Positions 1 through 64,000 of a stretch of DNA of 64,000 nt are shown here, piece by piece. Source of the DNA: Maledivibacter sp. (GTDB taxonomy: Bacteria; Bacillota; Clostridia; Peptostreptococcales; Caminicellaceae). The number at the start of each line of letters is the position of its first letter. Position 1 is the first letter of the stretch. The notes under the pieces are model-generated. The model saw only the letters and a program-made list of their open reading frames with translations, was not told where the DNA came from and did not search any database. The translations under genes were made by a program, and so were the position numbers. The stretch is from positions 1 to 64,000 of the forward strand of contig JAOASB010000019.1 of the NCBI GenBank assembly GCA_025210375.1, written 5' to 3'.

Positions 1-144
1 CTCTTACTTGGCTAAACCTAATATGCGAATATCATCCTTGATTTAATTGCTTAAGATATAAGCATATTTGATGGTATGGCTTTGAAGAATTTTAGACTAC
101 ATATGGCAGATAGTTTTTGCAGAAGGTAATTATGCAATTTGCTC
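1..144 (-). mobile_element. MITE-like element, copy A (cut by window edge)
   Basis: This stretch matches the reverse complement of 46785-46951 over its whole length, with a variable middle. Its inner end (131-144) carries the terminal repeat TTATGCAATTTGCTC seen in the other copy; the outer end lies beyond base 1. No open frame is present, so it is a non-autonomous element. It ends about 30 bases before the start of the next gene and may supply part of its promoter region. Confidence 0.75.
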
Positions 145-172
145 GATAGCCTTTATCTGAAGGAGGATTTTT

Positions 173-835
173 ATGGAAGTCAGGAATATAGGAGTAGAAA
201 ACCATACTACATCCAAGATAATATCAAATAAGAAGCAATTAGATGGTTTCATGAATCTCTTAAAGAAAAAGAAAAATTCAGGAAAAGGAGCTAAGGCGTT
301 CCTATCCTCTTTATCTCCCAATGAATTATATGAAATTCAAAAATCAAACCATCTTGCTTACGAAATAAAAATTGACAATATAAGTGATGAAGGTGCAGAA
401 AACCTATTTATAAATCCTGTGGATCATGAAAATGTATTAGACTTAAACAATGATGGGGTTGTTGAAGTTGGAGAAGCTAGAACCTTCGTTTATCCACCGC
501 CAAATGCACCGACTTCAGTTAAAAACGCTTGGATGGAAGCTACAAAGGATATGACAGAAAAGCAAAAAATGCTTGCCCTAGGGAGTCTTTTAGCAGCTCA
601 GGCTGAAGCCAATGCATATATAGGACCGGATGGAAATTGGACCCTCCGTAGTCCCGGTGAAGAAGGATGGGTTAATATATTTGGAACAGATACTGACTCA
701 TATAAGAATCTTTATAGTAAATTAATTTATAGGATAGACAATCCACTAGCACCTCGGAGCATTCAAGATCAAGAGATAGATAGATATACTAGGAAATTAT
801 TAGTGAAAATGATGGATATACTAAAGCAAAAATAA
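173..835 (+). CDS. Unknown protein with one EF-hand-like calcium loop
   Basis: A 220-residue soluble protein that I do not recognise. There is no signal peptide or membrane segment. Residues 90-101 (DLNNDGVVEVGE) fit the 12-residue EF-hand or dockerin calcium loop, with ligands at positions 1, 3, 5 and 12. The N-terminal 45 residues are lysine-rich, and a Pro-rich PPPNAP stretch lies near 108-113. The start is set by a strong GAAGGAGG site about 6 bases upstream. The gene stands alone between a MITE copy and a plus-strand terminator, facing the convergent metH operon. Calcium binding is inferred from the loop only. Confidence 0.6.
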   Translation: MEVRNIGVENHTTSKIISNKKQLDGFMNLLKKKKNSGKGAKAFLSSLSPNELYEIQKSNHLAYEIKIDNISDEGAENLFINPVDHENVLDLNNDGVVEVGEARTFVYPPPNAPTSVKNAWMEATKDMTEKQKMLALGSLLAAQAEANAYIGPDGNWTLRSPGEEGWVNIFGTDTDSYKNLYSKLIYRIDNPLAPRSIQDQEIDRYTRKLLVKMMDILKQK

Positions 836-867
836 TAAAAAATTCATATGATGATATACGAATCTAG

Positions 868-897
868 AAACAGGTCAATTTCCGACCTGTTTTTATA
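868..897 (+). terminator. Rho-independent terminator of the EF-hand gene
   Basis: The stem AAACAGGTC / GACCTGTTT with a 7-base loop is followed by a T run. It lies 33 bases after the stop codon. The minus-strand copy has no T tract, so it serves the plus strand. Confidence 0.8.
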
Positions 898-907
898 AAT
901 TTTAATT

Positions 908-3277
908 TTAAACTCCAAAAAACTTCTTGGCTATATTCACAGCCTCTCTAGCATCCTTACCGTAGTAATGGGCTCCTATCATTTCAGCGTATTCCTTATT
1001 TAGAACTGCGCCTCCTACCATAATAGAACATTCAGGCTTGTTTTTTTGTATCTCCTTTATTGTTTCCTCCATGTTTTGAACCGTGGTAGTCATTAGGGCA
1101 CTAAGCCCAACAAGCTTTATATCCTCCTCTTTAGCCGTATTTACTATATCTTCTATGGGTACATCCTTTCCCAGGTCTATAACATTAAATCCATAGTTTT
1201 CAAGGAGTATCTTAACAATATTCTTACCTATATCATGTATATCTCCTTTAACCGTAGCAAGTATTATTCTTCCCTTAGATATATTATTTTTTCCTTCCGA
1301 TATTAATCTATCTTTTATAGCTTCAAAGGCAATTTTCACAGTTTCTGCACTTCTTATAAGCTGAGGAAGAAATATTTCTCCCCTTTCATACTTCTCTCCA
1401 ACAATATCTAGGGCAGGAATCAAATAGGTATCCACTATTTCCATTGGCTCCTTACTCTTTAAAAACTCCTTCGTCTTGATATGGGCTTCATCCCTCATAC
1501 CATCTATTATTATTTGTTTTAAGTCTTTATCTACTTTTACTTTGCCTCTTTTTTCCTCTTTTGGAGCCTTACTATAGAAATCTATATACTCCTTGCATTC
1601 CTTATCCTGATTAGCAAGCACCTTAAATGATCTTATGGTATCCATAAGTATTTCTGATGTAGAATCAGTAATAGGTGCATCTAATCCATGCCCCAATGCT
1701 AATGCAAGGTATGTGGCATTCATAACCCTTCTGTTTGGAAGTCCAAAGGATACATTACTGGCTCCAAGGGCAGTTTTTACATTGTATTTTGATTTAATCA
1801 TTGGTATAGCCTTTAGGGTCTCCATTACAGCCCCCTGAGCCGCGGAAGCCGTAAGTACAAGACAGTCTATCAAAATATTTTCCTCTGGTATTCCATATTT
1901 TTTTGCAGTCTTAATTATCTTTTCAGCTATTTCTAATCTTTTTTCCGCAGTCTTGGGCAATCCTTCTTCATCTAAAGTCAAGCCTATAACACAAGTCCCA
2001 TATTTTTTTACTATGGGAAATATTTTTTTCATACTTGATTCCTTACCATTAACTGAGTTTATTATAGGCTTCCCATTATAAATTCTTACTGCTTCTTCAA
2101 TGACATCTGCCCTCATGCTATCTATTTGAAGAGGTAAATCCATTATACCTTGAAGCTCCATAATTACCCTTTTCATCATCCTATTTTCATCTATTTCTGG
2201 AAGTCCTAAGTTTACGTCAAGTATATCGGCCCCAGTTTCTTTTTGAACAATGGCCTCAGATATTATATAATCGATATTATTATTTTTCAAAGCTTCCTTT
2301 AACTTTTTCTTACCCGATGGATTTATTCGCTCTCCAATAATTTTTACACTTTCTCCCAGTATAACTGTCTTAGTAGAAGAGCATGCAGTACTTAGTTTCT
2401 TATTTTCTGATTTTCTAGGCTTCAAGCCCTTTAGACTTTCTTTAACAGCCTTTATGAAATCTGGATTTGTGCCGCAGCACCCACCCAATACAGCTACGCC
2501 CTTTTTAGCCATGTAATTTATCTCCTTGGCGAATTCCTCTGGAGTTAAATCATAAACCGTTTCCCCATTCCTTATCCTAGGAAGCCCTGCATTTGGCTGC
2601 ACCATTAGGGGTATAGTAGCCACTTCAAGAATTTCATGGATTATTGGCTTTAGCTGTTTTGGCCCTAGAGAGCAATTCACTCCCAATACATCTACTCCAA
2701 GTCCTTCTAAAACTTGAATCATAGTTATTGGATCGGTTCCAGTAAGGGTCCGCTTATTTTCCTGAAAGGTCATAGTGCAGAGGATAGGCAAACTACTGTT
2801 TTCTTTAGCTGCCAAAACAGCGGCCTTTGCTTCATATAAATCAGAAATTGTTTCTATCAAGACAATATCTGCCCCTGCATTTTCACCGGCTATCACTTGT
2901 TCCTTAAAGATATCATAGGCGTCATTAAAGCTTAAGGTTCCTATAGGCTCCATCATATGTCCTATGGGTCCCATATCTAGGGCAACTAATTTATCCTTTG
3001 ATGCCCTTCTAGCTATGGTGACGGCTTCCTTAATTATTTCATCCACACAGTAGGATGAGTCCTTTAACTTTAACCTATTTGCCCCAAAGGTATTAGTAGT
3101 TATTATATCTGCTCCCGCTTCTAAGTACTCTTTATGGATATCATATATAATTTCTGGATGTTGGATATTATAGACCTCCGGTAGCTGACCTCCCTTTAGC
3201 CCTTTTTGCTGTAGCATAGTTCCCATAGCCCCATCAAATAATAGAAAATTACTGCTTAGTAGTTTTTGAATATCCAC
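908..3277 (-). CDS. metH: Cobalamin-dependent methionine synthase (catalytic part)
   Basis: Transfers a methyl group from methyl-tetrahydrofolate through cobalamin to homocysteine, giving methionine. Three domains are visible: homocysteine S-methyltransferase (about 1-290, zinc-ligand motifs GVNCSLGP and GGCCGT), pterin-binding (about 310-570, opening with GERINPSG), and cobalamin cap plus binding domain (about 590-789, DIHDIGKN being the lower-ligand DxHxxG motif). At 789 residues it lacks the C-terminal AdoMet reactivation domain of E. coli MetH; that role falls to the preceding gene, which overlaps it by 29 bases. The start is GTG behind GGAAGGGGA. It is the last gene of the SAM-riboswitch operon. 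Confidence 0.93.
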   Translation of the reverse strand: MDIQKLLSSNFLLFDGAMGTMLQQKGLKGGQLPEVYNIQHPEIIYDIHKEYLEAGADIITTNTFGANRLKLKDSSYCVDEIIKEAVTIARRASKDKLVALDMGPIGHMMEPIGTLSFNDAYDIFKEQVIAGENAGADIVLIETISDLYEAKAAVLAAKENSSLPILCTMTFQENKRTLTGTDPITMIQVLEGLGVDVLGVNCSLGPKQLKPIIHEILEVATIPLMVQPNAGLPRIRNGETVYDLTPEEFAKEINYMAKKGVAVLGGCCGTNPDFIKAVKESLKGLKPRKSENKKLSTACSSTKTVILGESVKIIGERINPSGKKKLKEALKNNNIDYIISEAIVQKETGADILDVNLGLPEIDENRMMKRVIMELQGIMDLPLQIDSMRADVIEEAVRIYNGKPIINSVNGKESSMKKIFPIVKKYGTCVIGLTLDEEGLPKTAEKRLEIAEKIIKTAKKYGIPEENILIDCLVLTASAAQGAVMETLKAIPMIKSKYNVKTALGASNVSFGLPNRRVMNATYLALALGHGLDAPITDSTSEILMDTIRSFKVLANQDKECKEYIDFYSKAPKEEKRGKVKVDKDLKQIIIDGMRDEAHIKTKEFLKSKEPMEIVDTYLIPALDIVGEKYERGEIFLPQLIRSAETVKIAFEAIKDRLISEGKNNISKGRIILATVKGDIHDIGKNIVKILLENYGFNVIDLGKDVPIEDIVNTAKEEDIKLVGLSALMTTTVQNMEETIKEIQKNKPECSIMVGGAVLNKEYAEMIGAHYYGKDAREAVNIAKKFFGV

Positions 3278-3980
3278 AGCTATCCCCTTCCTTTACAAAT
3301 AAACAGTTATTATATAATCTACAGTTTTCACAGCTCGTCAATTGACTTTTTACTTCTTCACCAATTCCTATCACCGCAGTCACAGATTTTCTTGGAATCA
3401 ATATACAGCTATCAGTTACCGTAAGTCCAATATGCTTTGATGTATCTAGGAGTTTTAAAATCTTGGGCTGTATTTCAATAGGTAAATCCCCATATCCAGG
3501 ACTATATCTTGAAGTAGTATTATATCCATTATTTAATGCAATCCTTTTTATTACAACCTCAACCCTATCACATAGTGCTTCTACAGCTGTAGTTGCCGTG
3601 GCATCAAAGACTAAGCTTTTTGTCAAATCAATCTTACTATAATATTTAATTCTTCGGTCTACTTCAGTGCCCAAGGTCACTGCCATAACAACACACTTTT
3701 CACAGTTTTGTAAATGTCTATATATATCATTTCCCACCAATTTCAGATTTGAGTTCTGCAAAGAGATGTCATTGCATCCTCTCTTGATTTCATATATATT
3801 ATATACAAAATTTGTCTTGATCAAATCTAAAATTTCGTGGGTACAAGTATCTATGATACTATTGGTAACTTCATCTACATTTTTTGAACTGTATCCTAGA
3901 TATCGTAGGATTTCATTCTTATGAATCACTAAATCTATATGTTTTTTATTGATCATGCTGTAATCAAGAGGCTTCTTCAT
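3249..3980 (-). CDS. MetH activation-domain protein, stand-alone
   Basis: A 243-residue protein matching the free-standing AdoMet-binding reactivation domain of methionine synthase. This domain re-methylates oxidised cobalamin. The stretch RYSPGYGDLPIEIQPKI corresponds to the RxSPGYG motif that contacts AdoMet in MetH. The C-terminus is Cys-rich (SCENCRLYNNC), as often seen in clostridial versions, and may bind metal. It overlaps metF by 17 bases and metH by 29, so the three are very probably translationally coupled. Confidence 0.88.
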   Translation of the reverse strand: MKKPLDYSMINKKHIDLVIHKNEILRYLGYSSKNVDEVTNSIIDTCTHEILDLIKTNFVYNIYEIKRGCNDISLQNSNLKLVGNDIYRHLQNCEKCVVMAVTLGTEVDRRIKYYSKIDLTKSLVFDATATTAVEALCDRVEVVIKRIALNNGYNTTSRYSPGYGDLPIEIQPKILKLLDTSKHIGLTVTDSCILIPRKSVTAVIGIGEEVKSQLTSCENCRLYNNCLFVKEGDSCGYSKTTKQ

Positions 3981-4860
3981 CGGTGAGAACTCCCCTTATG
4001 GTCTTGATATTTTCTAATATTCTTCTAGTTGTTTTAGGTCTGTTCATTGTATATACATGGATTCCATCTATACCCCATGAAAGAAGATCTATAATTTGCT
4101 CTATTGCATAGGCTATCCCAGCTTCCTTTAATGCCTCGGGCTTATGCTCATATTTTTGTAATATTCTTAAAAACTTCTTAGGTAATATACATCCCGTTAA
4201 CGAAGTAATTCTTTCCACTTGTTTTTTATTAAGTACTGGTAAAATTCCTGCCACAATAGGTACATTTATACCTAATTTATCGGTCTTATCCTTGAAATCA
4301 TAAAATGTTTCGTTATTAAAAAATAATTGGGTTATTAGAAAATCTACACCACAATCTACCTTTTCCTTTAAATGCAGCAAATCTTCCTCCAGGCTTTGGC
4401 ATTCTAGATGCTTCTCAGGATAACATGCTGCTCCCACACAAAAATCATCGTATCTCTTAATATGGGAAATTAAATCCTTTGCATATTTATACTGATTATT
4501 CCTTGCATAAACTGAATCCATTCCTTGGGGGTAATCCCCTCTAAGTGCCAATATATTTCTAACTCCATTTTGTTTTAAAGCATTAAGAGTATTATCTATC
4601 TCATCCTCTGTAGATGTTAGACAGGTGAGATGTGCAAGGGACGATAGATTATATTTATTTTTGATGAAAGATGCTATTTCTACCGTGGTATCCTTTGTAC
4701 TTCCTCCCGCTCCATAGGTTACGCTCATAAAATCCGGTCTCAAGTCATTTAAAGCATCTATTGTATTGTAGATGGTTTCCACAGGATAATTTTCCTTTGG
4801 TGGAAATATTTCAAATGAAATAAGTGGCTTTTTATTTTTCAATTTATCTTTAATTAACAT
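3964..4860 (-). CDS. metF: Methylenetetrahydrofolate reductase
   Basis: Reduces 5,10-methylene-THF to 5-methyl-THF, the methyl donor for MetH. The 298 residues fit the bacterial TIM-barrel flavoprotein. Visible family motifs are SFEIFPPKE near residue 15, where the Glu is the catalytic acid, SVTYGAGGSTKD near 48, and LALRGDYP near 104. No regulatory domain is present, as in other bacterial enzymes. It sits between the UPF0280 gene and the MetH-activation gene in one operon. Confidence 0.93.
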   Translation of the reverse strand: MLIKDKLKNKKPLISFEIFPPKENYPVETIYNTIDALNDLRPDFMSVTYGAGGSTKDTTVEIASFIKNKYNLSSLAHLTCLTSTEDEIDNTLNALKQNGVRNILALRGDYPQGMDSVYARNNQYKYAKDLISHIKRYDDFCVGAACYPEKHLECQSLEEDLLHLKEKVDCGVDFLITQLFFNNETFYDFKDKTDKLGINVPIVAGILPVLNKKQVERITSLTGCILPKKFLRILQKYEHKPEALKEAGIAYAIEQIIDLLSWGIDGIHVYTMNRPKTTRRILENIKTIRGVLTDEEAS

Positions 4861-4902
4861 CCATATTCCTCCCGTTATAAATATAAATTTTTAAAAACTT
4901 TC

Positions 4903-5625
4903 TCAAGGTCTAACTAACTCTACCTTTCCCCAAGCACCCATTTTGTCCTTGATAATTATTAGAATCCCTTCAATCCCTTTAATGGCCTTTCCATATTGAA
5001 TTCCTTTTTCTATATCACTGGGTTTTTTTATGATATTTCCTATGGCCGTTGCTGTAGCATCGGCTAACAAGGTATCCTTAGATAGGACTACAACGGCATC
5101 GGCATTCCCAAAGCTAAGGGAGTGTCCTATTGTTCCTGCTGAGGTACAAATACCTAATGGAGTATCTTCAGGGGATATCGATAAAGCAAGCTTTTGTGAA
5201 AATGGAGAATTGCCAGCATATATCAATATCTTCCTTTCCTTATTGGTTTTAATAAAGATATCTCCACCATTTTCGATCATGATTTCATCGGTATGCTTTA
5301 ATAAATCCAAGCCCACATATTGGGATATAGCCCCTGCTACTGAAGCCATAGGTCCAACATTGGCACATTTAGCTGCCTTTGCCATATGTTTTACCACTTT
5401 ATCTGCTTCATCTGAAACTTCTATGGGAACTAGGCTTTTATAAAACAATATATTTTTATCTCCATAGGCTTTGATATCATTCCTATACTTTTCAAGGTAT
5501 CCCTTCGCTTCATTTTTCAGATTGTTTTTTGCAGATATATGTAAATCCGATTCCCTATCTATTACTGTAAAGCTAATAAATTCATGGGCCTTTACATAGT
5601 CTCTATAAAATCTTTTTTCATACAT
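4903..5625 (-). CDS. UPF0280 (COG2122, ApbE-like) protein
   Basis: A 240-residue protein of the UPF0280/COG2122 family, structurally related to ApbE flavin transferases. Recognised by the N-terminal YEKRFYRDYV and the middle run GPMASVAGAISQYVG. In methanogens the family has been linked to sulfide assimilation and often sits beside DUF39 and NIL-ferredoxin genes, as here. A role in sulfur delivery for homocysteine synthesis is therefore likely, but the reaction is not established. The ribosome site is AGGAGA. The gene is separated from the upstream ferredoxin gene by a repeat element. Confidence 0.82.
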   Translation of the reverse strand: MYEKRFYRDYVKAHEFISFTVIDRESDLHISAKNNLKNEAKGYLEKYRNDIKAYGDKNILFYKSLVPIEVSDEADKVVKHMAKAAKCANVGPMASVAGAISQYVGLDLLKHTDEIMIENGGDIFIKTNKERKILIYAGNSPFSQKLALSISPEDTPLGICTSAGTIGHSLSFGNADAVVVLSKDTLLADATATAIGNIIKKPSDIEKGIQYGKAIKGIEGILIIIKDKMGAWGKVELVRP

Positions 5626-5649
5626 TTCTCCTATCTCCTATATAGTCAG

Positions 5650-5800
5650 ATTCAAAAATAAACTAGTCATACCACTCCTGCTTTTGATTTTTTTCGTAGT
5701 TACTCAATTACTTACATACATTGAGTATGCCAGTAACTGAGTGCCTAGAAAATAATCAAAATTACTTTACAGCCCGAATTGTTTATTTTTTTCATATGCC
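5650..5800. mobile_element. Palindromic-end MITE, family 2 (about 150 bp)
   Basis: The left end AAAAATAAACTAGT and right end GTTTATTTTTTTCATATGCC are inverted relatives of each other and of the ends at 40572-40626 and 46543-46702. The middle (GTTACTCAATTACTTACATA...GTATGCC) resembles the reverse complement of the middle of the 46543 copy. It has no coding capacity. It sits exactly between the stop codon of the NIL-ferredoxin gene and the UPF0280 gene, inside the methionine operon. Confidence 0.6.
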
Positions 5801-6202
5801 TTAAACTATACTAGCTATAGCTCTTACGGGACAAGCTTTTATGCATAATTTACAATCAAGGCACCTGTCTTTATGGAAGATAATCTTCCAGTCCTTGTCC
5901 ATAGTCAATGCCCCTACTTCACAAATAGCCGTACAAGCTCCGCAATTGACGCAGGAATCCCCATCTATTCTTATTGCCGTATTTATTATGCTAACCTTAA
6001 CACCTTTAATTTTTAAATACTCAATACCTAAGTTCAATTTTTCTTCTAGTCCCTCCACTTCTAAAAATAACGAGCCCTTAATATTGTAGTCTATCGATGC
6101 TCTTAAAATATTTATCTTTAGATCATAGTTCTTTATAAGTGTATAGGTGATTGGTTCACCCGTTAAATTCGATGGAAAGGATAAAAGTAATAGCTTTTTC
6201 AT
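5801..6202 (-). CDS. NIL-domain protein with two [4Fe-4S] clusters
   Basis: 133 residues: a NIL substrate-binding-type domain (about 1-75) then a bacterial ferredoxin domain with two full cluster motifs, CVNCGACTAIC (about 84-94) and CLDCKLCIKAC (about 114-124). In methanogens the NIL-ferredoxin partner of DUF39 proteins is needed for homocysteine formation from aspartate semialdehyde and sulfide. It lies 3 bases after the DUF39 gene, matching that pairing. It probably supplies electrons or handles a persulfide for its partner. Confidence 0.88.
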   Translation of the reverse strand: MKKLLLLSFPSNLTGEPITYTLIKNYDLKINILRASIDYNIKGSLFLEVEGLEEKLNLGIEYLKIKGVKVSIINTAIRIDGDSCVNCGACTAICEVGALTMDKDWKIIFHKDRCLDCKLCIKACPVRAIASIV

Positions 6203-6205
6203 TCC

Positions 6206-7378
6206 TTAAACCTCCTCTGATTCTACTATTTCAAGGGATTTCAACCTATTATTAAGTGGAAAAACTTGAATGGGCTCTTGTATAAAAAAATCACCTTTTT
6301 GTATCCATGTCTTAAGCTCCTGTGCTATACTACGTGCCTTTTCTAAACTCGACAATGGCGCGGTCTTTATTTCCTCCCCGTCTAGGCTTACCTTTCCGCT
6401 TCTAAGCTCCTTATAGCTCACTCTTTTTAAGCTAGGTTTACTTCTTTTTTGTACACTATAATCTATGATATTGGTATAGATATCTTTATCCTCAATTGAA
6501 ACATTTTTCATTATTTCTTCATCAAGTATTGGTATTGGTATTCCTATACCCACAAACATAGATGTACCATATCTCTCAAACACAGCTGGTCTGATGTATT
6601 TTGTACTCATATTTTTCAAATCCCCTATTACTGCCAAGGTTCCAGCTCCACCTAGTGGTATACCCCTCTCATCTCTTTCACATGCCGAATTAAATTGTGT
6701 CCCCTGCCATGATACATATCCAACGGTTCCAGCCAAAAAAATTCTTGTTCCTATACCTATGGTTTTGTATAGTGGATCGTTGAAAAGTGGACTTAACTGA
6801 CCCGACGTTGAATAGGTAATATTTCCTTTGTTTGGCTGAAGTATTCCCATATAGGTATAAAGTCTTCTATTGGAAGTATTTATTGCCGCATCATAGTTTT
6901 GATAACAGTTTCTAGGATTAAACAAATAGGCTTCATTTATAGAATCCTTTGTTATAAATGTCTCCACTTCTTTACAAGGATAACAATCGGTTCCCTTAGC
7001 AGTTGCCCTTAGATGAACTTTTTTTCCATCTATAAGGTCACATATTACATGGGCGCCACCATATTCTGGACCCTTTTCCTCGGATTCTTCAGTTGCTCCT
7101 ATATATACGTCTACCGCTGCAAGTCCTGCATAAGCAGATACTCCATTCAAATGCACCTTAGACATTCTTATCGGTGGATCAGAATGACCAAAATTGAGAA
7201 ATGCTCCTGTGGAACACATAGGACCAAAGGTGGCTGTTGTTACAACATCAACATATTTGCTTGCTTCCTTTATCCCCTTTTCCTTTACGATATCAATTAC
7301 TTCCTCTGCTGTAACCACAACCGCTTCACCTTTTTTTATCTTTTCGTTAATTTCTTCATAGGATTTCTTAAATGACAC
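6206..7378 (-). CDS. Homocysteine biosynthesis protein, DUF39 family
   Basis: A 390-residue DUF39/HcyBio protein (COG1900), the proposed L-aspartate-semialdehyde sulfurtransferase that makes homocysteine directly from aspartate semialdehyde. Family features are TFGPMCSTGAFLNFGHSDPP near residues 50-70, holding the conserved Cys, and DCYPCKEVETF near 130. The CBS-domain tail of the methanogen form is absent; 390 residues is usual for the bacterial form. The start is GTG behind AAGGGGGAAA. As first gene after two SAM-I riboswitches it fixes the operon's role as methionine synthesis. Confidence 0.88.
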   Translation of the reverse strand: MSFKKSYEEINEKIKKGEAVVVTAEEVIDIVKEKGIKEASKYVDVVTTATFGPMCSTGAFLNFGHSDPPIRMSKVHLNGVSAYAGLAAVDVYIGATEESEEKGPEYGGAHVICDLIDGKKVHLRATAKGTDCYPCKEVETFITKDSINEAYLFNPRNCYQNYDAAINTSNRRLYTYMGILQPNKGNITYSTSGQLSPLFNDPLYKTIGIGTRIFLAGTVGYVSWQGTQFNSACERDERGIPLGGAGTLAVIGDLKNMSTKYIRPAVFERYGTSMFVGIGIPIPILDEEIMKNVSIEDKDIYTNIIDYSVQKRSKPSLKRVSYKELRSGKVSLDGEEIKTAPLSSLEKARSIAQELKTWIQKGDFFIQEPIQVFPLNNRLKSLEIVESEEV

Positions 7379-7489
7379 ATCAATTTCCCCCTTGATTCTA
7401 AATTTGATTTTTGATGTTTATTTTTTAAATATTTTTTATAATCCTTAAATTTCCCCTAAGTAACCTTCAGCCCCCTTCTTTCATATACA

Positions 7490-7636
7490 AATAAAAACCT
7501 TCTCCGACAATAGAAAAGGCTTTAGACTCAGCTCTCTCATCTGCCGGTATATTACCGCTGGATTTAGCACCTTTATACATTATGTATTGGTTGCCGGACT
7601 TCACAGGGCCAGTTCCCTCCGTCACTCTGGATAAGA
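7490..7636 (-). promoter_or_regulatory. SAM-I (S-box) riboswitch, proximal copy with terminator
   Basis: On the minus strand the S-box core is read in order: CTTATCCAGAGTGACGGAGG, GGGAACTGGCCCTGTGAAG, TCCGGCAACC, GGTGCTAAATCCAGC and CCGGCAGATGAGAG. An expression-platform hairpin follows (AGCCTTTTC / GGAGAAGGTTTTTAT, about 7490-7522). SAM binding should favour the terminator and shut off the methionine operon. It lies about 110 bases upstream of the DUF39 start. Confidence 0.95.
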
Positions 7637-7721
7637 ATATTTATTAAATTAAGTTGTAGGTTTTAAATTTCCAAAGCTATAACATATATATTATGTAATT
7701 TCCTAAATTATTATTGTATAT

Positions 7722-7872
7722 AAAAAACCTTCTCCGTCATCAGAGAAGGTTTAATCACCTTTTGCTCTCATCTGTCGGTATTTTTTACCGCTGGATTTGG
7801 CACCTTTGTACATATTTGTACCGGTTGCCGGACATCATAGGGCCAGTTCCCTCCGCCACTCTGGATAAGAGT
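7722..7872 (-). promoter_or_regulatory. SAM-I (S-box) riboswitch, distal copy with terminator
   Basis: A second complete S-box aptamer (about 7760-7872), with the same GGGAACTGGCCCTATGATG, TCCGGCAACC and GATGAGAG blocks and its own strong terminator AAACCTTCTC / GAGAAGGTTTTTTAT at 7725-7757. It is transcribed before the proximal copy, so polymerase must pass two SAM-responsive terminators in series. Confidence 0.95.
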
Positions 7873-7901
7873 ATGAATATTCACTTTTTTAATTGATTAT
7901 A

Positions 7902-7930
7902 AGTATACTGTCCACATTAAGAATTGTCAA
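7902..7930 (-). promoter_or_regulatory. Sigma-A promoter of the methionine operon
   Basis: On the minus strand TTGACA (7930-7925) and TATACT (7907-7902) are separated by exactly 17 bases. This is a near-consensus housekeeping promoter about 30 bases ahead of the distal S-box. Confidence 0.88.
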
Positions 7931-8036
7931 TACTTTTTTGAAAATTTTTTATATTATTTACTAATACACAAAATAGACAAGCCATAATTTTTAAAATAAC
8001 CCCTTGAAATCTGTTTGAATCACAATTCCCTCTTAA

Positions 8037-9077
8037 TCATTCTAATTCCTGAACTCCTATATTAAATTCTTTACCATTTAATCTTATATTAAAGTTCCTC
8101 CTGGTTTTTATTATATTATTTATTTTTATTTGTTCAAACTCGCTTATTATCTGAGATAATCTTTTTTCCCTCTCCTTTGCAAGCGCTTGAGCCCCATCTA
8201 TGTTGATTTTCTGGAATTTAACCTTATCACCTGCTTTTAGCTGAGCAAGGTATGGTATATCCGCTGAAATCACATTGGCTATCTTTGTATATCCACCTGT
8301 GGTTTGCCTATCCGCCATCATAATTATAGGCTCACCATGTCCGGGTACCTGTATTGCCCCTAGGGTAATACCTCCTGATATTATATCAGCCCCTTCTTCA
8401 TGCTGTATTTTTGCTCCATTTAATCTATATCCCATCCTGTCACATTGGTTCGACAGGGTATATTCATTATTTAAGAATGCTTCAATTCCATCCTTAGTAA
8501 ATCTATAATCCTCTGGCCCCATAATAACTCTAGCAATATACTGATTTTTATAAGTTGGTATAAAATCCTTTGTAATCCTTCTAACTCCTAAATATTTATA
8601 TCCTTTATCTCTATTAACCGACAGCAAATCTCCCATTTTAAGCTTTCTACCTTCTAATCCTCCAAGTTTTCCTCTAAGATATGTGGACTTGCTATCCATG
8701 ATTTTGGGTAAATCAAATCCACCTGATACAGCTAAATATGACCTGCATCCCTTTTTTAAATCCCCAAATTTTAAGACATCCCCTTTATTTACATAAATAG
8801 TACTATACATACCAATTTCTTTTCCATTGATAGTAGGAGATATATCTCCTCCAGTTATTGAAATAATCAAATTATCATCAAACTCTATTTCAGGCCCCAT
8901 AAAGGTACTTTCAATGACGGCCTCATATCTATCATTGCCAACCAATATGTTTGCAAGCTGTAATGAAAGAATATCCATTGCCCCCGCTGTGGGTATTCCA
9001 TACTGTCCATGGCCTATTCTTCCAGCATCTTGAATGGTTGTAAGTGGCCCAGCATTAATTACCTTTAAGCTAGCCAT
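8037..9077 (-). CDS. pxpC: 5-oxoprolinase subunit C (KipA/PxpC)
   Basis: 346 residues of the biotin-dependent carboxyltransferase-like / KipA family. With PxpA and PxpB it forms the ATP-dependent 5-oxoprolinase that opens pyroglutamate to glutamate. Family features are the N-terminal TIQDAGRIGHGQYGIPTAGAMD (about 13-34) and GHGEPIIMMADRQTTGGY (about 251-268). It overlaps pxpB by 8 bases and is the last gene of the operon. The start follows AAAGGAGGT. Confidence 0.92.
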   Translation of the reverse strand: MASLKVINAGPLTTIQDAGRIGHGQYGIPTAGAMDILSLQLANILVGNDRYEAVIESTFMGPEIEFDDNLIISITGGDISPTINGKEIGMYSTIYVNKGDVLKFGDLKKGCRSYLAVSGGFDLPKIMDSKSTYLRGKLGGLEGRKLKMGDLLSVNRDKGYKYLGVRRITKDFIPTYKNQYIARVIMGPEDYRFTKDGIEAFLNNEYTLSNQCDRMGYRLNGAKIQHEEGADIISGGITLGAIQVPGHGEPIIMMADRQTTGGYTKIANVISADIPYLAQLKAGDKVKFQKINIDGAQALAKEREKRLSQIISEFEQIKINNIIKTRRNFNIRLNGKEFNIGVQELE

Positions 9078-9816
9078 TTAACTGTACCTCCTTTAGAACG
9101 GTTTTTTCAATATCATACCTATTTCCCATAATTTCTTTCCGAATTGATTTATACTCTTGTTCATTTATAGAATCAAACTTTAAATATTGTCCAGCCTTTA
9201 AAAGTACAGATGGGCTTCTTTCAGAATCAAATAAGTTCAAAGGAGTTCGTCCTATTATCTGCCATCCCCCTGGGCTATCAATGGGATATATACCCGTTTG
9301 ATTACCGGCAATTCCGACTGATCCTCTAGAAATTTTTTCTCTTGGGACCCCTAATCTTGGAGTAGCTATTTTTTCAGACATGCCTCCAAGATAGGGAAAT
9401 CCAGGGGTGAACCCAATCATATATACTAGGTAGTTTATAGAACTATGAATGTCGATTACTTCATCAATGGTCAATCTATTATGTTTAGCCACATTCTCTA
9501 GATCCACCCCATATTCACCACCGTACAACGTTGGAATATGGACTATTTCTGGGGGAGGAATCTTGACGTCCTTTATAGATTTTTCTAAATCCCCTAGTTT
9601 TTCTACTAACTCCTCATATGAAGACTTGATACAATCATAAACTATCAAAATTGTTGTATAGGTAGGCACAAGTTCAATTATTTCTTTAAGCCTTCTTTTT
9701 TTTATACAATAGCATAATGCTCTTATTTTTTCGTTTACGTCATCTGATATTTGATTACTAACCTCTAGAATTAGTCCACTATCTCCAGAGGGAATAAATT
9801 TTATATTCTCATACAT
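9070..9816 (-). CDS. pxpB: 5-oxoprolinase subunit B (KipI/PxpB)
   Basis: Allophanate hydrolase subunit 1 / KipI family. The signature GFTPGFPYLGGM and the RLGVPREKISRGSVGIAGNQTGIYP block are clear. I chose ATG 9816 (248 residues, starting MYENIKF) because AAAGGA lies 8 bases upstream and homologues begin there; an open frame runs on to 9870 but has no ribosome site. It works with PxpA and PxpC. In Bacillus the KipI homologue also inhibits the sporulation kinase KinA; whether this one does cannot be told. Confidence 0.9.
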   Translation of the reverse strand: MYENIKFIPSGDSGLILEVSNQISDDVNEKIRALCYCIKKRRLKEIIELVPTYTTILIVYDCIKSSYEELVEKLGDLEKSIKDVKIPPPEIVHIPTLYGGEYGVDLENVAKHNRLTIDEVIDIHSSINYLVYMIGFTPGFPYLGGMSEKIATPRLGVPREKISRGSVGIAGNQTGIYPIDSPGGWQIIGRTPLNLFDSERSPSVLLKAGQYLKFDSINEQEYKSIRKEIMGNRYDIEKTVLKEVQLNG

Positions 9817-9925
9817 TGTAAGCAATCCTTTCATATAACAAAAACGACTAGCCTCGCTTTGCCATTTCAAAGTTTTAAATTGTAAGCCCCAAGTTTTTTA
9901 GTCTGTATCTTAATTTAAAAGTATA

Positions 9926-10693
9926 CTAAAGGATATCCTTTAAGTTCTTTAAAAATACTTCATTTTCCATGAGCTTCTCCCTCAGATTTTTTGTAAACTC
10001 TACAGCCATTTCATTGTCACCATGGACACATATACTATCCGCCTTTATTTCTATTTCCGTATCATCTATTGCCTTTACACTTCCCTTTTTCATCATATCC
10101 AGTACCCTGCTTACACAAACCTTAGTATCTCGTATTACGGCTCCTTCTAGCTTTCTTGACACTAGGGTTCCATCATTATTATACGCCCTATCAGCAAATA
10201 CCTCATTAGATACCCTTAGCCCCACATCCTTTGCCGCCTTTATCATTTGTGAATCTGACAATCCCATAAAAATTAAATTCTTATCTATATCATATACGGC
10301 CTCAGCTAAAGCTTTTGCCAATTCATAGTCCTTAGCTGCAGTATTATAAAGGGCCCCATGGGGTTTAACGTGCTGAAGTCTACCCCCATAGCTTTCCACA
10401 AAGCTCTTTAGGGCTCCCACTTGATAAATCATATATGCCCTTGCTTCTTCCAAGCTTATATTCATATTTCTTCTTCCAAATCCCATTAAATCTGGATATC
10501 CGGGATGGGCTCCAATTGCAACTCCCTTTTCTATGGCTTTCTTTACTGTTTTTTCCATTACTACAGGATCTCCTGCATGAAAACCACACGCTATATTAAC
10601 GGAGGTCACATAATCTAATACCAATTCATCTTTACCTAATACATAATTCCCAAAGCTTTCTCCTAAATCACAATTTAAGTCTACTGCGAACAC
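9926..10693 (-). CDS. pxpA: 5-oxoprolinase subunit A (LamB/YcsF family)
   Basis: 255 residues. The N-terminal [12 protein letters not shown] and CGFHAGDP are diagnostic for PxpA, with GAHPGYPD and [10 protein letters not shown] following. The start is taken as GTG 10693, with GGAAGGTGAT 5 bases upstream, which puts the family's [11 protein letters not shown] at the N-terminus; the longer frame to 10708 begins with a TTG inside the ribosome site. It is third in the order transporter, YcsI, PxpA, PxpB, PxpC, matching the Bacillus ycs-kip operon. Confidence 0.92.
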
Positions 10694-10809
10694 ATTATCA
10701 CCTTCCAAGTTTTAACATGAATTTTTCGGTAACATATTTTATACCCTTATAGGATTACAGCAGGGGAGAAACATGAAATTTCCTCAATTAACAATCATCA
10801 TCTCCTATG

Positions 10810-11601
10810 CTATAAATCTCCTAGTTCATGATTCTTAACATCTGTTATAAACATATGTCCTGGTGCATGGGTTATGATAATCTCAGGCTTTACATCCATG
10901 GCAACTGCCTGGGGTGTAACACCACATGCCCAAAATACGGGTATTTCATTTTCCTTAATTTCAACCGGGTCACCAAAATCAGGATTGAATATATCATTTA
11001 TACCTATAAGCTTTGGATTACCTATATGTATGGGCGCTCCATGAACTCTAGGATATTTTGTTGTTATTTGAACGGTTTTCACTATATTATTTACATGTAT
11101 AGGTCTCATACTAACCACCATTGGTCCAGAAAAAATGCCGGCAGACCTACATTGAATATTTGTTATAAACATAGGCACATTACTTTTTGCCTCAATATGT
11201 CTTACTGAAATTTCTTGATCAATTAAAGCTGATTCAAAGGTAAAACTACATCCTAATATGAAAGAAACGAAATCCTCCCTCCAATAATCTTTGATATCCA
11301 AGTATTCTCCTTGCAATTCACCCTTTTTATATATTCTATACTTGGGTATATCCGTGGTTATATCAGACCCCTTAGCAATAATTTCAAATTCCTTTTGCCC
11401 TATATCTGTGACCCCTAAAACTGGACATGGTCTTGGGTTTCTATGGGCAAATAATAGAAAATCATAGGCTAAGTTCTTAGGTAAAACAACTAAATTCCCT
11501 TGGGCATAGCCCCTACACAGTCCTGAAGTTGGCCCCTGAAGTGTTGTTTCTCTTATTTGCTGTCTTACAAAAGCTGGACTTTCAAAGGATAAATCAGTCA
11601 T
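10810..11601 (-). CDS. DUF1445 / YcsI-family putative hydro-lyase
   Basis: 263 residues, DUF1445 (D-glutamate cyclase-like, YcsI). Recognised by the N-terminal RQQIRETTLQGPTSGLCRGYAQGNLV and the central PMFITNIQC and HVNNIVKTVQ. Relatives open 5-oxo-D-proline or act as hydro-lyases, which fits the pxp context. ATG 11601 is chosen because AAAGGAGGG lies 8 bases upstream; the frame extends to 11643 without a ribosome site. The 116 bases after it, before pxpA, hold a MITE-end-like motif (10771-10789). Confidence 0.87.
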   Translation of the reverse strand: MTDLSFESPAFVRQQIRETTLQGPTSGLCRGYAQGNLVVLPKNLAYDFLLFAHRNPRPCPVLGVTDIGQKEFEIIAKGSDITTDIPKYRIYKKGELQGEYLDIKDYWREDFVSFILGCSFTFESALIDQEISVRHIEAKSNVPMFITNIQCRSAGIFSGPMVVSMRPIHVNNIVKTVQITTKYPRVHGAPIHIGNPKLIGINDIFNPDFGDPVEIKENEIPVFWACGVTPQAVAMDVKPEIIITHAPGHMFITDVKNHELGDL

Positions 11602-11722
11602 ATCTATTCCCTCCTTTACATAACCAATGTATATTGAACACATTTGTAGTTCTAAGTTCCAAGTTCCGAGTTCTGAGTTTTAGGGTAATTCTTAAGGGTA
11701 TTATTAGAATAAAAGTCATATA

Positions 11723-11744
11723 ACCGGAGGTTTTAGCCTCCGGT
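11723..11744 (-). terminator. Hairpin after the Nramp gene
   Basis: Perfect stem ACCGGAGG / CCTCCGGT with a 6-base loop, 20 bases after the transporter stop. The T tract is weak, so it may act as a processing or partial-termination hairpin between the transporter and the ycsI-pxp genes. Confidence 0.55.
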
Positions 11745-11763
11745 ATATATGATATTGAATATC

Positions 11764-13002
11764 CTACATCAATCCTAAAACCTTTAAAATACCTCTAAGT
11801 CCTAGTCCAATAGCAACAAGTACAACAATTCCACCTAATACATTAGTTATCCCAGTATTTACATATTTACCAAGCCTTTTCTTGTTGTTCATTACATATA
11901 ATAGGAATATTGCAACTATTGGTAGTAACACTCCATTTGCTGCTTGTGCGAATATAATCGCTGAAATTGGTTTTAATCCTATTGCAGAAAAAACGATGCC
12001 TATAATCAGAACCAGCATCCAAACAGCTCTAAATTTACTGTCCTTGAAATCTTTTTTCCAACCCAATGCTCCCGATGTAGCATAGGCCGCTGCAAGTGGT
12101 GCAGTTATAGAGGATGATAACCCCGCTGAAAATAGTCCAAAGGCGAAGAAATACTTAGCCCATTGTCCTAATAAAGGTTCAAGCTGCTTTGCCATATCCC
12201 CTGCACTCTTTATTCCAACCCCTTTTCCGAAAAATGCGGCTGAAGCTGTAATAATAATCGCTACTGTTATTAGTCCACCAAGAATTATAGAAAGAAAAAT
12301 ATCTGACCTTGATTCCCCAAGTCCTGAGGCATCCTTCCATCTTTCCTGTACTGCTGATGAATGAAGAAATAAATTATAAGGTACCACTGTAGTTCCTATA
12401 AGTGCCATAACAATAAATACCGATCCCTTTGGTACAGAAGGAATAAACATACCGGATAGAATCTGACCCCAGTCTGGTCCAACTACAATTGCTGTAGTAA
12501 TAAATACTAAGCTCATAAGTACAACTAATCCAACAAGCACTTTTTCAATTAATTTATAACTACCTGTAAATAATAGAATAAATGCTCCAATACCCATAAT
12601 TGGTCCCCATACATTCATGGATACTCCTGTAATTGCTTCTAAGCCCAATGCTCCTCCCAAGATATTTCCTGTTTCATAGGCTGCACAACCAATACCAATA
12701 GCCGAAATAACTAGAAAAATGCTTACATATTTTATCATGGGATTTTCAAACTGCTCCCTTAGAGCCTCTCCAAGTCCCATCCTAGTAACTATGCCTAATC
12801 TAGCTGACATTTCCTGTAGTATGATTGTAGCAAATACCGAGAATACCATAGCCCATAGTAATGCATAACCATAACTAGCTCCTGCTAATGAAGCAGTCGT
12901 AACTGTTCCAGGGCCTATAAATGCTGCCGTTACAATTGCTGCTGGTCCCATAGTCTTTAATCTTTCCATGAAGCTTTTCTTTTTTCCCGATGCACCTTCC
13001 AT
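11764..13002 (-). CDS. Nramp-family transporter (YcsG type)
   Basis: 412 residues with about 11 hydrophobic segments. The family motif is GPAAIVTAAFIGPGTVTTASLAGASYGYAL (about 14-43), where metal-type Nramps have the DPGN motif. Here the Asp-Pro-Gly-Asn is replaced by GPGT, arguing against classical manganese or iron transport. As with YcsG in Bacillus, its place at the head of a pxp operon suggests uptake of 5-oxoproline or a related organic substrate; that is inference. The ribosome site is AGGAGG, and the promoter is of the sigma-54 type. Confidence 0.85.
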   Translation of the reverse strand: MEGASGKKKSFMERLKTMGPAAIVTAAFIGPGTVTTASLAGASYGYALLWAMVFSVFATIILQEMSARLGIVTRMGLGEALREQFENPMIKYVSIFLVISAIGIGCAAYETGNILGGALGLEAITGVSMNVWGPIMGIGAFILLFTGSYKLIEKVLVGLVVLMSLVFITTAIVVGPDWGQILSGMFIPSVPKGSVFIVMALIGTTVVPYNLFLHSSAVQERWKDASGLGESRSDIFLSIILGGLITVAIIITASAAFFGKGVGIKSAGDMAKQLEPLLGQWAKYFFAFGLFSAGLSSSITAPLAAAYATSGALGWKKDFKDSKFRAVWMLVLIIGIVFSAIGLKPISAIIFAQAANGVLLPIVAIFLLYVMNNKKRLGKYVNTGITNVLGGIVVLVAIGLGLRGILKVLGLM

Positions 13003-13045
13003 ATTATACCTCCTATAAATTAATATATATTTCTATAATATTTAT

Positions 13046-13062
13046 TGCAATAATCATGCCAA
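13046..13062 (-). promoter_or_regulatory. Sigma-54 promoter of the pxp operon
   Basis: On the minus strand TTGGCATGATTATTGCA has GG and GC exactly 10 bases apart and matches the -24/-12 consensus TGGCAyr-N4-TTGC closely. The start of transcription would fall about 30 bases before the Nramp gene. A sigma-54 activator is coded directly upstream. Confidence 0.83.
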
Positions 13063-13113
13063 TTCTATTTTATATATTTAGAATAGTTTGAATATTGACA
13101 TCAGGTCATGAAG

Positions 13114-13170
13114 TTCGATTTCGCACAAACAACATGAGCGATTTCGCAATTTTCGTGCGAAATCGCTCAT
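13114..13170. promoter_or_regulatory. Upstream activator sites for the NtrC-type regulator
   Basis: A perfect inverted repeat ATGAGCGATTTCGCA / TGCGAAATCGCTCAT with a 7-base spacer (13134-13170) and a third direct copy TTCGATTTCGCAC (13114-13126), 23 bases away. The sites sit roughly 50-110 bases upstream of the -24 element, the usual place for NtrC-family binding. Confidence 0.72.
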
Positions 13171-13323
13171 ATATAGCAAATTCATATTAACCTCTCTGCA
13201 TTACAACTTTTTTCCCATTGTTTTTTTAACTTTTTAAGATAAACATTTTAAGATTCTAATATACGCCAAGAAAAAATGCAGGATTATTAATTTTTTTTTC
13301 ATTTTTTTAAATTTTGGTATTAT

Positions 13324-14715
13324 TTATTTGTGGCCTTCAAAGTATTTTTCTATTCTTCTTTTTAGGGCAAATCTACTAATTCCTAATAAATTTGCTGCCC
13401 TTGAATAATTTCCTCCCGTTCTATCTAATGCCATGGTTATATACTTCTTTTCCATCCTTTGAATCTCATTTTCCAAACAAAAACTCTCATGAAAAATTTC
13501 CCGTTTTGATTCTCTAATATCTAAAGCTTCTTCAATATCTTGATGATAATTTTTAATTTCAGATGGAAGATGGCAAATATCAATGTAATCTACATGATGT
13601 AAAATAACTATTCTTTCGATAATATTTTTTAATTCCCTTACATTTCCTGGCCAAGCATAGGTCAAAAATCTATCCTTCACTTTGTTATTAAAGCCTTTAA
13701 TTGATCTGTTGAACTTCTTATTGTATATCGATAAAAAGTACTCAGCAAGTAATAGGATATCATCTTCTCTATCCCGTAGCGGAGGTAAATTTATGGGAAT
13801 TACATTCAATCGATAGTATAAATCCTCTCTAAATTTCTTCTGTTTTACGGCTTCCTCAAGATTTTTATTAGTAGCAGCTATTATTCTTATATCCACATCT
13901 ACATCCTGGAGTCCACCCACTCTCTTAAACCTACGTTCCTCTAAAAAACGAAGCAATTTTGTTTGCATACTTAAGGATATTTCCCCCAATTCATCTAAAA
14001 AAACTGTTCCTCCGTCGCCAATCTCAAAAAGACCTTTTTTCCTAGCAGTAGCTCCTGTGAATGCATTTTTTTCATATCCGAAGAGTTCACTTTCAACAAG
14101 ATTTTTTGGAATGGCTCCGCAATTTATCTTAACTATGGGTGCGTCCCTTCTATGGCTTTTCTTGTGTATTGCTTCGGCTACTAATTCTTTTCCCGTTCCA
14201 GTTTCTCCTTTGATAAGCACCGTTACATTATCATTTTTCGATAATATATCTATTTCTTTATATATTTCTTTCATCACAAAATTCTTTCCAATAATTGCAC
14301 CCACGGCATATTCCTTTTCTTTTTCCAATAAATACAGCTTCTTTTTCATATTAACTTTTTCAAGGGCTTGAGATATGATAATATTTATTTCTTCAAAGTC
14401 AAAGGGCTTTTTTATGTAGTCAAAGGCACCATACTTTATGGCGGCAACTGCAGTTTCAATATTCCCGTAGGCAGTCATAATTACAACCTCTGTATCCCTA
14501 TCAATACTTTTTATCTGTTTTAAAATATCCAATCCATTCTCATTCCCTAGTCTCATATCCAGAAATATTACATGGGGTTTAAAATCAAAAGCTGTTCTTA
14601 TACCACTCTCCCCATCCATAGCACACTTAGCTTCATATCCCATATCCTTTAAGCCTTCCATCAAGGACAAACAAATGGTTTTCTCATCATCAATTATTAG
14701 TACTCTTTTCTTCAT
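13324..14715 (-). CDS. Sigma-54-dependent response regulator, NtrC/AtoC family
   Basis: 463 residues in three parts. The receiver (1-120) has DDE at 9-11, phospho-acceptor Asp in VIFLDMRLGNENG and conserved Lys in YIKKPFDF. The AAA+ domain (about 145-375) has Walker A GETGTGKE, the sigma-54 contact loop NAFTGA (a variant of GAFTGA) and GGTVFLDELGE. A Fis-type helix-turn-helix ends the protein (NYSRAANLLGISRFALKRRI). It overlaps the kinase gene by 26 bases. With a sigma-54 promoter and palindromes just downstream, it is the probable activator of the Nramp-pxp operon. Confidence 0.93.
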   Translation of the reverse strand: MKKRVLIIDDEKTICLSLMEGLKDMGYEAKCAMDGESGIRTAFDFKPHVIFLDMRLGNENGLDILKQIKSIDRDTEVVIMTAYGNIETAVAAIKYGAFDYIKKPFDFEEINIIISQALEKVNMKKKLYLLEKEKEYAVGAIIGKNFVMKEIYKEIDILSKNDNVTVLIKGETGTGKELVAEAIHKKSHRRDAPIVKINCGAIPKNLVESELFGYEKNAFTGATARKKGLFEIGDGGTVFLDELGEISLSMQTKLLRFLEERRFKRVGGLQDVDVDIRIIAATNKNLEEAVKQKKFREDLYYRLNVIPINLPPLRDREDDILLLAEYFLSIYNKKFNRSIKGFNNKVKDRFLTYAWPGNVRELKNIIERIVILHHVDYIDICHLPSEIKNYHQDIEEALDIRESKREIFHESFCLENEIQRMEKKYITMALDRTGGNYSRAANLLGISRFALKRRIEKYFEGHK

Positions 14716-16474
14716 CTAATTCACCACCATAGATAGGAAATTTAATAATAACTTTAGTTCCTTCACCAACAATACTATTTACCTCAATCCCTCCATTATT
14801 CTCAACTATTAGTTTATGAACAACAGATAATCCTAAGCCCGTCCCCTGGGGATCAGTAGTAAAAAATGGATTAAATATTTTTTCTAGATTCTCACTTTCA
14901 ATTCCACATCCGTTATCCTCAAATACAATACTTAAAAAATCTTTTTCTTTATTACGAATGGTTTCAAGCTTTACATTTAATATTCCTAGCATCTGCATTG
15001 AGCTTATTGCATTTTTTATTATATTAATAAACACTTGTTCAATTTGAGCCTTATCTACGAATACCAACAAGTTTTTAGCTTCTACATGAACATTTGTCTT
15101 TATATTTTTTTCTTGTATGTACTTCTTTGTGATATCTAATGATTTATTAAGTATATGTAATATGTTTATCATATCATATTCAGGCAAATGGGGTTTCGCA
15201 AAATCAAGGAGCTGAGTTATAAGATTGTTTAGTCTATCTATTTCATACAATGTACTATTAAATAAATTAAGATTTGATTCTTCCTTATCCTTACAAAGTC
15301 TCCCCTTTAAAACTTGTATACTCATTTTCATCCCTGCAAGGGGATTACGAATTTCATGGGCTAATCCAGCTGCTAATTGTCCAATAGAAGTCAATCTATT
15401 GATTCTTTCAATATTTTGCTCTATTGTTTTTCTTCTTGTTATATCATTAAAGCCACAAATAGCTCCATTTACTTTATTATCTTCACTTCTAAGCAAAGAG
15501 GTTGTAACATCCCAATACTGCTTATTTCCATCATCTACTTTGTGTAATGCCAATACTTTATTTTTACTTTCTTCCTGTGAAAGGGTCTCCTTTAATTGCT
15601 TAATTAAAGTTTCTTTAAGACTTTCCTTTTGTTTATCCTTATATTCTAAAATCCTTTGACCGGTTTCATTAACGGATAAAATATCTCCCCCTTTGTCCAT
15701 GGTAATAATTCCAATTGAAATACTTCTTAGAATATCTTCATTGAATTTCTTTAATTCCATAAGTTTTTTTGTGTTTTTTTCAAGCTTACTAACCATGGTT
15801 TTAAGGGCTTCTGCAAGTACTCCTATTTCATCTTTCCGGCATATATTTATTTCTTCTTTTAGATTTCCCTTACCTATTTCATGACATATGCCAGCTAATA
15901 TTTTTATTGGTTTTGAGATATTATGGGATACAAAGATAGTTGCCTGCATAGAAAATACAAGGAAAATAATTGCTATCAAAAGAGTATGCTTCTGGATTTC
16001 CACCAGTTCATCGGCAAAAATATCTTTATGTAATCCGTATCCTATTTCCCATTCCCATTTATTAAAACTTTTATAGATAAATAATATATCATCATCCCTA
16101 TGAACACCGTCCTTTGATCTTAGTACATCATCCAACATATTATTAATAAAGGAATCCTCCCCACTAAGATTGTTTAAAATAAGCTCATTATTCTCAATAA
16201 TAACCATGCCATCTTTGTTTAGCTCTTTAAAATAGTTAATGGCATTTTCTTTTGCTGATTCAATGGATAGGTCATTTTTATCCACATCTTCATTGATTCT
16301 ATTAATAAAAAATATATGTTCGTCTAAATTTTCTTCAAGATTTTTTGCCTTATTGTTTAAAAGCATTTGATATCCATTCCAATATGAAACAATACCTATT
16401 ATTAATATTGGTAATATTACTAGAATCATAAAGGGAATCAGTATCTTATTTTCTATATCCCATTTCACCATCAA
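14690..16474 (-). CDS. Membrane sensor histidine kinase
   Basis: 594 residues: TM1 (about 12-32), an extracytoplasmic sensor region (about 33-170), TM2 (about 172-192), HAMP (about 193-245), PAS (about 255-365), His-kinase dimerisation domain with phospho-acceptor in GLAHEIRNPLAGM, and an ATPase domain with N box (FINIIKNAISSM), G1 (EDNGCGI) and G2 (GTGLGLSVVHKL). It is the cognate partner of the following NtrC-type regulator. The sodium symporter gene upstream in the same run suggests that the substrate, or transport itself, is sensed. Confidence 0.92.
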   Translation of the reverse strand: MMVKWDIENKILIPFMILVILPILIIGIVSYWNGYQMLLNNKAKNLEENLDEHIFFINRINEDVDKNDLSIESAKENAINYFKELNKDGMVIIENNELILNNLSGEDSFINNMLDDVLRSKDGVHRDDDILFIYKSFNKWEWEIGYGLHKDIFADELVEIQKHTLLIAIIFLVFSMQATIFVSHNISKPIKILAGICHEIGKGNLKEEINICRKDEIGVLAEALKTMVSKLEKNTKKLMELKKFNEDILRSISIGIITMDKGGDILSVNETGQRILEYKDKQKESLKETLIKQLKETLSQEESKNKVLALHKVDDGNKQYWDVTTSLLRSEDNKVNGAICGFNDITRRKTIEQNIERINRLTSIGQLAAGLAHEIRNPLAGMKMSIQVLKGRLCKDKEESNLNLFNSTLYEIDRLNNLITQLLDFAKPHLPEYDMINILHILNKSLDITKKYIQEKNIKTNVHVEAKNLLVFVDKAQIEQVFINIIKNAISSMQMLGILNVKLETIRNKEKDFLSIVFEDNGCGIESENLEKIFNPFFTTDPQGTGLGLSVVHKLIVENNGGIEVNSIVGEGTKVIIKFPIYGGELDEEKSTNN

Positions 16475-16514
16475 TCACCTTTTTCTAATGATAAAGATAA
16501 ATAAATCCATATGT

Positions 16515-17969
16515 TTATTTATAAGTAACTCTACTGATTACATAAAATAATACTAACGATACAACCACAGCCGGTAATACTGGATGAATTATGGCAGCCC
16601 ATGAATCCCCAATGGTATTTATTAGGAAAAATAAGGTTATTGTTACCAACCCCCCTACAAAGGATGCTAAGGCTCCTTGCTTTGTTGCTTTTTGCCAATA
16701 CAGTCCCCCATACAAGGGTAATAGGAAGGTCACAGAAAAGATCGCCCAGATATAGCTTCCATAAATAAGTAGGCTAGTGGGAGGATTTATGGATAGTATT
16801 AAGGATATAGTCCCGGCTAAAAATATAAATAATCTATTTAGATTCAACAGCCTTTCTTCAGTTATATTCTCGTTGAAAAGATTTTTATAAATATCGTAAC
16901 TAAATCCACTTGCCAATATAAGAAGCTGTGAATTTGCAGTTGATATAGCTGCCGCAGCCATACTAATCAGTATAAATCCACTTAAGGGAGAATATATCAC
17001 ATTATTTATTACATATGGAAAAATTTCATCCACGGACTGTATACTTTCAAGGGATGGTTCTAATACCCTGGAGCCTATTCCTATGATCAATATTCCTATA
17101 TATATTACTGACAATACAAGTACCGATATACATATCATTCTTACCGAGGTCTTTTTATCCTTTGCAGAGGATATCCTAATTGCATATTGCGGATTTGCCG
17201 CTAGTCCTAATCCCCAAGCAAGGGAAACTGAAAAGATCATGATAGGATTTTGAAGGCCTTTACAAAAGGGATCTAAAAGACCTCCCTTTTCTATTGTATA
17301 TGGAAAGCTTGGAAATGGCTTATTTGATATCAAAGAGGCTTTTTCATTCATCAAGGTTAATCCACCAATATCCTTTAATATAATAGATGCAGCTATTATT
17401 GTTCCTATGAAAAATAAAATGAAATTTAAACCATCGGTTCTTGTTACAGAAAACAATCCCCCAAAGGTGGTATATATTACGAATAGATAGACAAGAAAAA
17501 TAGATAATGTATAGTTTATATCCAAAAGCTGTGACATAACAATTCCAAATCCACGTATTTGGATGATAATATAAAGAATATAGGAGATTACGATTACTAA
17601 CCCTCCCAATGCCTGAAGTAATCTACTATCATACCTGATCCTAAAATATTCAGGAACCGTTAATATATCATAGTCCTTTAATCTCACTGACATAAATACT
17701 AAAAATATAGCTCCTAAAAACCACCCCACAACCGAGTATAGAATAACCGAATATCCATAGGCATATAAAGTTCCCGTCAACCCTTGCATAGAAGCAGCAC
17801 TGAACCAAGTGGCCGTAAAAGTGAAAATACTGGCCCTTAACCCAAGACTATTCCCTGCAACATAGAAATCCCTTATATTTGTTGTTTTCTTAAAACCCCC
17901 CTTGCCTACCCATAATAATACAAAGGTATAGAATGTAAAATATATAAGATATACTAAACTTTTATTCAT
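16515..17969 (-). CDS. Sodium:solute symporter (SSS family)
   Basis: 484 residues with about 13 membrane helices. Family features are TNIRDFYVAGNSLG (about 30-43), FTATWFSAASMQGLTG (about 51-66), and a C-terminal half rich in small residues (SMAAAAISTANSQLLI). It starts one base after the stop of the accessory-protein gene and precedes the sensor kinase by 40 bases. The substrate cannot be read from sequence; operon context hints at the same compound handled by the pxp genes. Confidence 0.88.
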   Translation of the reverse strand: MNKSLVYLIYFTFYTFVLLWVGKGGFKKTTNIRDFYVAGNSLGLRASIFTFTATWFSAASMQGLTGTLYAYGYSVILYSVVGWFLGAIFLVFMSVRLKDYDILTVPEYFRIRYDSRLLQALGGLVIVISYILYIIIQIRGFGIVMSQLLDINYTLSIFLVYLFVIYTTFGGLFSVTRTDGLNFILFFIGTIIAASIILKDIGGLTLMNEKASLISNKPFPSFPYTIEKGGLLDPFCKGLQNPIMIFSVSLAWGLGLAANPQYAIRISSAKDKKTSVRMICISVLVLSVIYIGILIIGIGSRVLEPSLESIQSVDEIFPYVINNVIYSPLSGFILISMAAAAISTANSQLLILASGFSYDIYKNLFNENITEERLLNLNRLFIFLAGTISLILSINPPTSLLIYGSYIWAIFSVTFLLPLYGGLYWQKATKQGALASFVGGLVTITLFFLINTIGDSWAAIIHPVLPAVVVSLVLFYVISRVTYK

Positions 17970-17970
17970 A

Positions 17971-18102
17971 TTATGAAATCACCTTCTTGCACTTTAAAAT
18001 TAAAGCAACAATTGATGGGCCTAAGGCAGAAATAATAAATAATCCACCCACTATAACCCAAGTTCTAACCGGTAGTCCCAGCAATAGGATCTCATTATTC
18101 AT
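17971..18102 (-). CDS. Small accessory membrane protein of the symporter
   Basis: A 43-residue protein with a single membrane helix (about residues 11-35) and a basic tail (KCKKVIS). AGAGGGGG lies 6-7 bases before the ATG, and the symporter ATG follows one base after its stop. Such tiny proteins before SSS symporters are known as symporter small accessory proteins; they are easily missed in gene calling. Confidence 0.78.
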   Translation of the reverse strand: MNNEILLLGLPVRTWVIVGGLFIISALGPSIVALILKCKKVIS

Positions 18103-18251
18103 TTTCGATCCCCCTCTAAATTAACATTATATGTTTCTTATTATTTTCTTTTTTATCTTTAATCTATAGAGATTCCAGTCAAAGCTTCAATTTATACATA
18201 TCAGGACTCACCTTAATTTTACCCACCCCATATCCTTAAGGTTTTTGAGGT

Positions 18252-18300
18252 AAAAAAAAATCCTCCTAAGCTTACTTTTTATCATACTCCAGGAGGATTT
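18252..18300 (-). terminator. Terminator of the copper-amine-oxidase-domain gene
   Basis: Stem AAATCCTCCT / AGGAGGATTT followed by a nine-T run on the minus strand, just beyond the stop at 18318. Confidence 0.9.
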
Positions 18301-18317
18301 ATATTTCTTATATTATA

Positions 18318-19397
18318 TTAGTATTCATATTTTTTACTAAAATCATCACGGCTCTCATCATAAAAGTATTCAGCCGCTTTATCACCATCTTCATCTTCTA
18401 CATAGATTCTAACATCTTTATCGTCTATAACATCATAAATTTCTTCAGCTATATCCTCAGCAAAATCTCTAAAGTCACTATCATCTCTATCATTCCATCT
18501 TGATGATGTTCTATCGAAATTTTCTCCGTCCATTGCCACTTTGATGTAGTCTGAATGCTTTGTTAATTCATAATCAAACTTCAAATCATAATCCCCATCT
18601 GTATATTCTTCATATTCATCATTAAGCTTATCCTCTATGTCATCAATACTCATATCATCATACTCATACCTTGTTGTAAGCTTATTCTTACCTTCATCAT
18701 ATTCGTATTTGGCAATATTTTTTGAGTTTTTATCATAGACATAAATAGTAACATCATCACTTAATTGATCTCCAGCAAATTCTCCAATATCCTCAACGAA
18801 ATCCTTGAAATCATCGTCGTCTCTTTTTTTCCACTCCGTTGAAAACTTATTGAAATTCTGTCCTTCCATCTTTATCTTTATATAGCTTGATTCCTTAGAT
18901 ACATCATATTCAAATTTTAAGTCATCTGTCCCTTCTGTATACTCTTCATAGTCTTGATTAAGTTTTCTTTCAATATCTCTATCACTTTGCTTATTCGCTA
19001 CAACGTAGGGATAATTGTAGTTTGGGTTATTGTAATTTGGGTTATTGTAGTTTGGGTTATTGTAGTTATAGTTTGGTACATTATTGTTGTATTGATTATA
19101 ATATGGCATATTTCCATTTCCAGTTAAATTGGCTATTTTTGTATCGTCTTCCCATACAAGCTGAAAGCCTAAACAGTTTGAAATATCCCTCAATGGAACA
19201 TATATGCACCCATCATATATAAAGGGTTCATTTGATAATTGCATATACCCTCCATTAACCTTAACCTTAATATCATAAAACCATGCATTTATTTGTCTAC
19301 TATAACCTACCCCAAAGGAAACACCACATCCCATCAATAAAATTATCAATAATGTAGTGATGATTTTTTTTGTAATACTTTTCCTATTAAGCTTCAA
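18318..19397 (-). CDS. Secreted protein: copper-amine-oxidase N domain plus duplicated acidic domain
   Basis: 359 residues. A signal peptide or membrane anchor (about 10-32) is followed by a CuAO-N (stalk) domain (about 40-92: FIYDGCIYVPLRDISNCLGFQLVWEDD). Then comes an Asn/Tyr/Pro repeat (NNPNY units, about 100-130) and two copies of a roughly 100-residue acidic domain, about 140-245 and 250-359. Each copy opens with DIExKLNxxYEEYT and closes with xxYEY. No amine oxidase catalytic part is present, so it is probably a wall-associated protein of unknown role. Confidence 0.75.
   Translation of the reverse strand: MKLNRKSITKKIITTLLIILLMGCGVSFGVGYSRQINAWFYDIKVKVNGGYMQLSNEPFIYDGCIYVPLRDISNCLGFQLVWEDDTKIANLTGNGNMPYYNQYNNNVPNYNYNNPNYNNPNYNNPNYNYPYVVANKQSDRDIERKLNQDYEEYTEGTDDLKFEYDVSKESSYIKIKMEGQNFNKFSTEWKKRDDDDFKDFVEDIGEFAGDQLSDDVTIYVYDKNSKNIAKYEYDEGKNKLTTRYEYDDMSIDDIEDKLNDEYEEYTDGDYDLKFDYELTKHSDYIKVAMDGENFDRTSSRWNDRDDSDFRDFAEDIAEEIYDVIDDKDVRIYVEDEDGDKAAEYFYDESRDDFSKKYEY
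19012..19075. repeat. 15-bp tandem repeat inside the CuAO-domain gene
   Basis: About four copies of TTGGGTTATTGTAGT code for NNPNY units of the linker. In-frame units of 15 bases allow length change without frameshift. Confidence 0.85.
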
Positions 19398-19423
19398 CTC
19401 CGCTTCCTCCTGACCAATTTAAA

Positions 19424-19474
19424 ATATATAGGGTTTTCATAGTATAAGTTAAAGTTACACTAAAATCCCTATAT
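19424..19474. repeat. Hairpin repeat (51 bp)
   Basis: Imperfect palindrome with ends ATATAGGG / CCCTATAT; the same sequence occurs inverted at 51989-52034. It lies upstream of the CuAO-domain gene. Confidence 0.6.
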
Positions 19475-19606
19475 TAGTTCTAAAATTAAAATTTACTTGG
19501 AACTCTTTATGTGAACTCTAAAGACTATAAAAAAGCATATTTTTATTTATTCGACAAATACTAGTTATTTCCTTTAAATTTTTGGTTGTATTTCTATTTA
19601 TATGAA

Positions 19607-19663
19607 TAAAAAACCTATGAGCTGTACCTAAGGCAATTTAACCATTAGACCACTCCTAGGTTT
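19607..19663 (-). terminator. Terminator-like hairpin after the aminotransferase
   Basis: On the minus strand AAACCTAGGAG pairs imperfectly with CTCATAGGTTTTTT. The 330-base gap 19398-19727 holds this hairpin and the palindrome at 19424; no gene was seen there. Confidence 0.55.
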
Positions 19664-19727
19664 AATTTATTCAATAAATTTTCTTATAGGACTAAACTCC
19701 TATATTTCATTTAGAAAGGAACTTAAG

Positions 19728-20888
19728 CTAAGAAAAAATCTCCATTTTTTCTATCCTGTCAAAGGCCTCTTCCAATTTATTCAAGCCTACAGTAACGGCT
19801 ATTCTAATATAACCTTCTCCACAAGCCCCAAATGCATTTCCCGGAAGCACTAATACATGGGCTTCACGTAATATCTTATCAGCAACCTCCCCTGAGCTTA
19901 ATCCAGTATCCTTAATATTTATAAACAAGTATAAACTACCCCTAGGAGGTAAAACCGACATATTGGGAATGTCTTTTATCCTTTCATATGCATAGAAAGT
20001 CCTCTTTTTATACTCGTTCACCATGGGTGGCTGTATTTCTTCCCTCATTTTCAAGGCATGTAAAGCAGCTCTTTGAGATACTGAGGGTGCAGTAAATACA
20101 TTATTTTCATTTACATCCTTCATGGTATCTATTATAAAGGTTGGAGCCAATACATAGCCTATACGCCATCCCGTCATACAATAATCCTTTGAGAAACTTC
20201 CTATTGTTATTGTTCTCTCCCTCATAGCATCAAGGGTTGTTATTGGAATAAAGGGCTCTGCGTAGCTAAATGCAGTATATATATCATCCGCGATGATTAT
20301 AAGATCATGGTCAACAGCTACACTAGCTATGGATTCTAGTGTTTCTCTACTAAAACATGTCCCAGTTGGATTATTAGGAGTATTTATAATTATAGCCTTA
20401 GTCCTATTGGTTATAAGTCCCCTTAACCGCTCTGTATCTACTTCAAACCCATCTTCTTCATAGGTTTCTAGCATAACGGCCTTTCCCCTAGTTAATTCAA
20501 TTTGCTGTGGATAGGGAGTGAAGTAGGGTTCATGTATTATCACTTCATCTCCATCATCTAGTATTGCCTCTAATACTAGCCACATGGCATGACATCCACT
20601 TGTAGTAATCATACATTCTTCTAATTTAACTGGATAACTATATACATCTTTATAGTACCTACATATTTCTTCTCTTAATTCCATATCCCCCAAAAAATCA
20701 GTGTAATGGGTGTGCCCATTTCTAGCATCATTAAAGGCTGCATCGATAATTCTTTCATCGGTTGTTAAATCTGGATCACCTAAACTGAAATTGATAAGAT
20801 CATCATATTTCCTTACTAAATCTCCACTTTCTCCCATCGGGGTAGAAATATCATTCCAATATCTTTTTGATATAAATCTATGCTTCAT
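19728..20888 (-). CDS. PLP-dependent aminotransferase, class I/II
   Basis: 386 residues of aminotransferase fold type I. Visible are NTPNNPTG (about 155-162), the DDIYTAF aspartate, the PLP lysine in TIGSFSKDYCMTGWRIGY, and RIAVTVG near the end, where the Arg binds the substrate carboxylate. The ATG at 20888 is preferred because GGGAGG lies 11 bases upstream; the frame extends to 20912. It overlaps the dehydrogenase gene. Substrate unknown; the neighbouring dehydrogenase and larA-like genes suggest amino acid to hydroxy-acid chemistry. Confidence 0.87.
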   Translation of the reverse strand: MKHRFISKRYWNDISTPMGESGDLVRKYDDLINFSLGDPDLTTDERIIDAAFNDARNGHTHYTDFLGDMELREEICRYYKDVYSYPVKLEECMITTSGCHAMWLVLEAILDDGDEVIIHEPYFTPYPQQIELTRGKAVMLETYEEDGFEVDTERLRGLITNRTKAIIINTPNNPTGTCFSRETLESIASVAVDHDLIIIADDIYTAFSYAEPFIPITTLDAMRERTITIGSFSKDYCMTGWRIGYVLAPTFIIDTMKDVNENNVFTAPSVSQRAALHALKMREEIQPPMVNEYKKRTFYAYERIKDIPNMSVLPPRGSLYLFINIKDTGLSSGEVADKILREAHVLVLPGNAFGACGEGYIRIAVTVGLNKLEEAFDRIEKMEIFS

Positions 20889-21984
20889 ATAGAAATTTAC
20901 CTCCCATTTCATTTAACTTTTCTAATCTTTGAATACCTTCAAAAACCATGTTCTTTGTAACTTTATATGGTAAGTATTCCATATCGGGCCCCGTTACCGT
21001 ATTTTCAAGGACGTCTTCTAGATATGTCCTATCGTTTTTCACTTTAATATGATCTAAACATGTTGGAAGCTTTATTTTTTTATAAAAGTCATATAGCTTC
21101 GTTAATTCATCTATCTGATTATCCATGGCTAACTGAACTAAAACTCCATATGCAACCACTTCACCATGTAGATGCTTTTTCTCTATATGTTCTAATATGG
21201 TAAGTCCATAAAATAGTGAATGGGCAAGTGCCCCATTATATTTATCCTCCACAAGCATAGAAACTAATCCAGTACTCACAATATTGTTTAATACAACTTG
21301 TTCCAATTCAAATGAGCTTTCCCCTTTTTCACAATCCTTTAATGCCTTTTCTCCATATTCAAACATGGGCTTTACACACATGGCACTAATTTCTCTACCC
21401 ATTCCGGAGCTATGGTCTAAATTATCCCCCCTAGATGCTAATGTGCATTCATAATGTTTAGCAATTGTATCCCCAATTCCAGCCCATAAATATTTAATTG
21501 GTGCTTGGGCAATGATTTTACTGTCCATAAATACATGAATAGGGGGTTTATCAAAGAAATAGAATGAATCAAATTCCCCTTTTTGATTATATACTACGGA
21601 TAAACAAGTGGTGGCCGCACATGTTGCCGCAATAGTTGGAACAGTAAATACGGGAACATTTAGCTTAGCAGCTGCTCCCTTGGCAGTGTCAATGGCTTTA
21701 CCTCCACCCACACCGATTATCATATCAACCCTTTGTTCTTCACCCTTTTTGGCAGCTAAATTTATATTTTCATATGTACATTCTCCACCATACCAAATAA
21801 AATCAGCTACTTGTAAGGCACCGCCCTTAAGTACACTTTCTATTTTAGGTCTAGCTTTTTCTAATGCTATTCTTCCACCTACTATCAGTGCCCTGTTTCC
21901 ATACTTTAAGCATATATCTTCTAAATCCTCTAAAGCACCTTCACCTATTGTATAATTAGGAAACACAACTGTAACTTTATTCAT
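20878..21984 (-). CDS. Iron-containing alcohol dehydrogenase, glycerol-dehydrogenase-like
   Basis: About 368 residues. The NAD-binding GVGGGKAIDTAKGAAA (about 93-108) and PTIAATCAATTCLSVVYN resemble the glycerol dehydrogenase / GldA-like branch, and the metal ligands include the His in HLHGEVVAYG. ATG 21984 is chosen because AAAGGGTGA lies directly before it; the upstream GTG and ATG fall inside that site. The exact substrate is not clear. It is co-transcribed with the aminotransferase. Confidence 0.83.
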   Translation of the reverse strand: MNKVTVVFPNYTIGEGALEDLEDICLKYGNRALIVGGRIALEKARPKIESVLKGGALQVADFIWYGGECTYENINLAAKKGEEQRVDMIIGVGGGKAIDTAKGAAAKLNVPVFTVPTIAATCAATTCLSVVYNQKGEFDSFYFFDKPPIHVFMDSKIIAQAPIKYLWAGIGDTIAKHYECTLASRGDNLDHSSGMGREISAMCVKPMFEYGEKALKDCEKGESSFELEQVVLNNIVSTGLVSMLVEDKYNGALAHSLFYGLTILEHIEKKHLHGEVVAYGVLVQLAMDNQIDELTKLYDFYKKIKLPTCLDHIKVKNDRTYLEDVLENTVTGPDMEYLPYKVTKNMVFEGIQRLEKLNEMGGKFLYEA

Positions 21985-22111
21985 AGACATCACCCTTTGT
22001 GTTAGTTTGAAAGTTCATATTTTTCTTTAGTACATCTACCTTTAATCCCTCTACATAAAATTAATTTTACCACAAATTTATGGATAATTATAAATTTTTT
22101 CAGATATTTTA

Positions 22112-22249
22112 CTATCTGTTGCACAGTAGCACATTGGATGGGTCTCTCATCAAATAGGCTTTAAAGTCATGTCCAAGTTCCCTATAAATAATATCTAGAG
22201 CGGATTGTATATCTCTAACAACTCGAATATCTGTATTTTTAAATATTTC
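22112..22249 (-). pseudogene. Orphaned C-terminal tail of the larA-family gene
   Basis: After the TAA at 22250-22252 the same frame stays open for 45 codons to a TAG at 22112. It codes for VVRDIQSALDIIYRELG and HDFKAYLMRDPSNVL, which look like the closing helix-strand of LarA-family proteins. Joined to the 384 upstream codons it gives 430 positions, the usual length of the family. The tail has no start or ribosome site of its own. Confidence 0.7.
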
Positions 22250-23404
22250 TTAATCTAATTCACTCACAAATATGGTGTTAAAATCTTCGATAAGCTTTGT
22301 AGTTAGATATCCTCCAAGTCTTGCTGTTGTAAAATTTTTTCTAATAAATTTTTCTCTTTCTAAATTAGTTTTGAAGTTCTTAATAACCTCTTCAACTTCT
22401 TTATATCCTACTCCATCTCTGCATTCTGCTAAGAATATTAAGTATCCACCTTTTTTCACAGCATATGTGGGATTCTCAAAGGATTTTCCTGCTATATACA
22501 GGTCAACGTCCTTTGGATAACCTCCACAGGAGATAATAGCCACATCGGCCTTTTCCTTTAATTTCACTTCAAGATTCCTTCTAGCTATTTCACACCCTTC
22601 TTTATGGGCTTTTATATAATCTCCAGCAACTGCACCACCTATTTTCCCATCCCTATGCATTATAACGTTAAACATAAATGATGGTTTTATCATCTCAGAG
22701 GCTTCAATTATATCTTTATGTTGAACATTGCCTTCAATAATGCCCGAACCTATATTTTCTCTAAGCCCCTTACCTATAGTCTCCGAAAAAGCTAAGTAGT
22801 GATTAGCCTTGATAGATTCATATCCTGCTATCCCAGGTAGAATAGATTTTCTTCCCCCTCCCCACCCTACTAAGTCGTGGGTAATTATACCACCGGTCAA
22901 GACTACATGATCACTTTGAATGGCTATTTTATTAATTTTTACAGGTGTTCCATTACTTGTTTTTCCTAAATAAACTAAGCAATCATCTTCATTACAATTA
23001 TGATCTATAATAGTAAATCTTTTAGAAAGCTCCTCACCCATGAGAATCTTCTTTTCTTCATCACTATGGACTCTATGGGCCCCAGTGGCACTTAAAAATA
23101 TTATATCCTTATCTTCAACCCCGCCGGCATTTAATTCTTTCACAATATATGGAAGGAACACATGGGGTCTTTGATAAGCCCTAGTTATATCATTAATGAT
23201 GATGCATACCCTTTCACCTTGTTTAACTATTTCTCTAAGAGTTGAACTCCCTATTGGATTTTGAAGGGCATCCATGATAACTTTTTCTTCTTCCCTAACC
23301 CCTTCTTCATTTAAATCGGGACAATTTATTTCACCCAATATATTTCTTTCCGACAATAGAAACTTAACTCTTCCTTTACCATATTTCATCATAATTTCTT
23401 TCAT
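22250..23404 (-). CDS. LarA-family (nickel-dependent racemase-like) protein, cut short by an in-frame stop
   Basis: 384 residues. Lactate racemase LarA uses a nickel-pincer nucleotide; visible family signatures are FLSATGAHRVHSDEEK (about 101-116) and HDLVGWGGGRKSILPGIAGYESI (about 175-197), which hold the His and Lys that bind the cofactor. Paralogues racemise other 2-hydroxy acids. The gene ends early: a TAA is followed in frame by 45 more family-like codons. The N-terminal catalytic part is complete, so the product may be inactive, weak or made by read-through. No larB, larC or larE is nearby. Confidence 0.8.
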   Translation of the reverse strand: MKEIMMKYGKGRVKFLLSERNILGEINCPDLNEEGVREEEKVIMDALQNPIGSSTLREIVKQGERVCIIINDITRAYQRPHVFLPYIVKELNAGGVEDKDIIFLSATGAHRVHSDEEKKILMGEELSKRFTIIDHNCNEDDCLVYLGKTSNGTPVKINKIAIQSDHVVLTGGIITHDLVGWGGGRKSILPGIAGYESIKANHYLAFSETIGKGLRENIGSGIIEGNVQHKDIIEASEMIKPSFMFNVIMHRDGKIGGAVAGDYIKAHKEGCEIARRNLEVKLKEKADVAIISCGGYPKDVDLYIAGKSFENPTYAVKKGGYLIFLAECRDGVGYKEVEEVIKNFKTNLEREKFIRKNFTTARLGGYLTTKLIEDFNTIFVSELD

Positions 23405-23552
23405 TATATAGCCCTCACTTTATATATACTTCACTATTTACTCAAGGATATTACAATCATTTCAGCTACTACCTGTCATAAAATGACTCCCTTTATATAA
23501 TGTCCTTTATTTTTTACTCTAATTATACAGCATTATGCCATCTTTGACCTAT

Positions 23553-23599
23553 AAAAATGGGTAGCTAGAAATGAAAAAATAATCATTTCCAGCTACCCA
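23553..23599 (-). terminator. Terminator of the STAS/chemoreceptor operon
   Basis: A long stem, TGGGTAGCTGGAAATGA paired with TCATTTCTAGCTACCCA, followed by TTTTTAT on the minus strand. It separates this operon from larA. Confidence 0.9.
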
Positions 23600-23671
23600 A
23601 TTATCACATTAATGAAAATACATTTGTAACAAATTTATGTATAGAATCTCTATAGTAGTGTTTTCCTCAGC

Positions 23672-23950
23672 TTATATATCAAATACCTTGTCTAGCCTTG
23701 TCAGCCTAAATATTTTCATAACCTGGGGATTGTTAATTGAATGAAGCTTAAAGCTACCATCTAATTCCATACATCTTTTATAAATGGATACTAATACTCC
23801 AAGACCCGTACTATCAATAAATGAACAGCTACTGAAATCAAGAACAAAATGCTTTTCTCCGTTGTCTATCAATTGGATTAGTTTTTCTCTAAACTCTGAG
23901 GCTTCATCAACGGCAAAGTTCTCAGGTATTAATAATTTTATCTCCTTCAT
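23672..23950 (-). CDS. STAS-domain anti-anti-sigma factor
   Basis: 92 residues of the SpoIIAA/RsbV type. The phospho-acceptor Ser sits in FIDSTGLGVLVSIYKR. An unphosphorylated STAS protein binds its kinase and frees the target. The ATG at 23950 follows GAGGTG by 6 bases; the GTG at 23959 lies within that site. It is the last gene of the run SpoIIE phosphatase, RsbW-like kinase, chemoreceptor, STAS, which holds a full partner-switch apart from a sigma factor. Confidence 0.9.
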   Translation of the reverse strand: MKEIKLLIPENFAVDEASEFREKLIQLIDNGEKHFVLDFSSCSFIDSTGLGVLVSIYKRCMELDGSFKLHSINNPQVMKIFRLTRLDKVFDI

Positions 23951-23960
23951 ATATTTCACC

Positions 23961-25955
23961 TCATATCCTAAATTTTTCTACAAGATCATTTAAACTGCTG
24001 GCCATAGCACTGGTCTCTTCCGAGGTTGATGCTAGGTTTTGAATTATTGATGATTGTTCTTGGGTTGCAGCCGCAACCTGTTCACTACTCGATGCTGTGG
24101 TTTCTGTAATACTTGCAACTGAATCAATAAGCTCTATTATTTGATCTGAGCTTGCAACCTCATCCTTTGTTATATCTACTATTTTTCCGATATCCTTTGT
24201 AATTCGTTCCACTGCTTCTATAATTTTTACAAACGACTTATCTGTCTCATTAGCTATCCTTACCCCATTTTCTACTGTCTCCTTGCCAGAATCCTTTGCT
24301 TCTACGGCTTTATCAATTTGGATTACCATTTCATTTATGAGTGAGGATATTTCATTGGCCTCTTTATTAGTTTCTTCAGCAAGCTTACGTACTTCATCAG
24401 CTACAACTGTAAAGCCCTTACCATGTTCTCCAGCTCTTGCAGCTTCAATTGCAGCGTTTAATGCCAATAGATTAATTTGATCTGATATATTGTTAATGGT
24501 ATTAATGATTCCACTAACCTTATTTGATAACTCATTCAATACGATTAATGTATCTCCAGTTTCAATTGACATCTCTTTTATATCTTCAATGGCTTCAACT
24601 GTTCTATTTACATTGATACGCCCCTCATTTGCTGCAGCCATAGTATCATGGGAATTATCCCTCGTGGTATTGGCTCTACTTTGGGCTATTTGAATTAAGC
24701 TCGAAAGTTCAACCAAAACCGTGGAGGTTTCAACTACCAAATCTTTTTGACTTTCTGCATTAGCCGCTACTTGCTGTGTATTGCTGGCTATTTGTTCAGT
24801 GGAGGCACTTATTTCTTCAGATGAAGCAGCCATTTCCTCAGAAGCCATCGCAAGTTCCTGGGAACCCTTTCTAACATGACCTATGATATTTGATTGATGG
24901 TCAATCATTGCATTAAAGTACTCTCCTAATATTTGTATCTCATCCCCTGTCTTTATATGGGATCTAACGGTTAAATCACCATCACCTGCTTTTATCATCA
25001 ACCCTTCAAGCTCTTTGATGGGATTAATAATATTTATTTTGCTGAAAAAATATGCCAATAACATTGCAACAATAATTGATGCTACCCCAATGAATATGGT
25101 ATTTTTCCTAATTGCAATTGCTGGAGCCATATATTCATTGTAATTAGCTGTTAACGCCACCACCCAATTATTCACAGGAGTGAAACTAACAAATTTTCTT
25201 GTGCCTTCATATGTATAATAGCCCCTGCCTGGTTGTCCTGATTTCATTTTTTCAACAAGTTCTTTTAACTCTACATTATCTGTATCCCCTAGGTTTTCCT
25301 TCATTTTTTCTTGTCCATCAGGATGATATATGAAATACCCATCTTTATCAATCATATAGGCATATCCATTATCTCCTATATTTATACTTGAAATATATTT
25401 TGTAATATGTTTGAAATCAATAGTTCCAACTATTGCTCCAACTACTTTATCATTAATTGTTAATGGACAGGCAATTCCTACCACCGGGTTATTTGAAGAT
25501 TTAGATATTATTACCTTGCTTATACCCTTTGAGTTTTTTAAAGCACTTTGAATATACGCCCTATCACTTAGGTTGATATTGTAATTTATGTCATTACTAC
25601 TAAGTAGCCCTTTACCCAATGCATCCACCAGTATTACCTCTTCAATCTGACCACTATCCCCCTTCTGAACCTTTGATAAGTAATCAAAGGCCTTACTTTT
25701 TAGCTCGTTATCACCTATAGCAAATTTAGCCAAATCCTCATTATGGCTTAATAAAAGTACATACTTGCTTACTGAATCCAAAGCCTCATCTATGGACTCC
25801 GAAGATTTAACTGTAAGCGCACGTAATTCTTGCTCTGTCATATTCTGTATTGAATTTGACGTCATAATATAAGAGATAGTCCCTAGTGCAGTAATGGACA
25901 ATGAAATAAATACGAAAAACATTAATACTAATTTTGTTCTTAAACTTGCTTTCAT
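23961..25955 (-). CDS. Methyl-accepting chemotaxis protein with Cache sensor
   Basis: 664 residues. TM1 (about 10-30), a double-Cache extracellular domain (about 35-280, with [15 protein letters not shown]), TM2 (about 285-307), HAMP (about 308-360), and a cytoplasmic signalling hairpin with the highly conserved tip [37 protein letters not shown]. The ribosome site is AGAAGGAGG. Its place inside a partner-switching operon is unusual and suggests that it feeds a non-flagellar output, or that STAS and phosphatase affect taxis. Confidence 0.93.
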
Positions 25956-26000
25956 GTCTAACCTCCTTCTTTTTGTTTCATATATTATAAAACTTCATTG

Positions 26001-26381
26001 CTAACTAATATTTTTTTGTATAACCAAAGTATTCTTTCTAAAATCAATTTTATCAGCAATTGATTTCAAAATAAATAACCCTCTACCACAATTATCTAAT
26101 ATATTTTCATCGGATATCTCATCTGGTATATTTCCATTTAAAAATCCAGTTCCTGAATCCTCTATTTCAAATTCTACACTTCTTCTATCACATATAGTTC
26201 TTAAATAAATTGGCTTGTCTACACTATTATTGTTCCCATGCTTAAATGCATTTGTTAATGCCTCTGTTAGCATGAGTCTTACATCAAAAATATCATGTGA
26301 AGTATCTAACTCAGAGATAATTTCATCTATAACTTCTTTATATTTATCTATGCCATATAGTATATATTCATTTCTTTTCAT
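26001..26381 (-). CDS. RsbW/SpoIIAB-like serine kinase (copy 1)
   Basis: 126 residues of the HATPase_c_2 family. N box EALTNAFKHGNNN, G1 box EDSGTGF and G2 box CGRGLFILKSIAD are intact. It should phosphorylate the STAS partner and hold a sigma factor or other target when the partner is phosphorylated. It lies 18 bases after the phosphatase gene. It is a close paralogue of the protein at 28202-28606. Confidence 0.88.
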   Translation of the reverse strand: MKRNEYILYGIDKYKEVIDEIISELDTSHDIFDVRLMLTEALTNAFKHGNNNSVDKPIYLRTICDRRSVEFEIEDSGTGFLNGNIPDEISDENILDNCGRGLFILKSIADKIDFRKNTLVIQKNIS

Positions 26382-26398
26382 TCCAAACTATCCTTTCC

Positions 26399-27568
26399 TT
26401 ACTTTATTTCCATTGAAATCATTGTACAATCATCTTGTATCCCATAAACATCAGTCAGCATCTCATTTAAAGAAGTTTTTAAGCTCTTTGTGAATTTATT
26501 TATTGTAGGTGCTTTAAGTACGATATCGCTTATATTCTCATCGTCAAAAATAAAATCTAGTCCATCGGTGAAAAAATAAAATCTATCTCCAGAATTGAAG
26601 TGAATTATTTGTTCATCAAAAACACTATCTTCAAACATACCTAGAAACGAACCCTTAACAATTTTTTTTTCACATTTGGTTAAGCTATTTTGATAGATAA
26701 ACTGATTGATGCCTGCACCTACCACCTTTGCTTGTTTATTTTCAAAGTCAAAGCTAAAGCAACAAGCCGCTATATACCTTTCACTTAAATAATCAGATAC
26801 CTTTCTATTTAGATTATTTAGTATTTCAGAAGGATCATAACTAATCAATGCCGCTTCGTGAAATAGAACATTAAATGCAGATATATTAAGAGCAGCAGTA
26901 ATCCCCTTACCACACACGTCTCCAATGATACCAATGAGAAGGTTCTCATTTTTTTTACATAGATAAAGAAAGTCTCCACTCACTGTTCTCGCAGGAACAT
27001 AGAGAGTATCGACTTTTACTTTATTAGGAATTGTAAAGGGTTTTTTAAAAAGCTGTTTTTGCATTTTAGAAGCAGAATTCAGTTCCTTTTTTCGCTTTGT
27101 AATCTCCCTCATTATGGATAAAACCGCTGGTTTACCCTGAAAATTCAAATAACTAGAAGATACCTCCATATCAATTACTGTTTTATCCTCTAAAGTAATT
27201 TTATAATCGAATACGGTTTTTACCTGTTTATTCCTTACTATTTGATCAATTCTTTTTTTCATAATATGGTCAAAATTAGGAACAAACTTATATGCACTTT
27301 CATTAACAAGATTGTTAAAATATTTACACGCCGCTTTATTTGCTAATACAATTTTTCCATCAACAGTAATAATTATTGCATCGGGTAGCAAATTAACAAT
27401 CTCACAGTATTTTTCTTTATTTGCCTGACCAAAAAATATTACATCACTTGGATCATTCAATAGCGCTTTATATTCTACGTCACCTTCTATCAATTCATTT
27501 TCAAGCTTAACTTTTTCAGAAAACTCCTCTACATCACAATCATTTTTTTGTGCCATTGTATTTTTCAA
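26399..27568 (-). CDS. PAS-domain SpoIIE-type protein phosphatase
   Basis: 389 residues: a PAS domain (about 52-170, VNLLPDAIIITVDGKIVLANKAA) and a PP2C/SpoIIE phosphatase domain (about 185-389). The metal-binding Asp sits in VSGDFLYL, and GDVCGKGITAALN, FFTDGLDF and DDCTMISM are visible. It would dephosphorylate the STAS protein. The start is a TTG behind AGGAGTG. The gene follows a 320-base leader that ends in a terminator, so expression is probably set by attenuation. Confidence 0.9.
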   Translation of the reverse strand: MKNTMAQKNDCDVEEFSEKVKLENELIEGDVEYKALLNDPSDVIFFGQANKEKYCEIVNLLPDAIIITVDGKIVLANKAACKYFNNLVNESAYKFVPNFDHIMKKRIDQIVRNKQVKTVFDYKITLEDKTVIDMEVSSSYLNFQGKPAVLSIMREITKRKKELNSASKMQKQLFKKPFTIPNKVKVDTLYVPARTVSGDFLYLCKKNENLLIGIIGDVCGKGITAALNISAFNVLFHEAALISYDPSEILNNLNRKVSDYLSERYIAACCFSFDFENKQAKVVGAGINQFIYQNSLTKCEKKIVKGSFLGMFEDSVFDEQIIHFNSGDRFYFFTDGLDFIFDDENISDIVLKAPTINKFTKSLKTSLNEMLTDVYGIQDDCTMISMEIK

Positions 27569-27640
27569 TTTATGTCACTCCTATTTTGTATAACAAAGTA
27601 AATACCCTTATAAATTTTGTATCCATTAATATATTAAGAT

Positions 27641-27676
27641 AAAAAAAATCCTGTTATTGTACTAAGCAGGATTTTT
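27641..27676 (-). terminator. Leader terminator ahead of the SpoIIE-type gene
   Basis: Stem AAATCCTG / CAGGATTT with a T8 run on the minus strand, ending about 70 bases before the start codon. It lies downstream of a promoter-like TATAAT and a structured RNA, so it looks like an attenuator. Confidence 0.8.
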
Positions 27677-27689
27677 ACTATATTATATA

Positions 27690-27895
27690 ACTTAATAAAG
27701 CTTTAACATTTCGATTTCTTGACTAGCCTAGAAAAATCGACTGTTACAAAAACCAAAATGGAGTTTTACAAGTGGGTTATATATACATAAATAAACAGCT
27801 TGTACAACTAGCATTCCAAAACTATTGAACTAGTAGCTGTGGCTTTACATTTCCATAAAATCATCTTAAAACATACTAGCCCATTACGTATTATA
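27690..27895 (-). promoter_or_regulatory. Structured leader RNA, class uncertain, with TATAAT promoter element
   Basis: A -10 TATAAT (27895-27890) within ATTATGTTATAATA is shared with the riboswitch promoter at 28851-28846. The following RNA has a core GGAAATGTAAAGCCACAGC. A stem ACAGCT / AGCTGT encloses ACTAG / CTAGT (27795-27840), and a second stem TCGATTT / AAATCGA (27711-27740) follows. The core loosely resembles the GACGCAAAGCC part of c-di-GMP-I aptamers but lacks the tetraloop hairpin. It may be a diverged relative or another class. Confidence 0.45.
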
Positions 27896-28105
27896 ACATA
27901 ATTTTTTAGATTATATATATTAAAAGTTACTTAAAGTTAAAAAAACTTACTTAAAGTTAAAAATACAAATGACAAAAAGAAAAAAGCTTAGGAACATCAA
28001 ACTCCCTAGCTTCCAGTAAAATTTTTCTGAAAAAACAATCTTAAAATTGACAATCCCAAGGAATATAAATCCATGTTTTTTGTCACTTTAGTAACTTAAT
28101 ACCAT

Positions 28106-28206
28106 AGAGAGTTCCAAGTAAATCTTAATTTATACATAGCAAAATATCCGATGTTTCTGGGGATTTTTGATATGTATAAATTAAAGTTTTGACTAGAATC
28201 CCTATA
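28106..28206. repeat. 100-bp hairpin repeat, copy 1
   Basis: Nearly identical (about five differences) to 47029-47130. The centre is a long imperfect palindrome, TAATTTATACAT / ATGTATAAATTA. Its edge coincides with the stop codon of the RsbW-like gene. The gap 27896-28201 holds only this repeat and AT-rich DNA. Confidence 0.8.
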
Positions 28207-28606
28207 TACTAAATACAGGTTCTAATTTATTTATATTTTTTTGTATTATTAAAACATTCTTTCTTAATTCCAACTTGTCTGAAATAGCCTTTATAAGAAA
28301 TAATCCCCTTCCATAGCTATCTAATACATTCTCCTCTAATATCTCCTCTACTACAGGTTTGTTAAAGAAACCCCTCCCACAATCTTCTATTTCAAAGTTT
28401 ACACTTTTCTCATCATAAGTGGTTCTGATATAGATAGGTTTATCCACTCTATTATCATTGCCATGCTTAAATGCATTAGTTAAAGCCTCCGTCAATATAA
28501 GCCTAACATCAAAATCATCATTTGGAGTATCTAAAGTAGTGATAATATCATCAATAACTTTTTTATGATTGTCTAATCCATATAGTACATATTCTTTTTT
28601 ATTCAT
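28202..28606 (-). CDS. RsbW/SpoIIAB-like serine kinase (copy 2)
   Basis: 134 residues, a paralogue of the protein at 26001-26381 (shared EALTNAFKHGN, VDKPIY and GRGLF blocks). The ATP-binding motifs EDCGRGF and YGRGLFLIKAISDKL are intact. It is a single-gene unit behind a c-di-GMP-I riboswitch, so its level should follow c-di-GMP, unlike copy 1. It may compete with copy 1 for the STAS protein or bind another target. The ribosome site is GGGGGCGA. Confidence 0.87.
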   Translation of the reverse strand: MNKKEYVLYGLDNHKKVIDDIITTLDTPNDDFDVRLILTEALTNAFKHGNDNRVDKPIYIRTTYDEKSVNFEIEDCGRGFFNKPVVEEILEENVLDSYGRGLFLIKAISDKLELRKNVLIIQKNINKLEPVFSI

Positions 28607-28661
28607 TTATAATCGCCCCCATCACCATGGTACCCTATGTGTTAATATAGAATCAGCATAC

Positions 28662-28696
28662 AAAAAATAAAAAAACCTGGTTGGTCACCAAACAGG
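28662..28696 (-). terminator. Terminator of the c-di-GMP riboswitch
   Basis: Stem CCTGTTTGGTGACCAACCAGG followed by TTTTTTTATTTTTT on the minus strand, between aptamer and gene. It forms the expression platform. Confidence 0.92.
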
Positions 28697-28729
28697 ATTA
28701 ATCCACTATAATATATAGTTAATTAAACA

Positions 28730-28812
28730 AATTCAGTAACCGGCTATCATAGTCTGTTGACTTTAGACCCTTGGCTTTGCGTCCCTATATTTCTATAGGT
28801 TTGCCTTTTCAT
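28730..28812 (-). promoter_or_regulatory. c-di-GMP-I (GEMM-I) riboswitch aptamer
   Basis: The minus strand carries the GEMM-I hallmarks in order: AGGCAAACC, a stem closed by a GAAA tetraloop (CTATAGAAATATAG), GGGACGCAAAGCC, the tetraloop-receptor side AAGGGTCTAAAGTC, and ATGATAGCCGGTTAC. The single gene controlled is the second RsbW-like kinase. A strong terminator follows 34 bases on. Whether ligand turns the gene on or off was not derived. Confidence 0.9.
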
Positions 28813-28845
28813 CATATTATTAACATATTCTACTTATATATTCAT

Positions 28846-28851
28846 ATTATA
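28846..28851 (-). promoter_or_regulatory. -10 element ahead of the c-di-GMP riboswitch
   Basis: TATAAT within ATTATGTTATAATA, a string also found at the promoter of the SpoIIE leader. No clear -35 box was found in either. The region 28852-29000 holds AT-rich DNA and a partial hairpin repeat at 28928-28975. Confidence 0.6.
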
Positions 28852-29000
28852 ACATAATTCCCTAAGATAATTATATTAAAAGTTTATTAATATATAAAAA
28901 AAAATAGGTTTTAATGGAAATTTATTACATTAGAGTTCCCAGCCAAAATCTTGATTTATAAATATCAAAACTCCCCTCTTAAAATCTCCTTAATCTAAAA

Positions 29001-29045
29001 AATAAGAGACAACAGATCTAAGTTGATCCATTATCTCTTATTTTT
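29001..29045 (-). terminator. Terminator of the agr operon
   Basis: Stem AATAAGAGA / TCTCTTATT with T-rich flanks on both strands, about 90 bases after agrD. Confidence 0.82.
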
Positions 29046-29132
29046 ATTTTTAGATGTTATTTTCTCTAGCATTTTTCTTGTATACTGATTGTTATCACAT
29101 ATCAAAACATTGGAAAAAGTATAAAGTTTTGA

Positions 29133-29273
29133 TTATAAATCTCTTTTTAAACTTTCCGGCATATCTGGTTCGTAAACCCAAAGCATACATCTTGTACTAG
29201 CACCACTCATAGCTACTAGTGTAAATACACAAGCTGCTGATGATAATAGAAAAGTTTTTAAATTTCTTAACAT
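29133..29273 (-). CDS. agrD: AgrD-type cyclic peptide precursor
   Basis: 46 residues: an amphipathic hydrophobic leader (MLRNLKTFLLSSAACVFTLV), a core around STRCMLWVYEP, and an acidic tail (PDMPESLKRDL). This is the layout of AgrD, where AgrB cuts the tail and a Cys forms a thiolactone with the C-terminus of the core. The single Cys in the core region is C29, giving a likely ring starting CMLWVY or CMLWVYE; the exact end is inferred. AGGGGGATAATCAAAT precedes the ATG. It lies 41 bases after agrB. Confidence 0.87.
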   Translation of the reverse strand: MLRNLKTFLLSSAACVFTLVAMSGASTRCMLWVYEPDMPESLKRDL

Positions 29274-29314
29274 ATTTGATTATCCCCCTTTTTATTAATA
29301 TTTTTCTTAAGTAA

Positions 29315-29902
29315 TTAAAAATTGGTAAATTTATACCCCAATGGACTTGCCAAGAAAAATGATAGAGTCACACCTAATAAGCTTGATGTTACATATCTAA
29401 ACAGCTCTATATTGTTTAAATAGTTACATACTAGACACCAAATCGTCAACAAACAAATAGTTTTAATCTTTATTCTTTTTCTCGTAACTTTATTTCTTAT
29501 CATTTTCTTTTCTGTACCAGCAGGAATCCACAGGATAGTAGCTATTACAGCTAATACATAAATCAATAAAATCAGGATTAAAATATTTGGAGCCTCTAAG
29601 CTTATTACTTCTCCCGCTATACCTGCCAGAATCATTAGTGAAATACTAAGGCAATAGCATTTATTGTAAGTATCCACATGACTCCCTCCAATAATTCTTC
29701 TAAAGATAACAAATGATAAGGATACAGCTACAGTGGTTTCAAAAATATTAAGAATATATGCCAAGATTAATATACTTACTGTTTTTATTGAAGTCCCTAA
29801 AAAAATTTGTAGACCATAGGAAAGAATCTCACTTTTTTCATCATCATAGTTTAATTCAAATGATATATAGTTAGAAATATTATCAGCTAACCTCTTTACC
29901 AT
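29315..29902 (-). CDS. agrB: AgrB peptide-processing membrane endopeptidase
   Basis: 195 residues, polytopic. AgrB features are present: an N-terminal cytoplasmic part, RRIIGGSHVDTYNKCYCLS with the catalytic His and Cys, and several membrane helices. It cleaves the AgrD tail and helps make the peptide ring. It overlaps the sensor gene by 20 bases and precedes agrD, so peptide maker and sensor are co-transcribed. Confidence 0.92.
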   Translation of the reverse strand: MVKRLADNISNYISFELNYDDEKSEILSYGLQIFLGTSIKTVSILILAYILNIFETTVAVSLSFVIFRRIIGGSHVDTYNKCYCLSISLMILAGIAGEVISLEAPNILILILLIYVLAVIATILWIPAGTEKKMIRNKVTRKRIKIKTICLLTIWCLVCNYLNNIELFRYVTSSLLGVTLSFFLASPLGYKFTNF

Positions 29903-30755
29903 AATTACCTACCTTTCCAGATAATATGATTGTGGATACTACAGTATCTTCATCTGTATTTTTAATATCTATCCTGCCTTCATACTTGTCCACGATTTTC
30001 TTAGAGATATATAGTCCGTATCCTCTTCCAGCAGAAGATTTAGTGGTATTCCCTTGTTTAAATAAATCCTTCATAATATTTTCTTCTATTTGTCCTGTAT
30101 TTTCAATTTTAAATATAAAATTATTATTGCAATAATCCACAATCAGTTTTATCCATTTTTTACCTTCAGTCATCAATGAAGCTTCTATAGCGTTTTCAAT
30201 TAAATTAGAAAATAAACTACATAAATCCCAAGAGTGTATATCAATATTATATATTTTTCTCTTACATTTAACGTAAAAAAATATACCTTTTTCACGTGCT
30301 ATTTCTCTTTTGACGTTAATCAATGCCGTCAAAGCAGGATGCCCAAGTCTCACTATCTCGCTAGTAAATCTATTTTCTTTTGATATACCTTTCAGATAAC
30401 TAGTCAATTCTTCATATTCCTCTAAATAAAGTAACGCTCCTATAGCTTGAATGTGAGTTAGATAGTCATATCTTTGAGAGTGTAACAGCTTTATCAATTC
30501 TTCCGTATTTCCCATATTGGTTTTCATTAATCTAAACTCTGCTTCTTTTTTTTCATAATAGCTAAATTTTTTCAGAGAAATAAACATAAAAACCGTTGTT
30601 ATAGCTGTTACAATTATAAGAATATAAAAAAAGAATATACTTTCTTTAATTACATTCAAAGTAACTGAATTGAGTATTAAAAAGTTAAGTATTATTATAA
30701 CCATCGACTGAAACAGCATGGTTAATACAATGGTATATTTGTTTTTGTTCTTCAA
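29883..30755 (-). CDS. AgrC-like GHKL sensor, short form without the phospho-His
   Basis: 290 residues with two membrane helices (about 10-30, 38-60), a Spo0B-like dimerisation helix and a GHKL ATPase domain (N box NLIENAIEAS, G2 GRGYGLYISKKIVDKYEGRI). The dimerisation motif, normally RHDxxNH, reads QRYDYLTHIQ: the acceptor His is Tyr (TAT at 30470-30468) and Asn is Thr. The AgrC six-helix sensor part is missing; the preceding gene may supply it. The start is TTG 30755, 6 bases after AGAAGGTG. Confidence 0.82.
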   Translation of the reverse strand: MKNKNKYTIVLTMLFQSMVIIILNFLILNSVTLNVIKESIFFFYILIIVTAITTVFMFISLKKFSYYEKKEAEFRLMKTNMGNTEELIKLLHSQRYDYLTHIQAIGALLYLEEYEELTSYLKGISKENRFTSEIVRLGHPALTALINVKREIAREKGIFFYVKCKRKIYNIDIHSWDLCSLFSNLIENAIEASLMTEGKKWIKLIVDYCNNNFIFKIENTGQIEENIMKDLFKQGNTTKSSAGRGYGLYISKKIVDKYEGRIDIKNTDEDTVVSTIILSGKVGNYGKEVS

Positions 30756-30767
30756 AGATATCACCTT

Positions 30768-31235
30768 CTAATCATTAATATCACATAGAAATAGGTTCTT
30801 CCTTATAATAACAATCAGTACCAATAACGACACTAAACTAATAGGGATATAAGCCAAAATTAAGTATTTAGAATTATAATATAAATCAGTCATTTCTATT
30901 TCTCTCAAAATACTATTTATTGGTAATATAATACCTTGTAGTACTCCTTGAGATAACATCCCTATCAATACTGGAATTATGGCTTTATAATATTTGATTT
31001 TCATAAATAAAATGACCATAAAATATAATGAAATAATTTGTATTATTGTATGAAATCCAAAATATATATTAGACATTCTTACAAGTAACGCAACTATTGA
31101 CTGAATCGTTGCAATAATTAAAATTTTCGACAGCCTTACATCCCTTACATTTGAAAGGTTAAACCCCAATAAAAGTATAAATAAAGCTTCTGGAAAAGAT
31201 GCAAAAACTGCGACATATAGGTAATCAATAAGCAT
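30768..31235 (-). CDS. Polytopic membrane protein, probable detached AgrC sensor domain
   Basis: 155 residues with about five hydrophobic segments and almost no soluble part. It resembles the N-terminal six-helix peptide-receptor region of AgrC (FPEALFILLLGFNLSN near the start). It directly precedes the kinase-like gene by 12 bases, and the two together have the length and order of one AgrC. The assignment rests on topology and context. AGGGGG precedes the ATG. Confidence 0.6.
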   Translation of the reverse strand: MLIDYLYVAVFASFPEALFILLLGFNLSNVRDVRLSKILIIATIQSIVALLVRMSNIYFGFHTIIQIISLYFMVILFMKIKYYKAIIPVLIGMLSQGVLQGIILPINSILREIEMTDLYYNSKYLILAYIPISLVSLLVLIVIIRKNLFLCDIND

Positions 31236-31305
31236 ATAATTCCCCCTATAAATTCTATATATAATCTAATTGATATGCTTAATATCTATAATACACTATC
31301 TTCCT

Positions 31306-31326
31306 CAAAAATGTTGTCATTTTTTG
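31306..31326. promoter_or_regulatory. Palindrome upstream of the agr operon
   Basis: CAAAAATG TTGT CATTTTTTG, about 70 bases before the first agr gene. It may be an operator; no regulator is coded nearby. The rest of 31236-31464 is AT-rich with no gene seen. Confidence 0.35.
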
Positions 31327-31464
31327 TATTTTGTGTAATTTTTTTTATTTTTTTTTGCTTTTAAATGACAATATAATTTTTTTCGTTGTATTTCGTCAAT
31401 AATATAACCTCAAAACGATCGATTGAAGATTCGAGAGCATATCTGTATATAAAATATTCCAAAA

Positions 31465-31496
31465 TAAAAAACCCACTAGTCCGCAGACTAATAGGT
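31465..31496 (-). terminator. Terminator of the SH3 lipoprotein gene
   Basis: Stem ACCTATTAGTC / GACTAGTGGGT with a 4-base loop and a T6 run on the minus strand, 7 bases beyond the stop. Confidence 0.9.
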
Positions 31497-31502
31497 CTAA
31501 CC

Positions 31503-32447
31503 TTATTGATTATCAATATCTAATCCTTCAAAAACATCCTTGGCTTTGTAACCCGTTCCCTTTATTCCATCGAAGCCTTCTACTTCGAACCAACCCCTTA
31601 CTCCATTTTCCTTTTCTACTTGACACCATCTTTTGTTATCACTAGAGAGTAAGGTAACTTCTTCCCCTACTGTAAGGGCCGCTATCATTTCATTTTCCGT
31701 GGTGGATTTAAGTATAGGTATACTTTTTAAAACCTTGGCCCTGTGATTTATTTCATAAAGGTCTTTAGGCTGATTCACAAGCATATGTCTTGGAGAAAGC
31801 TGGTATTTATCTTTATAGAACCATGAACAAAGTATATTGCCACTGCTTAATGTAGTTAGGCTACCATCCCCGGGCCTTTCTATGTCATTAATATGTCCAT
31901 TGATTTTTCCTATATGGGATACACTATGAATAGTATATCTATAGAAGCTGGTTTTGGGCGTTTTGTCAGGGCCCCATTCGCTTATGGCAATCTCCTTTAT
32001 ATTATCTCCTACATCAATATCTACTACCTTAAAATCATAATCTACATTTACTCCTATACTTGTTATTGCGACATCATTAATAGTCAATCTATAATACTTT
32101 GTATCGTCACATTCCAGCTTTATAAAATCCTTATTGTCATCATTATTTAGATCTACATCTAAAAGCTTTGTTTTCCTAATATCTTCATTATGAAAAAAAT
32201 GCCCCTTCTGATACAAGCTTATTTCACTAGTTAATCTATCAATCCTTAGATCCTTTTCCTTTGCTTGCTGAGATAAATCCTTATTTTCATCCTTTAGAGT
32301 GTCATTTTCTTTTTGCAAAGCTTCTAATTGCTCCAAAAGAAGCTTATTGTTTGACTCCAAATCTTTCATGGTGGTTTTTATATTATCGTTTGCACATGAA
32401 GTCAATAGAAACGCAGTCACTAAGGTAAATATCAAACATTTTTTCAT
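31503..32447 (-). CDS. Lipoprotein with coiled coil and SH3-like domain
   Basis: 314 residues. A lipoprotein signal with lipobox LLTSC (Cys 18) is followed by a coiled coil (about 25-78, LLEQLEALQKENDTLKDENKDL). A middle domain (about 85-230) contains DVDLNNDDNKDFIKLE, resembling FG-GAP/VCBS calcium loops. The C-terminal SH3_3-type domain (about 240-300) has LTVGEEVTLLSSDNKRWCQVE. It is probably anchored to the membrane facing the wall. It is a single-gene unit. Confidence 0.75.
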   Translation of the reverse strand: MKKCLIFTLVTAFLLTSCANDNIKTTMKDLESNNKLLLEQLEALQKENDTLKDENKDLSQQAKEKDLRIDRLTSEISLYQKGHFFHNEDIRKTKLLDVDLNNDDNKDFIKLECDDTKYYRLTINDVAITSIGVNVDYDFKVVDIDVGDNIKEIAISEWGPDKTPKTSFYRYTIHSVSHIGKINGHINDIERPGDGSLTTLSSGNILCSWFYKDKYQLSPRHMLVNQPKDLYEINHRAKVLKSIPILKSTTENEMIAALTVGEEVTLLSSDNKRWCQVEKENGVRGWFEVEGFDGIKGTGYKAKDVFEGLDIDNQ

Positions 32448-32641
32448 TTCCCATCACCCAAAGTCTATTATAATTTATTTGGTAATAAATTGGTACCATT
32501 AATTTCCCCGAATTTTCTTAAAAGTTTCTTAACAAAATTGGTACCCTTATTTATAGACGTTTTTATCACGAAAAAGTTTCATAAAAATATAAAATTTATG
32601 AAATTATCAAACATATGGTCTAACAAGTACATTTTTCCTCA

Positions 32642-33691
32642 CTAGGCCTTTATCTCTCCTATAATATTTTGAGCAAATTTCTTTGCATCATTTTCAATAT
32701 TTTCTACCTTCATTATTTCTCCAGCATCATTTGCTATGGCCATAATAGAGAAATAAGGGGGCAATCTAAAGCTTTTGTTTATATTTAATGCCCCTATAAG
32801 TTGCTTTGCCACGGAATCAGAACCAGAATTTCCTGAAACAATGACTCCAAACAATGTCTTTTTGTAAAACTTAGTGCGCCTATAAAGCACCGTCATTCTA
32901 TTGATCACCGCAGTAAGCTTTGCAGATATGGCATCATTATAATTAGGACATATCCATATTACTGCATCGGCTCTTTCGATGGCAGGCAATATTTCCTTAG
33001 TAATCATCCCCCCATAGAAGCACGAATTGGTTTTACTATAATGCATGCATGTGGTAAAGTCACAGCCCTTACAATCAATGATTGTACCGTTTTCAACATG
33101 ATATTCCTCTATGTCACAATCCACAAGATATCCTTTTATCATATTCCACAGCATTAAAGTATTGGAGGTAGCATGGGAGCTAGCATGAAGTACAATAATT
33201 CTAGGTCTTTTAATCACGCTAGGATTCTCATGGATAAAATTTTCACGCAATCTCTCACATAAATCCAAACTGATATCCTCCAATGACATTTTTAGCTGTT
33301 TTTGCCATGTCCTAAGGTTTTTTAGGCCCTCTATGGCCTCAACCAAAGGGTGCCCTGGAAAACGACATCCCATTCGGTTGGCTTTAAATATTATATCCTG
33401 GGCAGTACTTTTCGTATATAATTCATTTGGACTATGTATTATTATCACAGCACTTGATCCATTTAGTGCATTTTCACCTCTTTGAGACAGCCTAGATAGC
33501 ATCTCAAAAATGGGAATATTATAGCCTAAATCATCAAGCTCTACGGCAAATATAATCTTCTTATTTGTTAAATCTGGAATATTAGTTAAATCATTAATTA
33601 TGTAAGTATCTAATCCCTTAGTAGTAACTGCAACCATTTTCGATAGTCTGTCTGATATCTCACCTGGCATGATCAGATATACTTTTTTCAT
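32642..33691 (-). CDS. Flavodoxin-like NAD(P)H-dependent reductase with extra N-terminal domain
   Basis: 349 residues. The C-terminal half (about 165-345) is a flavodoxin-like FMN reductase: PRIIVLHASSHATSNT for the phosphate loop, IDCKGCDFTTCMHY, where iron-sulfur flavoproteins carry cysteines, and WICPNYNDAISAKLTAVINR. The N-terminal half (about 1-160) is a separate alpha/beta domain that I do not recognise. It overlaps the preceding gene by 4 bases and is the last of a three-gene operon with the LDH/MDH-like and giant proteins. Confidence 0.7.
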   Translation of the reverse strand: MKKVYLIMPGEISDRLSKMVAVTTKGLDTYIINDLTNIPDLTNKKIIFAVELDDLGYNIPIFEMLSRLSQRGENALNGSSAVIIIHSPNELYTKSTAQDIIFKANRMGCRFPGHPLVEAIEGLKNLRTWQKQLKMSLEDISLDLCERLRENFIHENPSVIKRPRIIVLHASSHATSNTLMLWNMIKGYLVDCDIEEYHVENGTIIDCKGCDFTTCMHYSKTNSCFYGGMITKEILPAIERADAVIWICPNYNDAISAKLTAVINRMTVLYRRTKFYKKTLFGVIVSGNSGSDSVAKQLIGALNINKSFRLPPYFSIMAIANDAGEIMKVENIENDAKKFAQNIIGEIKA

Positions 33692-34932
33692 ATTATACTC
33701 TCCAGTTTTTTATAGGTTTTTTGTAGACGATCGATTAATGGTTTTGGTAGCTTTAGTCTCTCTATTTCCGTACCCGTAGAAGCTAATCTATTCTTTGCTC
33801 CCATAAAAACTCCGCCCATATATGTAGTACTATAGTGCCAATCCCCTTTGATGGTCGCTATAAGAGATAAACTCCCCGACGATAGGGCCGGTGCGATGTA
33901 TGGCTTGAACCCTGTTCCTCTAACCTCTAGATTTGCTTCCTTTGCTTTTTGGGTTAGATGTAAGGATATCTCTGGATTATAGTTTTCTATACTGTCGGCA
34001 ATAATAAGACCCTCACCGTGGGGGCCATAGGCCCTACCTTCATTTATATAATGGGAGGTTTCAGGGCTTAAGCTTGAATAATAAGCGGCACGGGCATGCA
34101 TTACACCAAGTCCATATCCCCTAATTTGCTCTGGAGCCAATCCCTTATAGTCCAATTCTCCATTTTTATCGGTGTTGCTGGTTAAAAAAACCGATTTGCA
34201 TAGTAGGTCTACAGGGTCAGACACTACTGCAAATATTCCCTTAAACCCACGCTTTCTAGCCATATTTGCATAGGTTTCCAAAATTTTAGAGTTTCCCTGA
34301 AACTGAATCATTCTTACATCCTCCACCTTCTCATGGGCAGGTGGTACACCTACACTTGCACAAAATACAAACATATCACAATCAAATAGCTCTTCAAGGC
34401 TGACTCCTTTAATACGTGGATAGGATCTTCCATCAAAGGCTGAGAGTATTTGATTTCCTTCAAGAACCCATCTCCTTTTTTTGCTATCTCCTCTATCATA
34501 GATTCCCACCTCAGAAATGCAATCTCCCCCTAATAATCTTAGCCCTGTAATTAGGGTTCCACCTACATCTCCAAGTCCTAAAACATTTACTATCCATTTT
34601 TTAGGGCTTGAATTATTTAGTACATCTTTCCAATTGGGATATTCAGTATTTATACAAGTAACCTTTCTATGATTTATTTTATCTATTATCCAATTAGGTA
34701 AAGTAAAGTTTACTGGGTCCTTTTTTTGTAGAAGATTGACCCCCTCATCTTGGTCATATACTAATGACGGATCAGATACAGAAAAGCTTCTTCTAGACTT
34801 TAATGGCTCCATTTTCTTCAAAAGAAAAATATTATGTGTATTTCCCATGGCATCTTTTTCACTTATTTCCTTTAAGTCATCATACTTACTACTTGAAAAT
34901 AATATTTCATTATCTAGATTATAATAAAACAT
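33688..34932 (-). CDS. Lactate/malate dehydrogenase-like protein of unusual form
   Basis: About 414 residues. A Rossmann core begins near 133 with VNVLGLGDVGGTLITGLRLLGG. Later VVSDPVDLLC corresponds to the NPVDxL stretch of LDH/MDH, and GPHGEGLIIADS to the catalytic-His loop GEHGDS. It is about 100 residues longer than usual because of an N-terminal extension (about 1-130), and its substrate-specificity loop differs. ATG 34932 follows AGAGGTGATGAGA. The stop of the 1629-residue gene lies 11 bases upstream. Substrate unknown. Confidence 0.65.
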   Translation of the reverse strand: MFYYNLDNEILFSSSKYDDLKEISEKDAMGNTHNIFLLKKMEPLKSRRSFSVSDPSLVYDQDEGVNLLQKKDPVNFTLPNWIIDKINHRKVTCINTEYPNWKDVLNNSSPKKWIVNVLGLGDVGGTLITGLRLLGGDCISEVGIYDRGDSKKRRWVLEGNQILSAFDGRSYPRIKGVSLEELFDCDMFVFCASVGVPPAHEKVEDVRMIQFQGNSKILETYANMARKRGFKGIFAVVSDPVDLLCKSVFLTSNTDKNGELDYKGLAPEQIRGYGLGVMHARAAYYSSLSPETSHYINEGRAYGPHGEGLIIADSIENYNPEISLHLTQKAKEANLEVRGTGFKPYIAPALSSGSLSLIATIKGDWHYSTTYMGGVFMGAKNRLASTGTEIERLKLPKPLIDRLQKTYKKLESII

Positions 34933-34943
34933 TCTCATCACCT

Positions 34944-37900
34944 CTACTCTTTACATATCGTATATTCAAGACGTTCTAAAATGGTCAAGTCGTTTTTCAG
35001 ATAATGGGATGGATTAAGCTTTAAATCATAGTTCATATTTTCACCGTGATCGGGGCATCTTGGGTAAATAAATACTTCTCCTAAATGTGCCAGGGTTAAA
35101 CTTCTCTCATTTATTTTCTGATACTCAGCCTCTAGAACCGTTAATATTTCTATAGCATTTTCTATACTAACCTTTGATAGATTGTATATTGCTTCATTAG
35201 AGGTTCCTTTGATAAATGTAGGCGAAGTATATGGCAGTATCAGATTAATTGATGGAACAAGATTTCTCTTTGGATAGACCCCTCTCCAAAGAGTATCCCC
35301 ACCTATATATGGATACATGGCGCTTTCATTAAACCAAACATTTAACTTTGGTATGAAATAAGCAAAATCAACCTCTCTATCCTGCATATCCATAAGTTCC
35401 TTACCCCGTCCTGATAGTATTCCCGTAAAAATTTTTTTAACCTCCACATTAACCTTCTTGAGTATTGGATCTAGGGCTTTTATTCTATAGCCTTTATGCA
35501 AAAGGTCATCTACTAATATTAGTGGCCTATCAAATGAACTGATCATTTTAACCTGATTTTCTAGATTCATATAATATGGATATGCACTTATATCATATTC
35601 CTTAGCATCAGGCCAAAAATATTTTTCAGTATGCATAGATTTTGTTATAGTATTGGGTATTATATATCCCTTTAGAATTTGTCCGAAGGGAACACACATG
35701 TCTTCACCTAATTTTCTAGGTATGGTCGGAATAGTAGGAACCCCATTTTCATCACATATCTTTTTTATGAGGTTTTCATAAACCATTTGCTTATCAATAG
35801 CTAATACTAAATTCCCAGGATAAAGGTCTACGATAGCTTTCTGAAGTCTTTTTCTACAGTGATTTATCACATCTGTTACCTTTAAATTGCTAACAAAGGG
35901 TTCTTTAATAAATGTTTCAACCCCCAGATATAGGGTGCATGGAGCTATCATACTCACTGCAAAAACGGGCTTCTTAGGATCACACTCCGGTACTAACTGA
36001 AATCCCTGGAGCTGTACGGCTTCATGCAGGGTATCACAGGAATATCCATCTATTACATTTCTAAAGATTCCATAGGTATAGTCCTTTGCTAAAGAAAAAG
36101 CAAGGGTTTCAGTAAGTATGATTTGTTCTAAATTAGATATATGGGAATCCTTATTTACAAATATTCCATCTATAAGAATGATTCTACCTACATAATTTTT
36201 ACGTATATATTCTGAAACAATGTTATCTTGAAATTCCTTAAAAATCATGTTTGAACGTATCCAATGAAAAATTGAAAAACCTAGTATTTTACCATTATTC
36301 TTTATATCCCTGAGAATCATTACCCTTGGCCAAAGCTTTTTGAATATATTTTTCAATATATCATAGGACTTTTCATTATATTTAGATAAAAATGTAGTCA
36401 ATTGAGTCAAAAGATTTTCCGATATACCCTCTACAACCTCTACGGAAATAGATTTAGTTTGAATAAGAGTCTTGTATTGAGGTTCTCTTCTATATAAGCT
36501 GTTCTCATAAATATATTTTTGTACTAGTGGATCGACCAAACTGGATATATCCCTATTTTGATCTATGTAATTTCTAATCTGAGTAGAACTTATGTCTTCA
36601 TATTGAAAGGATAAGGATAATCTTATTACATTACCTTTTATTTCATTAATTATTTTATCAAGATCGGAATCACTACTTTCTGAAACATAAAGGTTTTTTC
36701 TATCAAATACTATATGGGAAAAGGATAATATGGATTCCTCCGCATACTTCTTATATGCCGATGCGTTTAATACTACATCACTTCCTGCAACAATGTGAAT
36801 ATCTGTCATTGGAAAGGCAGTACGTAATTTTTCCAAATCTTTGTCATTTGCAATGTTTATCTGAAAATCACTAGGGAATAAATGTATACCTAGTTCATCG
36901 GCAATAGACATCCTAATAATATTTCTTCGTATTAAATTAGGCTGTGTTCTCTTAGACCATGAGAATTCATCAATAGCTAAATAAACTTCAAAGCCCAAAT
37001 TTCTTATTTCTCTGGCGATTTCCTTATGACTCAAAGAAAATGGATCAAAGCTTCCAGGGAAAAAAGCAATTTTTCTTTGATCGTCAAGTTTAATAGGCCC
37101 ATTATAAAATTTGTAGTCTGAAATAAATCTATAAATATGATTTAATCCTGCGGAATTAGTTAAAAAGTATAATTCCCTTGTTTCTTTTCGGTTTCCTAGT
37201 AAAGTAAGAATCTTTTTTGCAACAAGCTTGAATATATTGTATTTTCCCTCTAAACTTAATTGCTTGGACCCAAATATGTCTATACCAATAACGCTAAATG
37301 CCACTTGCCTTACTTGCATGTTGTTGTTTACGAGTCCATTCAATAATATTCCTAGCATCTTTATATATCTATCATTGTATGATTTCTCCGTTTCATCAAA
37401 GAAATCCTTATATTTAGGATAATTGGTTATACATATACTGATGGTCTTTAATAAAAGGCATATTACATTGGGACTTGACTGTCTTATCTTCTCTATAAAG
37501 TCACATATTAATTCATCTAGTTCAACGGGCTGTAAATAAAGCATAAGTCTTCCAAGATAGTTAGTTATATATTTTGTAAATTGATAACCTTCTATTTCTA
37601 GGGCCCTTAAAAGCTCTACTACAATATCATTTCTTTGATCAAATGGTAAATTAGGTACTATTTTAATCAAAGCTTCTCCGCCTTTATTTCTTACATTTTC
37701 ACTGGCACTAACCTTTAGAAGGTTACAAAAATGCATAGCAGTATGTATACCCATATTATCTAGATTATTTAAGGTGTGTTCCATTATAAGCTCTACTTGA
37801 TATTTCTTTGTGACCCAATCAGTTGCTGTCTTGAGATTACTCAAGAACATGCTTGGCATTTTTTCTTCATCCCTATTACAAAACTCCTCATACTGTAAAA

Positions 37901-39833
37901 CTACTGAATGATCTAGTTCAAGGAGCTTAGCAATCTTTAACTTTAAAAAGTTTTCTACAGCAAACCCAGAATATTTTATATCAAGACCAAAGTCCTTCTT
38001 AATAAAATTTAAAGTTCTAGAATTCCTATCTAGCTTAGGTATTAAATTATATATAGTTTCGAGGGCCGATAATCTCAGATCATTATTTTCCCCATAAACG
38101 TTATCCCTTATATAATCCAGCAAATTTTCAATTTCATATTCTTCGCATTCATTTACAGGAATGTACTTTGCGGTATTTAATATATTTAACTTTAATTGAT
38201 GACTTTGCTTCATATCCTTTTTATAATACTTTAATAGGACTTTTATGAAATCCTTAATTTGGTGCTTAGGACAATTGGAAAATAATGATGCCACCATTAA
38301 TTTCATGCTTTTTCCGATCCATCTTTGATGTGTAGGAATAATCTGTCTACTTGGAAATAGAAATAAATTTAGATAATCGTCAAACAACTCATAGGCAGCA
38401 TATCCCGGAGGCTCTAACACCACATTTTCTGGCACTTCTTTTCTATACACCTCATCAAAGGTAGCAATCAAGGCTCCAATAATGTTGGCACACTGGATTC
38501 TAATATCATCCTCGGGATGAACTAGTTGCTCATATAAAAATCTTACGGTTATCAGTTTCTGTTTCTGAGTAAGATATGTTGAATATTCCTGAAAACCATT
38601 TAAATAGCTTCTTAAATTATTGGTATCTTCTTCACTTCGCGCCTTTTCTATTATGGAGTTTAATGAAAATTCATCTCTTAGCTTATACATAAGATTTATA
38701 TTATGGGTTATAGAAAGATATTTAAGATTTTTTATTATATCCTTTCCTCGCATCAGTGAATAGTATTTTTTCCTTATTTGTGATTTTTGAAGGTTTGTTT
38801 TCTCAGGCTTAACATCTACATTTATTCCTAGATCAAGTATATAATCTTCAAAGTCTTTAAGCTTAGCATATACCCTTGAGTACCTTTTTTCCTTTGCTTT
38901 ATCAAGGTTATCTAGTTTATTTAGAACCACATCAAAGGATTCCTGTAGACTATATATATGCATACGATTTTCTTTTTTCTTTACTCTAAAATCTGAATAT
39001 ATCAATACAAGACTCTCAAGGGATAAATTTTCCAATTCCAGATCCCAAGTTGAATGATTGATTGCAATATTTCTAATATATGTTATATTATGCTTCTTAA
39101 ACCATACATCAGTATAATAATAGTGATAATATGGAACTCTTTTTAACTCTGCTCCCTTACATCCAAACTTACCTATATCATGTCCAGCAGCAGAACCCGA
39201 AACCCTTCCCAAATCTATTGACACTCCTGCAGCCTTTAATTGTCGTCCTATAAAAAGGGCTAAATAATGTACCCCAGAAATATGCTGTAGAGAACTATAG
39301 CCCATAACCTCTTGGTTTAGCTTCATCATCTCATATACATATTCATCCTCAAAGGCCCTTTTGAAATTTTTGTACTCTTCAATATTTTCAAGCTCATTCT
39401 CTTCTTCCTTAGCTAAAAAATTAAGGGGATAGTTACTCTCCCAGCTATTATCACCGGATATTTTTTGGCTCTCCAATACGACCTTTAAAACTTCTAAATA
39501 TAATATGCAGGCATTGTTTAAATTTCCATAAAGTCTTATGGTAACTGCATCTGGGAAGGATCTGCTAAGGGCATATTGATAAACATAGAAAAGCCAGTCC
39601 TCAGGTAGCTTACCCTTCATCAAATACTCTATTAATTCTTTACATAAAACTAGTACTGCTTTACATGAATAATCATTATGTATAACTATTTTATTTACTT
39701 GATATTTAAAATGATCTGATTTTATATGCTTCTCTACAATACCTGAAGATAACGATATCTGCTTTAATACCCCTTTGTCTAAAAGACTATCACAAATTTT
39801 TCTATACAATTCATTTGCAAAAGAACCAGTCAT
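34944..39833 (-). CDS. Giant multidomain protein: HD, repeats, NMNAT-like nucleotidyltransferase, GNAT-like, PRTase-like
   Basis: 1629 residues, no signal peptide. Parts in order: an HD domain (about 180-290, with H184, H189 and the H218-D219 pair in AAGHDIGKFG); a long alpha-helical, HEAT-like region (about 400-900); a nucleotidyltransferase of the NadD type (about 920-1115, GSFDPFSLSH and closing ISSTQIR); a GNAT-like domain (about 1150-1300); and a phosphoribosyltransferase-like domain (about 1330-1520) with LILVDDLLHKGYR in place of the PRPP loop. NadD and HD are often paired in NAD synthesis (NadD-YqeK), but this fusion is not a known enzyme to me. The ribosome site is AGGAGGA. Confidence 0.75.
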   Translation of the reverse strand: MTGSFANELYRKICDSLLDKGVLKQISLSSGIVEKHIKSDHFKYQVNKIVIHNDYSCKAVLVLCKELIEYLMKGKLPEDWLFYVYQYALSRSFPDAVTIRLYGNLNNACILYLEVLKVVLESQKISGDNSWESNYPLNFLAKEEENELENIEEYKNFKRAFEDEYVYEMMKLNQEVMGYSSLQHISGVHYLALFIGRQLKAAGVSIDLGRVSGSAAGHDIGKFGCKGAELKRVPYYHYYYTDVWFKKHNITYIRNIAINHSTWDLELENLSLESLVLIYSDFRVKKKENRMHIYSLQESFDVVLNKLDNLDKAKEKRYSRVYAKLKDFEDYILDLGINVDVKPEKTNLQKSQIRKKYYSLMRGKDIIKNLKYLSITHNINLMYKLRDEFSLNSIIEKARSEEDTNNLRSYLNGFQEYSTYLTQKQKLITVRFLYEQLVHPEDDIRIQCANIIGALIATFDEVYRKEVPENVVLEPPGYAAYELFDDYLNLFLFPSRQIIPTHQRWIGKSMKLMVASLFSNCPKHQIKDFIKVLLKYYKKDMKQSHQLKLNILNTAKYIPVNECEEYEIENLLDYIRDNVYGENNDLRLSALETIYNLIPKLDRNSRTLNFIKKDFGLDIKYSGFAVENFLKLKIAKLLELDHSVVLQYEEFCNRDEEKMPSMFLSNLKTATDWVTKKYQVELIMEHTLNNLDNMGIHTAMHFCNLLKVSASENVRNKGGEALIKIVPNLPFDQRNDIVVELLRALEIEGYQFTKYITNYLGRLMLYLQPVELDELICDFIEKIRQSSPNVICLLLKTISICITNYPKYKDFFDETEKSYNDRYIKMLGILLNGLVNNNMQVRQVAFSVIGIDIFGSKQLSLEGKYNIFKLVAKKILTLLGNRKETRELYFLTNSAGLNHIYRFISDYKFYNGPIKLDDQRKIAFFPGSFDPFSLSHKEIAREIRNLGFEVYLAIDEFSWSKRTQPNLIRRNIIRMSIADELGIHLFPSDFQINIANDKDLEKLRTAFPMTDIHIVAGSDVVLNASAYKKYAEESILSFSHIVFDRKNLYVSESSDSDLDKIINEIKGNVIRLSLSFQYEDISSTQIRNYIDQNRDISSLVDPLVQKYIYENSLYRREPQYKTLIQTKSISVEVVEGISENLLTQLTTFLSKYNEKSYDILKNIFKKLWPRVMILRDIKNNGKILGFSIFHWIRSNMIFKEFQDNIVSEYIRKNYVGRIILIDGIFVNKDSHISNLEQIILTETLAFSLAKDYTYGIFRNVIDGYSCDTLHEAVQLQGFQLVPECDPKKPVFAVSMIAPCTLYLGVETFIKEPFVSNLKVTDVINHCRKRLQKAIVDLYPGNLVLAIDKQMVYENLIKKICDENGVPTIPTIPRKLGEDMCVPFGQILKGYIIPNTITKSMHTEKYFWPDAKEYDISAYPYYMNLENQVKMISSFDRPLILVDDLLHKGYRIKALDPILKKVNVEVKKIFTGILSGRGKELMDMQDREVDFAYFIPKLNVWFNESAMYPYIGGDTLWRGVYPKRNLVPSINLILPYTSPTFIKGTSNEAIYNLSKVSIENAIEILTVLEAEYQKINERSLTLAHLGEVFIYPRCPDHGENMNYDLKLNPSHYLKNDLTILERLEYTICKE

Positions 39834-40109
39834 TTTCTTCCTCCTCGTCCTTGATATACGTGCTAGAAATTTCTAACTTTATTATAACATGTTTTATAGA
39901 ATAATAATTTACTTAGTAAATCCTATCTGCATTTATAGATGCGGGGTATTGTGGAGTATAGGTCGATGAATTCCAAGGAATTTTTTGCTGTATTTATCAT
40001 AAATATATAGTTTATAAATCATTCACAATTTCTTTTTCTATACATATTATGATATTGTATAAATTTTATTATTCCCTATGGGATATTTATGGTAAAGGAG
40101 CGTGTAGAG

Positions 40110-40508
40110 GTGTATCATTACGATGATAACTATATATACTATTGCGAAAAAGAAGCTGAGAAAATGTATCCCGATAATTATAACAAGATATATCCTTATG
40201 TAAAAAGAAAATGTAACGAGAAAGATGTGGAAGATGACACTAACATGAATCCATTTCCAAGCCAAGAAACCTTTGATGAAATGGTAGATGAAATCTATGA
40301 TGAATTTCAACGTGACAATAGTAACGGATCAAATTCAGGAAAAAATCATAATCTTATGAGAAGATATGACGGTTACCTTGGCAGAGATCTCGTATCTGTA
40401 TTACTTCTTAGAGAATTATTAGGTAGAAGGCGGGGAAGACGTAGAAGAAGACGTAGATACTATGGTGGTTATGGTGGATATGGTGGTTATCCATACCTTG
40501 GATACTAA
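40110..40508 (+). CDS. Small basic-tailed protein ending in Gly-Gly-Tyr repeats
   Basis: About 132 residues. An acidic, Tyr-rich N-terminal half (YHYDDNYIYYCEKEAEKMYP) is followed by an Arg run (RRRGRRRRRRR) and GGY repeats (about 115-132). This composition recalls spore coat or nucleic-acid-binding proteins, but no family was recognised. GTG 40110 is chosen as start because AAAGGAG lies 9 bases upstream; an ATG at 40089 has no ribosome site and precedes it. Confidence 0.65.
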   Translation: MYHYDDNYIYYCEKEAEKMYPDNYNKIYPYVKRKCNEKDVEDDTNMNPFPSQETFDEMVDEIYDEFQRDNSNGSNSGKNHNLMRRYDGYLGRDLVSVLLLRELLGRRRGRRRRRRRYYGGYGGYGGYPYLGY

Positions 40509-40571
40509 TAATATAATCATAGTACCTATAGCATTTTATATTATTATAGAAAAGCTTATTGGCGTTTCCTT

Positions 40572-40626
40572 AGGCATATGGAAAAATAAACAAGTAAGAT
40601 TACTAGTTTATTTTTTGAATATGCCT
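40572..40626. mobile_element. Short palindromic MITE, family 2 (55 bp)
   Basis: Inverted ends AGGCATAT / ATATGCCT and AAAAATAAAC / GTTTATTTTT match the ends of the elements at 5650-5800 and 46543-46702, with the middle deleted. It lies downstream of the GGY-protein gene and could act as a terminator-like hairpin. Confidence 0.6.
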
Positions 40627-40755
40627 TATTTACATTATTATTCCAAACCCATGGGATAATAACTGTTCCCATGGGTTTAGAATATGTATATAGAGATTCC
40701 CAAGTAAATCTTTATAAGTAGTTATTTCATAGTATAATATATTTAACCCATATAA

Positions 40756-40854
40756 AGATAAACAACTTCAAGGTTTAATATATTTCAAAGAAAAAATGTA
40801 GAAGCGTTCATTATTTTCTCTGAAATATATTTTAAGTCTTAATGTTGTTTATCT
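40756..40854. repeat. Large inverted repeat before the ABC-class ATPase gene
   Basis: The arms AGATAAACAAC ... TTTAATATATTTCA and TGAAATATATTTTAA ... GTTGTTTATCT face each other across a 34-base loop. The stem would reach nearly to the ribosome site of the next gene. The left arm and its flank also occur at 62986-63016. The gap 40509-40880 holds this and the short MITE at 40572; no gene was seen. Confidence 0.65.
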
Positions 40855-40880
40855 ATATTATACTTTAGGAGGTCAGCACC

Positions 40881-42581
40881 TTGAAAAATCATAGGGATTT
40901 TCATGATAAACTTTTGCAAATCGATGGCAAAGGCTATAAAGCATATAAAGAAATTAGAGGTCAGTATAAATTTGATGATTACGTATTGTCAATAGATTCT
41001 GTACAAGGTGACCCCTTTGCTTCTCCATCAAGGGGAAGAATAATAATATCTCAAGATATGGCTAAGTTTCCATCAACACTATTTGATGGAATCCATAAAA
41101 ATATCGCAGTGTGTGATTTTCTTACTAGACTTTTTTCCCATAGAATATATAAATACTATACCAAGGTCAAGGGTTCTGGAAAAAGTGGATTATTAACTGT
41201 GGACAAGCCTGGTCAGGAGATATTACGTAGAACCTCAGTAGTTATAGATGATAAACATTTAGAAGCAAGATTTGAAGTGGGGCTACCTGCGGCTGGAAGA
41301 AGGGTTTTGGGAAGAGAAGCCATTAAAATATTTTTTGATGCACTGCCTAAAATCATTGAATATTCTCTATACTATAACAATATCAATACAGCCGCGCTAA
41401 AAAAACATGTTGATTTAGTAGTAGATCAATATTATTTAAGGAATGAATTAAAGAAAAAAGGAGTTATTTCGTTTATTGCCAATGGTTCAATTTTACCTAG
41501 AGAAAGCGGGGTCTCAGATAAACCCCTAACTAATGGCGCTATTCCCTTTGTGAGTCCTAGACATCTTGAAATCGAATTTGACCTTCCAAACAAAGGGAAA
41601 ATCAAAGGAATGGGTATCCCAGAAGGTATTACATTAATCGTTGGTGGAGGTTATCATGGTAAATCCACAGTTCTAAAGGCACTAGAGAGAAGCGTATACG
41701 ATCATATTGAAGGTGATGGTCGGGAATTTGTAATCACCACAGATAGGGCCATTAAGATAAGGGCTGAGGATGGACGAAGAATTGAAAAGGTCAATATCTC
41801 TCCATTTATAAATAATCTTCCAAATGGTCAAGACACAGAAAGATTTTCAACAGAAAATGCCAGTGGAAGTACTTCACAGGCTGCAAATATAATGGAAGCC
41901 CTTGAAATTTCTACTGATCTTTTGCTGATTGACGAAGACACATGTGCAACAAATTTTATGGTTAGGGATAAAAAAATGCAAGAACTGGTTACAACGGATA
42001 AGGAACCCATAACACCTTTTATCGATAAAGTAAGATTTCTATATGAAAACCTGAATATATCAACTATTATGGTGGCTGGCAGCTCCGGTGACTATTTTGA
42101 GGTAGCAGATAACGTCATAATGATGGATAAATATATACCCTACGATGTTACTGATAAAGCAAAGCAAATCATCAAGGATTATAGTAAATCCATAACAAAT
42201 GGCTCCTTTTATACCAGCAGTCCCCATAGATTACTTTTAAGTTCAAGTTTTCCCAAAAATCATAAAGGGACAAAGATAAGGGCAAAGGGTCTAAGCACAA
42301 TTATTTACAACAAAACCGAAATAGATTTGAAATATTTAGAACAGCTTGTAGATAGCAGTCAAACAAACTGTATATCAGTTATTATTGAATACATATCCAA
42401 GAACTTTTCAAACAATAAATTGCCTATTTCTACTGTTGTTGACAAAGTATATGAAACTATCGAAAGTAAAGGTCTAGATGCCATATCATCATTTACAGGT
42501 CATCCTGGGAATCTAGCCTTACCTAGAAAACATGAGATAATAGCTACCTTAAATAGATTTAGATTACTAAAAATAAAATAG
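40881..42581 (+). CDS. ABC-class ATPase-domain protein (PF09818 type)
   Basis: 566 residues, soluble. A P-loop-like GGGYHGKST (about 258-266) and Walker B-like LLIDEDTCATNFMVRD (about 351-366) with a signature-like ENASGSTSQAANI before it match the predicted ABC ATPase family of unknown function (sometimes mislabelled isopentenyl-diphosphate isomerase). There is no membrane domain and no partner permease. The start is TTG behind AGGAGG. The stop codon lies inside a bidirectional terminator. Confidence 0.85.
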   Translation: MKNHRDFHDKLLQIDGKGYKAYKEIRGQYKFDDYVLSIDSVQGDPFASPSRGRIIISQDMAKFPSTLFDGIHKNIAVCDFLTRLFSHRIYKYYTKVKGSGKSGLLTVDKPGQEILRRTSVVIDDKHLEARFEVGLPAAGRRVLGREAIKIFFDALPKIIEYSLYYNNINTAALKKHVDLVVDQYYLRNELKKKGVISFIANGSILPRESGVSDKPLTNGAIPFVSPRHLEIEFDLPNKGKIKGMGIPEGITLIVGGGYHGKSTVLKALERSVYDHIEGDGREFVITTDRAIKIRAEDGRRIEKVNISPFINNLPNGQDTERFSTENASGSTSQAANIMEALEISTDLLLIDEDTCATNFMVRDKKMQELVTTDKEPITPFIDKVRFLYENLNISTIMVAGSSGDYFEVADNVIMMDKYIPYDVTDKAKQIIKDYSKSITNGSFYTSSPHRLLLSSSFPKNHKGTKIRAKGLSTIIYNKTEIDLKYLEQLVDSSQTNCISVIIEYISKNFSNNKLPISTVVDKVYETIESKGLDAISSFTGHPGNLALPRKHEIIATLNRFRLLKIK

Positions 42582-42608
42582 AAGGGGAGATGCCCCTTCT
42601 ATTTTATC
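42576..42608. terminator. Bidirectional terminator
   Basis: AAAATAGAAGGGG / CCCCTTCTATTTT with a 5-base loop, placed between two convergent genes and overlapping both stop codons. Confidence 0.92.
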
Positions 42609-42867
42609 CCATATAGTCATGTATATGATAATTAGCCAGTAGGTTGTTTCTTTTTTCTAATATTTCTTTTATTCTTTGATCCTGCTTAGCTCTTTTAGCT
42701 AGTATTTCTCTTTTTCTATCCATGTCTTTTTTGATAGAAATATTTATATCAAAATGACCTATATTCATTGCCATATTAATTAACGACATCTTTATCTCCT
42801 CCTTGAGATTTCTCTTGCAATCTATTAATACCGAATTCTCATATTTTATTACAGCTTTATTAATCAC
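42604..42867 (-). CDS. Small charged helical protein, unknown
   Basis: 87 residues. The C-terminal half (KKDMDRKREILAKRAKQDQRIKEILEKRNNLLANY) is a basic, probably coiled-coil helix. No family was recognised. GTG 42867 is chosen because GGAGGTGG ends 5 bases upstream; the ATG of the longer frame overlaps that site. A six-codon micro-ORF with its own GGGGAGG site lies upstream (42913-42933). Confidence 0.6.
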   Translation of the reverse strand: MINKAVIKYENSVLIDCKRNLKEEIKMSLINMAMNIGHFDINISIKKDMDRKREILAKRAKQDQRIKEILEKRNNLLANYHIHDYMG

Positions 42868-43047
42868 TGAAACCACCTCCATAATTAATCCTGACTTCTA
42901 ACTTTTGTTATGCTAGTTTTCCATCACCATCATAATTATTACCTCCCCACGTTCAAAATATCTATATGAAACAAAGGTGTCTAGTGACACATTTGTAGTC
43001 CAAAATATGCCTTTTAAAATTTTAAAGGTTTATATGCAACAAAAAAA

Positions 43048-43070
43048 CCATAGGCAGTAATACCTATGGC
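43048..43070 (-). terminator. Second of two related terminators
   Basis: CCATAGG / CCTATGG followed by TTTTTTTG on the minus strand. The 355 bases 42868-43223 hold this, the hairpin at 43159 and the micro-ORF at 42913. Confidence 0.75.
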
Positions 43071-43158
43071 ATAGTTAAACAAAACAACTATAATCCTCAT
43101 ATGACATTGAATTGTATATTATTTAATAATTTAACACTAAATTCTTTACAATACAAAA

Positions 43159-43189
43159 GCCATAGGTATTTTATACACGACCTATGGCT
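43159..43189 (-). terminator. First of two related terminators
   Basis: AGCCATAGGT / ATACCTATGGCT followed by TTTTG on the minus strand, 35 bases after the small gene's stop. It shares CATAGGTA with the hairpin 100 bases further on. Confidence 0.75.
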
Positions 43190-43223
43190 CTAATGTTCTA
43201 TTTATTATACAAAACTATTAGTA

Positions 43224-43367
43224 TTAATCAGCGGAATAGACCAACTGTTTTGAGACATACGCCGTGCAAAATAGATATTTGATTTTTTCAACATATGATA
43301 ATAAATATACTATCGTTGAATTCGAAGCTTTACATCCGTTAAATAACATTTTCATATTACGTACCAT
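43224..43367 (-). CDS. Unknown 47-residue protein
   Basis: Starts at ATG 43367, with a perfect AAGGAGGT site 9 bases upstream; the longer frame to 43406 would place that site inside the gene. It has two Cys, several Lys, and a hydrophobic middle (STIVYLLSYVEKIKYLF). No family was recognised. Two terminators follow, which supports a real transcript. Confidence 0.5.
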   Translation of the reverse strand: MVRNMKMLFNGCKASNSTIVYLLSYVEKIKYLFCTAYVSKQLVYSAD

Positions 43368-43529
43368 TTGTACACGACCTCCTTCTTTAAATAGTTTATT
43401 AGTCACTTATTATTATATTCCATATATTTCTTGTTTATTATATTACGTATTTGTAAAAAATGCAACCCAATTCCTATTTTGTAATATTAGTGTAATATTC
43501 CTACAAGGCTTAGTTATTAGTAGCTCTTC

Positions 43530-44390
43530 TCACACTTTTATGGAATCCTCTTTTCTATTAAGCTCCTTATAAATTCCATATAAGCAATTCATTTCTCCCC
43601 CAATAATTAAAATAACTCCACTCAAATATAACCATATCATTAAAACTATTATGGCTGTCAAACTCCCATATACTATTGTATAGTTTCTAAAATTATTAAC
43701 GAAATAAGAAAATCCGAGGGATATGGCAATCCAACCAAAAATTGCAAAGCAAGTGCCTGGAATTATTTCTTTAAATTTTGTTCTTACGTTTGGTGCAACT
43801 AGGTATAGGGAACCCAAAACTAAGAAAAGTATAAATATTATCATTACCCATCTTAGATAATACCAAAGCTTAATAACAAAGTTCGTGAGTCCAATAAATT
43901 TAGATAGCCATAATAAAAAATCCATTCCCATATTAGGTATTGTCAATGCTAAAACTATTGAAAATGCTACTAAAACTGTAAAAAGCATGGCAAGAATTCG
44001 CTTTTTAATAAATCCCCTTGTTTCTTGAACTTCATATGCGTTATTTAGTCCATTAATTAGTGCATTTATTGCTCTTGAAGCCGACCATATAGCTGCCAAA
44101 ATAGATATTGATAATACATTTATACTCCCCGTAGGCAGCAATGCTTTTACATAATCATTAATGATAATTATCACTTCTTTTGGTACAACCTTCGACAAGA
44201 TATCAAAGGCCCCATCCAAGGATATGGAAAAATGGCTTAAGATTGCTATGAGGAAAATTAAAAAGGGAAAAAGGGATAGTAAAAAAAAGTATGCTAATTG
44301 TGCCCCATAGGCAGAAATGTTATGGAATTTAAACCTACTTACTATTTCCTCAATCATAAATGGTAATATTTTATTCCGCTTCTTATACAT
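43530..44390 (-). CDS. YihY/BrkB-family inner membrane protein
   Basis: 286 residues with six membrane helices. Family features are RFKFHNISAYGAQLAYFFLLSLFPFLIFL (about 20-48), the IWSASRAINALINGLNNAYEV stretch (about 103-123) and YGSLTAIIVLMIWLYLSGVILIIGGEMN near the end. The molecular function of the family is not settled. The ribosome site is GGAGGTAGA. It is a single-gene unit; C-terminal ends of such genes are variable. Confidence 0.88.
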   Translation of the reverse strand: MYKKRNKILPFMIEEIVSRFKFHNISAYGAQLAYFFLLSLFPFLIFLIAILSHFSISLDGAFDILSKVVPKEVIIIINDYVKALLPTGSINVLSISILAAIWSASRAINALINGLNNAYEVQETRGFIKKRILAMLFTVLVAFSIVLALTIPNMGMDFLLWLSKFIGLTNFVIKLWYYLRWVMIIFILFLVLGSLYLVAPNVRTKFKEIIPGTCFAIFGWIAISLGFSYFVNNFRNYTIVYGSLTAIIVLMIWLYLSGVILIIGGEMNCLYGIYKELNRKEDSIKV

Positions 44391-44608
44391 AATTCTACCT
44401 CCAAGGGTATATTCAATGCTTCCATTCTTATAATATTTATTACACTAAAGCTCGTTTAAGACATATAAGACTATATACCCTATGTTTATTTTATATTATA
44501 TCTAATTATTGCCTAATATGCATTTGTTAAAAACAAATTAATTTTAAAGGACTTTTGAAAAAAAAGTAGAATTATATCATAAATCAACTAACTTTAAGGA
44601 GGTTTACT

Positions 44609-44755
44609 ATGGAAACTAAGCTATGATTCAGCAGATATCCAGATTTTTATGAATTCTGGAAATCGCTAGACTCCTATGAAAAAACAATAGATGAGGACAC
44701 AGTTATATTTATGGATAAAAACAATAGGTTCCTTAAGTTTTTTTCGGGGCAATAA
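44609..44755 (+). pseudogene. Relic of an hflC-type (SPFH) gene
   Basis: AAGGAGGTTTACTATG opens a frame of METKL, then an in-frame TGA, then SRYPDFYEFWKSLDSYEKTI and DEDTVIFMDKNNRFLKFFSGQ to a TAA. The second part looks like the C-terminal end of HflC protease modulators (DPDFYxFxRSLxAYxK...SPDSEFFRF). The body of the gene seems deleted, leaving the ribosome site, a few first codons and the last 42. The region 44391-44608 and 44756-44815 holds nothing else recognisable. Confidence 0.6.
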
Positions 44756-44815
44756 GTTCTAAGTTTGTAAGTTCAGGGCCTTAAGATTTAGGTCATTCTG
44801 TTAGGAATAAAAATA

Positions 44816-44860
44816 AAAACTGACCGTCTATTCCGTTTGTTTATAGATGGTCAGTTTTTT
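44816..44860. terminator. Bidirectional terminator
   Basis: AAAACTGACCGTCTAT pairs with ATAGATGGTCAGTTTT, with T-rich runs on both sides. It serves the hflC relic and the convergent ABC permease gene. Confidence 0.9.
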
Positions 44861-44861
44861 A

Positions 44862-45605
44862 CTATTGTATATCTAATCTATTAAAATATATTATACAAGC
44901 TGCCAGAGAAATGATAAAAGTTAATGTTATAGAAGCTATAGAATATGATATAGGGTAATAAAAATCCTTTGGAGATGTTGAAAGAAGATAAGTCAGTGCC
45001 CATGGAAACAATTCCCCAAACTTAGTATCCGTAAGAACCAAGCTTGATATGGTAACAAAAATGCTAAATCCCATAGAAGGAATGTAGCTCTTAAATATTA
45101 AAGTTATAAATATAGTCACTGGCATCAAAGCAAAACATAGGACCCCAGTTAATAAATATATTATTAAATATTCACTTATCAGTTCTTTACTAAATTTAAT
45201 AAACAATCCCATGTAGTTTAAAAAAATAGATATTCCGAAGTTAAATAGTACAAGTAAAATAATCCATACAAATAGAATTATCATTTTACTAATAATCAGC
45301 TCTGTTCTCCCAGTTGGAATAGTTAACATATTCCCATATGTCCCATCTTGATATTCTCTATTAAAAATATATGTAGCTATTAGTCCAAACATCATTGGTG
45401 CTATTAAAACTGCAAAAAATATGTAACATTGCTCAAAATATCTTTGGGCACTAATATCTAAGGGTCTATTGGCTTTTAAGCTCAGAAATATTAAGTAATT
45501 AAGTATTGGAGCTACTGCTACACCAAACAAGCTAACCCATATCATAGTTGATCTCTTTAACTTTAACATCTCAATATTTAACGTCCTAATCAATTTTGTC
45601 ACCAC
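44862..45605 (-). CDS. ABC-2 type transporter permease
   Basis: 247 residues with six membrane helices; ABC-2 permease features include REYQDGTYGNMLTIPTGRTELIISKM (about 82-107). Related to the permeases of bacitracin/lantibiotic-immunity type exporters. It overlaps the ATPase gene by 20 bases, so the two make one exporter. Substrate unknown. Confidence 0.85.
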   Translation of the reverse strand: MVTKLIRTLNIEMLKLKRSTMIWVSLFGVAVAPILNYLIFLSLKANRPLDISAQRYFEQCYIFFAVLIAPMMFGLIATYIFNREYQDGTYGNMLTIPTGRTELIISKMIILFVWIILLVLFNFGISIFLNYMGLFIKFSKELISEYLIIYLLTGVLCFALMPVTIFITLIFKSYIPSMGFSIFVTISSLVLTDTKFGELFPWALTYLLSTSPKDFYYPISYSIASITLTFIISLAACIIYFNRLDIQ

Positions 45606-46506
45606 CAGTCAGCTTAATGAAATAATCCTCAAGATTATCTTCACTTAACCCTAACTTCAGTACATTAATATCATTTGCAACAAACATTTTATTAATTATA
45701 CTAGTCATTTCATAATGGGAATATATCCTTATGGTATTCTCTTCGTGGACTTCATAATCAGATAATTTCAATTCTCTCTCTAGCAGCATACAAGCCTTTG
45801 AATCATTAGAAACTTGAATCTCTATATATCTTCTATTTTTCTTTCTCAATTCATCAAAGGATATCTCTTCTAGCACTCTTCCATTATGAATTATTCCTAT
45901 TCTATTCGCCAATCGTTGTACTTCACTCAATATATGGCTAGATATAAATATGGTGATGTCTCTTTTCTCTGCCAAGGATTTTATCAGTCTACGTGTATCC
46001 TTTATACCTATTGGATCTAAACCATTTGTTGGTTCATCAAATATAATAAGCTCAGGATTATGAATGATAGCCCTCGCAATTCCCAAACGCTGCTTCATTC
46101 CAAGAGAGTATTTTTTTATTAACTTATTTCTTTCATCCCACATTCCAACTATATTTAAAGCCTCTTCTATTGCATTCATCTTCTGTACACCTAAAAGTCT
46201 AGTATTTATTTTTAAATTTTCTGCCCCCGTGAGATTTGGATAGAAGCCTGAGAATTCCGCTGCAAAGCCTACCCTTTCTAGAATGCTATATTTCGATTTT
46301 TTAAGATTTTCACCGAAAATTTCAATCTCCCCTGAAGTAGGTTTTATAAGTCCTAAAAGCATTTTTATAGTAGTGGTTTTACCCGCTCCGTTTCTACCTA
46401 AAAAACCATATATTTCACCTTTCCTTACGGTAAGATTTATATTGTCAACGGCTCTTAGCTTCCCATAGTATTTAGTTAAGTTATTTGTTCTTATAATAAT
46501 GCACAT
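45586..46506 (-). CDS. ABC transporter ATP-binding protein
   Basis: About 306 residues: Walker A GRNGAGKTT, signature YSLGMKQRLGIA, Walker B ELIIFDEPTNGLD and the switch His in ISSHIL. A C-terminal extension (about 215-306) is typical of bacitracin-resistance type ATPases. ATG 46506 is chosen because GGGGAGG lies 9 bases upstream; the GTG at 46515 is part of that site. It pairs with the permease that follows. Confidence 0.9.
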   Translation of the reverse strand: MCIIIRTNNLTKYYGKLRAVDNINLTVRKGEIYGFLGRNGAGKTTTIKMLLGLIKPTSGEIEIFGENLKKSKYSILERVGFAAEFSGFYPNLTGAENLKINTRLLGVQKMNAIEEALNIVGMWDERNKLIKKYSLGMKQRLGIARAIIHNPELIIFDEPTNGLDPIGIKDTRRLIKSLAEKRDITIFISSHILSEVQRLANRIGIIHNGRVLEEISFDELRKKNRRYIEIQVSNDSKACMLLERELKLSDYEVHEENTIRIYSHYEMTSIINKMFVANDINVLKLGLSEDNLEDYFIKLTGGDKID

Positions 46507-46542
46507 ATAGTCCACCTCCCCTTATGCTACTATAGTTATTTT

Positions 46543-46702
46543 AAGGCACATGAAAAAAATAAACAAGTCAGATTGCTAAGTAATTTCGATTATTATCTAT
46601 GTACTTTATCGTGGGCATACTAGCCCTATGTAAGGGATGAAGTAACGACAAAAAGAATTAAAAGGACGGGTAAGAAAACTAGTTTGTTTTTTAAATGTGC
46701 CT
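46543..46702. mobile_element. Palindromic-end MITE, family 2 (160 bp)
   Basis: Ends AGGCACAT / ATGTGCCT, then AAAAATAAACAAGT / ACTAGTTTGTTTTTT, the same ends as at 40572-40626 and 5650-5800. No frame of note. It lies directly upstream of the ABC exporter genes. Confidence 0.62.
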
Positions 46703-46784
46703 AAACCCCATAGCAATATATTAATCCATAGAATTTACAGACTAATTAACAGATTCTTAAAAAACTCTTAAAACATCATTTGTA

Positions 46785-46951
46785 AATTGAGCAAATTGCA
46801 TAATTACCTTCTGCAAAACTATCTACTATAATATAGTTAAGAAACCTTAAGAACTATACCATCAAATATGCTTATATCTTAAGCAATTAAATATAGGATG
46901 ATATTCGCATATCAGGCTTAGCCAAGTAAGAGTTATGCAATTTCCTCAATT
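46785..46951 (+). mobile_element. MITE-like element, complete copy B (167 bp)
   Basis: Terminal inverted repeats of 19 bases with one mismatch, AATTGAGCAAATTGCATAA and its partner TTATGCAATTTCCTCAATT. The interior matches the reverse complement of 1-144, including CAAATATGCTTATATC and GGATGATATTCGCATAT. No coding capacity. A clear target duplication was not found. Confidence 0.8.
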
Positions 46952-47028
46952 ATAAAAAAAGAAATCAGAAAAGAATTTTTCTTTCCTAATTTCTTTTTAT
47001 AATAAAAAATTAAAGAGGGATCACAGAG

Positions 47029-47130
47029 AGAGAGTTCCAGGTAAATCTTAATTTATACATCTCAAAATATCCGATGTTTCTGGGGATTTTTGATATGTAT
47101 AAATTAAAGTTTTGACTGGAATCTCTATAT
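47029..47130. repeat. 100-bp hairpin repeat, copy 2
   Basis: Near-identical to 28106-28206 in the same orientation, and again abutting a stop codon, here that of galM. The region 46507-47129 holds two MITEs, an imperfect T-flanked hairpin at 46953-47003 and this repeat; no gene was seen. Confidence 0.8.
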
Positions 47131-48182
47131 CATTTATTTATGTAAAATCTATATTTTGTATGAGCCTCATATTTTTCCCCAGGTCCATATATTTTTGTTG
47201 GAAAATTATCTTGATTTATTGAATTAGGATAGTCTTGGGTTTCAAGGCACAAACCTATATGCTTCTTACATTTTTTATTCCCACCCAATATTAAATCTTC
47301 TTCCAGTCCATTTCCCGAATAAAATACTACTACTGGCTGATCTGTTATCACTTCTAGTATTCTACCACTTTTCCAATGCTCAAGCTTTGCTGAGAATCCT
47401 TCCCCACTATTTAATAAAAAGGGGTGATCGTATCCTCCACAAAGTTCTAACTGCTGAACTTGTTTATTTATATCCTCACCGACCACTTTAGCATCTCTAA
47501 AATCAAAGACAGTGTTTTCTACATCGAAAAGCTCTCCAGTGGGAATTACCTCACCATCTACATATGCGACTTTATCAGCATTTATAGTTAGTTTATGCCC
47601 TAATATATCTTCCCTTAAATCGCCTGAAAGATTAAAATAGGAATGGTTTGTGAGGTTAATAATTGTATTTTTATTTGAAATCCCACTATATTTTATTTCA
47701 AGTTCATTATTATTATTTAAAATATAATTTACATCTACATGTAGATTTCCCGGGAAACCTTCTTCTCCATCAAGGCTCAAAAACGACATTTTGATACCGA
47801 TATAGTCATTTCCTTTTATACATTCTACGTTCCATAAAGCCTTATCAAAGCCTTTATCCCCTCCATGCAGATTGTTTTTTCCATCATTTTTCACCAGTGC
47901 ATACTTTTGTCCATGGATTTCAAATTGTGCATTGGATATTCTACCTGCAATTCTTCCAATTATTGATCCAAAGTAAGGTGATTTTTCTTCATAGTCCTTA
48001 ATATCATCGAAACCTAACACTATATTTTCAAGGTTCCCTTCTTTATCGGGAGCCATTATTTCCGTTATAGTTCCTCCATAATTCAGCACATTCACTGTAA
48101 ATTTATTATCATTTATCAAGCTATATTTTATTACTTCTTCACCACTTTTTAATCTTCCAAAGCTACTTTTTAAAATATCCAT
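47130..48182 (-). CDS. galM: Galactose mutarotase (aldose 1-epimerase)
   Basis: 350 residues. Interconverts alpha- and beta-galactose, feeding GalK. Visible family features are NDGKNNLHGGDKGFDKALW (about 78-96), NLTNHSYFNLSG, where the His is catalytic, YDHPF and LCLETQDYPN, which holds the catalytic Glu. Last gene of the galKETM run, 15 bases after galT. Confidence 0.92.
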   Translation of the reverse strand: MDILKSSFGRLKSGEEVIKYSLINDNKFTVNVLNYGGTITEIMAPDKEGNLENIVLGFDDIKDYEEKSPYFGSIIGRIAGRISNAQFEIHGQKYALVKNDGKNNLHGGDKGFDKALWNVECIKGNDYIGIKMSFLSLDGEEGFPGNLHVDVNYILNNNNELEIKYSGISNKNTIINLTNHSYFNLSGDLREDILGHKLTINADKVAYVDGEVIPTGELFDVENTVFDFRDAKVVGEDINKQVQQLELCGGYDHPFLLNSGEGFSAKLEHWKSGRILEVITDQPVVVFYSGNGLEEDLILGGNKKCKKHIGLCLETQDYPNSINQDNFPTKIYGPGEKYEAHTKYRFYINK

Positions 48183-48197
48183 AATTATTCAACTCCA

Positions 48198-49712
48198 CTA
48201 ATTATTTATACTTTCTAAAAATTTAATAAAAGCGCTCCTACCTTTATCATTAACCTTAAAAACTCCAGCATGTTCAAGGACAGACATAAACTTCTTACCC
48301 ACTTCTTCCCTTAGGATGATGTCCACCCTACTTTTATCAATATCTTTATATTTTTCCTTCAAATAATTAAACCATTGTATATGTTTTTTTAAGGACTCTT
48401 CTTCCTCGATATTTTTCCCAGGATTTATTAAATATTGACTTAATATATTTAATTCGTCCTTTAATCTAGCAGGTAATACCGCTAATCCCATTACCTCAAT
48501 TAAACCAATATTTTCTTTTTTGATATGATGTACATCATTATGGGGATGAAATATTCCCAATGGATATTCTTCACTAACCCTATTATTTCTGAGAACTAAA
48601 TCCAGTTCAAAATCCCTTTCCCTTCTTCTAGCAATAGGCGTTATTGTATTATGGGGTATGTCGTTGGTATGGGAAGATATATGGACTTCTTCATCACTAT
48701 AGGCCTTCCATTTCTCCAATATAATTTCTCCTAGCTCTGAAATTTCATATCTATTAGTGCCCCTTAATCGGATCACAGACATTGGCCATTTCACAATCCC
48801 AGCTTTTATATTAGGATAATTATGGAATTTAAAGTTTTTTTCTAATGGAGCCTTTTCCATGGCGAATTCATAATTACCTCCTTGAAAATGATCGTGGGAA
48901 AGGATAGAACCTCCAACAATAGGCAAATCTGCATTTGACCCAATAAAATAATGGGGAAATTTTTCTATGAATTCCAGCAACCTATCAAAGCTTTCTTTAG
49001 ATATTCTCATTGGCTCATGTTTGCCTTTAAATATTATGCTATGTTCATTGTAATAGACATATGGTGAGTATTGTAAAAACCACTTTTCATCTTTTAATGT
49101 AAGTGGAATCACTCTATGATTCTGTCTAGCAGGATGATTAACCCTCCCGGCATAGCCTTCATTTTCCCTGCATAGTAAACATTTCGGATATGAGGTTAAT
49201 TTTATGTTTTTTGCCGCAGCAATAGCTTTGGGATCCTTCTCAGGCTTAGAAAGATTTATGGTAATATCCAAATCCCCATATTTAGTTGATGTCTTCCAAA
49301 CAATGTTCTTGGCTATTCTATCTGTTCTTATATAATTTGAGCTTTTACTTAAAGCATAGTAATACTCAGTAGCTTTTTGTGGTTCTACCCAATACTTTTC
49401 ATAAAATCTTTTTACCACCTCAGATGGCCTAGGCATAAAACAATTCATTATCCTAGTATCTAAGAGGTCTTTATAGACAGGTGTATTGTGTTTTAATACC
49501 CCTATTTCATAGGCCCAACCTAATATATTTTCTAAAATATCCCTAGGTGAAGCTAGGTTTTCATTTATACCCTCAACTTCCTTGTAATCTTCTAAACCTA
49601 AAACATCTAGAAGTAAATTTTTAGAATAGGAAATATCATCTTCACCGATTAACCCTTTATTCAATGAATAGTTAATTAGTCTTTGTATTTCTAGGTATAT
49701 ATTACTAGGCAT
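48198..49712 (-). CDS. galT: Galactose-1-phosphate uridylyltransferase, class II
   Basis: 504 residues, the larger Firmicutes-type GalT, unrelated in length to the 350-residue E. coli form. Visible are NCFMPRPSEVV, LCRENEGYAGRVNHPARQNHR and SHDHFQGGNYEFAMEKAP, whose His-x-His region fits the uridylyl-His site. Swaps UMP between UDP-glucose and galactose-1-phosphate. It lies 11 bases after galE. Confidence 0.94.
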   Translation of the reverse strand: MPSNIYLEIQRLINYSLNKGLIGEDDISYSKNLLLDVLGLEDYKEVEGINENLASPRDILENILGWAYEIGVLKHNTPVYKDLLDTRIMNCFMPRPSEVVKRFYEKYWVEPQKATEYYYALSKSSNYIRTDRIAKNIVWKTSTKYGDLDITINLSKPEKDPKAIAAAKNIKLTSYPKCLLCRENEGYAGRVNHPARQNHRVIPLTLKDEKWFLQYSPYVYYNEHSIIFKGKHEPMRISKESFDRLLEFIEKFPHYFIGSNADLPIVGGSILSHDHFQGGNYEFAMEKAPLEKNFKFHNYPNIKAGIVKWPMSVIRLRGTNRYEISELGEIILEKWKAYSDEEVHISSHTNDIPHNTITPIARRRERDFELDLVLRNNRVSEEYPLGIFHPHNDVHHIKKENIGLIEVMGLAVLPARLKDELNILSQYLINPGKNIEEEESLKKHIQWFNYLKEKYKDIDKSRVDIILREEVGKKFMSVLEHAGVFKVNDKGRSAFIKFLESINN

Positions 49713-49723
49713 TTTCTCACCTC

Positions 49724-50710
49724 TTAATCTTCAAATCCATTTGGTTTATTTTGATGCCATGTCCACGCACTTCTAATAATATCTTCTATATTGGTGAAGC
49801 TTGGATTCCATCCTAATTCATTCCTAGCTTTTTCAGATGATGCCACAAGCTTAGCGGGATCTCCCGATCGTCTCCCAGTAATTTTTACGGGGATAGGATG
49901 CCCTGTAACTTTTCTAGCCCCTTCAACCATTTCCTTAACCGTAAAACCTTCTCCATTCCCTAAATTGTAAATTGAACTCTTGCCACCTCTCCTTAATTTT
50001 TCTAAGGCAAGTATATGGGCATCTGCCAAATCACTCACATGTATATAATCCCTTGCACAGGTTCCATCATGGGTATCATAATCATCACCGAATATTGAGA
50101 TATGTTCCCTTTTACCCAAAGGAACTTGTAGGATTAGGGGGATTAGATGTGTTTCTGGATTGTGATCCTCACCTATTTCTCCGCTTATATGGGCTCCTGC
50201 CACATTAAAATATCTTAGGGAAATATATTTTATTCCATATGCACTATCTGCCCATTTGAACATTTTTTCCATGGCTAGCTTTGTCTCTCCATAGGGATTT
50301 GTGGGCTGGGTCTTATACTCTTCCAATATTGGGATATTTTCTGGTTCCCCATATACAGCGGCGGTAGATGAAAATACTATATTTTTTACATTATGTTTTT
50401 CCATAGCTTCTAGTAGCCTTAGGGTCCCATAAACATTGTTTTCATAATATCCCAGGGGATTTCCCATACTTTCCCCCACCAATGAATTAGCAGCAAAATG
50501 TATTACTGCCTCTATCCTATTTTCATTAAATACTTTGTTCAAAAATCCTTTATCTCGTATGTCACCATTACAGAATTTGGCTTTTGGATGAATTGCGCCC
50601 TCATGTCCTGTTTGTAGGTTATCTACTATAAGAACTTCTTCTCCCTTATCAATAAGCTCATATACTGTATGACTACCTATATAACCTGCACCACCACATA
50701 CTAAAATCAT
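49724..50710 (-). CDS. galE: UDP-glucose 4-epimerase
   Basis: 328 residues, extended short-chain dehydrogenase fold. NAD-binding GGAGYIGSHT at 6-15, catalytic Ser region SSTAAVYG and YGETKLAMEK (the YxxxK pair), then LRYFNVAGA. Converts UDP-galactose to UDP-glucose in the Leloir pathway. It starts 13 bases after galK. Confidence 0.95.
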   Translation of the reverse strand: MILVCGGAGYIGSHTVYELIDKGEEVLIVDNLQTGHEGAIHPKAKFCNGDIRDKGFLNKVFNENRIEAVIHFAANSLVGESMGNPLGYYENNVYGTLRLLEAMEKHNVKNIVFSSTAAVYGEPENIPILEEYKTQPTNPYGETKLAMEKMFKWADSAYGIKYISLRYFNVAGAHISGEIGEDHNPETHLIPLILQVPLGKREHISIFGDDYDTHDGTCARDYIHVSDLADAHILALEKLRRGGKSSIYNLGNGEGFTVKEMVEGARKVTGHPIPVKITGRRSGDPAKLVASSEKARNELGWNPSFTNIEDIIRSAWTWHQNKPNGFED

Positions 50711-50723
50711 ACTATCACCCCGT

Positions 50724-51896
50724 CTACTTTAGTTCCCTAGCTCCATCACCGATTGAAGCCACATAAAATTCAGCCCCATAACCAATTATATCTTCATATC
50801 TTCTACCCACATTCTGAATGAATTCTTCAACTTTGTTATTTTCAACAATACTAACTGTACATCCACCAAAGCCTGCACCAGTCATTCTAGAACCAATAAC
50901 CCCCTCCTGCTTCCATGCCAACTCCACTAGGGTATCTAGTTCCTTTCCCGTTACTTCATAATCATCCCTTAGGGATATATGGGAAGCATTCATGAGTTTG
51001 CCAAATTCCTTTAAGTCCCCTTTTTCTAAAGCTTCAACAGCCTTTATGGTTCTTTGATTTTCATATACAGCATGCTTCGCCCTTTTTCTATCTATTTCAT
51101 TAGTTATTATGCTTCTATTTTCTTCAAACTCTTCATTAGTTAACTCTCCTAGGGAAGCTATATTAAGTTTTTCCTGTAGCTTAGCCAATGCTCTTTCGCA
51201 TTCACTTCTTCTTTCATTATATTTAGATTCAACTAAACCCCTACTTTTATTTGTATTTGCTATTATTATCGACGAATCCTTTAAATCTATGGTTGAGTAT
51301 TTGTATTTTAAAGTATTACAATCTAGTAAAATGGCTTTTCCCTTTCGCCCCATACCGCTTGCAAATTGATCCATAATCCCACAGCTGACCCCTATAAACT
51401 CATTTTCAGCTTTTTGACTCATTTGTACCATAGTGACCATGTCTACCTCGAGATTAAATAGGGCTTTAAGCATAACAGAAGTAGCCAACTCCAATGCAGC
51501 CGATGAAGATAGTCCTGAAGCATTGGGGATATCTCCCAAGAATACAGCTTCAAAACCTTTATCAATTACAAATCCATTATCTTTAAATATCTTTATTACT
51601 CCCTTAGGATAATTTGCCCAATCATGCTTTTCTTCATATAACAAGTTTTCCAGGGTAAATTCAATTATACCAAGGTCATTTAAGTTCTTAGAATACAGTC
51701 TAATTTTATTATCTTCTCTTTTCCTTGCTGCTACATATGTACCAAAGCTTAATGCGCATGGAAATACATGTCCTCCGTTATAATCGGTATGTTCACCAAT
51801 AAGATTTACTCTACCCGGTGCAAAAAATGTTTTCACTCCTACACTTTCATTAAATACATCAGTAAAATCCGTTTTAATATTCTTAGCTAGATTCAT
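50724..51896 (-). CDS. galK: Galactokinase
   Basis: 390 residues of the GHMP kinase family. Galactokinase signature GRVNLIGEHTDYNGG (about 28-42), ATP loop GLSSSAALELATSV, catalytic Asp in GIMDQFASGMG, and C-terminal GAGFGGCTVSIV. First gene of the Leloir operon. AAAGGGGGA precedes the ATG; a ROK-type operator candidate lies 21 bases further upstream. Confidence 0.96.
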   Translation of the reverse strand: MNLAKNIKTDFTDVFNESVGVKTFFAPGRVNLIGEHTDYNGGHVFPCALSFGTYVAARKREDNKIRLYSKNLNDLGIIEFTLENLLYEEKHDWANYPKGVIKIFKDNGFVIDKGFEAVFLGDIPNASGLSSSAALELATSVMLKALFNLEVDMVTMVQMSQKAENEFIGVSCGIMDQFASGMGRKGKAILLDCNTLKYKYSTIDLKDSSIIIANTNKSRGLVESKYNERRSECERALAKLQEKLNIASLGELTNEEFEENRSIITNEIDRKRAKHAVYENQRTIKAVEALEKGDLKEFGKLMNASHISLRDDYEVTGKELDTLVELAWKQEGVIGSRMTGAGFGGCTVSIVENNKVEEFIQNVGRRYEDIIGYGAEFYVASIGDGARELK

Positions 51897-51916
51897 GATG
51901 TATCCCCCTTTCTTTT

Positions 51917-51934
51917 TTTAGTTAATAAACAAAG
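51917..51934. promoter_or_regulatory. Candidate ROK operator ahead of galK
   Basis: TTTAGTTAATAAACAAAG, matching 15-16 of 18 bases of the site ahead of the ROK gene itself (53285-53302) and resembling XylR/NagC-type operators. Confidence 0.62.
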
Positions 51935-51988
51935 ATAATAAAAACCTATGAATACGTCTTTAGTTACAAATTGCAAATAAAAGCTGTT

Positions 51989-52034
51989 ATAGGGATTTCA
52001 GTATAACTTAACTTATACTATGAAAACCCTATAT
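51989..52034. repeat. Hairpin repeat (46 bp)
   Basis: Palindrome with ends ATAGGG / CCCTAT; inverted counterpart of 19424-19474. It lies between the ROK gene and galK. Confidence 0.6.
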
Positions 52035-52064
52035 AATCAAATTTTTACTGTTTAAAGCTTAATA

Positions 52065-53264
52065 TTAAACAGTAAAAATATCCCTTATGATTAAAGTTGC
52101 TGCACCTACTATCCCAGCATTTTCTTGGAGGTGAGTCTCTCCTATATATAAATTTTTAAGATTGTTGTCTATGCTTTTCTCTGATGCAGCTTTCTGAATC
52201 TCATCAAAAATAAATTCCCTTGCCTTTGATACTCCTCCTGCTAATAATATCATCTCTGGATTTAGGATGTTTATAATCATTGAAAGTCCATTCCCTATGT
52301 GGCTACCCGTCTCCTTAAGTATTTGTATTGAAAGCTCATCACCCTGTAGGGCCTCTATATAAATTTTTTCTGATGTAATATCATCAATGCTCATCCTATT
52401 AAGAATGCTGCTATTTTTACCATCCTTCACTTTTTTGATAAATCTATTCACAATCCCAATTCCCGATGCTACCGCCTCAAAGCATCCATACTTACCACAT
52501 TGACATTTTATTTTTTTATTAGTTATACTTACATGACCTATTTCTCCTGCTCCAAAATTCATACCTGTATATAAATTATCATTTAAATAAATTCCTGCAC
52601 CAATACCTGTTCCTATATTGAGAAGAACAAAATTTTTTGAAGCTTTAGCCCTCCCAAACCACTTCTCTCCAAGGGCCATTACCCTACAATCATTATCAAT
52701 TATTATTGGAACCTCAAATTCTTTTTCAAATATACCTACTATATCTATATCATGCCAATTAAAGGCTGGTGCATATATAGATAGACCTTTCTCACTATCT
52801 ACTTGACCATGAATTCCCATACCTATTCCTATTATCTTATTGAAACTGTCATCGTAACCCTTGACTACTTTGTAAATACACTTCTTCATTATTCCAATAA
52901 CTTGCTCTTCATTAGTTTCTATTCCGTAATCCAAAATCACCTTATTTATAACATTCCCATCAATATCAATCAATCCAGCTGTGGATTTCTTTATCCCCAT
53001 ATCTACTCCAACAACAAAAATTTCACTACTATTTAGCTCTAAAAGTATAGGTTTTCTTCCTCCACTGGATTCACCGCTTCCAACCTCTCTAATTATTTTC
53101 TGATTTAAAAGATCAGAAACATTACTAGAAACAGTGGCGGGATTTAAACCTATCTTTTTTGAGATATCAGCCCTTGATATAGGGCCTTTTTCCCTAATCA
53201 CATTCAAAATTGAAACCGTATTTATCTTTTTTATTAATTTTTTATCGGCTCTATTTATATTCAT
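52065..53264 (-). CDS. ROK-family transcriptional repressor
   Basis: 399 residues: an N-terminal winged helix (about 12-75, GPISRADISKKIGLNPATVSSNVSDL) and a ROK sugar-kinase-like domain with DMGIKKSTAGLIDIDG, NIGTGIGAGI and the zinc cluster CQCGKYGCFEAVASG. Likely represses the gal operon and itself, relieved by galactose or a related sugar. Matching operator-like sites lie before both genes. The ribosome site is weak. Confidence 0.88.
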   Translation of the reverse strand: MNINRADKKLIKKINTVSILNVIREKGPISRADISKKIGLNPATVSSNVSDLLNQKIIREVGSGESSGGRKPILLELNSSEIFVVGVDMGIKKSTAGLIDIDGNVINKVILDYGIETNEEQVIGIMKKCIYKVVKGYDDSFNKIIGIGMGIHGQVDSEKGLSIYAPAFNWHDIDIVGIFEKEFEVPIIIDNDCRVMALGEKWFGRAKASKNFVLLNIGTGIGAGIYLNDNLYTGMNFGAGEIGHVSITNKKIKCQCGKYGCFEAVASGIGIVNRFIKKVKDGKNSSILNRMSIDDITSEKIYIEALQGDELSIQILKETGSHIGNGLSMIINILNPEMILLAGGVSKAREFIFDEIQKAASEKSIDNNLKNLYIGETHLQENAGIVGAATLIIRDIFTV

Positions 53265-53284
53265 TGTTCAACCACGACTTTCTT

Positions 53285-53302
53285 TAGTTAGTAAATAAAG
53301 TT
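53285..53302. promoter_or_regulatory. Candidate ROK operator ahead of its own gene
   Basis: TTTAGTTAGTAAATAAAG, 21 bases before the ROK start codon, the counterpart of the site before galK. It suggests self-regulation. Confidence 0.62.
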
Positions 53303-53333
53303 AATTTTAATATATCATAGTATGGGTTTTGTG

Positions 53334-54386
53334 TCAAAGTATATATTCTATGTATTCTCTCAATGATTTTCTTATATGCCCATCCCTTCCTTCAGTGGTA
53401 TCAGCACATATAAGGGCATTTAATATAGCTTCTTCAGTAGCTTCTTTAACCCCTCTAAAAACATCATTAATCTTGTTCTCATTAAGTGCCTTAATATCTA
53501 TTACAGCCTCTTCTTCATAATGCTTTATCCTATTAGCCGTAGTGAAGCCTATTACAACATCTCCACTGCCATTTCCCCAAAAGGACCCCGTTCTACTCAG
53601 TCCAACCCCAGCTCTTTTGCAGATTCTTTTTAACTGCCTATGGGTCATAGGTATATCCGTTGCCAGTACCATTATTATTGACCCCTTATCTTCTTCTATT
53701 ATATTACTCTTCTCTTTTTGGGCTATTATTTTTCCTGCCTCTACTCCATTTATTATTAAATCCTCCTTAGCTCCAAAATTGGACAGCACCAATATTCCTA
53801 CAGTAAATACATCGTTACCTATTTTAACAAGCCTTGATGCTGTTCCAATTCCTCCCTTTAATCCAAAACAAGACATCCCCGTACCAGCACCTACTGCACC
53901 CTCACAAAATTCCTCATCTGCATTTTTTAGTGCCTCAAACACATGCTCTCCCTTAACATGCATCCCTCTTATATCATTTAAATACCCATCATTGCATTCA
54001 CAGACTATGGGATTGATAGTACCAGTTGAAATACCTATATCCCCATTATCCTTTAACATATGCTGTACTAAGGCTGAATGGGCAGTTCCAACACTAAGGG
54101 TATTTGTTAATATCAATGGAGTCTCTATATTCCCTAACTCTTCAAGCTGTATAGTTCCAGCTGTTTTTCCAAATCCATTTATCACATGGCCAGCAGCCAC
54201 AACCTTTTCTTTAAATAAATTTCCTCCGTGGGGTAGTATTGACGTTACTCCAGTCTTTATTGGTCCATCATTCAAGGTTACATGCCCAACCTTTACTCCT
54301 CCAACATCTGTAATGGCATTTCTTTGTCCTGTCTCCATTTCACCTATTATGATTCCATAGTCTCTTATCCGCTTTTGTTCCTTCAT
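53334..54386 (-). CDS. P1-family (DmpA-like) N-terminal-nucleophile peptidase
   Basis: 350 residues. The P1 family activates itself by cleavage before a Ser or Thr. Visible features are NAITDVGGVKVGHVTL (about 19-34), GAGTGMSCFGLKGGIGTAS (about 166-184), and the stretch GSIIMVLATDIPMTHRQLKRICKRAGVGLSRTGS before the presumed nucleophile region. Works as a D-aminopeptidase or beta-peptidyl aminopeptidase in known members. Single-gene unit. Confidence 0.88.
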   Translation of the reverse strand: MKEQKRIRDYGIIIGEMETGQRNAITDVGGVKVGHVTLNDGPIKTGVTSILPHGGNLFKEKVVAAGHVINGFGKTAGTIQLEELGNIETPLILTNTLSVGTAHSALVQHMLKDNGDIGISTGTINPIVCECNDGYLNDIRGMHVKGEHVFEALKNADEEFCEGAVGAGTGMSCFGLKGGIGTASRLVKIGNDVFTVGILVLSNFGAKEDLIINGVEAGKIIAQKEKSNIIEEDKGSIIMVLATDIPMTHRQLKRICKRAGVGLSRTGSFWGNGSGDVVIGFTTANRIKHYEEEAVIDIKALNENKINDVFRGVKEATEEAILNALICADTTEGRDGHIRKSLREYIEYIL

Positions 54387-54634
54387 TACCTCATCCCCTT
54401 TTTTATATGAATCCCAATAAGTCCTTTACATTTTGCCCCCTTCAACGCCTTAGAAGTATGGCCTATGTAAAGAATCAATTTTTAGCAGTTGCTATAAACT
54501 ATAATATAGAGGTTGCCCTAGTTTTTCAAGAATTTAATATAGAGGTTTTAACTTAAAGTTTTGACTGGAACATCTATAATTTCTTAACCATACCCTACTC
54601 TTAAGCAATTTATTCCTTTTTTTGTATTTATTAC

Positions 54635-54663
54635 TTGACATTTCGAGACTACAGTTGTAGTAT
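54635..54663 (+). promoter_or_regulatory. Promoter of the BlaI operon
   Basis: TTGACA (54635-54640) and TAGTAT (54658-54663) with exactly 17 bases between them. The spacer and -10 box are covered by the left BlaI-type operator. Confidence 0.88.
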
Positions 54664-54689
54664 GTAAATGTACTACAACTGTAGTCTCG
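54644..54689. promoter_or_regulatory. Twin BlaI-type operators in a perfect inverted repeat
   Basis: CGAGACTACAGTTGTAGTA and its exact reverse complement TACTACAACTGTAGTCTCG, 8 bases apart. Each arm holds its own small dyad ACTACAgtTGTAGT, the form of BlaI/MecI boxes (TACA..TGTA). One operator overlaps the -10 box and the other lies over the start of transcription. The rest of 54387-54634 holds a partial hairpin repeat at 54552-54580 and no gene. Confidence 0.9.
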
Positions 54690-54728
54690 ATTTTTTTTAT
54701 TATTTTTTATGGCAAAGGAGGAAATAAA

Positions 54729-55118
54729 ATGGGCGAAAATATACCTAGAATATCGGATTCTGAATGGCAGGTTATGAAGGTGTTATGGAAGAAATCCCCC
54801 CTTACTGCCGCTGAGATTATTGACAAGCTACAGCCAGAAACTAAATGGAATAGAAAAACTATCCATACCCTAATTAGTAGACTTGTAAAAAAACAAGTTC
54901 TGGGAATACAAAAACAAAATCCTTATATTTATTATCCACTGATTGAAGAGAAGCTTTGTATGAAGGAAGAAACTAAATCCTTCCTAGAAAAGGTTTATGA
55001 TGGCTCTCTACAATTACTGATGGCCAATTTTTTAAGGAATGAAAAGCTGTCAAAACAGGAGATACAAAGCTTGAAAAAGTTATTAGATGAAAGTGAGTAT
55101 GGGGGCGATGGGGAATGA
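54729..55118 (+). CDS. BlaI/MecI/CopY-family repressor
   Basis: 129 residues: winged helix (about 1-72: RISDSEWQVMKVLWKKSPLTAAEII and WNRKTIHTLISRLVKKQVL) and a dimerising C-terminal helical part. In BlaI the chain is cut by the partner protease to lift repression. AAAGGAGG precedes the ATG, and its stop overlaps the start of the M56 gene (ATGA). The operators at 54644-54689 show self-control of the whole operon. Confidence 0.93.
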   Translation: MGENIPRISDSEWQVMKVLWKKSPLTAAEIIDKLQPETKWNRKTIHTLISRLVKKQVLGIQKQNPYIYYPLIEEKLCMKEETKSFLEKVYDGSLQLLMANFLRNEKLSKQEIQSLKKLLDESEYGGDGE

Positions 55119-58100
55119 CCTTATCTGCTATATTTCATATTATACTGACCATGTCATTTGTGGGAAGCATCACTGCCCTAGTAATCCTTCTTTTTAAGAA
55201 GATATTTAAGAATAAAATTAGTCCTTCGTGGCATTATTTAGTATGGTTAATCTTACTGGTGCGTTTGATTATTCCCTATGCCCCGGAAAGCTCTATTAGT
55301 ATTTTTAATTTTTTGACCCATTATGATCAAAGCACTAAGGAAATTCAATATCCTATTATACATAATACAGATTACGACCATACCTCTCCTAAGGATATTA
55401 ATATTGGGAAGGGCCCCCTTATTCAAGAGCTTGATAAAATGAGGGATATAGAGGATGAAGCCTTGAGGACAAATACCTATGATGGCTCTTACCCATCACA
55501 AAGGTATCTTAATGCAAGAAAAATTAATATTTTAAGTATGACAAGGTCTTTGAATAATTATTTACCCTTTGATTATAGGGCCCCTTCAAGGACAAGTAGC
55601 AAAGATTATTTTTACATACTAAGTCTGATATGGGTTACTGGAGTGCTTATTAGTAGTTTTTATATATTATGGTTACAGATATCCTATAGCCTAAAAATTA
55701 AAAACTCCCATAACTATACTAACCAAAGTATTATTTCTAATTATTATAGCTGTAAATCTCAAATGAAAATACAGAAAGAAATTCCGTTAATAATAAGCTC
55801 TAAAGTTAAGGCCCCGGCATTAATGGGGGTATTCAAACCTAAAATACTGATTTCACCTAATTATATTGATCTATTAAAAAATGAAGATTTAAAATTTGTT
55901 TTCATGCATGAATTGGCACATTATAAGCGAAAGGATATTTTAGTTCGATGGATACTAGTTTTCCTTCAGATACTTCACTGGTTTAACCCTGTATTGTGGT
56001 TTGCCTTCTACCAGATACGGCAAGACTGTGAAACAGCATGTGACGCCCATGTATTATCTTCCATAGATAGACATGAGTATAAAAAATATGGAAATACAAT
56101 GATTAAAATGCTAGATATTTTTTCTGGATATGATTATATTCCAGGTTCAACAGGCATGTTAAATCGTAAGAAATTCATATTTGAAAGGGTGAGAAGCATT
56201 ATGAATTTTAAAAAAAATTATATTAAATGGACTTTATTTGGAATTGCTATTTTTGTAGCTCTAGCAGCATTTCTATTGACCAATGGAAAAAAACCCCCAG
56301 AGGAAGTTATAAAAATAACCTATGATGCACAGGAAATTGGTAAAAACTCTGAAGTTAAGCTTATTAATGGAATTAAACCATTATCTAATGGACAAATGCT
56401 TGTTTATGATATGAAAAGTAAAAAATTTACAATTATAAACAAGGATGGCAGCATGGAAAAAACTATTACTTGCCAAGATTCACCTAAGGACAAAACTGCT
56501 TTATTTACTGTTGATTCCCAAGACAAGTTATACGTCCTATCTACTGATCCAACTTTAGCAATCAATGTTTATGATCTAATGGGCAAAAGATTAGATAAAA
56601 TAGAATTAAAGGATGCAGACATATCTAAAGCCGAACAAATATTTAATTGGGATTTAGAGGTTGACTCTAATGGTAATATCTATGTATTAATTCCTCAAAG
56701 TAACATTCAGATATTTGATTCTAAGGGCTCTAAAATAAAAACCCTAAACCAAAATGGCTGTTCCTTCATAGAACTCGATGAAGAAGATAACTTATATATA
56801 GGGGGCTACAACAAGAAAGATTATATAGTAAAGCTAAACCCCCTAGAGGATATAGTATTATGGGAAATAAAAGACGACAATAGATTGATTTCTCTAAAAA
56901 ATGCTGAATACTCTATACAATCAAAAACCTTATATGTAGGAAATAGAATTAATATTGTAAGTATTGACTCCGAGGGAAAGTCTATAGATAAAGTATTCCA
57001 AATAGATTCTTTAATAAATGAGCATAAGTCCTTTGGCTTTACAGGCTTAACCCTTGATTCAGATGGAAATATTTATTTCTATGGATTTGATAGAAGTAGT
57101 AATAAAAGCTTATTATATAAAACCAATACCAATAAGCATAGTATAAGCAGTGATGATATGAAATCCCTTACCATATCTGTAAGATACATTACGCCAACCC
57201 TAGAATATGCAATAAATAAATTTGAAAATATCCATCCAGATATATTGATAAATGTGGAAAACTATAATGCTTTTTCATGGATAATGAGTGATATGACCTA
57301 CGAGGATAGCTTGAAATCCAATAAAGAAGCTTTCCAAAAACAATATGATTTTATTCAAAAGATCAATACCCAAATGCTGACAGGGAAGGGCCCAGATATT
57401 ATTCATATAAATAATATGCCCTATAGAGAATATGCCGATAAAAATCTTCTTTTAGACCTTAATACACTTATGGAAGAGGATAATTCCTTTGATACAAACC
57501 TATATTATGCAAACATCCTAGATGCCATGGAATATAAGGATAAATTATATACAATACCTTTGACAGTAGATTATAATGCTTTTTGCAGTAATGTTGGTTT
57601 CTTAAAAACGCATTCCATTGATTTTGATGCTAACAATCTATCCTGGAATGATTTCATAACCCTTGCACAAGAAACTACAAGGGATGTTGACGGAGATGGG
57701 AAAATTGACATGTATGGAATGCCGACTATAGCACCGGAAAAAATGTTTGGCTACATGATAAATTCAACCACAAGGGACTTTATCGATTACGAAAACAAAG
57801 CGGCGTATTTTAAGTCCCAGGAATTTATGGATTTACTTAAAACATGCAAAACTATATGCAGTGGAGCCTTTGTTAATCCCAACGTCACAGAATTTTCTAC
57901 ACGTGATGGTGGATTTGCTTTTCTGCCCTATACAATTGATGATTTTGTTATTTTATTTGGTAATGGATTTATGAACGCGGAGGAAATCAGCTTCTATAAA
58001 TATCCCAATTCTGATAAGGACCAATATACATTTAGTACATCGGATATGTATGGAATAAATAGTAATACGAAATGCAAAGAAGAAGCATGGGAGTTTATTA

Positions 58101-58459
58101 AATTTCTTCTTTCAGAAGAAGTCCAAAGCTATGAAAAGCTTTTTGGAATCCCAATATGCAAAAAAGCAAGGGAAAATAAAGTTCAATCCTATTTATCGGA
58201 AGTTGAAAAGAGTCTAAATGAATTTGGTGATGTTTATGGATATAAGGTCTCATCACGGGAAGAATTTAGAAAACAACTAAATGATAATATTGAAAAACTA
58301 GACAAGATTATCCCTAAACTAAATAATTGCAATACCTATAATATTCAAATACAAAAAATTCTGAATGAGGAAACAGAGGGCTTTTTTAATGGAAATAAAT
58401 CCGTCGAAGAAACGGCACAGATCATACAACGAAAGATTGAAATGTATTTAAATGAATAA
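55115..58459 (+). CDS. BlaR1-like M56 protease fused to a beta-propeller and a sugar-binding protein
   Basis: 1114 residues. The BlaR1/MecR1-type membrane part (about 1-390) holds zinc protease motif HELAH at 265-269 with third ligand E306 (DCETACD), and a last membrane helix near 372-390. Then outside the cell come NHL/SMP-like propeller blades (about 395-665: DSQDKLYVLS, DSNGNIYVLI, DEEDNLYIGG, DSDGNIYFYG) and an ABC family 1 solute-binding domain (about 683-1114). The penicillin-binding sensor of BlaR1 is thus replaced by a sugar-binding protein, and two sugar permease genes follow. Ligand binding probably drives BlaI cleavage; that is inference. Confidence 0.88.
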   Translation: MTLSAIFHIILTMSFVGSITALVILLFKKIFKNKISPSWHYLVWLILLVRLIIPYAPESSISIFNFLTHYDQSTKEIQYPIIHNTDYDHTSPKDINIGKGPLIQELDKMRDIEDEALRTNTYDGSYPSQRYLNARKINILSMTRSLNNYLPFDYRAPSRTSSKDYFYILSLIWVTGVLISSFYILWLQISYSLKIKNSHNYTNQSIISNYYSCKSQMKIQKEIPLIISSKVKAPALMGVFKPKILISPNYIDLLKNEDLKFVFMHELAHYKRKDILVRWILVFLQILHWFNPVLWFAFYQIRQDCETACDAHVLSSIDRHEYKKYGNTMIKMLDIFSGYDYIPGSTGMLNRKKFIFERVRSIMNFKKNYIKWTLFGIAIFVALAAFLLTNGKKPPEEVIKITYDAQEIGKNSEVKLINGIKPLSNGQMLVYDMKSKKFTIINKDGSMEKTITCQDSPKDKTALFTVDSQDKLYVLSTDPTLAINVYDLMGKRLDKIELKDADISKAEQIFNWDLEVDSNGNIYVLIPQSNIQIFDSKGSKIKTLNQNGCSFIELDEEDNLYIGGYNKKDYIVKLNPLEDIVLWEIKDDNRLISLKNAEYSIQSKTLYVGNRINIVSIDSEGKSIDKVFQIDSLINEHKSFGFTGLTLDSDGNIYFYGFDRSSNKSLLYKTNTNKHSISSDDMKSLTISVRYITPTLEYAINKFENIHPDILINVENYNAFSWIMSDMTYEDSLKSNKEAFQKQYDFIQKINTQMLTGKGPDIIHINNMPYREYADKNLLLDLNTLMEEDNSFDTNLYYANILDAMEYKDKLYTIPLTVDYNAFCSNVGFLKTHSIDFDANNLSWNDFITLAQETTRDVDGDGKIDMYGMPTIAPEKMFGYMINSTTRDFIDYENKAAYFKSQEFMDLLKTCKTICSGAFVNPNVTEFSTRDGGFAFLPYTIDDFVILFGNGFMNAEEISFYKYPNSDKDQYTFSTSDMYGINSNTKCKEEAWEFIKFLLSEEVQSYEKLFGIPICKKARENKVQSYLSEVEKSLNEFGDVYGYKVSSREEFRKQLNDNIEKLDKIIPKLNNCNTYNIQIQKILNEETEGFFNGNKSVEETAQIIQRKIEMYLNE

Positions 58460-58477
58460 TAAAGGAGTCACTAACCA

Positions 58478-59341
58478 ATGAAATTCAAATCAAACAGAAG
58501 GTTAATAATATTTATCCTTCTGTTTCCAAGCTTGGCAGGGTTTTCTCTATTTTATATAATCCCATTTTTGAGTTGTGGATGGTACTCTTTGCTAGATCAT
58601 TGCGTAAACGGGAGCTTTGTAGGTTTAAAGAACTACAGGGATTTATTATCAAATAATTTATTTCTAATGGCCGCGGTCAACACCGTATATTTTGCTTTAT
58701 TTGCTGTGCCAATTACAATGCTTTTAGGATTACTTCTTGCAACTTTGTTAAATAAAAAAATAAATAGCAGGAGTATTTTTAGATCAGCATTTATAGCCCC
58801 AATGGTTATTCCAACAGCATCCGTAGTACTGATATGGAATATTCTCTTCCATAGTGATGGAGCATTAAATGGAACCCTTGCTTCTTTAGGCTTTTCTCCT
58901 ATAGATTGGTTAAATTCAAGTAAAGCAAGATTAGTTATGGTTCTTCTGTATGCGTGGAAAAATATAGGTTATTGTATGGTTGTATTCTTAGGAGGCCTTT
59001 TAAAAATTCCTAAGGAATATTATGAAGCGGCAGATATGGAAGGGGCAGGTAGCTTTAAGAAGTTTATATATATTACCATCCCCTATCTTACTCCTGTTAT
59101 ATTCTTTGTTTTGGTTTTATCCATTATAAATTCATTTAAGATATTCAAGGAAGTTTATCTCCTAGCTGGACCCTATCCCCATGAAAGTATTTATACAATG
59201 CAGCATTATATGAACAATGTTTTCACATCCCTTGATTATCAAAAGTTAAGTGCTGCCGCATATATCATGGCCATTGTATTAGGGATTTTAATATATATAT
59301 TATTCAAATATGAAAATAAATATAGTAGCTTTTTAAAATAA
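58478..59341 (+). CDS. Sugar ABC transporter permease, MalF/UgpA type
   Basis: 287 residues with six membrane helices. The ATPase-docking EAA loop reads YYEAADMEGAGSFKKFIYITIPYLTP (about 186-211). Pairs with the next permease; the binding protein is fused to the M56 gene before it. No ATPase gene is in the operon, so a shared MsmK/UgpC-type ATPase elsewhere is expected. Confidence 0.92.
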   Translation: MKFKSNRRLIIFILLFPSLAGFSLFYIIPFLSCGWYSLLDHCVNGSFVGLKNYRDLLSNNLFLMAAVNTVYFALFAVPITMLLGLLLATLLNKKINSRSIFRSAFIAPMVIPTASVVLIWNILFHSDGALNGTLASLGFSPIDWLNSSKARLVMVLLYAWKNIGYCMVVFLGGLLKIPKEYYEAADMEGAGSFKKFIYITIPYLTPVIFFVLVLSIINSFKIFKEVYLLAGPYPHESIYTMQHYMNNVFTSLDYQKLSAAAYIMAIVLGILIYILFKYENKYSSFLK

Positions 59342-59360
59342 TACAAAGGGAAGTGCTGTT

Positions 59361-60254
59361 ATGCTCCTACAGCTAAATAAGTTAATACATAAAAAACCCA
59401 TTAAAAATTTCATGATTTATTTTTTGTTGATCCTTATGTCACTATCTTTTATATACCCGATACTTGCAATTTTTGTGAATTCGTTTATGGAACCCCAAGA
59501 GATATGCGATAGCTATTCTTTTATTACTGGCAACCATAATAACCAAAATAGTCATGAATATATGAAAATAAAATTGATTCCCGATATGTTAAGTTTTAAG
59601 CAATATATAAATATACTTTTTCGCCAATCATTTTTCCTAAGAATGTTTTGGAACTCCACAGGAATTGTTGCGGCAATTATAATCGGTCAAGTACTTGTTT
59701 CATCCATTGCAGCCTATGTGTTTTGTAAAATATCATTTAAAGGTAGAGATAAATTGTTTTTTCTTTATGTGATCACAATGATGATGCCCTTTCAGGTTAC
59801 ACTTGTTCCAAATTATTTAGTTGTGGATAAGTTAGGGATTACAAATACATATGCAGCATTGATTTTGCCAGCAATATTTGCTCCCTTTGGAGTATTCCTA
59901 ATGAAACAATTCATGAACTACATCCCAAAGGAATGTATTGAGGCCGCCAGCGTAGATGGAGCAGGACATTTTGGAATTTTTATTCATATAATACTACCCA
60001 TGCTGAAGCCTGCAATCGCATCCCTTAGTATCCTTCTATTTATTGATTACTGGAACATGGTGGAACAACCTATATTATTCATAGATGATGCCATGAAAAG
60101 GCCTTTATCTACTTACTTATCAATTATCGGAAAGAAAGATCTTCATTGTGCCTTCGCCGCATCAACTATATACATGCTCCCTCCCCTATTGATGTTTTTA
60201 TACTGGGAATGTTATCTTGTTGAAGGAATACAGCTTAATTCTGGCATAAAGTAG
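59361..60254 (+). CDS. Sugar ABC transporter permease, MalG/UgpE type
   Basis: 297 residues, six membrane helices. EAA loop CIEAASVDGAGHFGIFIHIILPMLKP (about 193-218). Partner of the preceding permease. The loop after TM1 (about 46-80) is longer than usual and hydrophilic (SFITGNHNNQNSHEYMKIK). Confidence 0.92.
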   Translation: MLLQLNKLIHKKPIKNFMIYFLLILMSLSFIYPILAIFVNSFMEPQEICDSYSFITGNHNNQNSHEYMKIKLIPDMLSFKQYINILFRQSFFLRMFWNSTGIVAAIIIGQVLVSSIAAYVFCKISFKGRDKLFFLYVITMMMPFQVTLVPNYLVVDKLGITNTYAALILPAIFAPFGVFLMKQFMNYIPKECIEAASVDGAGHFGIFIHIILPMLKPAIASLSILLFIDYWNMVEQPILFIDDAMKRPLSTYLSIIGKKDLHCAFAASTIYMLPPLLMFLYWECYLVEGIQLNSGIK

Positions 60255-60340
60255 ATACTAATTCTAAGCCTTAAATTATTACCCTATATCTTAAAGAGTG
60301 AATATATACATTATAGTAAGCCTATATTTGGAGGTACCCC

Positions 60341-61618
60341 ATGGAATATTATGAAAAAAATAATGATGTAAGAAGACAAAAAATAATTAGAAAGGTTATT
60401 ATCATTTTTTTTAGCTCAATGCTTATTATTACTTTTTTTTCAAAGACTGTACAGAATCTTTCCCTTCCAAATGTGATTGTATCCCAACCACATTCGGGAA
60501 TTCTAACCTATGAAATGAGTGGATTTGGAACTATAGTTCCAGAAGAAGCCTTAAAAATATATACTAGCACTACAAAAAAAATAAAAAAACTTGAGGTTGA
60601 GATTGGGGATAATATTAAAAAGGGGCAAACTATTGCAATCCTTCATAATGAAGCTTTACAACAAGGTTTAGGGGAGGAAGAAATCAGATTAGAAGCTTTA
60701 AAAACAAAATTAAAAAAATTATTATTGGATACTACAAATTCTGAAGTAAATACCCTTCAATTTGAGGTAAAAAAAGCCATGAAGGACTTTGAAAATTCAC
60801 AAAGGATTTTCGATCAAAAGAAACAGCTTCATGGGTTAGGTGTCGAGAACTCAGAAAACCTAAAGGAAGCCCAATATAGTCTAGAAAAATCAAGGCTTGA
60901 GTATGAACAAAAAAAGCTACAGCTTGAGTCGGCTAAAGAAAAAGAACAAGCCTATCTATTAAAACATGCAAAGGACATTGAAGCCCTAAAATATGATATA
61001 CAGATTCAACAATTGAAGGTGGATAAACAAAATAAAGAGGAGATGCTTATATCTCCATGCAATGGTATTATTAAGGAATTGTATTACCAAAATGGGGAAT
61101 TAGCCCTGAATAATCAACCCATATGCTTAATCGTAAATCCTGACAAAGGCTTCATTTTTTCCGCACATATTGAACATACCGATGGAAACTACATTGAGGT
61201 CGGAGATCCAGTATCTATCCTTTTAAAATCAAGGAACAAGGCTATTGATGCATCAATTAAAAAAATCGTTAATAAAAGTAATAACAAAGAGCTTATATGT
61301 GAAATAGATGAAAAGGATTTTCTAGGTGAAGAAAAACTTAAATATCGAATAATTAAGAAATCTAAGTCCTTTAATACCCTTATACCTAATACTGCATTAG
61401 GTAAAGACAATAGTGGTAATTTCGTATTTTTAGTGGAAGAAAGAGAAGGGGCATTGGGAAAGGAATACTATGTAAAAAAGGAATATGTAACCATTGATGA
61501 TAGTGATAATCTAAATACTTCAATTATTAATGGAGTAGATAGCTCAACCAGTATTATATACGACTACGATAAGCCTATTCACGAAGGCAGTAGAGTTAGA
61601 CCTATTCAAAGGAAGTGA
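60341..61618 (+). CDS. HlyD/RND-type membrane-fusion (adaptor) protein
   Basis: 425 residues. One N-terminal membrane helix (about 20-40) is followed by a barrel-sandwich (lipoyl-like) half (KKLEVEIGDNIKKGQTIAIL), a long coiled-coil hairpin (about 105-230), the second lipoyl half (LISPCNGIIKELYYQNGELALNNQPIC) and a beta-barrel part (about 265-420). It overlaps the next gene by 4 bases, so the two act together. GGAGG precedes the ATG. Confidence 0.85.
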   Translation: MEYYEKNNDVRRQKIIRKVIIIFFSSMLIITFFSKTVQNLSLPNVIVSQPHSGILTYEMSGFGTIVPEEALKIYTSTTKKIKKLEVEIGDNIKKGQTIAILHNEALQQGLGEEEIRLEALKTKLKKLLLDTTNSEVNTLQFEVKKAMKDFENSQRIFDQKKQLHGLGVENSENLKEAQYSLEKSRLEYEQKKLQLESAKEKEQAYLLKHAKDIEALKYDIQIQQLKVDKQNKEEMLISPCNGIIKELYYQNGELALNNQPICLIVNPDKGFIFSAHIEHTDGNYIEVGDPVSILLKSRNKAIDASIKKIVNKSNNKELICEIDEKDFLGEEKLKYRIIKKSKSFNTLIPNTALGKDNSGNFVFLVEEREGALGKEYYVKKEYVTIDDSDNLNTSIINGVDSSTSIIYDYDKPIHEGSRVRPIQRK

Positions 61619-62994
61619 ACAACATGAAAAACATAAAAATTTGGAACCTTCTTCAATTCCTTGGGGTATCCATTGTTCTTCTTTGCAGCTTTTTTATAGA
61701 AGGTATAAATCAAGATACGGTTGAGCTTTTAGGTTCAATAGGATCAAATAGGTTAATTATAGAAACCAAGGATAATTATATAAATAATAAAAATATTGGA
61801 TTTACAGAAAATGAAGTTGCCCAGTTTACAGATAAAGTAAAATATAATGAAACTTTATTTACACTTCCCTTTACAACAGATATTAAAGCTAATTCAAATA
61901 CCATATATACTAAAGCATTAGCCGTTAATTCCTGCTATAAACGTTTTGCAGATATCCATATTGTAAAAGGAAGCTTTTTAACAGAAAAGCAAGAGTCAAA
62001 CAAAGAAAAGGTTTTAGTAATAGGAGAAGAAACAGCATTGAAATTATTTAAGAGTACGGATATCATAGGTATGAATATAAGTATTATGAATGAAGATTTT
62101 AAAATTGTGGGTATTAACAAAGAAAGAGATTCTTTTCTTTCTAAACTATTCAAGGGAAAAGAACCCCAAATTTATATTCCTTTAAAAACAATTTTCACTA
62201 TAAATGAAGATATTACAATACCATGCTTACAAATATCAATTTCAAATGAATATAACTCAATTCAAAATGAAAAAGCTGTTGTAAAACTACTGGACAAGAT
62301 GGGAAAGTCACAATCAAATTATAAAATTATTGATTGCAGGGTTTTTGAAAAACAGAACCTTCAAATGATTAAGTTGATCATATTTGTATTCGGCATATTA
62401 ATTATTCTTCATATTCTTAAGACCCAAGTGAAAATATTAAGAACAATATTCTCAACAATCAAAGAAAAATATAATTCACAATATTTTCTTAAATCAATAA
62501 AGTTATACGAAAAAATCTTTCTTTGTTTAATCCTAAGACTCCTATTTTTAATAACTTCTATATACGTAATCATTCAAGCTATTAAATTCCACTTCTATAT
62601 TGTCCATAAAAGTAGTAATAATATTATTAACTACTATTTAAGTCCCATCATAGATAATATACTTAATATTGGTGCTTCAAAATTATTTTCTACTAATATT
62701 ATCAATTTTTCAATATTTACTATTAATTGCATATTTGTTTTTGGAATTCTATTAGGGAGCCTATTAATATTCACAAGCTTTTACTTCTTAAAACATGGTG
62801 ATTTTTCTTCTTATAAACCACTTTTGTTTTTCAGCATATCATATATTTTATCACTAATATCCGCAAGCATGATCATAAATATATTCAAGCTCCCTATAAT
62901 TATAAATACAAAGCTAGTAATTATAATTTTTATATTTATTTTTTTAAAAAATATTTCTATTATCAATAGATCAAAGCATACAACAATATATTAA
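61615..62994 (+). CDS. MacB/FtsX-like ABC permease without ATPase
   Basis: 459 residues. TM1 (about 10-28), a MacB-type extracellular domain (about 30-245: VNSCYKRFADIHIVKGSFLTE and VIGEETALKLFKSTDIIGMNI), then about five more helices (about 253-450). The helix count and the long loop between TM2 and TM4 differ from the usual four-helix FtsX. No MacB ATPase is coded here. With the HlyD protein it may form an exporter or a mechanotransmission unit. Confidence 0.7.
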   Translation: MNNMKNIKIWNLLQFLGVSIVLLCSFFIEGINQDTVELLGSIGSNRLIIETKDNYINNKNIGFTENEVAQFTDKVKYNETLFTLPFTTDIKANSNTIYTKALAVNSCYKRFADIHIVKGSFLTEKQESNKEKVLVIGEETALKLFKSTDIIGMNISIMNEDFKIVGINKERDSFLSKLFKGKEPQIYIPLKTIFTINEDITIPCLQISISNEYNSIQNEKAVVKLLDKMGKSQSNYKIIDCRVFEKQNLQMIKLIIFVFGILIILHILKTQVKILRTIFSTIKEKYNSQYFLKSIKLYEKIFLCLILRLLFLITSIYVIIQAIKFHFYIVHKSSNNIINYYLSPIIDNILNIGASKLFSTNIINFSIFTINCIFVFGILLGSLLIFTSFYFLKHGDFSSYKPLLFFSISYILSLISASMIINIFKLPIIINTKLVIIIFIFIFLKNISIINRSKHTTIY

Positions 62995-63023
62995 ACCTTT
63001 AAGTTGTTTATCTTTATCACCTA

Positions 63024-63962
63024 CTAAATAACCTCTTTAATGATCCTTAATGCATTTTTATAACATATTTTTTCTATTTCACTTTCAGTTAAACCGCTTT
63101 TTTTCAAAGCATCTATAAGCTTTAGGACATCACAAAAATCTTCTATCTCTGTACTTGGCGTCATGCCATCGAAATCTGACCCTAGTGCCATAACATCTAT
63201 ACCACCAATATTGATTATGTGTTTTACATGACGAACCATATCATCTATACTGCAACTAGATACTTCGCTTAAAAAATATTTTGCATAGTTTAGTCCTGTT
63301 ACTCCACCCTTATTTGCCAATATTTTTATCATATCATCAGTTAAGTTTCTTGAGTGATTAGTCACGGATCGAGCATTAGAATGTGATGCTATAAAGGGTT
63401 TAGAAGAAAGCTTTGCCACGTCATAAAATCCTTTATCCGATAAATGGGATACATCGATAAGCATACCTAGTTTATTCATCTCATATACTACTTCTTCCCC
63501 AAAAGCAGTTAATCCCTTTTCCATATATTGTTTTTCGCAGTTTGGATAGCCTATTTCATTGGGATAATTCCATGTCAATGTAATTAATCTCACCCCTAAT
63601 CTATATAGGTTCCTAAGATTATGTAGTTTTCCCTTTAATACACCCCCCTCTTCAATGGTTAAAAATGCAGAAATCCTTCCTTTATTATAGTTTTCCATCA
63701 ATTGATTATAATTTGTTGCAATTTCCATTTCCCCTTTATTTTTTTCAAGTTCAATATAAAATTTATCGGCCATTTCTAAACAAATCTCTAAGGGGTCTCC
63801 TTCCCTAGCTAAATCAACATACAAAGCGAAGAACTGGGACATCGAATTACCCTTTTTTAGCTTTTCAATATCTATATGAAACTTATTCTTTTTCAGCTCA
63901 AGTTTATCCTTGTCCTCCATTAATTTTAGAATGGTGTCACAGTGAAAATCTATTACCTTCAT
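63024..63962 (-). CDS. Membrane-dipeptidase family (M19) zinc peptidase
   Basis: 312 residues, TIM-barrel amidohydrolase. Zinc ligands: the N-terminal DFHCDT (about 4-9), Glu in FLTIEEGG, and the His in DVSHLSDKGF and ASHSNARSVTNHSRN; GSDFDGMTPS closes the site. Cleaves dipeptides, often with D-residues at the C-terminus. GGGGGTATAGA precedes the ATG. Convergent with the BlaI operon. Confidence 0.92.
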   Translation of the reverse strand: MKVIDFHCDTILKLMEDKDKLELKKNKFHIDIEKLKKGNSMSQFFALYVDLAREGDPLEICLEMADKFYIELEKNKGEMEIATNYNQLMENYNKGRISAFLTIEEGGVLKGKLHNLRNLYRLGVRLITLTWNYPNEIGYPNCEKQYMEKGLTAFGEEVVYEMNKLGMLIDVSHLSDKGFYDVAKLSSKPFIASHSNARSVTNHSRNLTDDMIKILANKGGVTGLNYAKYFLSEVSSCSIDDMVRHVKHIINIGGIDVMALGSDFDGMTPSTEIEDFCDVLKLIDALKKSGLTESEIEKICYKNALRIIKEVI

Positions 63963-64000
63963 ATTCTATACCCCCAAAGTCATTATATTTCTAGATAATC

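Follow-up and report, generated by a model that had tools for sequence, protein, structure and literature searches.

A candidate c-di-GMP-I riboswitch upstream of a duplicated partner-switch kinase in Maledivibacter

A GEMM-I aptamer followed by an intrinsic terminator precedes a stand-alone partner-switch kinase gene in a 64,000-nt stretch of a Maledivibacter sp. genome (GCA_025210375.1, contig JAOASB010000019.1, positions 1 to 64,000; termed here the window). On balance, we think it probable that this leader acts as a transcriptional OFF riboswitch of the Cd1 type, and that c-di-GMP, by controlling one member of a duplicated kinase pair, adjusts how much kinase acts in a partner switch linked to a chemoreceptor. 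The computed evidence comprises the aptamer, the terminator, an alternative pairing that would disrupt both, the protein family of the kinase, its duplication, the conserved gene module that contains the second copy, and the recurrent placement of GEMM-I aptamers before that module in other genomes.

Results

The aptamer and its genomic setting

The locus lies on the minus strand. Its aptamer (28815-28732) matched the c-di-GMP-I (GEMM-I) covariance model, Rfam RF01051, over the full model length (positions 1-87) with a score of 80.8 bits (E 2.6e-14) against a gathering score of 35, which places the RNA within the class. The original prediction, which had read a textbook GEMM-I aptamer at 28730-28812 and named a covariance-model scan as a check, is thus borne out. 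A custom model derived from 39 aptamers, taken from this genome and its relatives, scored the same segment at 77.1 bits, and the next best hit anywhere in the 64 kb reached 16.2 bits; this is the only GEMM-I aptamer in the window. Both ligand-contacting positions are retained: the G at position 11 (Cd1 G11, Vc2 G20 in that numbering; PMC9262584) and a C near the 3' end (alignment position 80), which is invariant across the 39 aligned sequences and presumably corresponds to Cd1 C87. Judged by these features, the RNA is a typical GEMM-I riboswitch, a well-established class, and a candidate c-di-GMP sensor.

The genome contains four GEMM-I aptamers including this one, the remaining three preceding genes for secreted TIM-like, transglutaminase-like and PAS-GGDEF proteins (names taken from reading the ORFs). 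Because there are 19 GGDEF and 6 EAL domain matches, the genome has, by its domain content, the equipment for making and breaking c-di-GMP. The unit before the PAS-GGDEF gene, a GEMM-I aptamer with a terminator (L004:1501-1590, minus strand), is likely a c-di-GMP feedback loop. Elsewhere in the window, tandem SAM (S-box) aptamers (7871-7765 and 7637-7534, minus strand; 88.5 and 87.7 bits) precede ORFs for an uncharacterised protein (7378-6206) and a ferredoxin-like protein (6202-5801), the latter followed by a methylenetetrahydrofolate-reductase-like ORF (4860-3964), and a 1629-aa ORF (39833-34944, minus strand) apparently combines, in a by-eye reading, HD-like, nucleotidyltransferase-like and phosphoribosyltransferase-like parts.

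A terminator and a predicted competing antiterminator

Transcription of the kinase A leader is predicted to start from a sigma-A type promoter (TTTATA-17-TATAAT, 28898-28870), which agrees with the consensus at 10 of 12 positions in a scan whose matches are frequent by chance (14 found vs 10.2 expected). Downstream of the aptamer, and before the kinase gene as originally proposed, lies an intrinsic terminator, CCUGUUUGGUGACCAACCAGG plus a U tract (28696-28669), in which the hairpin proper (28696-28676, -7.9 kcal/mol) is followed by the U run. Aptamer and terminator have no strands in common and can coexist. In the unconstrained minimum-energy fold of the leader, by contrast, the aptamer 3' strand GGUUACUGAAU (28741-28731), the predicted antiterminator strand A, forms 11 contiguous pairs with GUUUGGUGACC (28693-28683), a switching strand that comprises the terminator 5' arm and loop; the energy of this duplex is -11.6 kcal/mol. 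Since the antiterminator fold is lower in energy than the fold in which aptamer and terminator are enforced (-41.0 vs -33.7 kcal/mol), it is predicted to prevail in the absence of ligand, whose binding would release the terminator.

This arrangement, a terminator-compatible aptamer with an antiterminator built on the aptamer 3' strand, is the layout of a Cd1-type OFF switch. In Cd1, an antiterminator competes with an aptamer and a terminator that can form side by side, giving an OFF switch (PMC9262584), and the class I riboswitches of C. difficile are OFF switches (PMC6200980). From the modelled fold and its match to Cd1, c-di-GMP should terminate transcription of kinase A, a direction that we infer. 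Statistical support for the antiterminator pairing in this leader is moderate: 20 of 5000 shuffles (0.4%) equalled it for the narrow strand, and 5% did so for the wide strand. The antiterminator is clearest in the genome's own PAS-GGDEF leader, where the chance level is 0.2%; the level is 5-6% in the leaders of another genome (G036) and Clostridium ganghwense, and in three relatives 35-95% of shuffles were equally good. An antiterminator universal to all relatives was therefore rejected as a generalization, the pairing holding in the window, G036 and the own PAS-GGDEF leader, being borderline in C. ganghwense and failing in the others. A terminator hairpin lies 3' of the aptamer in all seven leaders examined.

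Kinase A, a partner-switch-type kinase with a probable transcript of its own

The kinase A ORF (28606-28202) starts 125 nt past the aptamer and encodes a stand-alone HATPase_c_2 protein of 134 aa (RsbW/SpoIIAB-like; PF13581, E 1.3e-18). It retains the N-box residues E40 and N44, the G1 motif D75xG77 and the G2 motif GRGLF, along with every module-invariant residue, and so belongs among HATPase_c_2 partner-switch kinases in the broad sense, as defined by the domain and these motifs. It scores far below the NCBIfam equivalog cut-offs for SpoIIAB (39.4 bits, cut-off 135) and RsbW (29.6 bits, cut-off 145). Sigma-partner loci are found separately in the genome: contig 36 carries a STAS–RsbW–SigB-like locus and contig 26 a SpoIIAA–SpoIIAB–SigF locus. 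Neither the window nor any of the module loci yielded a SigB or SigF homologue in tblastn searches with these two sigma proteins (threshold 1e-3). For these reasons the 'anti-sigma' part of the original name, an RsbW-like anti-sigma kinase, is not supported, and 'partner-switch kinase' is the safe description at the level of sequence.

The transcript looks monocistronic, in keeping with the single-gene unit first proposed: a terminator-like hairpin (28014-27975, -11.6 kcal/mol), which a strict terminator pattern scan did not catch, is followed by the U-rich UUUUUUCUUUUU, and a second promoter-like sequence precedes the next operon. On its other side kinase A adjoins AgrB/AgrC-like genes (31235-29315, minus strand). 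Similar neighbours flank a single kinase in a relative of the same family (G002, locus L079), and the locus therefore looks syntenic.

The neighbouring operon and the duplication

The next operon (27568-23672, minus strand) encodes a PP2C–HATPase–MCP–STAS module: a SpoIIE-type PAS-PP2C phosphatase (27568-26399; PF07228, E 3.8e-25, and PF00989), the 126-aa HATPase_c_2 paralogue kinase B (26381-26001; PF13581, E 1.1e-18), a dCache-HAMP-MCP chemoreceptor (25955-23961; PF02743, PF00672, PF00015) and an anti-anti-sigma-type STAS protein (23959-23672; PF01740, E 2.4e-14; TIGR00377 above cut-off). Ser50 in the DSTGLG motif of the STAS protein is invariant, and this protein is the likely kinase substrate. 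The leader of the operon (27910-27640) has features that the original prediction did not mention, namely a promoter-like sequence resembling that of kinase A and its own terminator (about 27676-27641, -11.4 kcal/mol). The same prediction held that the neighbouring paralogue lacks the canonical element, and this stands: the leader gave no Rfam match even at E ≤ 10. A relic aptamer was considered there and is not claimed, because the best segment scored 10.7 bits with our own model run without filters, whereas noise in the window reaches 16.2 bits. The fold z-score of the leader is -1.67.

Kinases A and B are 63% identical and are sisters on the kinase tree (support 99/98), with branch lengths of 0.39 for A and 0.11 for B. 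Because dN is 0.22 and dS 1.09, the pair has diverged under purifying selection. The leaders of kinase A and of the kinase B operon, which each end in a terminator, also align better than expected (score 113 vs 74 ± 8.7 for shuffles, with 0 of 500 as high), a resemblance residing mostly in the promoter. Such a pattern could have arisen if promoter, leader and kinase were duplicated together and one copy later lost its aptamer. Among the loci examined, a stand-alone kinase behind a GEMM-I aptamer occurs only in this genome.

GEMM-I aptamers precede the same module in other genomes

A single-protein query of the genome contigs for the module kinase returned no matches; an alignment-based query returned 47 loci instead. 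The gene order PP2C–HATPase–MCP(dCache)–STAS is conserved in about 49 distinct loci across Clostridia and Paenibacillus, some of them lacking the PP2C or the MCP gene. Five further genomes carry a same-strand GEMM-I aptamer directly upstream of the module (G036, a Marinisporobacter MAG, Clostridium ganghwense, Oceanirhabdus seepicola and Peptoclostridium litorale, the first two of the same genus), followed by a terminator in each, which lends support to the original proposal that c-di-GMP is tied to a partner-switching pathway. Candidates in Lutibacter sp. B2 (L080/L130) and Tepidibacter mesophilus (L107) were dropped, their aptamers pointing away from the module. With about 5 aptamers per 3.5 Mb, a limit of ≤500 nt upstream and the right strand required, the chance of such a placement is about 4e-4 per locus, so that about 0.02 would be expected in 49 loci vs 6 seen, a rough estimate in which related genomes are not independent. 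Mapped onto the kinase tree, the presence of GEMM-I changes at least twice across well-supported branches.

Between the aptamer and the kinase of the Marinisporobacter MAG lies what is left of a sensor-PP2C gene (L132:5844-5975; 59% over 44 aa, E 1e-10, with an in-frame stop), and GEMM–PP2C–HATPase–MCP–STAS may therefore be the older order there. In these relatives, c-di-GMP would by analogy lower the whole module, including the chemoreceptor where present, a prediction in line with C. difficile, where c-di-GMP generally represses motility genes (PMC6200980).

Discussion

The ligand response and its direction, the kinase activity, the STAS protein as substrate and the output of the switch all enter our scheme as suppositions drawn from the computed features. 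At low c-di-GMP, the aptamer 3' strand would pair with the terminator 5' arm and kinase A would be transcribed; at high c-di-GMP, the aptamer would keep its 3' strand, the terminator would form and no kinase A would be made. Like kinase B, kinase A would most likely phosphorylate the STAS protein, whose gene lies 4 kb further downstream, with the PP2C phosphatase opposing both. Low c-di-GMP would thus add STAS phosphorylation through kinase A and high c-di-GMP would remove this extra dose, while kinase B would remain governed by its own leader, such that c-di-GMP would set the kinase dose of the chemoreceptor-linked partner switch. Kinase A is probably turned down by c-di-GMP as cells quit the swimming state. 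Differential control of the two copies by c-di-GMP is plausible but unproven, and the change in kinase ratio suggested at the outset would fit the duplication and the differing leaders. The fuller version, in which c-di-GMP acts through the riboswitch to set the dose of one of two kinases sharing a single chemoreceptor-tied STAS protein, the copies being divided between one transcript with the riboswitch and one without it, we regard tentatively, as possible rather than probable.

Much depends on what kinase A binds. The outputs of such modules vary: phosphorylation of the STAS protein HsbA decides whether it partners HsbR or FlgM (PMC6482189), and SiaC activates a diguanylate cyclase (PMC8457831). 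Kinase A is also the more diverged copy and, evolving faster than B, may have another substrate. We give an appreciable but minor chance to its binding some partner other than the STAS protein, for example a diguanylate cyclase, a sigma factor or, like FlgM, an anti-sigma factor, with c-di-GMP tuning that interaction. Against this, the ATP-binding and N-box residues are kept and the module loci searched yielded no SigB or SigF homologue. It is rather unlikely that the riboswitch originally governed the entire module, that a rearrangement left kinase A and its leader behind, and that read-through still feeds the PP2C–HATPase–MCP–STAS operon. The whole module does sit behind GEMM-I in five other genomes, and the PP2C remnant in the Marinisporobacter MAG (59% over 44 aa) indicates that genes are lost beside GEMM-I; however, kinase A is separated from the PP2C gene by a terminator-like hairpin (-11.6 kcal/mol) and then by another promoter-like sequence with a terminator of its own, and kinase A is under purifying selection.

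The two leaders raise further alternatives. If the leader at 27910-27640 had an undescribed or divergent sensor of its own, both kinases would be leader-controlled; its length, a terminator close ahead of the PP2C gene, a promoter related to that of kinase A and the fold z-score of -1.67 are consistent with this, but with no Rfam match and a GEMM-like score at noise level (10.7 bits) we regard it as quite unlikely. Less likely still is that the kinase A aptamer works as an ON switch or controls translation rather than termination. One class I locus of C. difficile is raised by c-di-GMP, though via its promoter (PMC6200980), whereas here a terminator independent of the aptamer and an antiterminator requiring the aptamer 3' strand imply OFF logic, and the predicted fold shows no pairing between the aptamer and the ribosome-binding site of kinase A. 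Transcriptional OFF control of kinase A therefore remains our preferred reading.

The sensor type is well known, and we did not find its kinase target described: a literature search, with most subscription journals outside its reach, returned no paper linking GEMM-I to an RsbW or partner-switch kinase. If the preferred reading is correct, c-di-GMP directly controls, at the RNA level in Clostridia, a partner switch that is based on a serine kinase and has a chemoreceptor of its own. The module, preceded by GEMM-I in at least three families, offers a defined unit for studying how chemotaxis sensing and serine-phosphorylation switches are connected. The leader resembles that of the flagellar flgB operon of C. 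difficile, Cd1, in its GEMM-I aptamer, separate downstream terminator, antiterminator involving the aptamer 3' strand and predicted transcriptional OFF behaviour. It differs in its target, a stand-alone partner-switch kinase rather than a flagellar operon. Like RsbW and SpoIIAB, kinase A has the HATPase_c_2 fold, the N-box and the ATP-lid motifs, with a DSTGLG STAS protein and a PP2C phosphatase alongside; unlike them, it falls far below the equivalog cut-offs, has no sigma gene nearby and is accompanied by an operon containing a chemoreceptor. The HsbR-HsbA-HsbD and SiaABCD systems of P. aeruginosa are likewise phosphatase/kinase/STAS-type switches linked to c-di-GMP and to the motile or sessile state, and in these, the known cases that we found, the switch lies upstream of c-di-GMP. 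Whereas those switches act on a cyclase or on sigma and anti-sigma factors, here the direction would be the opposite, c-di-GMP acting on the switch through RNA.

Follow-up and report, generated by a model that had tools for sequence, protein, structure and literature searches.

An agr-type operon of Maledivibacter with an agrA fossil and a sensor predicted to be a pseudokinase

The agr systems of Firmicutes are built from AgrB, AgrD, AgrC and AgrA, and the operon described here resembles them in the His/Cys pair of AgrB, the Cys and E-P-x-x-P tail of AgrD, a polytopic receptor with a GHKL domain, and the operon order. It differs in that its receptor is encoded by two genes, as is typical of its subfamily, in that the acceptor His of the sensor is absent, and in that agrA is reduced to a 24-codon fossil. 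Systems lacking agrA have been described in C. difficile. According to the accessible part of the report on phage phiCDHM1 (PMC3901668), its agr3 locus carries agrC, agrB and agrD without agrA, and the authors propose a relay to the AgrA of the host; unlike the present operon agr3 is phage-borne, and that part of the source mentions no loss of the His. The agrB1D1 (agr1) locus of C. difficile (PMC10602386) likewise has agr peptide genes without a cognate agrA, and its mode of reception is unknown, but it contains no agrC.

Histidine-kinase pseudokinase sensors are already known, an example being DivL of Caulobacter and other Alphaproteobacteria (PMC4211667), which has the fold of a histidine kinase, carries Tyr at the acceptor position and works by binding without kinase activity. 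DivL, however, contains PAS domains, senses phosphorylated DivK, signals to CckA and is no peptide receptor, and its acceptor-position Tyr is conserved, whereas Tyr, Leu and Ser occupy this position in the three sensors considered below. The ChrS of evolved C. glutamicum (PMC9491836) is an inactive sensor kinase that alters signalling through heterodimers with a paralogue, but it is of laboratory origin and was inactivated by a frameshift in the ATP domain instead of loss of the acceptor. A limited literature search returned no earlier report of an agr-type peptide receptor without the acceptor His.

The window, a stretch of 64,000 nucleotides, lies on contig C19 of a Maledivibacter genome of 4.56 Mb in 55 contigs (G000; codes beginning with L denote contig pieces of the compared genomes). 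The operon lies entirely on the minus strand, in the order TM protein, GHKL sensor, AgrB and AgrD from 5' to 3', and it and its flanks contain the following features.

31306 to 31328, minus strand: upstream element TACAAAAAATGACAACATTTTTG, 23 bp (alignment of four family members)
30768 to 31235, minus strand: 155-aa membrane protein with 5 TM helices and an SFPEA motif, forming the N-terminal half of the split AgrC-type receptor (open reading frame; orthologues at the same place in relatives' loci)
29883 to 30764, minus strand: 293-aa AgrC-type sensor starting with GTG, a predicted pseudokinase with 2 TM helices, Spo0B-type DHp and GHKL ATP-binding domain (SPOB_a and HATPase_c_5 matches)
30468 to 30470, minus strand: codon TAT for Tyr99, replacing the phospho-acceptor His, in RYDYLTH (sequence; alignment with relatives)
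29315 to 29902, minus strand: AgrB peptidase/exporter, 195 aa (PF04647; alignment)
29133 to 29273, minus strand: AgrD pro-peptide, 46 aa (TIGR04223; alignment)
29040 to 29111, minus strand: fossil of agrA, NVLICDNNQYTRKMLEKITSKNKN, in which 24 codons from the N-terminus of the receiver remain (tblastn with relatives' regulators; DNA alignment with G003 and G002)
28998 to 29045, minus strand: 21-bp hairpin with A-tract and U-tract flanks, extending into the end of the fossil and probably the terminator of the operon (RNA fold score)

Orthologues with 50-71% identity and conserved gene order were found in a search of relatives, and the full ancestral system consists of the 5-TM protein, a 2-TM kinase, AgrB, AgrD and a REC-LytTR regulator. 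All five genes are intact in G011, G022, G033, G068 (Anaerovirgula multivorans, a relative in the same order), G089, G079, G241 and others. The pairing of a TM protein with a short kinase is thus the ancestral and ordinary layout of this agr subfamily, and we ruled out the split sensor as an anomaly, as it had been presented in the original prediction. In three relatives (G022, G011 and G033; L123, L124 and L125) the 5-TM receptor gene is tandemly duplicated upstream of the kinase gene. Comparison with phages and plasmids gave no close match, and we rejected such an origin for the locus. Within the locus in G000 there is no response regulator gene, as the original prediction had stated, but agrA is not simply missing, being represented by the 24-codon pseudogene. 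Given that two of the four defining features of agr, the phospho-acceptor His and an AgrA with receiver and LytTR domains, are absent, the locus ought not to be classed as a full agr two-component system.

The peptide-producing half is complete, as had been predicted. AgrB matched PF04647 (2.3e-34, over the cut-off), and the His and Cys of its GGSHVDTYNKC segment align with the H and C that are invariant among relatives; AgrD matched TIGR04223 of NCBIfam (2.6e-11) and in the alignment has a Cys followed by a Y-E-P-D-x-P tail, with a predicted CMLWV thiolactone ring by analogy. The ring residue is Cys in G000, G003, G002 and G089, whereas G004 and the remaining intact relatives have Ser, so that the subfamily appears, as far as the pro-peptides indicate, to mix thiolactone- and lactone-type peptides. 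The hairpin after the operon (-24.4 kcal/mol, z -7.35, with 0/200 shuffles as stable) was not called by a simple terminator scan, and is probably the operon terminator. Upstream, element TACAAAAAATGACAACATTTTTG is conserved in the four family members and has a single match in the 4.56-Mb genome at up to 3 mismatches, and a simple repeat scan of this region for AgrA-type direct repeats gave nothing convincing.

The sensor matched SPOB_a (4e-10; PF14689, 39.5 bits, cut-off 28.1) and then HATPase_c_5 (9e-17; PF14501, 61.4 bits, cut-off 22) in Pfam, the domain order of Spo0B-type GHKL histidine kinases. Its residue 99 is Tyr where the phospho-acceptor His is expected, and the sequence confirmed both the RYDYLTH motif and its TAT codon (30470-30468), as first described. 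No PAS domain was matched in the domain search, placing the sensor outside the DivL family proper. The AlphaFold2 model of the TM protein (mean pLDDT 93) consists of five long helices, to which the sensor adds two for a total of seven; a PDB fold search with the TM protein returned no match. The sensor model was weaker (pLDDT 72), and its fold matched AgrC (6e52, among the top matches) and the catalytic domain of ThkA with ADP (3a0t). In the model, its ATP domain matches solved kinase domains carrying ADP. In the alignment the N-box, ENTG-type and GRGYGL motifs are unbroken in the His-less sensors, which have thereby kept the motifs of the ATP site. The sensor accordingly has the features of a histidine-kinase pseudokinase: a replaced acceptor His, with the fold and the nucleotide-site motifs retained.

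Position 99 is His in 26/29 aligned sensors, the exceptions being Tyr in G000, Leu in G003 and Ser in G002, encoded by TAT, CTA and AGC, respectively; in all four His-bearing sensors whose codons were read the codon is CAT. The three exceptions come from three different genera of one family, our sample of which comprised the four genomes with the locus (G000, G002, G003 and G004). In a tree of the TM protein, AgrC and AgrB they grouped together (100 and 95 UFboot); the AgrB tree alone did not resolve this grouping. The prospect that RYD marks a recurring clade was borne out in part: loss of the His recurs in three genera, but the replacing residue varies and RYD itself is not conserved. All three share a Thr at +4. 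The original prediction had set the sensor against the motif RHD...N, but the missing Asn is no part of the anomaly, given that in most intact relatives this position is also not Asn but Ser, Gly, Ala or similar. One ancient loss of the His and three later losses both fit the data, and either may have occurred.

For a base rate we surveyed 60 further agrB neighbourhoods in the order, in which 41 sensors were found. The HD motif is present in every confidently aligned GHKL sensor among them (of the others, L226 has YHD although misaligned, L234 belongs to another kinase type, L253 and L281 yielded no column, and L228 and L256 are weak matches). This ruled out His loss as ordinary variation of agr sensors, which had been named as a finding that could overturn the prediction. 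Sensors of the KHDFHNH type, on the other hand, were commonly without a nearby regulator in the survey, so the absence of agrA alone is not remarkable, and we rejected it as a rarity. The two losses are not strictly linked, since G004 has lost agrA and retains the His (RHE). The His was lost in 3/4 loci without agrA against 0/15 with it (Fisher P = 0.004), a figure that is only indicative because the genomes are related.

The agrA fossil, at 29111-29040 just outside the interval 29133-31235, adjoins the 3' end of agrD. In tblastn it has 67-77% identity to the start of those intact regulators that match it best (E 2.7e-5 in a multi-locus search, 4e-9 with the downstream region alone); NVLICDNNQYTRKMLEKITSKNKN has no start codon, and the remainder of agrA is deleted. 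Remnants lie 3' of agrD in all four family members. In G003 the receiver is interrupted by in-frame stops and a frameshift and has a gap of 43 residues that covers the phospho-Asp region, and directly after it the LytTR part forms a 124-aa open frame (L119:9458-9832; 49% identity over 112 ungapped residues) preceded by a strong Shine-Dalgarno sequence, AAAGGAGG. G004 has a weak fragment (tblastn E 3e-5). In G002 tblastn gave no agrA match, and the DNA aligns with the agrA start remnant of G000 and G003 as a weaker remnant. Because the remnants are too similar to intact genes for neutrality since the split of the genera, agrA was probably inactivated after that split, perhaps in several losses, judging from the sequences. 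Between the fossil (29046-29111, minus strand) and its G003 counterpart (L119:9249-9314), 19/22 third codon positions agree, against 0.61 in agrC, in what is a small sample; some other constraint may act on the fossil DNA.

An orphan LytTR regulator, which the original prediction had suggested looking for, was searched for, and none of AgrA type was found among the LytTR proteins of the four genomes. These score 65-136 bits against the AgrA family, whose members generally match one another at at least 159 bits (one G022 pair was listed at 17.7 bits). We therefore rejected a move of agrA elsewhere for the G000, G003 and G004 assemblies; the G002 assembly is only 85% complete, and the absence there is weaker. 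On contig C7 of G000 (L126, about 3525-3830) there is a broken LytTR response-regulator gene with its receiver start and LytTR part in different frames, and a second AgrA-like regulator may thus have been lost from this genome.

With the His lost and only a fossil of agrA left, a pseudokinase receptor is the most likely role of the sensor, a reading that had been offered at the outset and that the comparison supports, the His being lost in a three-genus clade with the other invariant residues kept. We hold with about even confidence, from sequence comparison, that this is an inherited agr operon whose phosphotransfer arm has been dismantled, and which would have kept peptide production and an ATP-binding pseudokinase receptor that signals by conformation or binding. 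The main rival is passive decay of the receptor half after agrA was lost, with AgrB and AgrD alone mattering, the His change being drift, and the peptide sensed by another receptor or used otherwise. We consider this unlikely, although several points favour it: every locus-bearing family member has an agrA fossil, the remnants look recent, three different residues at position 99 fit drift, agrB1D1 of C. difficile functions although no cognate receptor is known for it (PMC10602386), and S. aureus lineages with agr frameshifts are short-lived (PMC8768832). Decay should, however, strike other sites too, and each His-less sensor keeps 19 of the 20 columns that are invariant in 15 relatives, His99 being the sole loss. 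Moreover, the TM protein, AgrC, AgrB and AgrD genes are free of stops and frameshifts in the four genomes, whereas agrA has several lesions, and between G000 and G003 AgrC is as conserved as AgrB (71% vs 65% identity). Pairwise omega for these two genomes was 0.033 for AgrC, within which the DHp and ATP parts gave 0.044 and 0.015, respectively. It was 0.23 for AgrB and 0.19 for the TM protein. These values are rough, dS being large; for the TM protein omega was 0.064 in the family. Since the agrA remnants look younger than the genera, we rejected the use of pairwise omega to prove selection following the loss; the low values may mostly measure the time before it. The contrast in lesions together with the loss of only one invariant residue is the stronger argument. 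Because agrC overlaps agrB (the sensor ends at 29883 and AgrB starts at 29902), the open sensor frame may also have been kept by translational coupling.

It is a good deal less probable that the His-less sensor acts as a dominant modulator or insulator by forming heterodimers with a KHDFHNH sensor that supplies catalysis and the phospho-acceptor. G000 and G002 each have a second agr-type locus with such a sensor, one is present in G003 (L283), and the ChrS pseudokinase of C. glutamicum does pair with a paralogous kinase (PMC9491836), but the two G000 sensors are only about 29% identical and the second locus is also without a nearby LytTR regulator. We think it very improbable that another His has taken over as acceptor in a sensor that is still a kinase, with its regulator encoded elsewhere. 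There are nearby candidates (H95 in G000 and G003, H97 in G002, and H104 in all 19 aligned sensors), and the accessible part of one report (PMC10891604) states that Listeria AgrC can phosphorylate a non-cognate regulator. None of these His residues is followed by Asp or Glu, however, so the HD/HE motif has not been re-created; H104 coexists with His99 in all relatives that have the latter and hence is not compensatory, and besides H104 no single alternative is common to the three His-less sensors. To an assembly or base-calling artefact at 30468-30470 we give next to no credence: a single C to T change does turn His into Tyr, but at this place the codons of G003 and G002 also encode residues other than His, and the agrA of each is degraded. 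On this ground we rejected a sequencing error at 30470, which had been named as a possible refutation, and the variant is a real, clade-wide form of agr.

On the pseudokinase reading, with the partner gene a fossil and the His replaced, any signalling must bypass the usual phosphate relay. If the operon is expressed, AgrB would still cut, cyclise and export the AgrD peptide, and the 5-TM protein and the 2-TM sensor would still form a membrane receptor, in which the sensor would retain its GHKL ATP site and carry no phosphate at the canonical position. Binding of the peptide would shift an ATP-dependent conformation of the sensor, which would in turn act on another protein by binding. DivL sets a precedent for action through binding by a Tyr-bearing kinase fold, and ChrS for a pseudokinase that works in heterodimers. 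A candidate for that protein in G000 is the His-bearing sensor of the second agr locus, reached by heterodimerisation, and in G003 the receiverless LytTR protein still encoded at the locus is the natural candidate. We regard as doubtful the idea of a natural quorum-sensing pathway free of phosphate, with a receptor built on a pseudokinase core and paired in G003 with a receiverless LytTR protein, such that a two-component pathway would have become a binding-only one. The family offers a graded series (intact; agrA lost with the His kept; the His lost with a receiverless regulator kept; the His lost with agrA a fossil), which opens to test both the way in which a two-component pathway comes apart and the action of agr peptides where agrA is missing, as in C. 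difficile agr1.

Several other loci were noted in passing. The second agr-type locus of G000, on contig C15 (L127:7477-9828), encodes AgrB, AgrD, a TM protein and an intact KHDFHNH sensor, with no LytTR regulator nearby. G046 (L122:8003-8945) shows the opposite decay, agrB being down to 84 codons, agrD gone and the remnant fused straight onto an intact REC-LytTR regulator, with a His-bearing sensor retained; this locus is possibly a listener without a speaker. Beyond the operon in the window, a minus-strand cluster (23961-28606) encodes a chemotaxis receptor, a PAS-SpoIIE phosphatase and, at 28202-28606 and 26001-26381, two RsbW-like kinases, and a c-di-GMP-I riboswitch (28732-28815, minus strand; Rfam RF01051, 80.8 bits) lies upstream of its RsbW-like HATPase_c_2 gene at 28202-28606. 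The corresponding place after agrD is occupied in G002 by an RsbW-like gene together with one for a chemotaxis receptor (L121:2202-4774). Finally, 34944-39833 (minus strand) encodes a 1629-aa multi-domain protein in which an apparent HD-type phosphohydrolase region and a nucleotidyltransferase-like motif (GSFDPFSLSH) were recognised by eye, and which is also found, in partial form, near agr in G003 (L119:97-3477).

Follow-up and report, generated by a model that had tools for sequence, protein, structure and literature searches.

Gene organization of the locus

The window, by which we mean the entire 64,000-nucleotide stretch of Maledivibacter DNA analyzed here, contains at positions 54729-62994 a co-directional and uninterrupted set of genes encoding, in order, a BlaI repressor, a 1114-codon fusion protein, two permeases, a HlyD-like protein and a MacB-like protein. 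The gaps between them are -4, 18, 19, 86 and -4 nt, and from this spacing we infer that the set from blaI to the MacB-like gene is likely to constitute a single operon; the gene upstream of it is divergently oriented and the one downstream is convergent. The features are as follows:

54635-54663, plus strand: promoter, with TTGACA (54635-54640), a 17-nt spacer and TAGTAT (54658-54663), from a consensus scan
54649-54660, no strand assigned: putative BlaI-type operator 1, CTACAGTTGTAG, overlapping the -10 hexamer
54673-54684, no strand assigned: putative BlaI-type operator 2, CTACAACTGTAG, 24 nt downstream of operator 1
54729-55118, plus strand: blaI repressor gene, 129 aa; PF03965 (Penicillinase_R), E=2.8e-34
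55026-55031, plus strand: codons for BlaI N100-F101, equivalent to N101-F102 of S. aureus BlaI, from alignments
55115-58459, plus strand: gene for the M56-propeller-SBP fusion receptor, 1114 aa, from the open reading frame, Pfam, AlphaFold2 and orthologues
55115-56290, plus strand: residues 1-392 of the fusion, transmembrane (TM) helices and cytoplasmic M56 zinc protease; Peptidase_M56, with HELAH 265-269, E306, D310 and the last TM helix at 369-392
56291-57184, plus strand: residues 393-690, extracellular six-bladed NHL-like beta-propeller as predicted by AlphaFold2 and Foldseek
57185-58456, plus strand: residues 691-1114, family-1 solute-binding protein (SBP); SBP_bac_1, nearest solved structure CbpC (7x0o)
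58478-59341, plus strand: permease 1 (UgpA/MalF-like); BPD_transp_1, EAA loop present
59361-60254, plus strand: permease 2 (UgpE/MalG-like); BPD_transp_1, EAA loop present
60341-61618, plus strand: HlyD/RND-type adaptor with a single N-terminal TM helix; HlyD_3
61615-62994, plus strand: MacB-like protein, MacB periplasmic core and C-terminal TM helices; MacB_PCD

The blaI stop codon overlaps the start of the fusion gene in the tetranucleotide ATGA, as an earlier, sequence-only reading of this DNA had noted, and the profile match bears out its naming of blaI. In profile searches the MacB-like protein matched MacB_PCD only, with neither an ATPase domain nor an FtsX match. There is no ATPase gene in the operon and no SBP gene besides the fused one, nor is there a second CbpC-like SBP in the window's genome. 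The operon is flanked by genes for an S58 (DmpA-like) protein (53334-54386) and an M19 dipeptidase (63024-63962); the S58 gene lies upstream in Maledivibacter halophilus too, which may point to a peptide ligand or may be mere synteny.

A BlaR1-type protease fused to a propeller and a solute-binding domain

In Pfam searches the fusion protein combines, within a single open frame, matches to Peptidase_M56 (E=1.2e-66, best stretch 158-361) and SBP_bac_1 (E=1.7e-17, residues 745-1004). The protease part contains the zinc-protease motif HExxH...ExxxD, E306 sitting within ETACD; HELAH and ExxxD are invariant in all six aligned fusions, and this part matches the cryo-EM structures of BlaR1 (8exp/8exs). 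The propeller is faint in Pfam (SBBP, E=0.013). AlphaFold2 models of the whole chain and of the propeller alone (pLDDT 83 for the latter) place about 25 strands in this region, and the top Foldseek matches of the propeller model are six-bladed NHL propellers (TRIM2 and Thin, E about 1e-11); on these models, the region is predicted to adopt a six-bladed NHL-type fold. The three parts named in the sequence-only reading, namely an M56 protease, propeller blades and a family 1 SBP in one chain, were thus all recovered by domain searches and structure prediction.

The whole-chain model, built on a 32-row alignment, has a mean pLDDT of 83.6, with values below 50 only at residues 68-72, 82-163 (loop EL1) and 340-349. 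The last of these overlaps the stretch aligning with the BlaR1 autocleavage site Ser283-Phe284 (near residues 348-349 here). A Foldseek search with the whole chain ranks CbpC first (7x0o, E=2e-17). The order of the sensor is BlaR1-like, the last TM helix (369-392) being followed by the propeller and the SBP on the outside. Pfam detects no penicillin-binding sensor domain in the fusion, and its blaR1_generic score is 222.7 against a cut-off of 400. By motif and predicted topology the protein is a BlaR1-type M56 receptor, yet not a beta-lactam receptor proper. Identity among the fusions is 61% in the SBP part, 65% in the protease core and 37% in loop EL1; the SBP is conserved almost as well as the protease core, as expected if it is functional.

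The repressor and its putative operators

The window BlaI (Penicillinase_R) aligns over almost its full length with solved MecI and BlaI, and the alignment includes the N-F bond, which is kept in all five aligned BlaI proteins from fusion loci. S. aureus BlaR1 directly cleaves BlaI between N101 and F102 (PMC9834060). The window protein is accordingly classed, by sequence comparison, as a BlaI/MecI-type repressor with a predicted cleavable N-F bond.

Both predicted operators lie inside a 46-nt inverted repeat (54644-54689), and exact matches to CTACANNTGTAG occur at seven places in the whole genome, two of them at the operon promoter. The earlier proposal of twin BlaI-type operators on this promoter was strengthened by comparison: at 7/7 fusion loci TTGACA is followed by a first TACANNTGTA, the two starts lying exactly 15 nt apart, and the second TACANNTGTA lies 24 nt beyond the first (23 nt in G877). 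We also considered the inverted repeat as a terminator or attenuator. It folds well (z = -9.9) and T8 follows it, but the other loci have not retained the T-run; with the -10 hexamer situated within the 5' arm of the repeat, only part of the hairpin would be transcribed, and the upstream gene is on the other strand. This interpretation was rejected. Elsewhere in the window's genome, another M56 gene (G000:C5:97608-99076, L002) encodes a C-terminal M23 peptidase domain and has the same operator motif shortly upstream.

Distribution and common descent of the fusion

Full-length fusions, with open frames of about 1111-1115 residues, were found at seven loci in six genomes belonging to one order and three families, and the downstream gene order is alike at the orthologous loci. 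The carriers besides the window's genome are M. halophilus (two tandem copies, 59-60% identity), G046 (50%), G440, G437 and G877. Within the order, six of the 297 genomes sampled carry the fusion; samples of 391 genomes for the class and 398 for the phylum yielded none except the window's own, with about two candidates scored per genome in these large samples, so that the scan may have overlooked fusions beyond the order. The domain order recurs with blaI at the six further loci, one M. halophilus copy, which is without blaI, excepted. The concern voiced in the sequence-only reading, that the chain might lack a real M56 or SBP domain or be a join of separate genes near residue 390 or 680, is answered by the profile matches and by uninterrupted homologues at six further loci. 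With seven full-length open frames in six genomes, an assembly or prediction artefact is refuted; no support for one was found, and its probability is negligible.

In M. halophilus two fusion copies stand ahead of one cassette, and one has no permeases directly behind it, which implies that receptor and transporter need not pair one to one. The upstream copy is without blaI, the twin operators and the last blaI codons being kept (L008:7616-8001), and an intact copy adjoins. These leftover codons and both operators indicate a loss of blaI from this copy, and a single BlaI probably acts at both fusion promoters. The two paralogous receptors are 55% identical in the propeller, 63% in the SBP and 75% in the M56 part; the greater divergence of the propeller and SBP would be consistent with two ligand ranges acting through a single repressor.

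In quick trees of the SBP, permease 1, HlyD, MacB-like and M56 proteins, which have some long branches outside the fused clade, the fused rows form a single clade with full support, suggesting that the parts of the fusion operon travelled together. Of the cassette genes compared, permease 1 shows the highest conservation (83% between the window and M. halophilus).

The cassette without the fused protease

The cassette order of SBP, permease, permease, HlyD and MacB-like genes also occurs across Bacillota without the protease. Such unfused cassettes were found in G006, G003 (M. halophilus, two), G440, G444, G434, G137, G165, G781 (two), G594, G644 and G391 (the CbpC genome), and their SBP is a free lipoprotein with the propeller present or absent. 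The HlyD and MacB-like genes are constant at nearly every complete unfused locus, which marks them as part of the transporter unit and not as added response genes. Hence, of the earlier suggestion that they form an export arm of the response, the presence of the genes stands, whereas the role does not fit constant cassette parts and a MacB-like protein without its own ATPase domain. The cassette appears to be undescribed and without known function. In the CbpC genome, two separate open frames of 300 and 152 aa take the place of a single HlyD-like gene (L124:3134-4487).

The signaling genes adjoining these cassettes differ. Histidine kinase and response regulator genes are found in G003 (L027), G444, G781 and G083. 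Separate blaI and M56 genes adjoin a cassette with a lipoprotein propeller-SBP in G440 (L085) and G434 (L087); in the tree their M56 proteins branch well away from the fused clade, and their BlaI proteins are 34% identical to that of the window. This distance argues for a second, independent recruitment, and it appears from these comparisons that protease-repressor signaling joined the cassette at least twice. At L085 operators of the type GACTATTNNNNTAGT precede the cassette, blaI and a DUF2680-like lipoprotein gene, with 10 matches against 0.44 expected, a count that 0/200 shuffles reached. At L087 the GACTATTNNNNTAGT pattern precedes blaI and permease 1, with a two-mismatch count of 14 against 7.8 expected, which is less clear of chance. 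These operators ahead of both blaI and cassette genes are the best evidence for a putative control of such a cassette by BlaI/M56. At L085:12066-12139 and 12307-12987, a third operator pair of the G440 type stands before the DUF2680-like lipoprotein gene, which probably belongs to that BlaI regulon as well.

Transport capacity and the nature of the ligand

The EAA loops are intact in both window permeases; among the features of a CUT1-type importer, the window thus contains the SBP and EAA loops, with the ATPase available in trans only. A UgpC-type ATPase is encoded at C49:6762-7859 in the window's genome and is 60% identical to the ATPase of the G046 cassette. A gene of this type lies inside or adjoins several unfused cassettes and the G046 fusion locus, and is present in every fusion genome tested.

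The SBP has the fold of a family that binds sugars, and the permeases are similar to UgpA/UgpE. The SBP domain matches CbpC of C. thermocellum with 24% identity (E=4e-27), CbpC being also its best structural match and the only characterised member of this cassette type that we found. CbpC had earlier been reported to bind cellodextrins and glucose; in 2022, ITC and NMR revealed binding of none of the tested sugars, the pocket was seen to be blocked by a loop, and growth on glucose, cellobiose and Avicel was normal in a mutant of the transporter (PMC9601137). As this best comparison bound no tested sugar, a sugar ligand is disfavoured, though not rejected. The two proteins first described as sugar permeases therefore remain permeases (BPD_transp_1 in both), but the sugar is in doubt. 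The ligand may well not be a sugar; cell-wall fragments, modified peptides and oligosaccharides are all candidates.

Relatives of the SBP in G083, G111 and G116 adjoin CcpM-type peptide maturation genes. At L092, L125, L126 and L128, CbpC-like or propeller-SBP proteins, one of them an 874-residue double SBP, are encoded beside CcpM radical SAM and TIGR04066/TIGR04069 genes of peptide maturation. A link between the window and CcpM peptide maturation was dropped, as no CcpM gene was found in the five fusion genomes tested or in the CbpC genome.

A proposed self-regulated transport unit and its alternatives

Taking gene order, domains, motifs, operators and conservation together, we propose that the operon as a whole encodes a transport unit that regulates itself through a BlaR1-type receptor, and give this explanation a probability of roughly 55%. 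Without ligand, BlaI dimers on both operators would keep transcription low, and the few receptor copies made would display the propeller and SBP outside the membrane. The SBP would take ligand, or dock in its ligand-bound form on its own permeases, and the last TM helix could relay the movement to the M56 domain; the latter would cut BlaI at N100-F101 and derepress the operon. The receptor's SBP would double as the binding protein of the transporter, whose permeases would be powered by a UgpC/MsmX-type ATPase from another locus of the genome, with the HlyD and MacB-like proteins as fixed members of the unit. Both ligand-driven switching of the protease and feeding of the permeases by a fused SBP are plausible. 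More tentatively, at a little under even odds, one polypeptide might combine two functions, binding substrate for an ABC importer and, as a protease, destroying the repressor of that importer, within a hybrid import/adaptor cassette whose ligand is perhaps a peptide or cell-wall fragment. If so, substrate capture outside the cell would turn on its own transport in one step.

The fused SBP could instead be a sensor only, which detects a noxious or signaling compound such as an antimicrobial peptide or cell-wall fragment and has ceased to deliver substrate, with the cassette serving mainly in envelope protection or HlyD/MacB-like export. The blocked pocket of CbpC and its failure to bind tested sugars are in line with this, as are the constancy of the HlyD and MacB-like proteins, the SBP relatives adjoining CcpM-type genes and the two-component systems beside other cassettes; yet the import-type EAA loops are intact, permease 1 is the most conserved cassette gene among those compared, the operon has no separate SBP and CcpM is absent from the fusion genomes tested, and on balance we think it rather unlikely. 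Another option is that the protease answers to an SBP engaged with working permeases, and not to ligand alone, so that the receptor reads flux, a type of sensing exemplified by BceS-BceAB type systems. The shared operon and congruent trees of the SBP and permeases, together with the separate sensors adjoining other cassettes, are compatible with such coupling; it is harder to reconcile with the extra M. halophilus fusion copy without permeases directly behind it, though this may share those of copy B, and we regard it as distinctly improbable. Least persuasive of these is the idea that the M56 part is a mere membrane anchor and BlaI responds to a cytoplasmic small molecule, much as a cytoplasmic peptidoglycan dipeptide is reported to free B. 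licheniformis BlaI from DNA (PMC3305447): the zinc ligands are conserved without exception, as is the scissile bond of BlaI, and other cassettes use a lipoprotein SBP that needs no such anchor, leaving very little room for it.

Comparison with known systems

M56/BlaI signaling is known in depth for beta-lactams only. Ordinary binding screens are able to identify the ligands of an SBP, so that signaling from an outer ligand to an M56 domain becomes testable without covalent antibiotic chemistry. Furthermore, different bacteria couple the cassette with two-component systems, with blaI and M56 as separate genes or with the fused protein, and this variety offers natural experiments on the exchange of signaling partners.

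The window system shares with BlaR1/BlaI and MecR1/MecI of S. aureus and B. licheniformis the M56 gluzincin motif, a sensor placed after the last TM helix, a paired BlaI with the N-F bond and TACAnnTGTA-type operators on its own promoter, the latter recognized here from sequence. It differs from them in its ectodomain, which consists of a propeller and an SBP and has no penicillin-binding domain by Pfam, in its loop EL1 of about 100 residues versus about 40 in BlaR1/MecR1, and in the genes predicted to be regulated, a transporter cassette versus the beta-lactamase of BlaR1/BlaI systems. With transporter C of C. thermocellum (CbpC, operon Cthe_2125-2128) it has in common the SBP domain and the same SBP-permease-permease-HlyD-MacB-like cassette; CbpC, however, is a free lipoprotein without propeller or protease, and its locus has no blaI. 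As in MacA-MacB exporters, a HlyD-like adaptor adjoins a MacB periplasmic core, but the MacB-like protein of the window has no ATPase domain or FtsX match, and these genes are embedded in an import-type operon. An exchangeable outer domain is also seen in other M56 proteins with non-penicillin ectodomains (M23, LRR, DUF4825, DUF5050 and DUF6034). None of the 19 other M56 proteins scanned has an SBP domain, and an M56-SBP fusion was not found described in the literature searched, which mostly excluded subscription papers. The fusion is a real and conserved protein, and a new type of sensor on a known receptor chassis.
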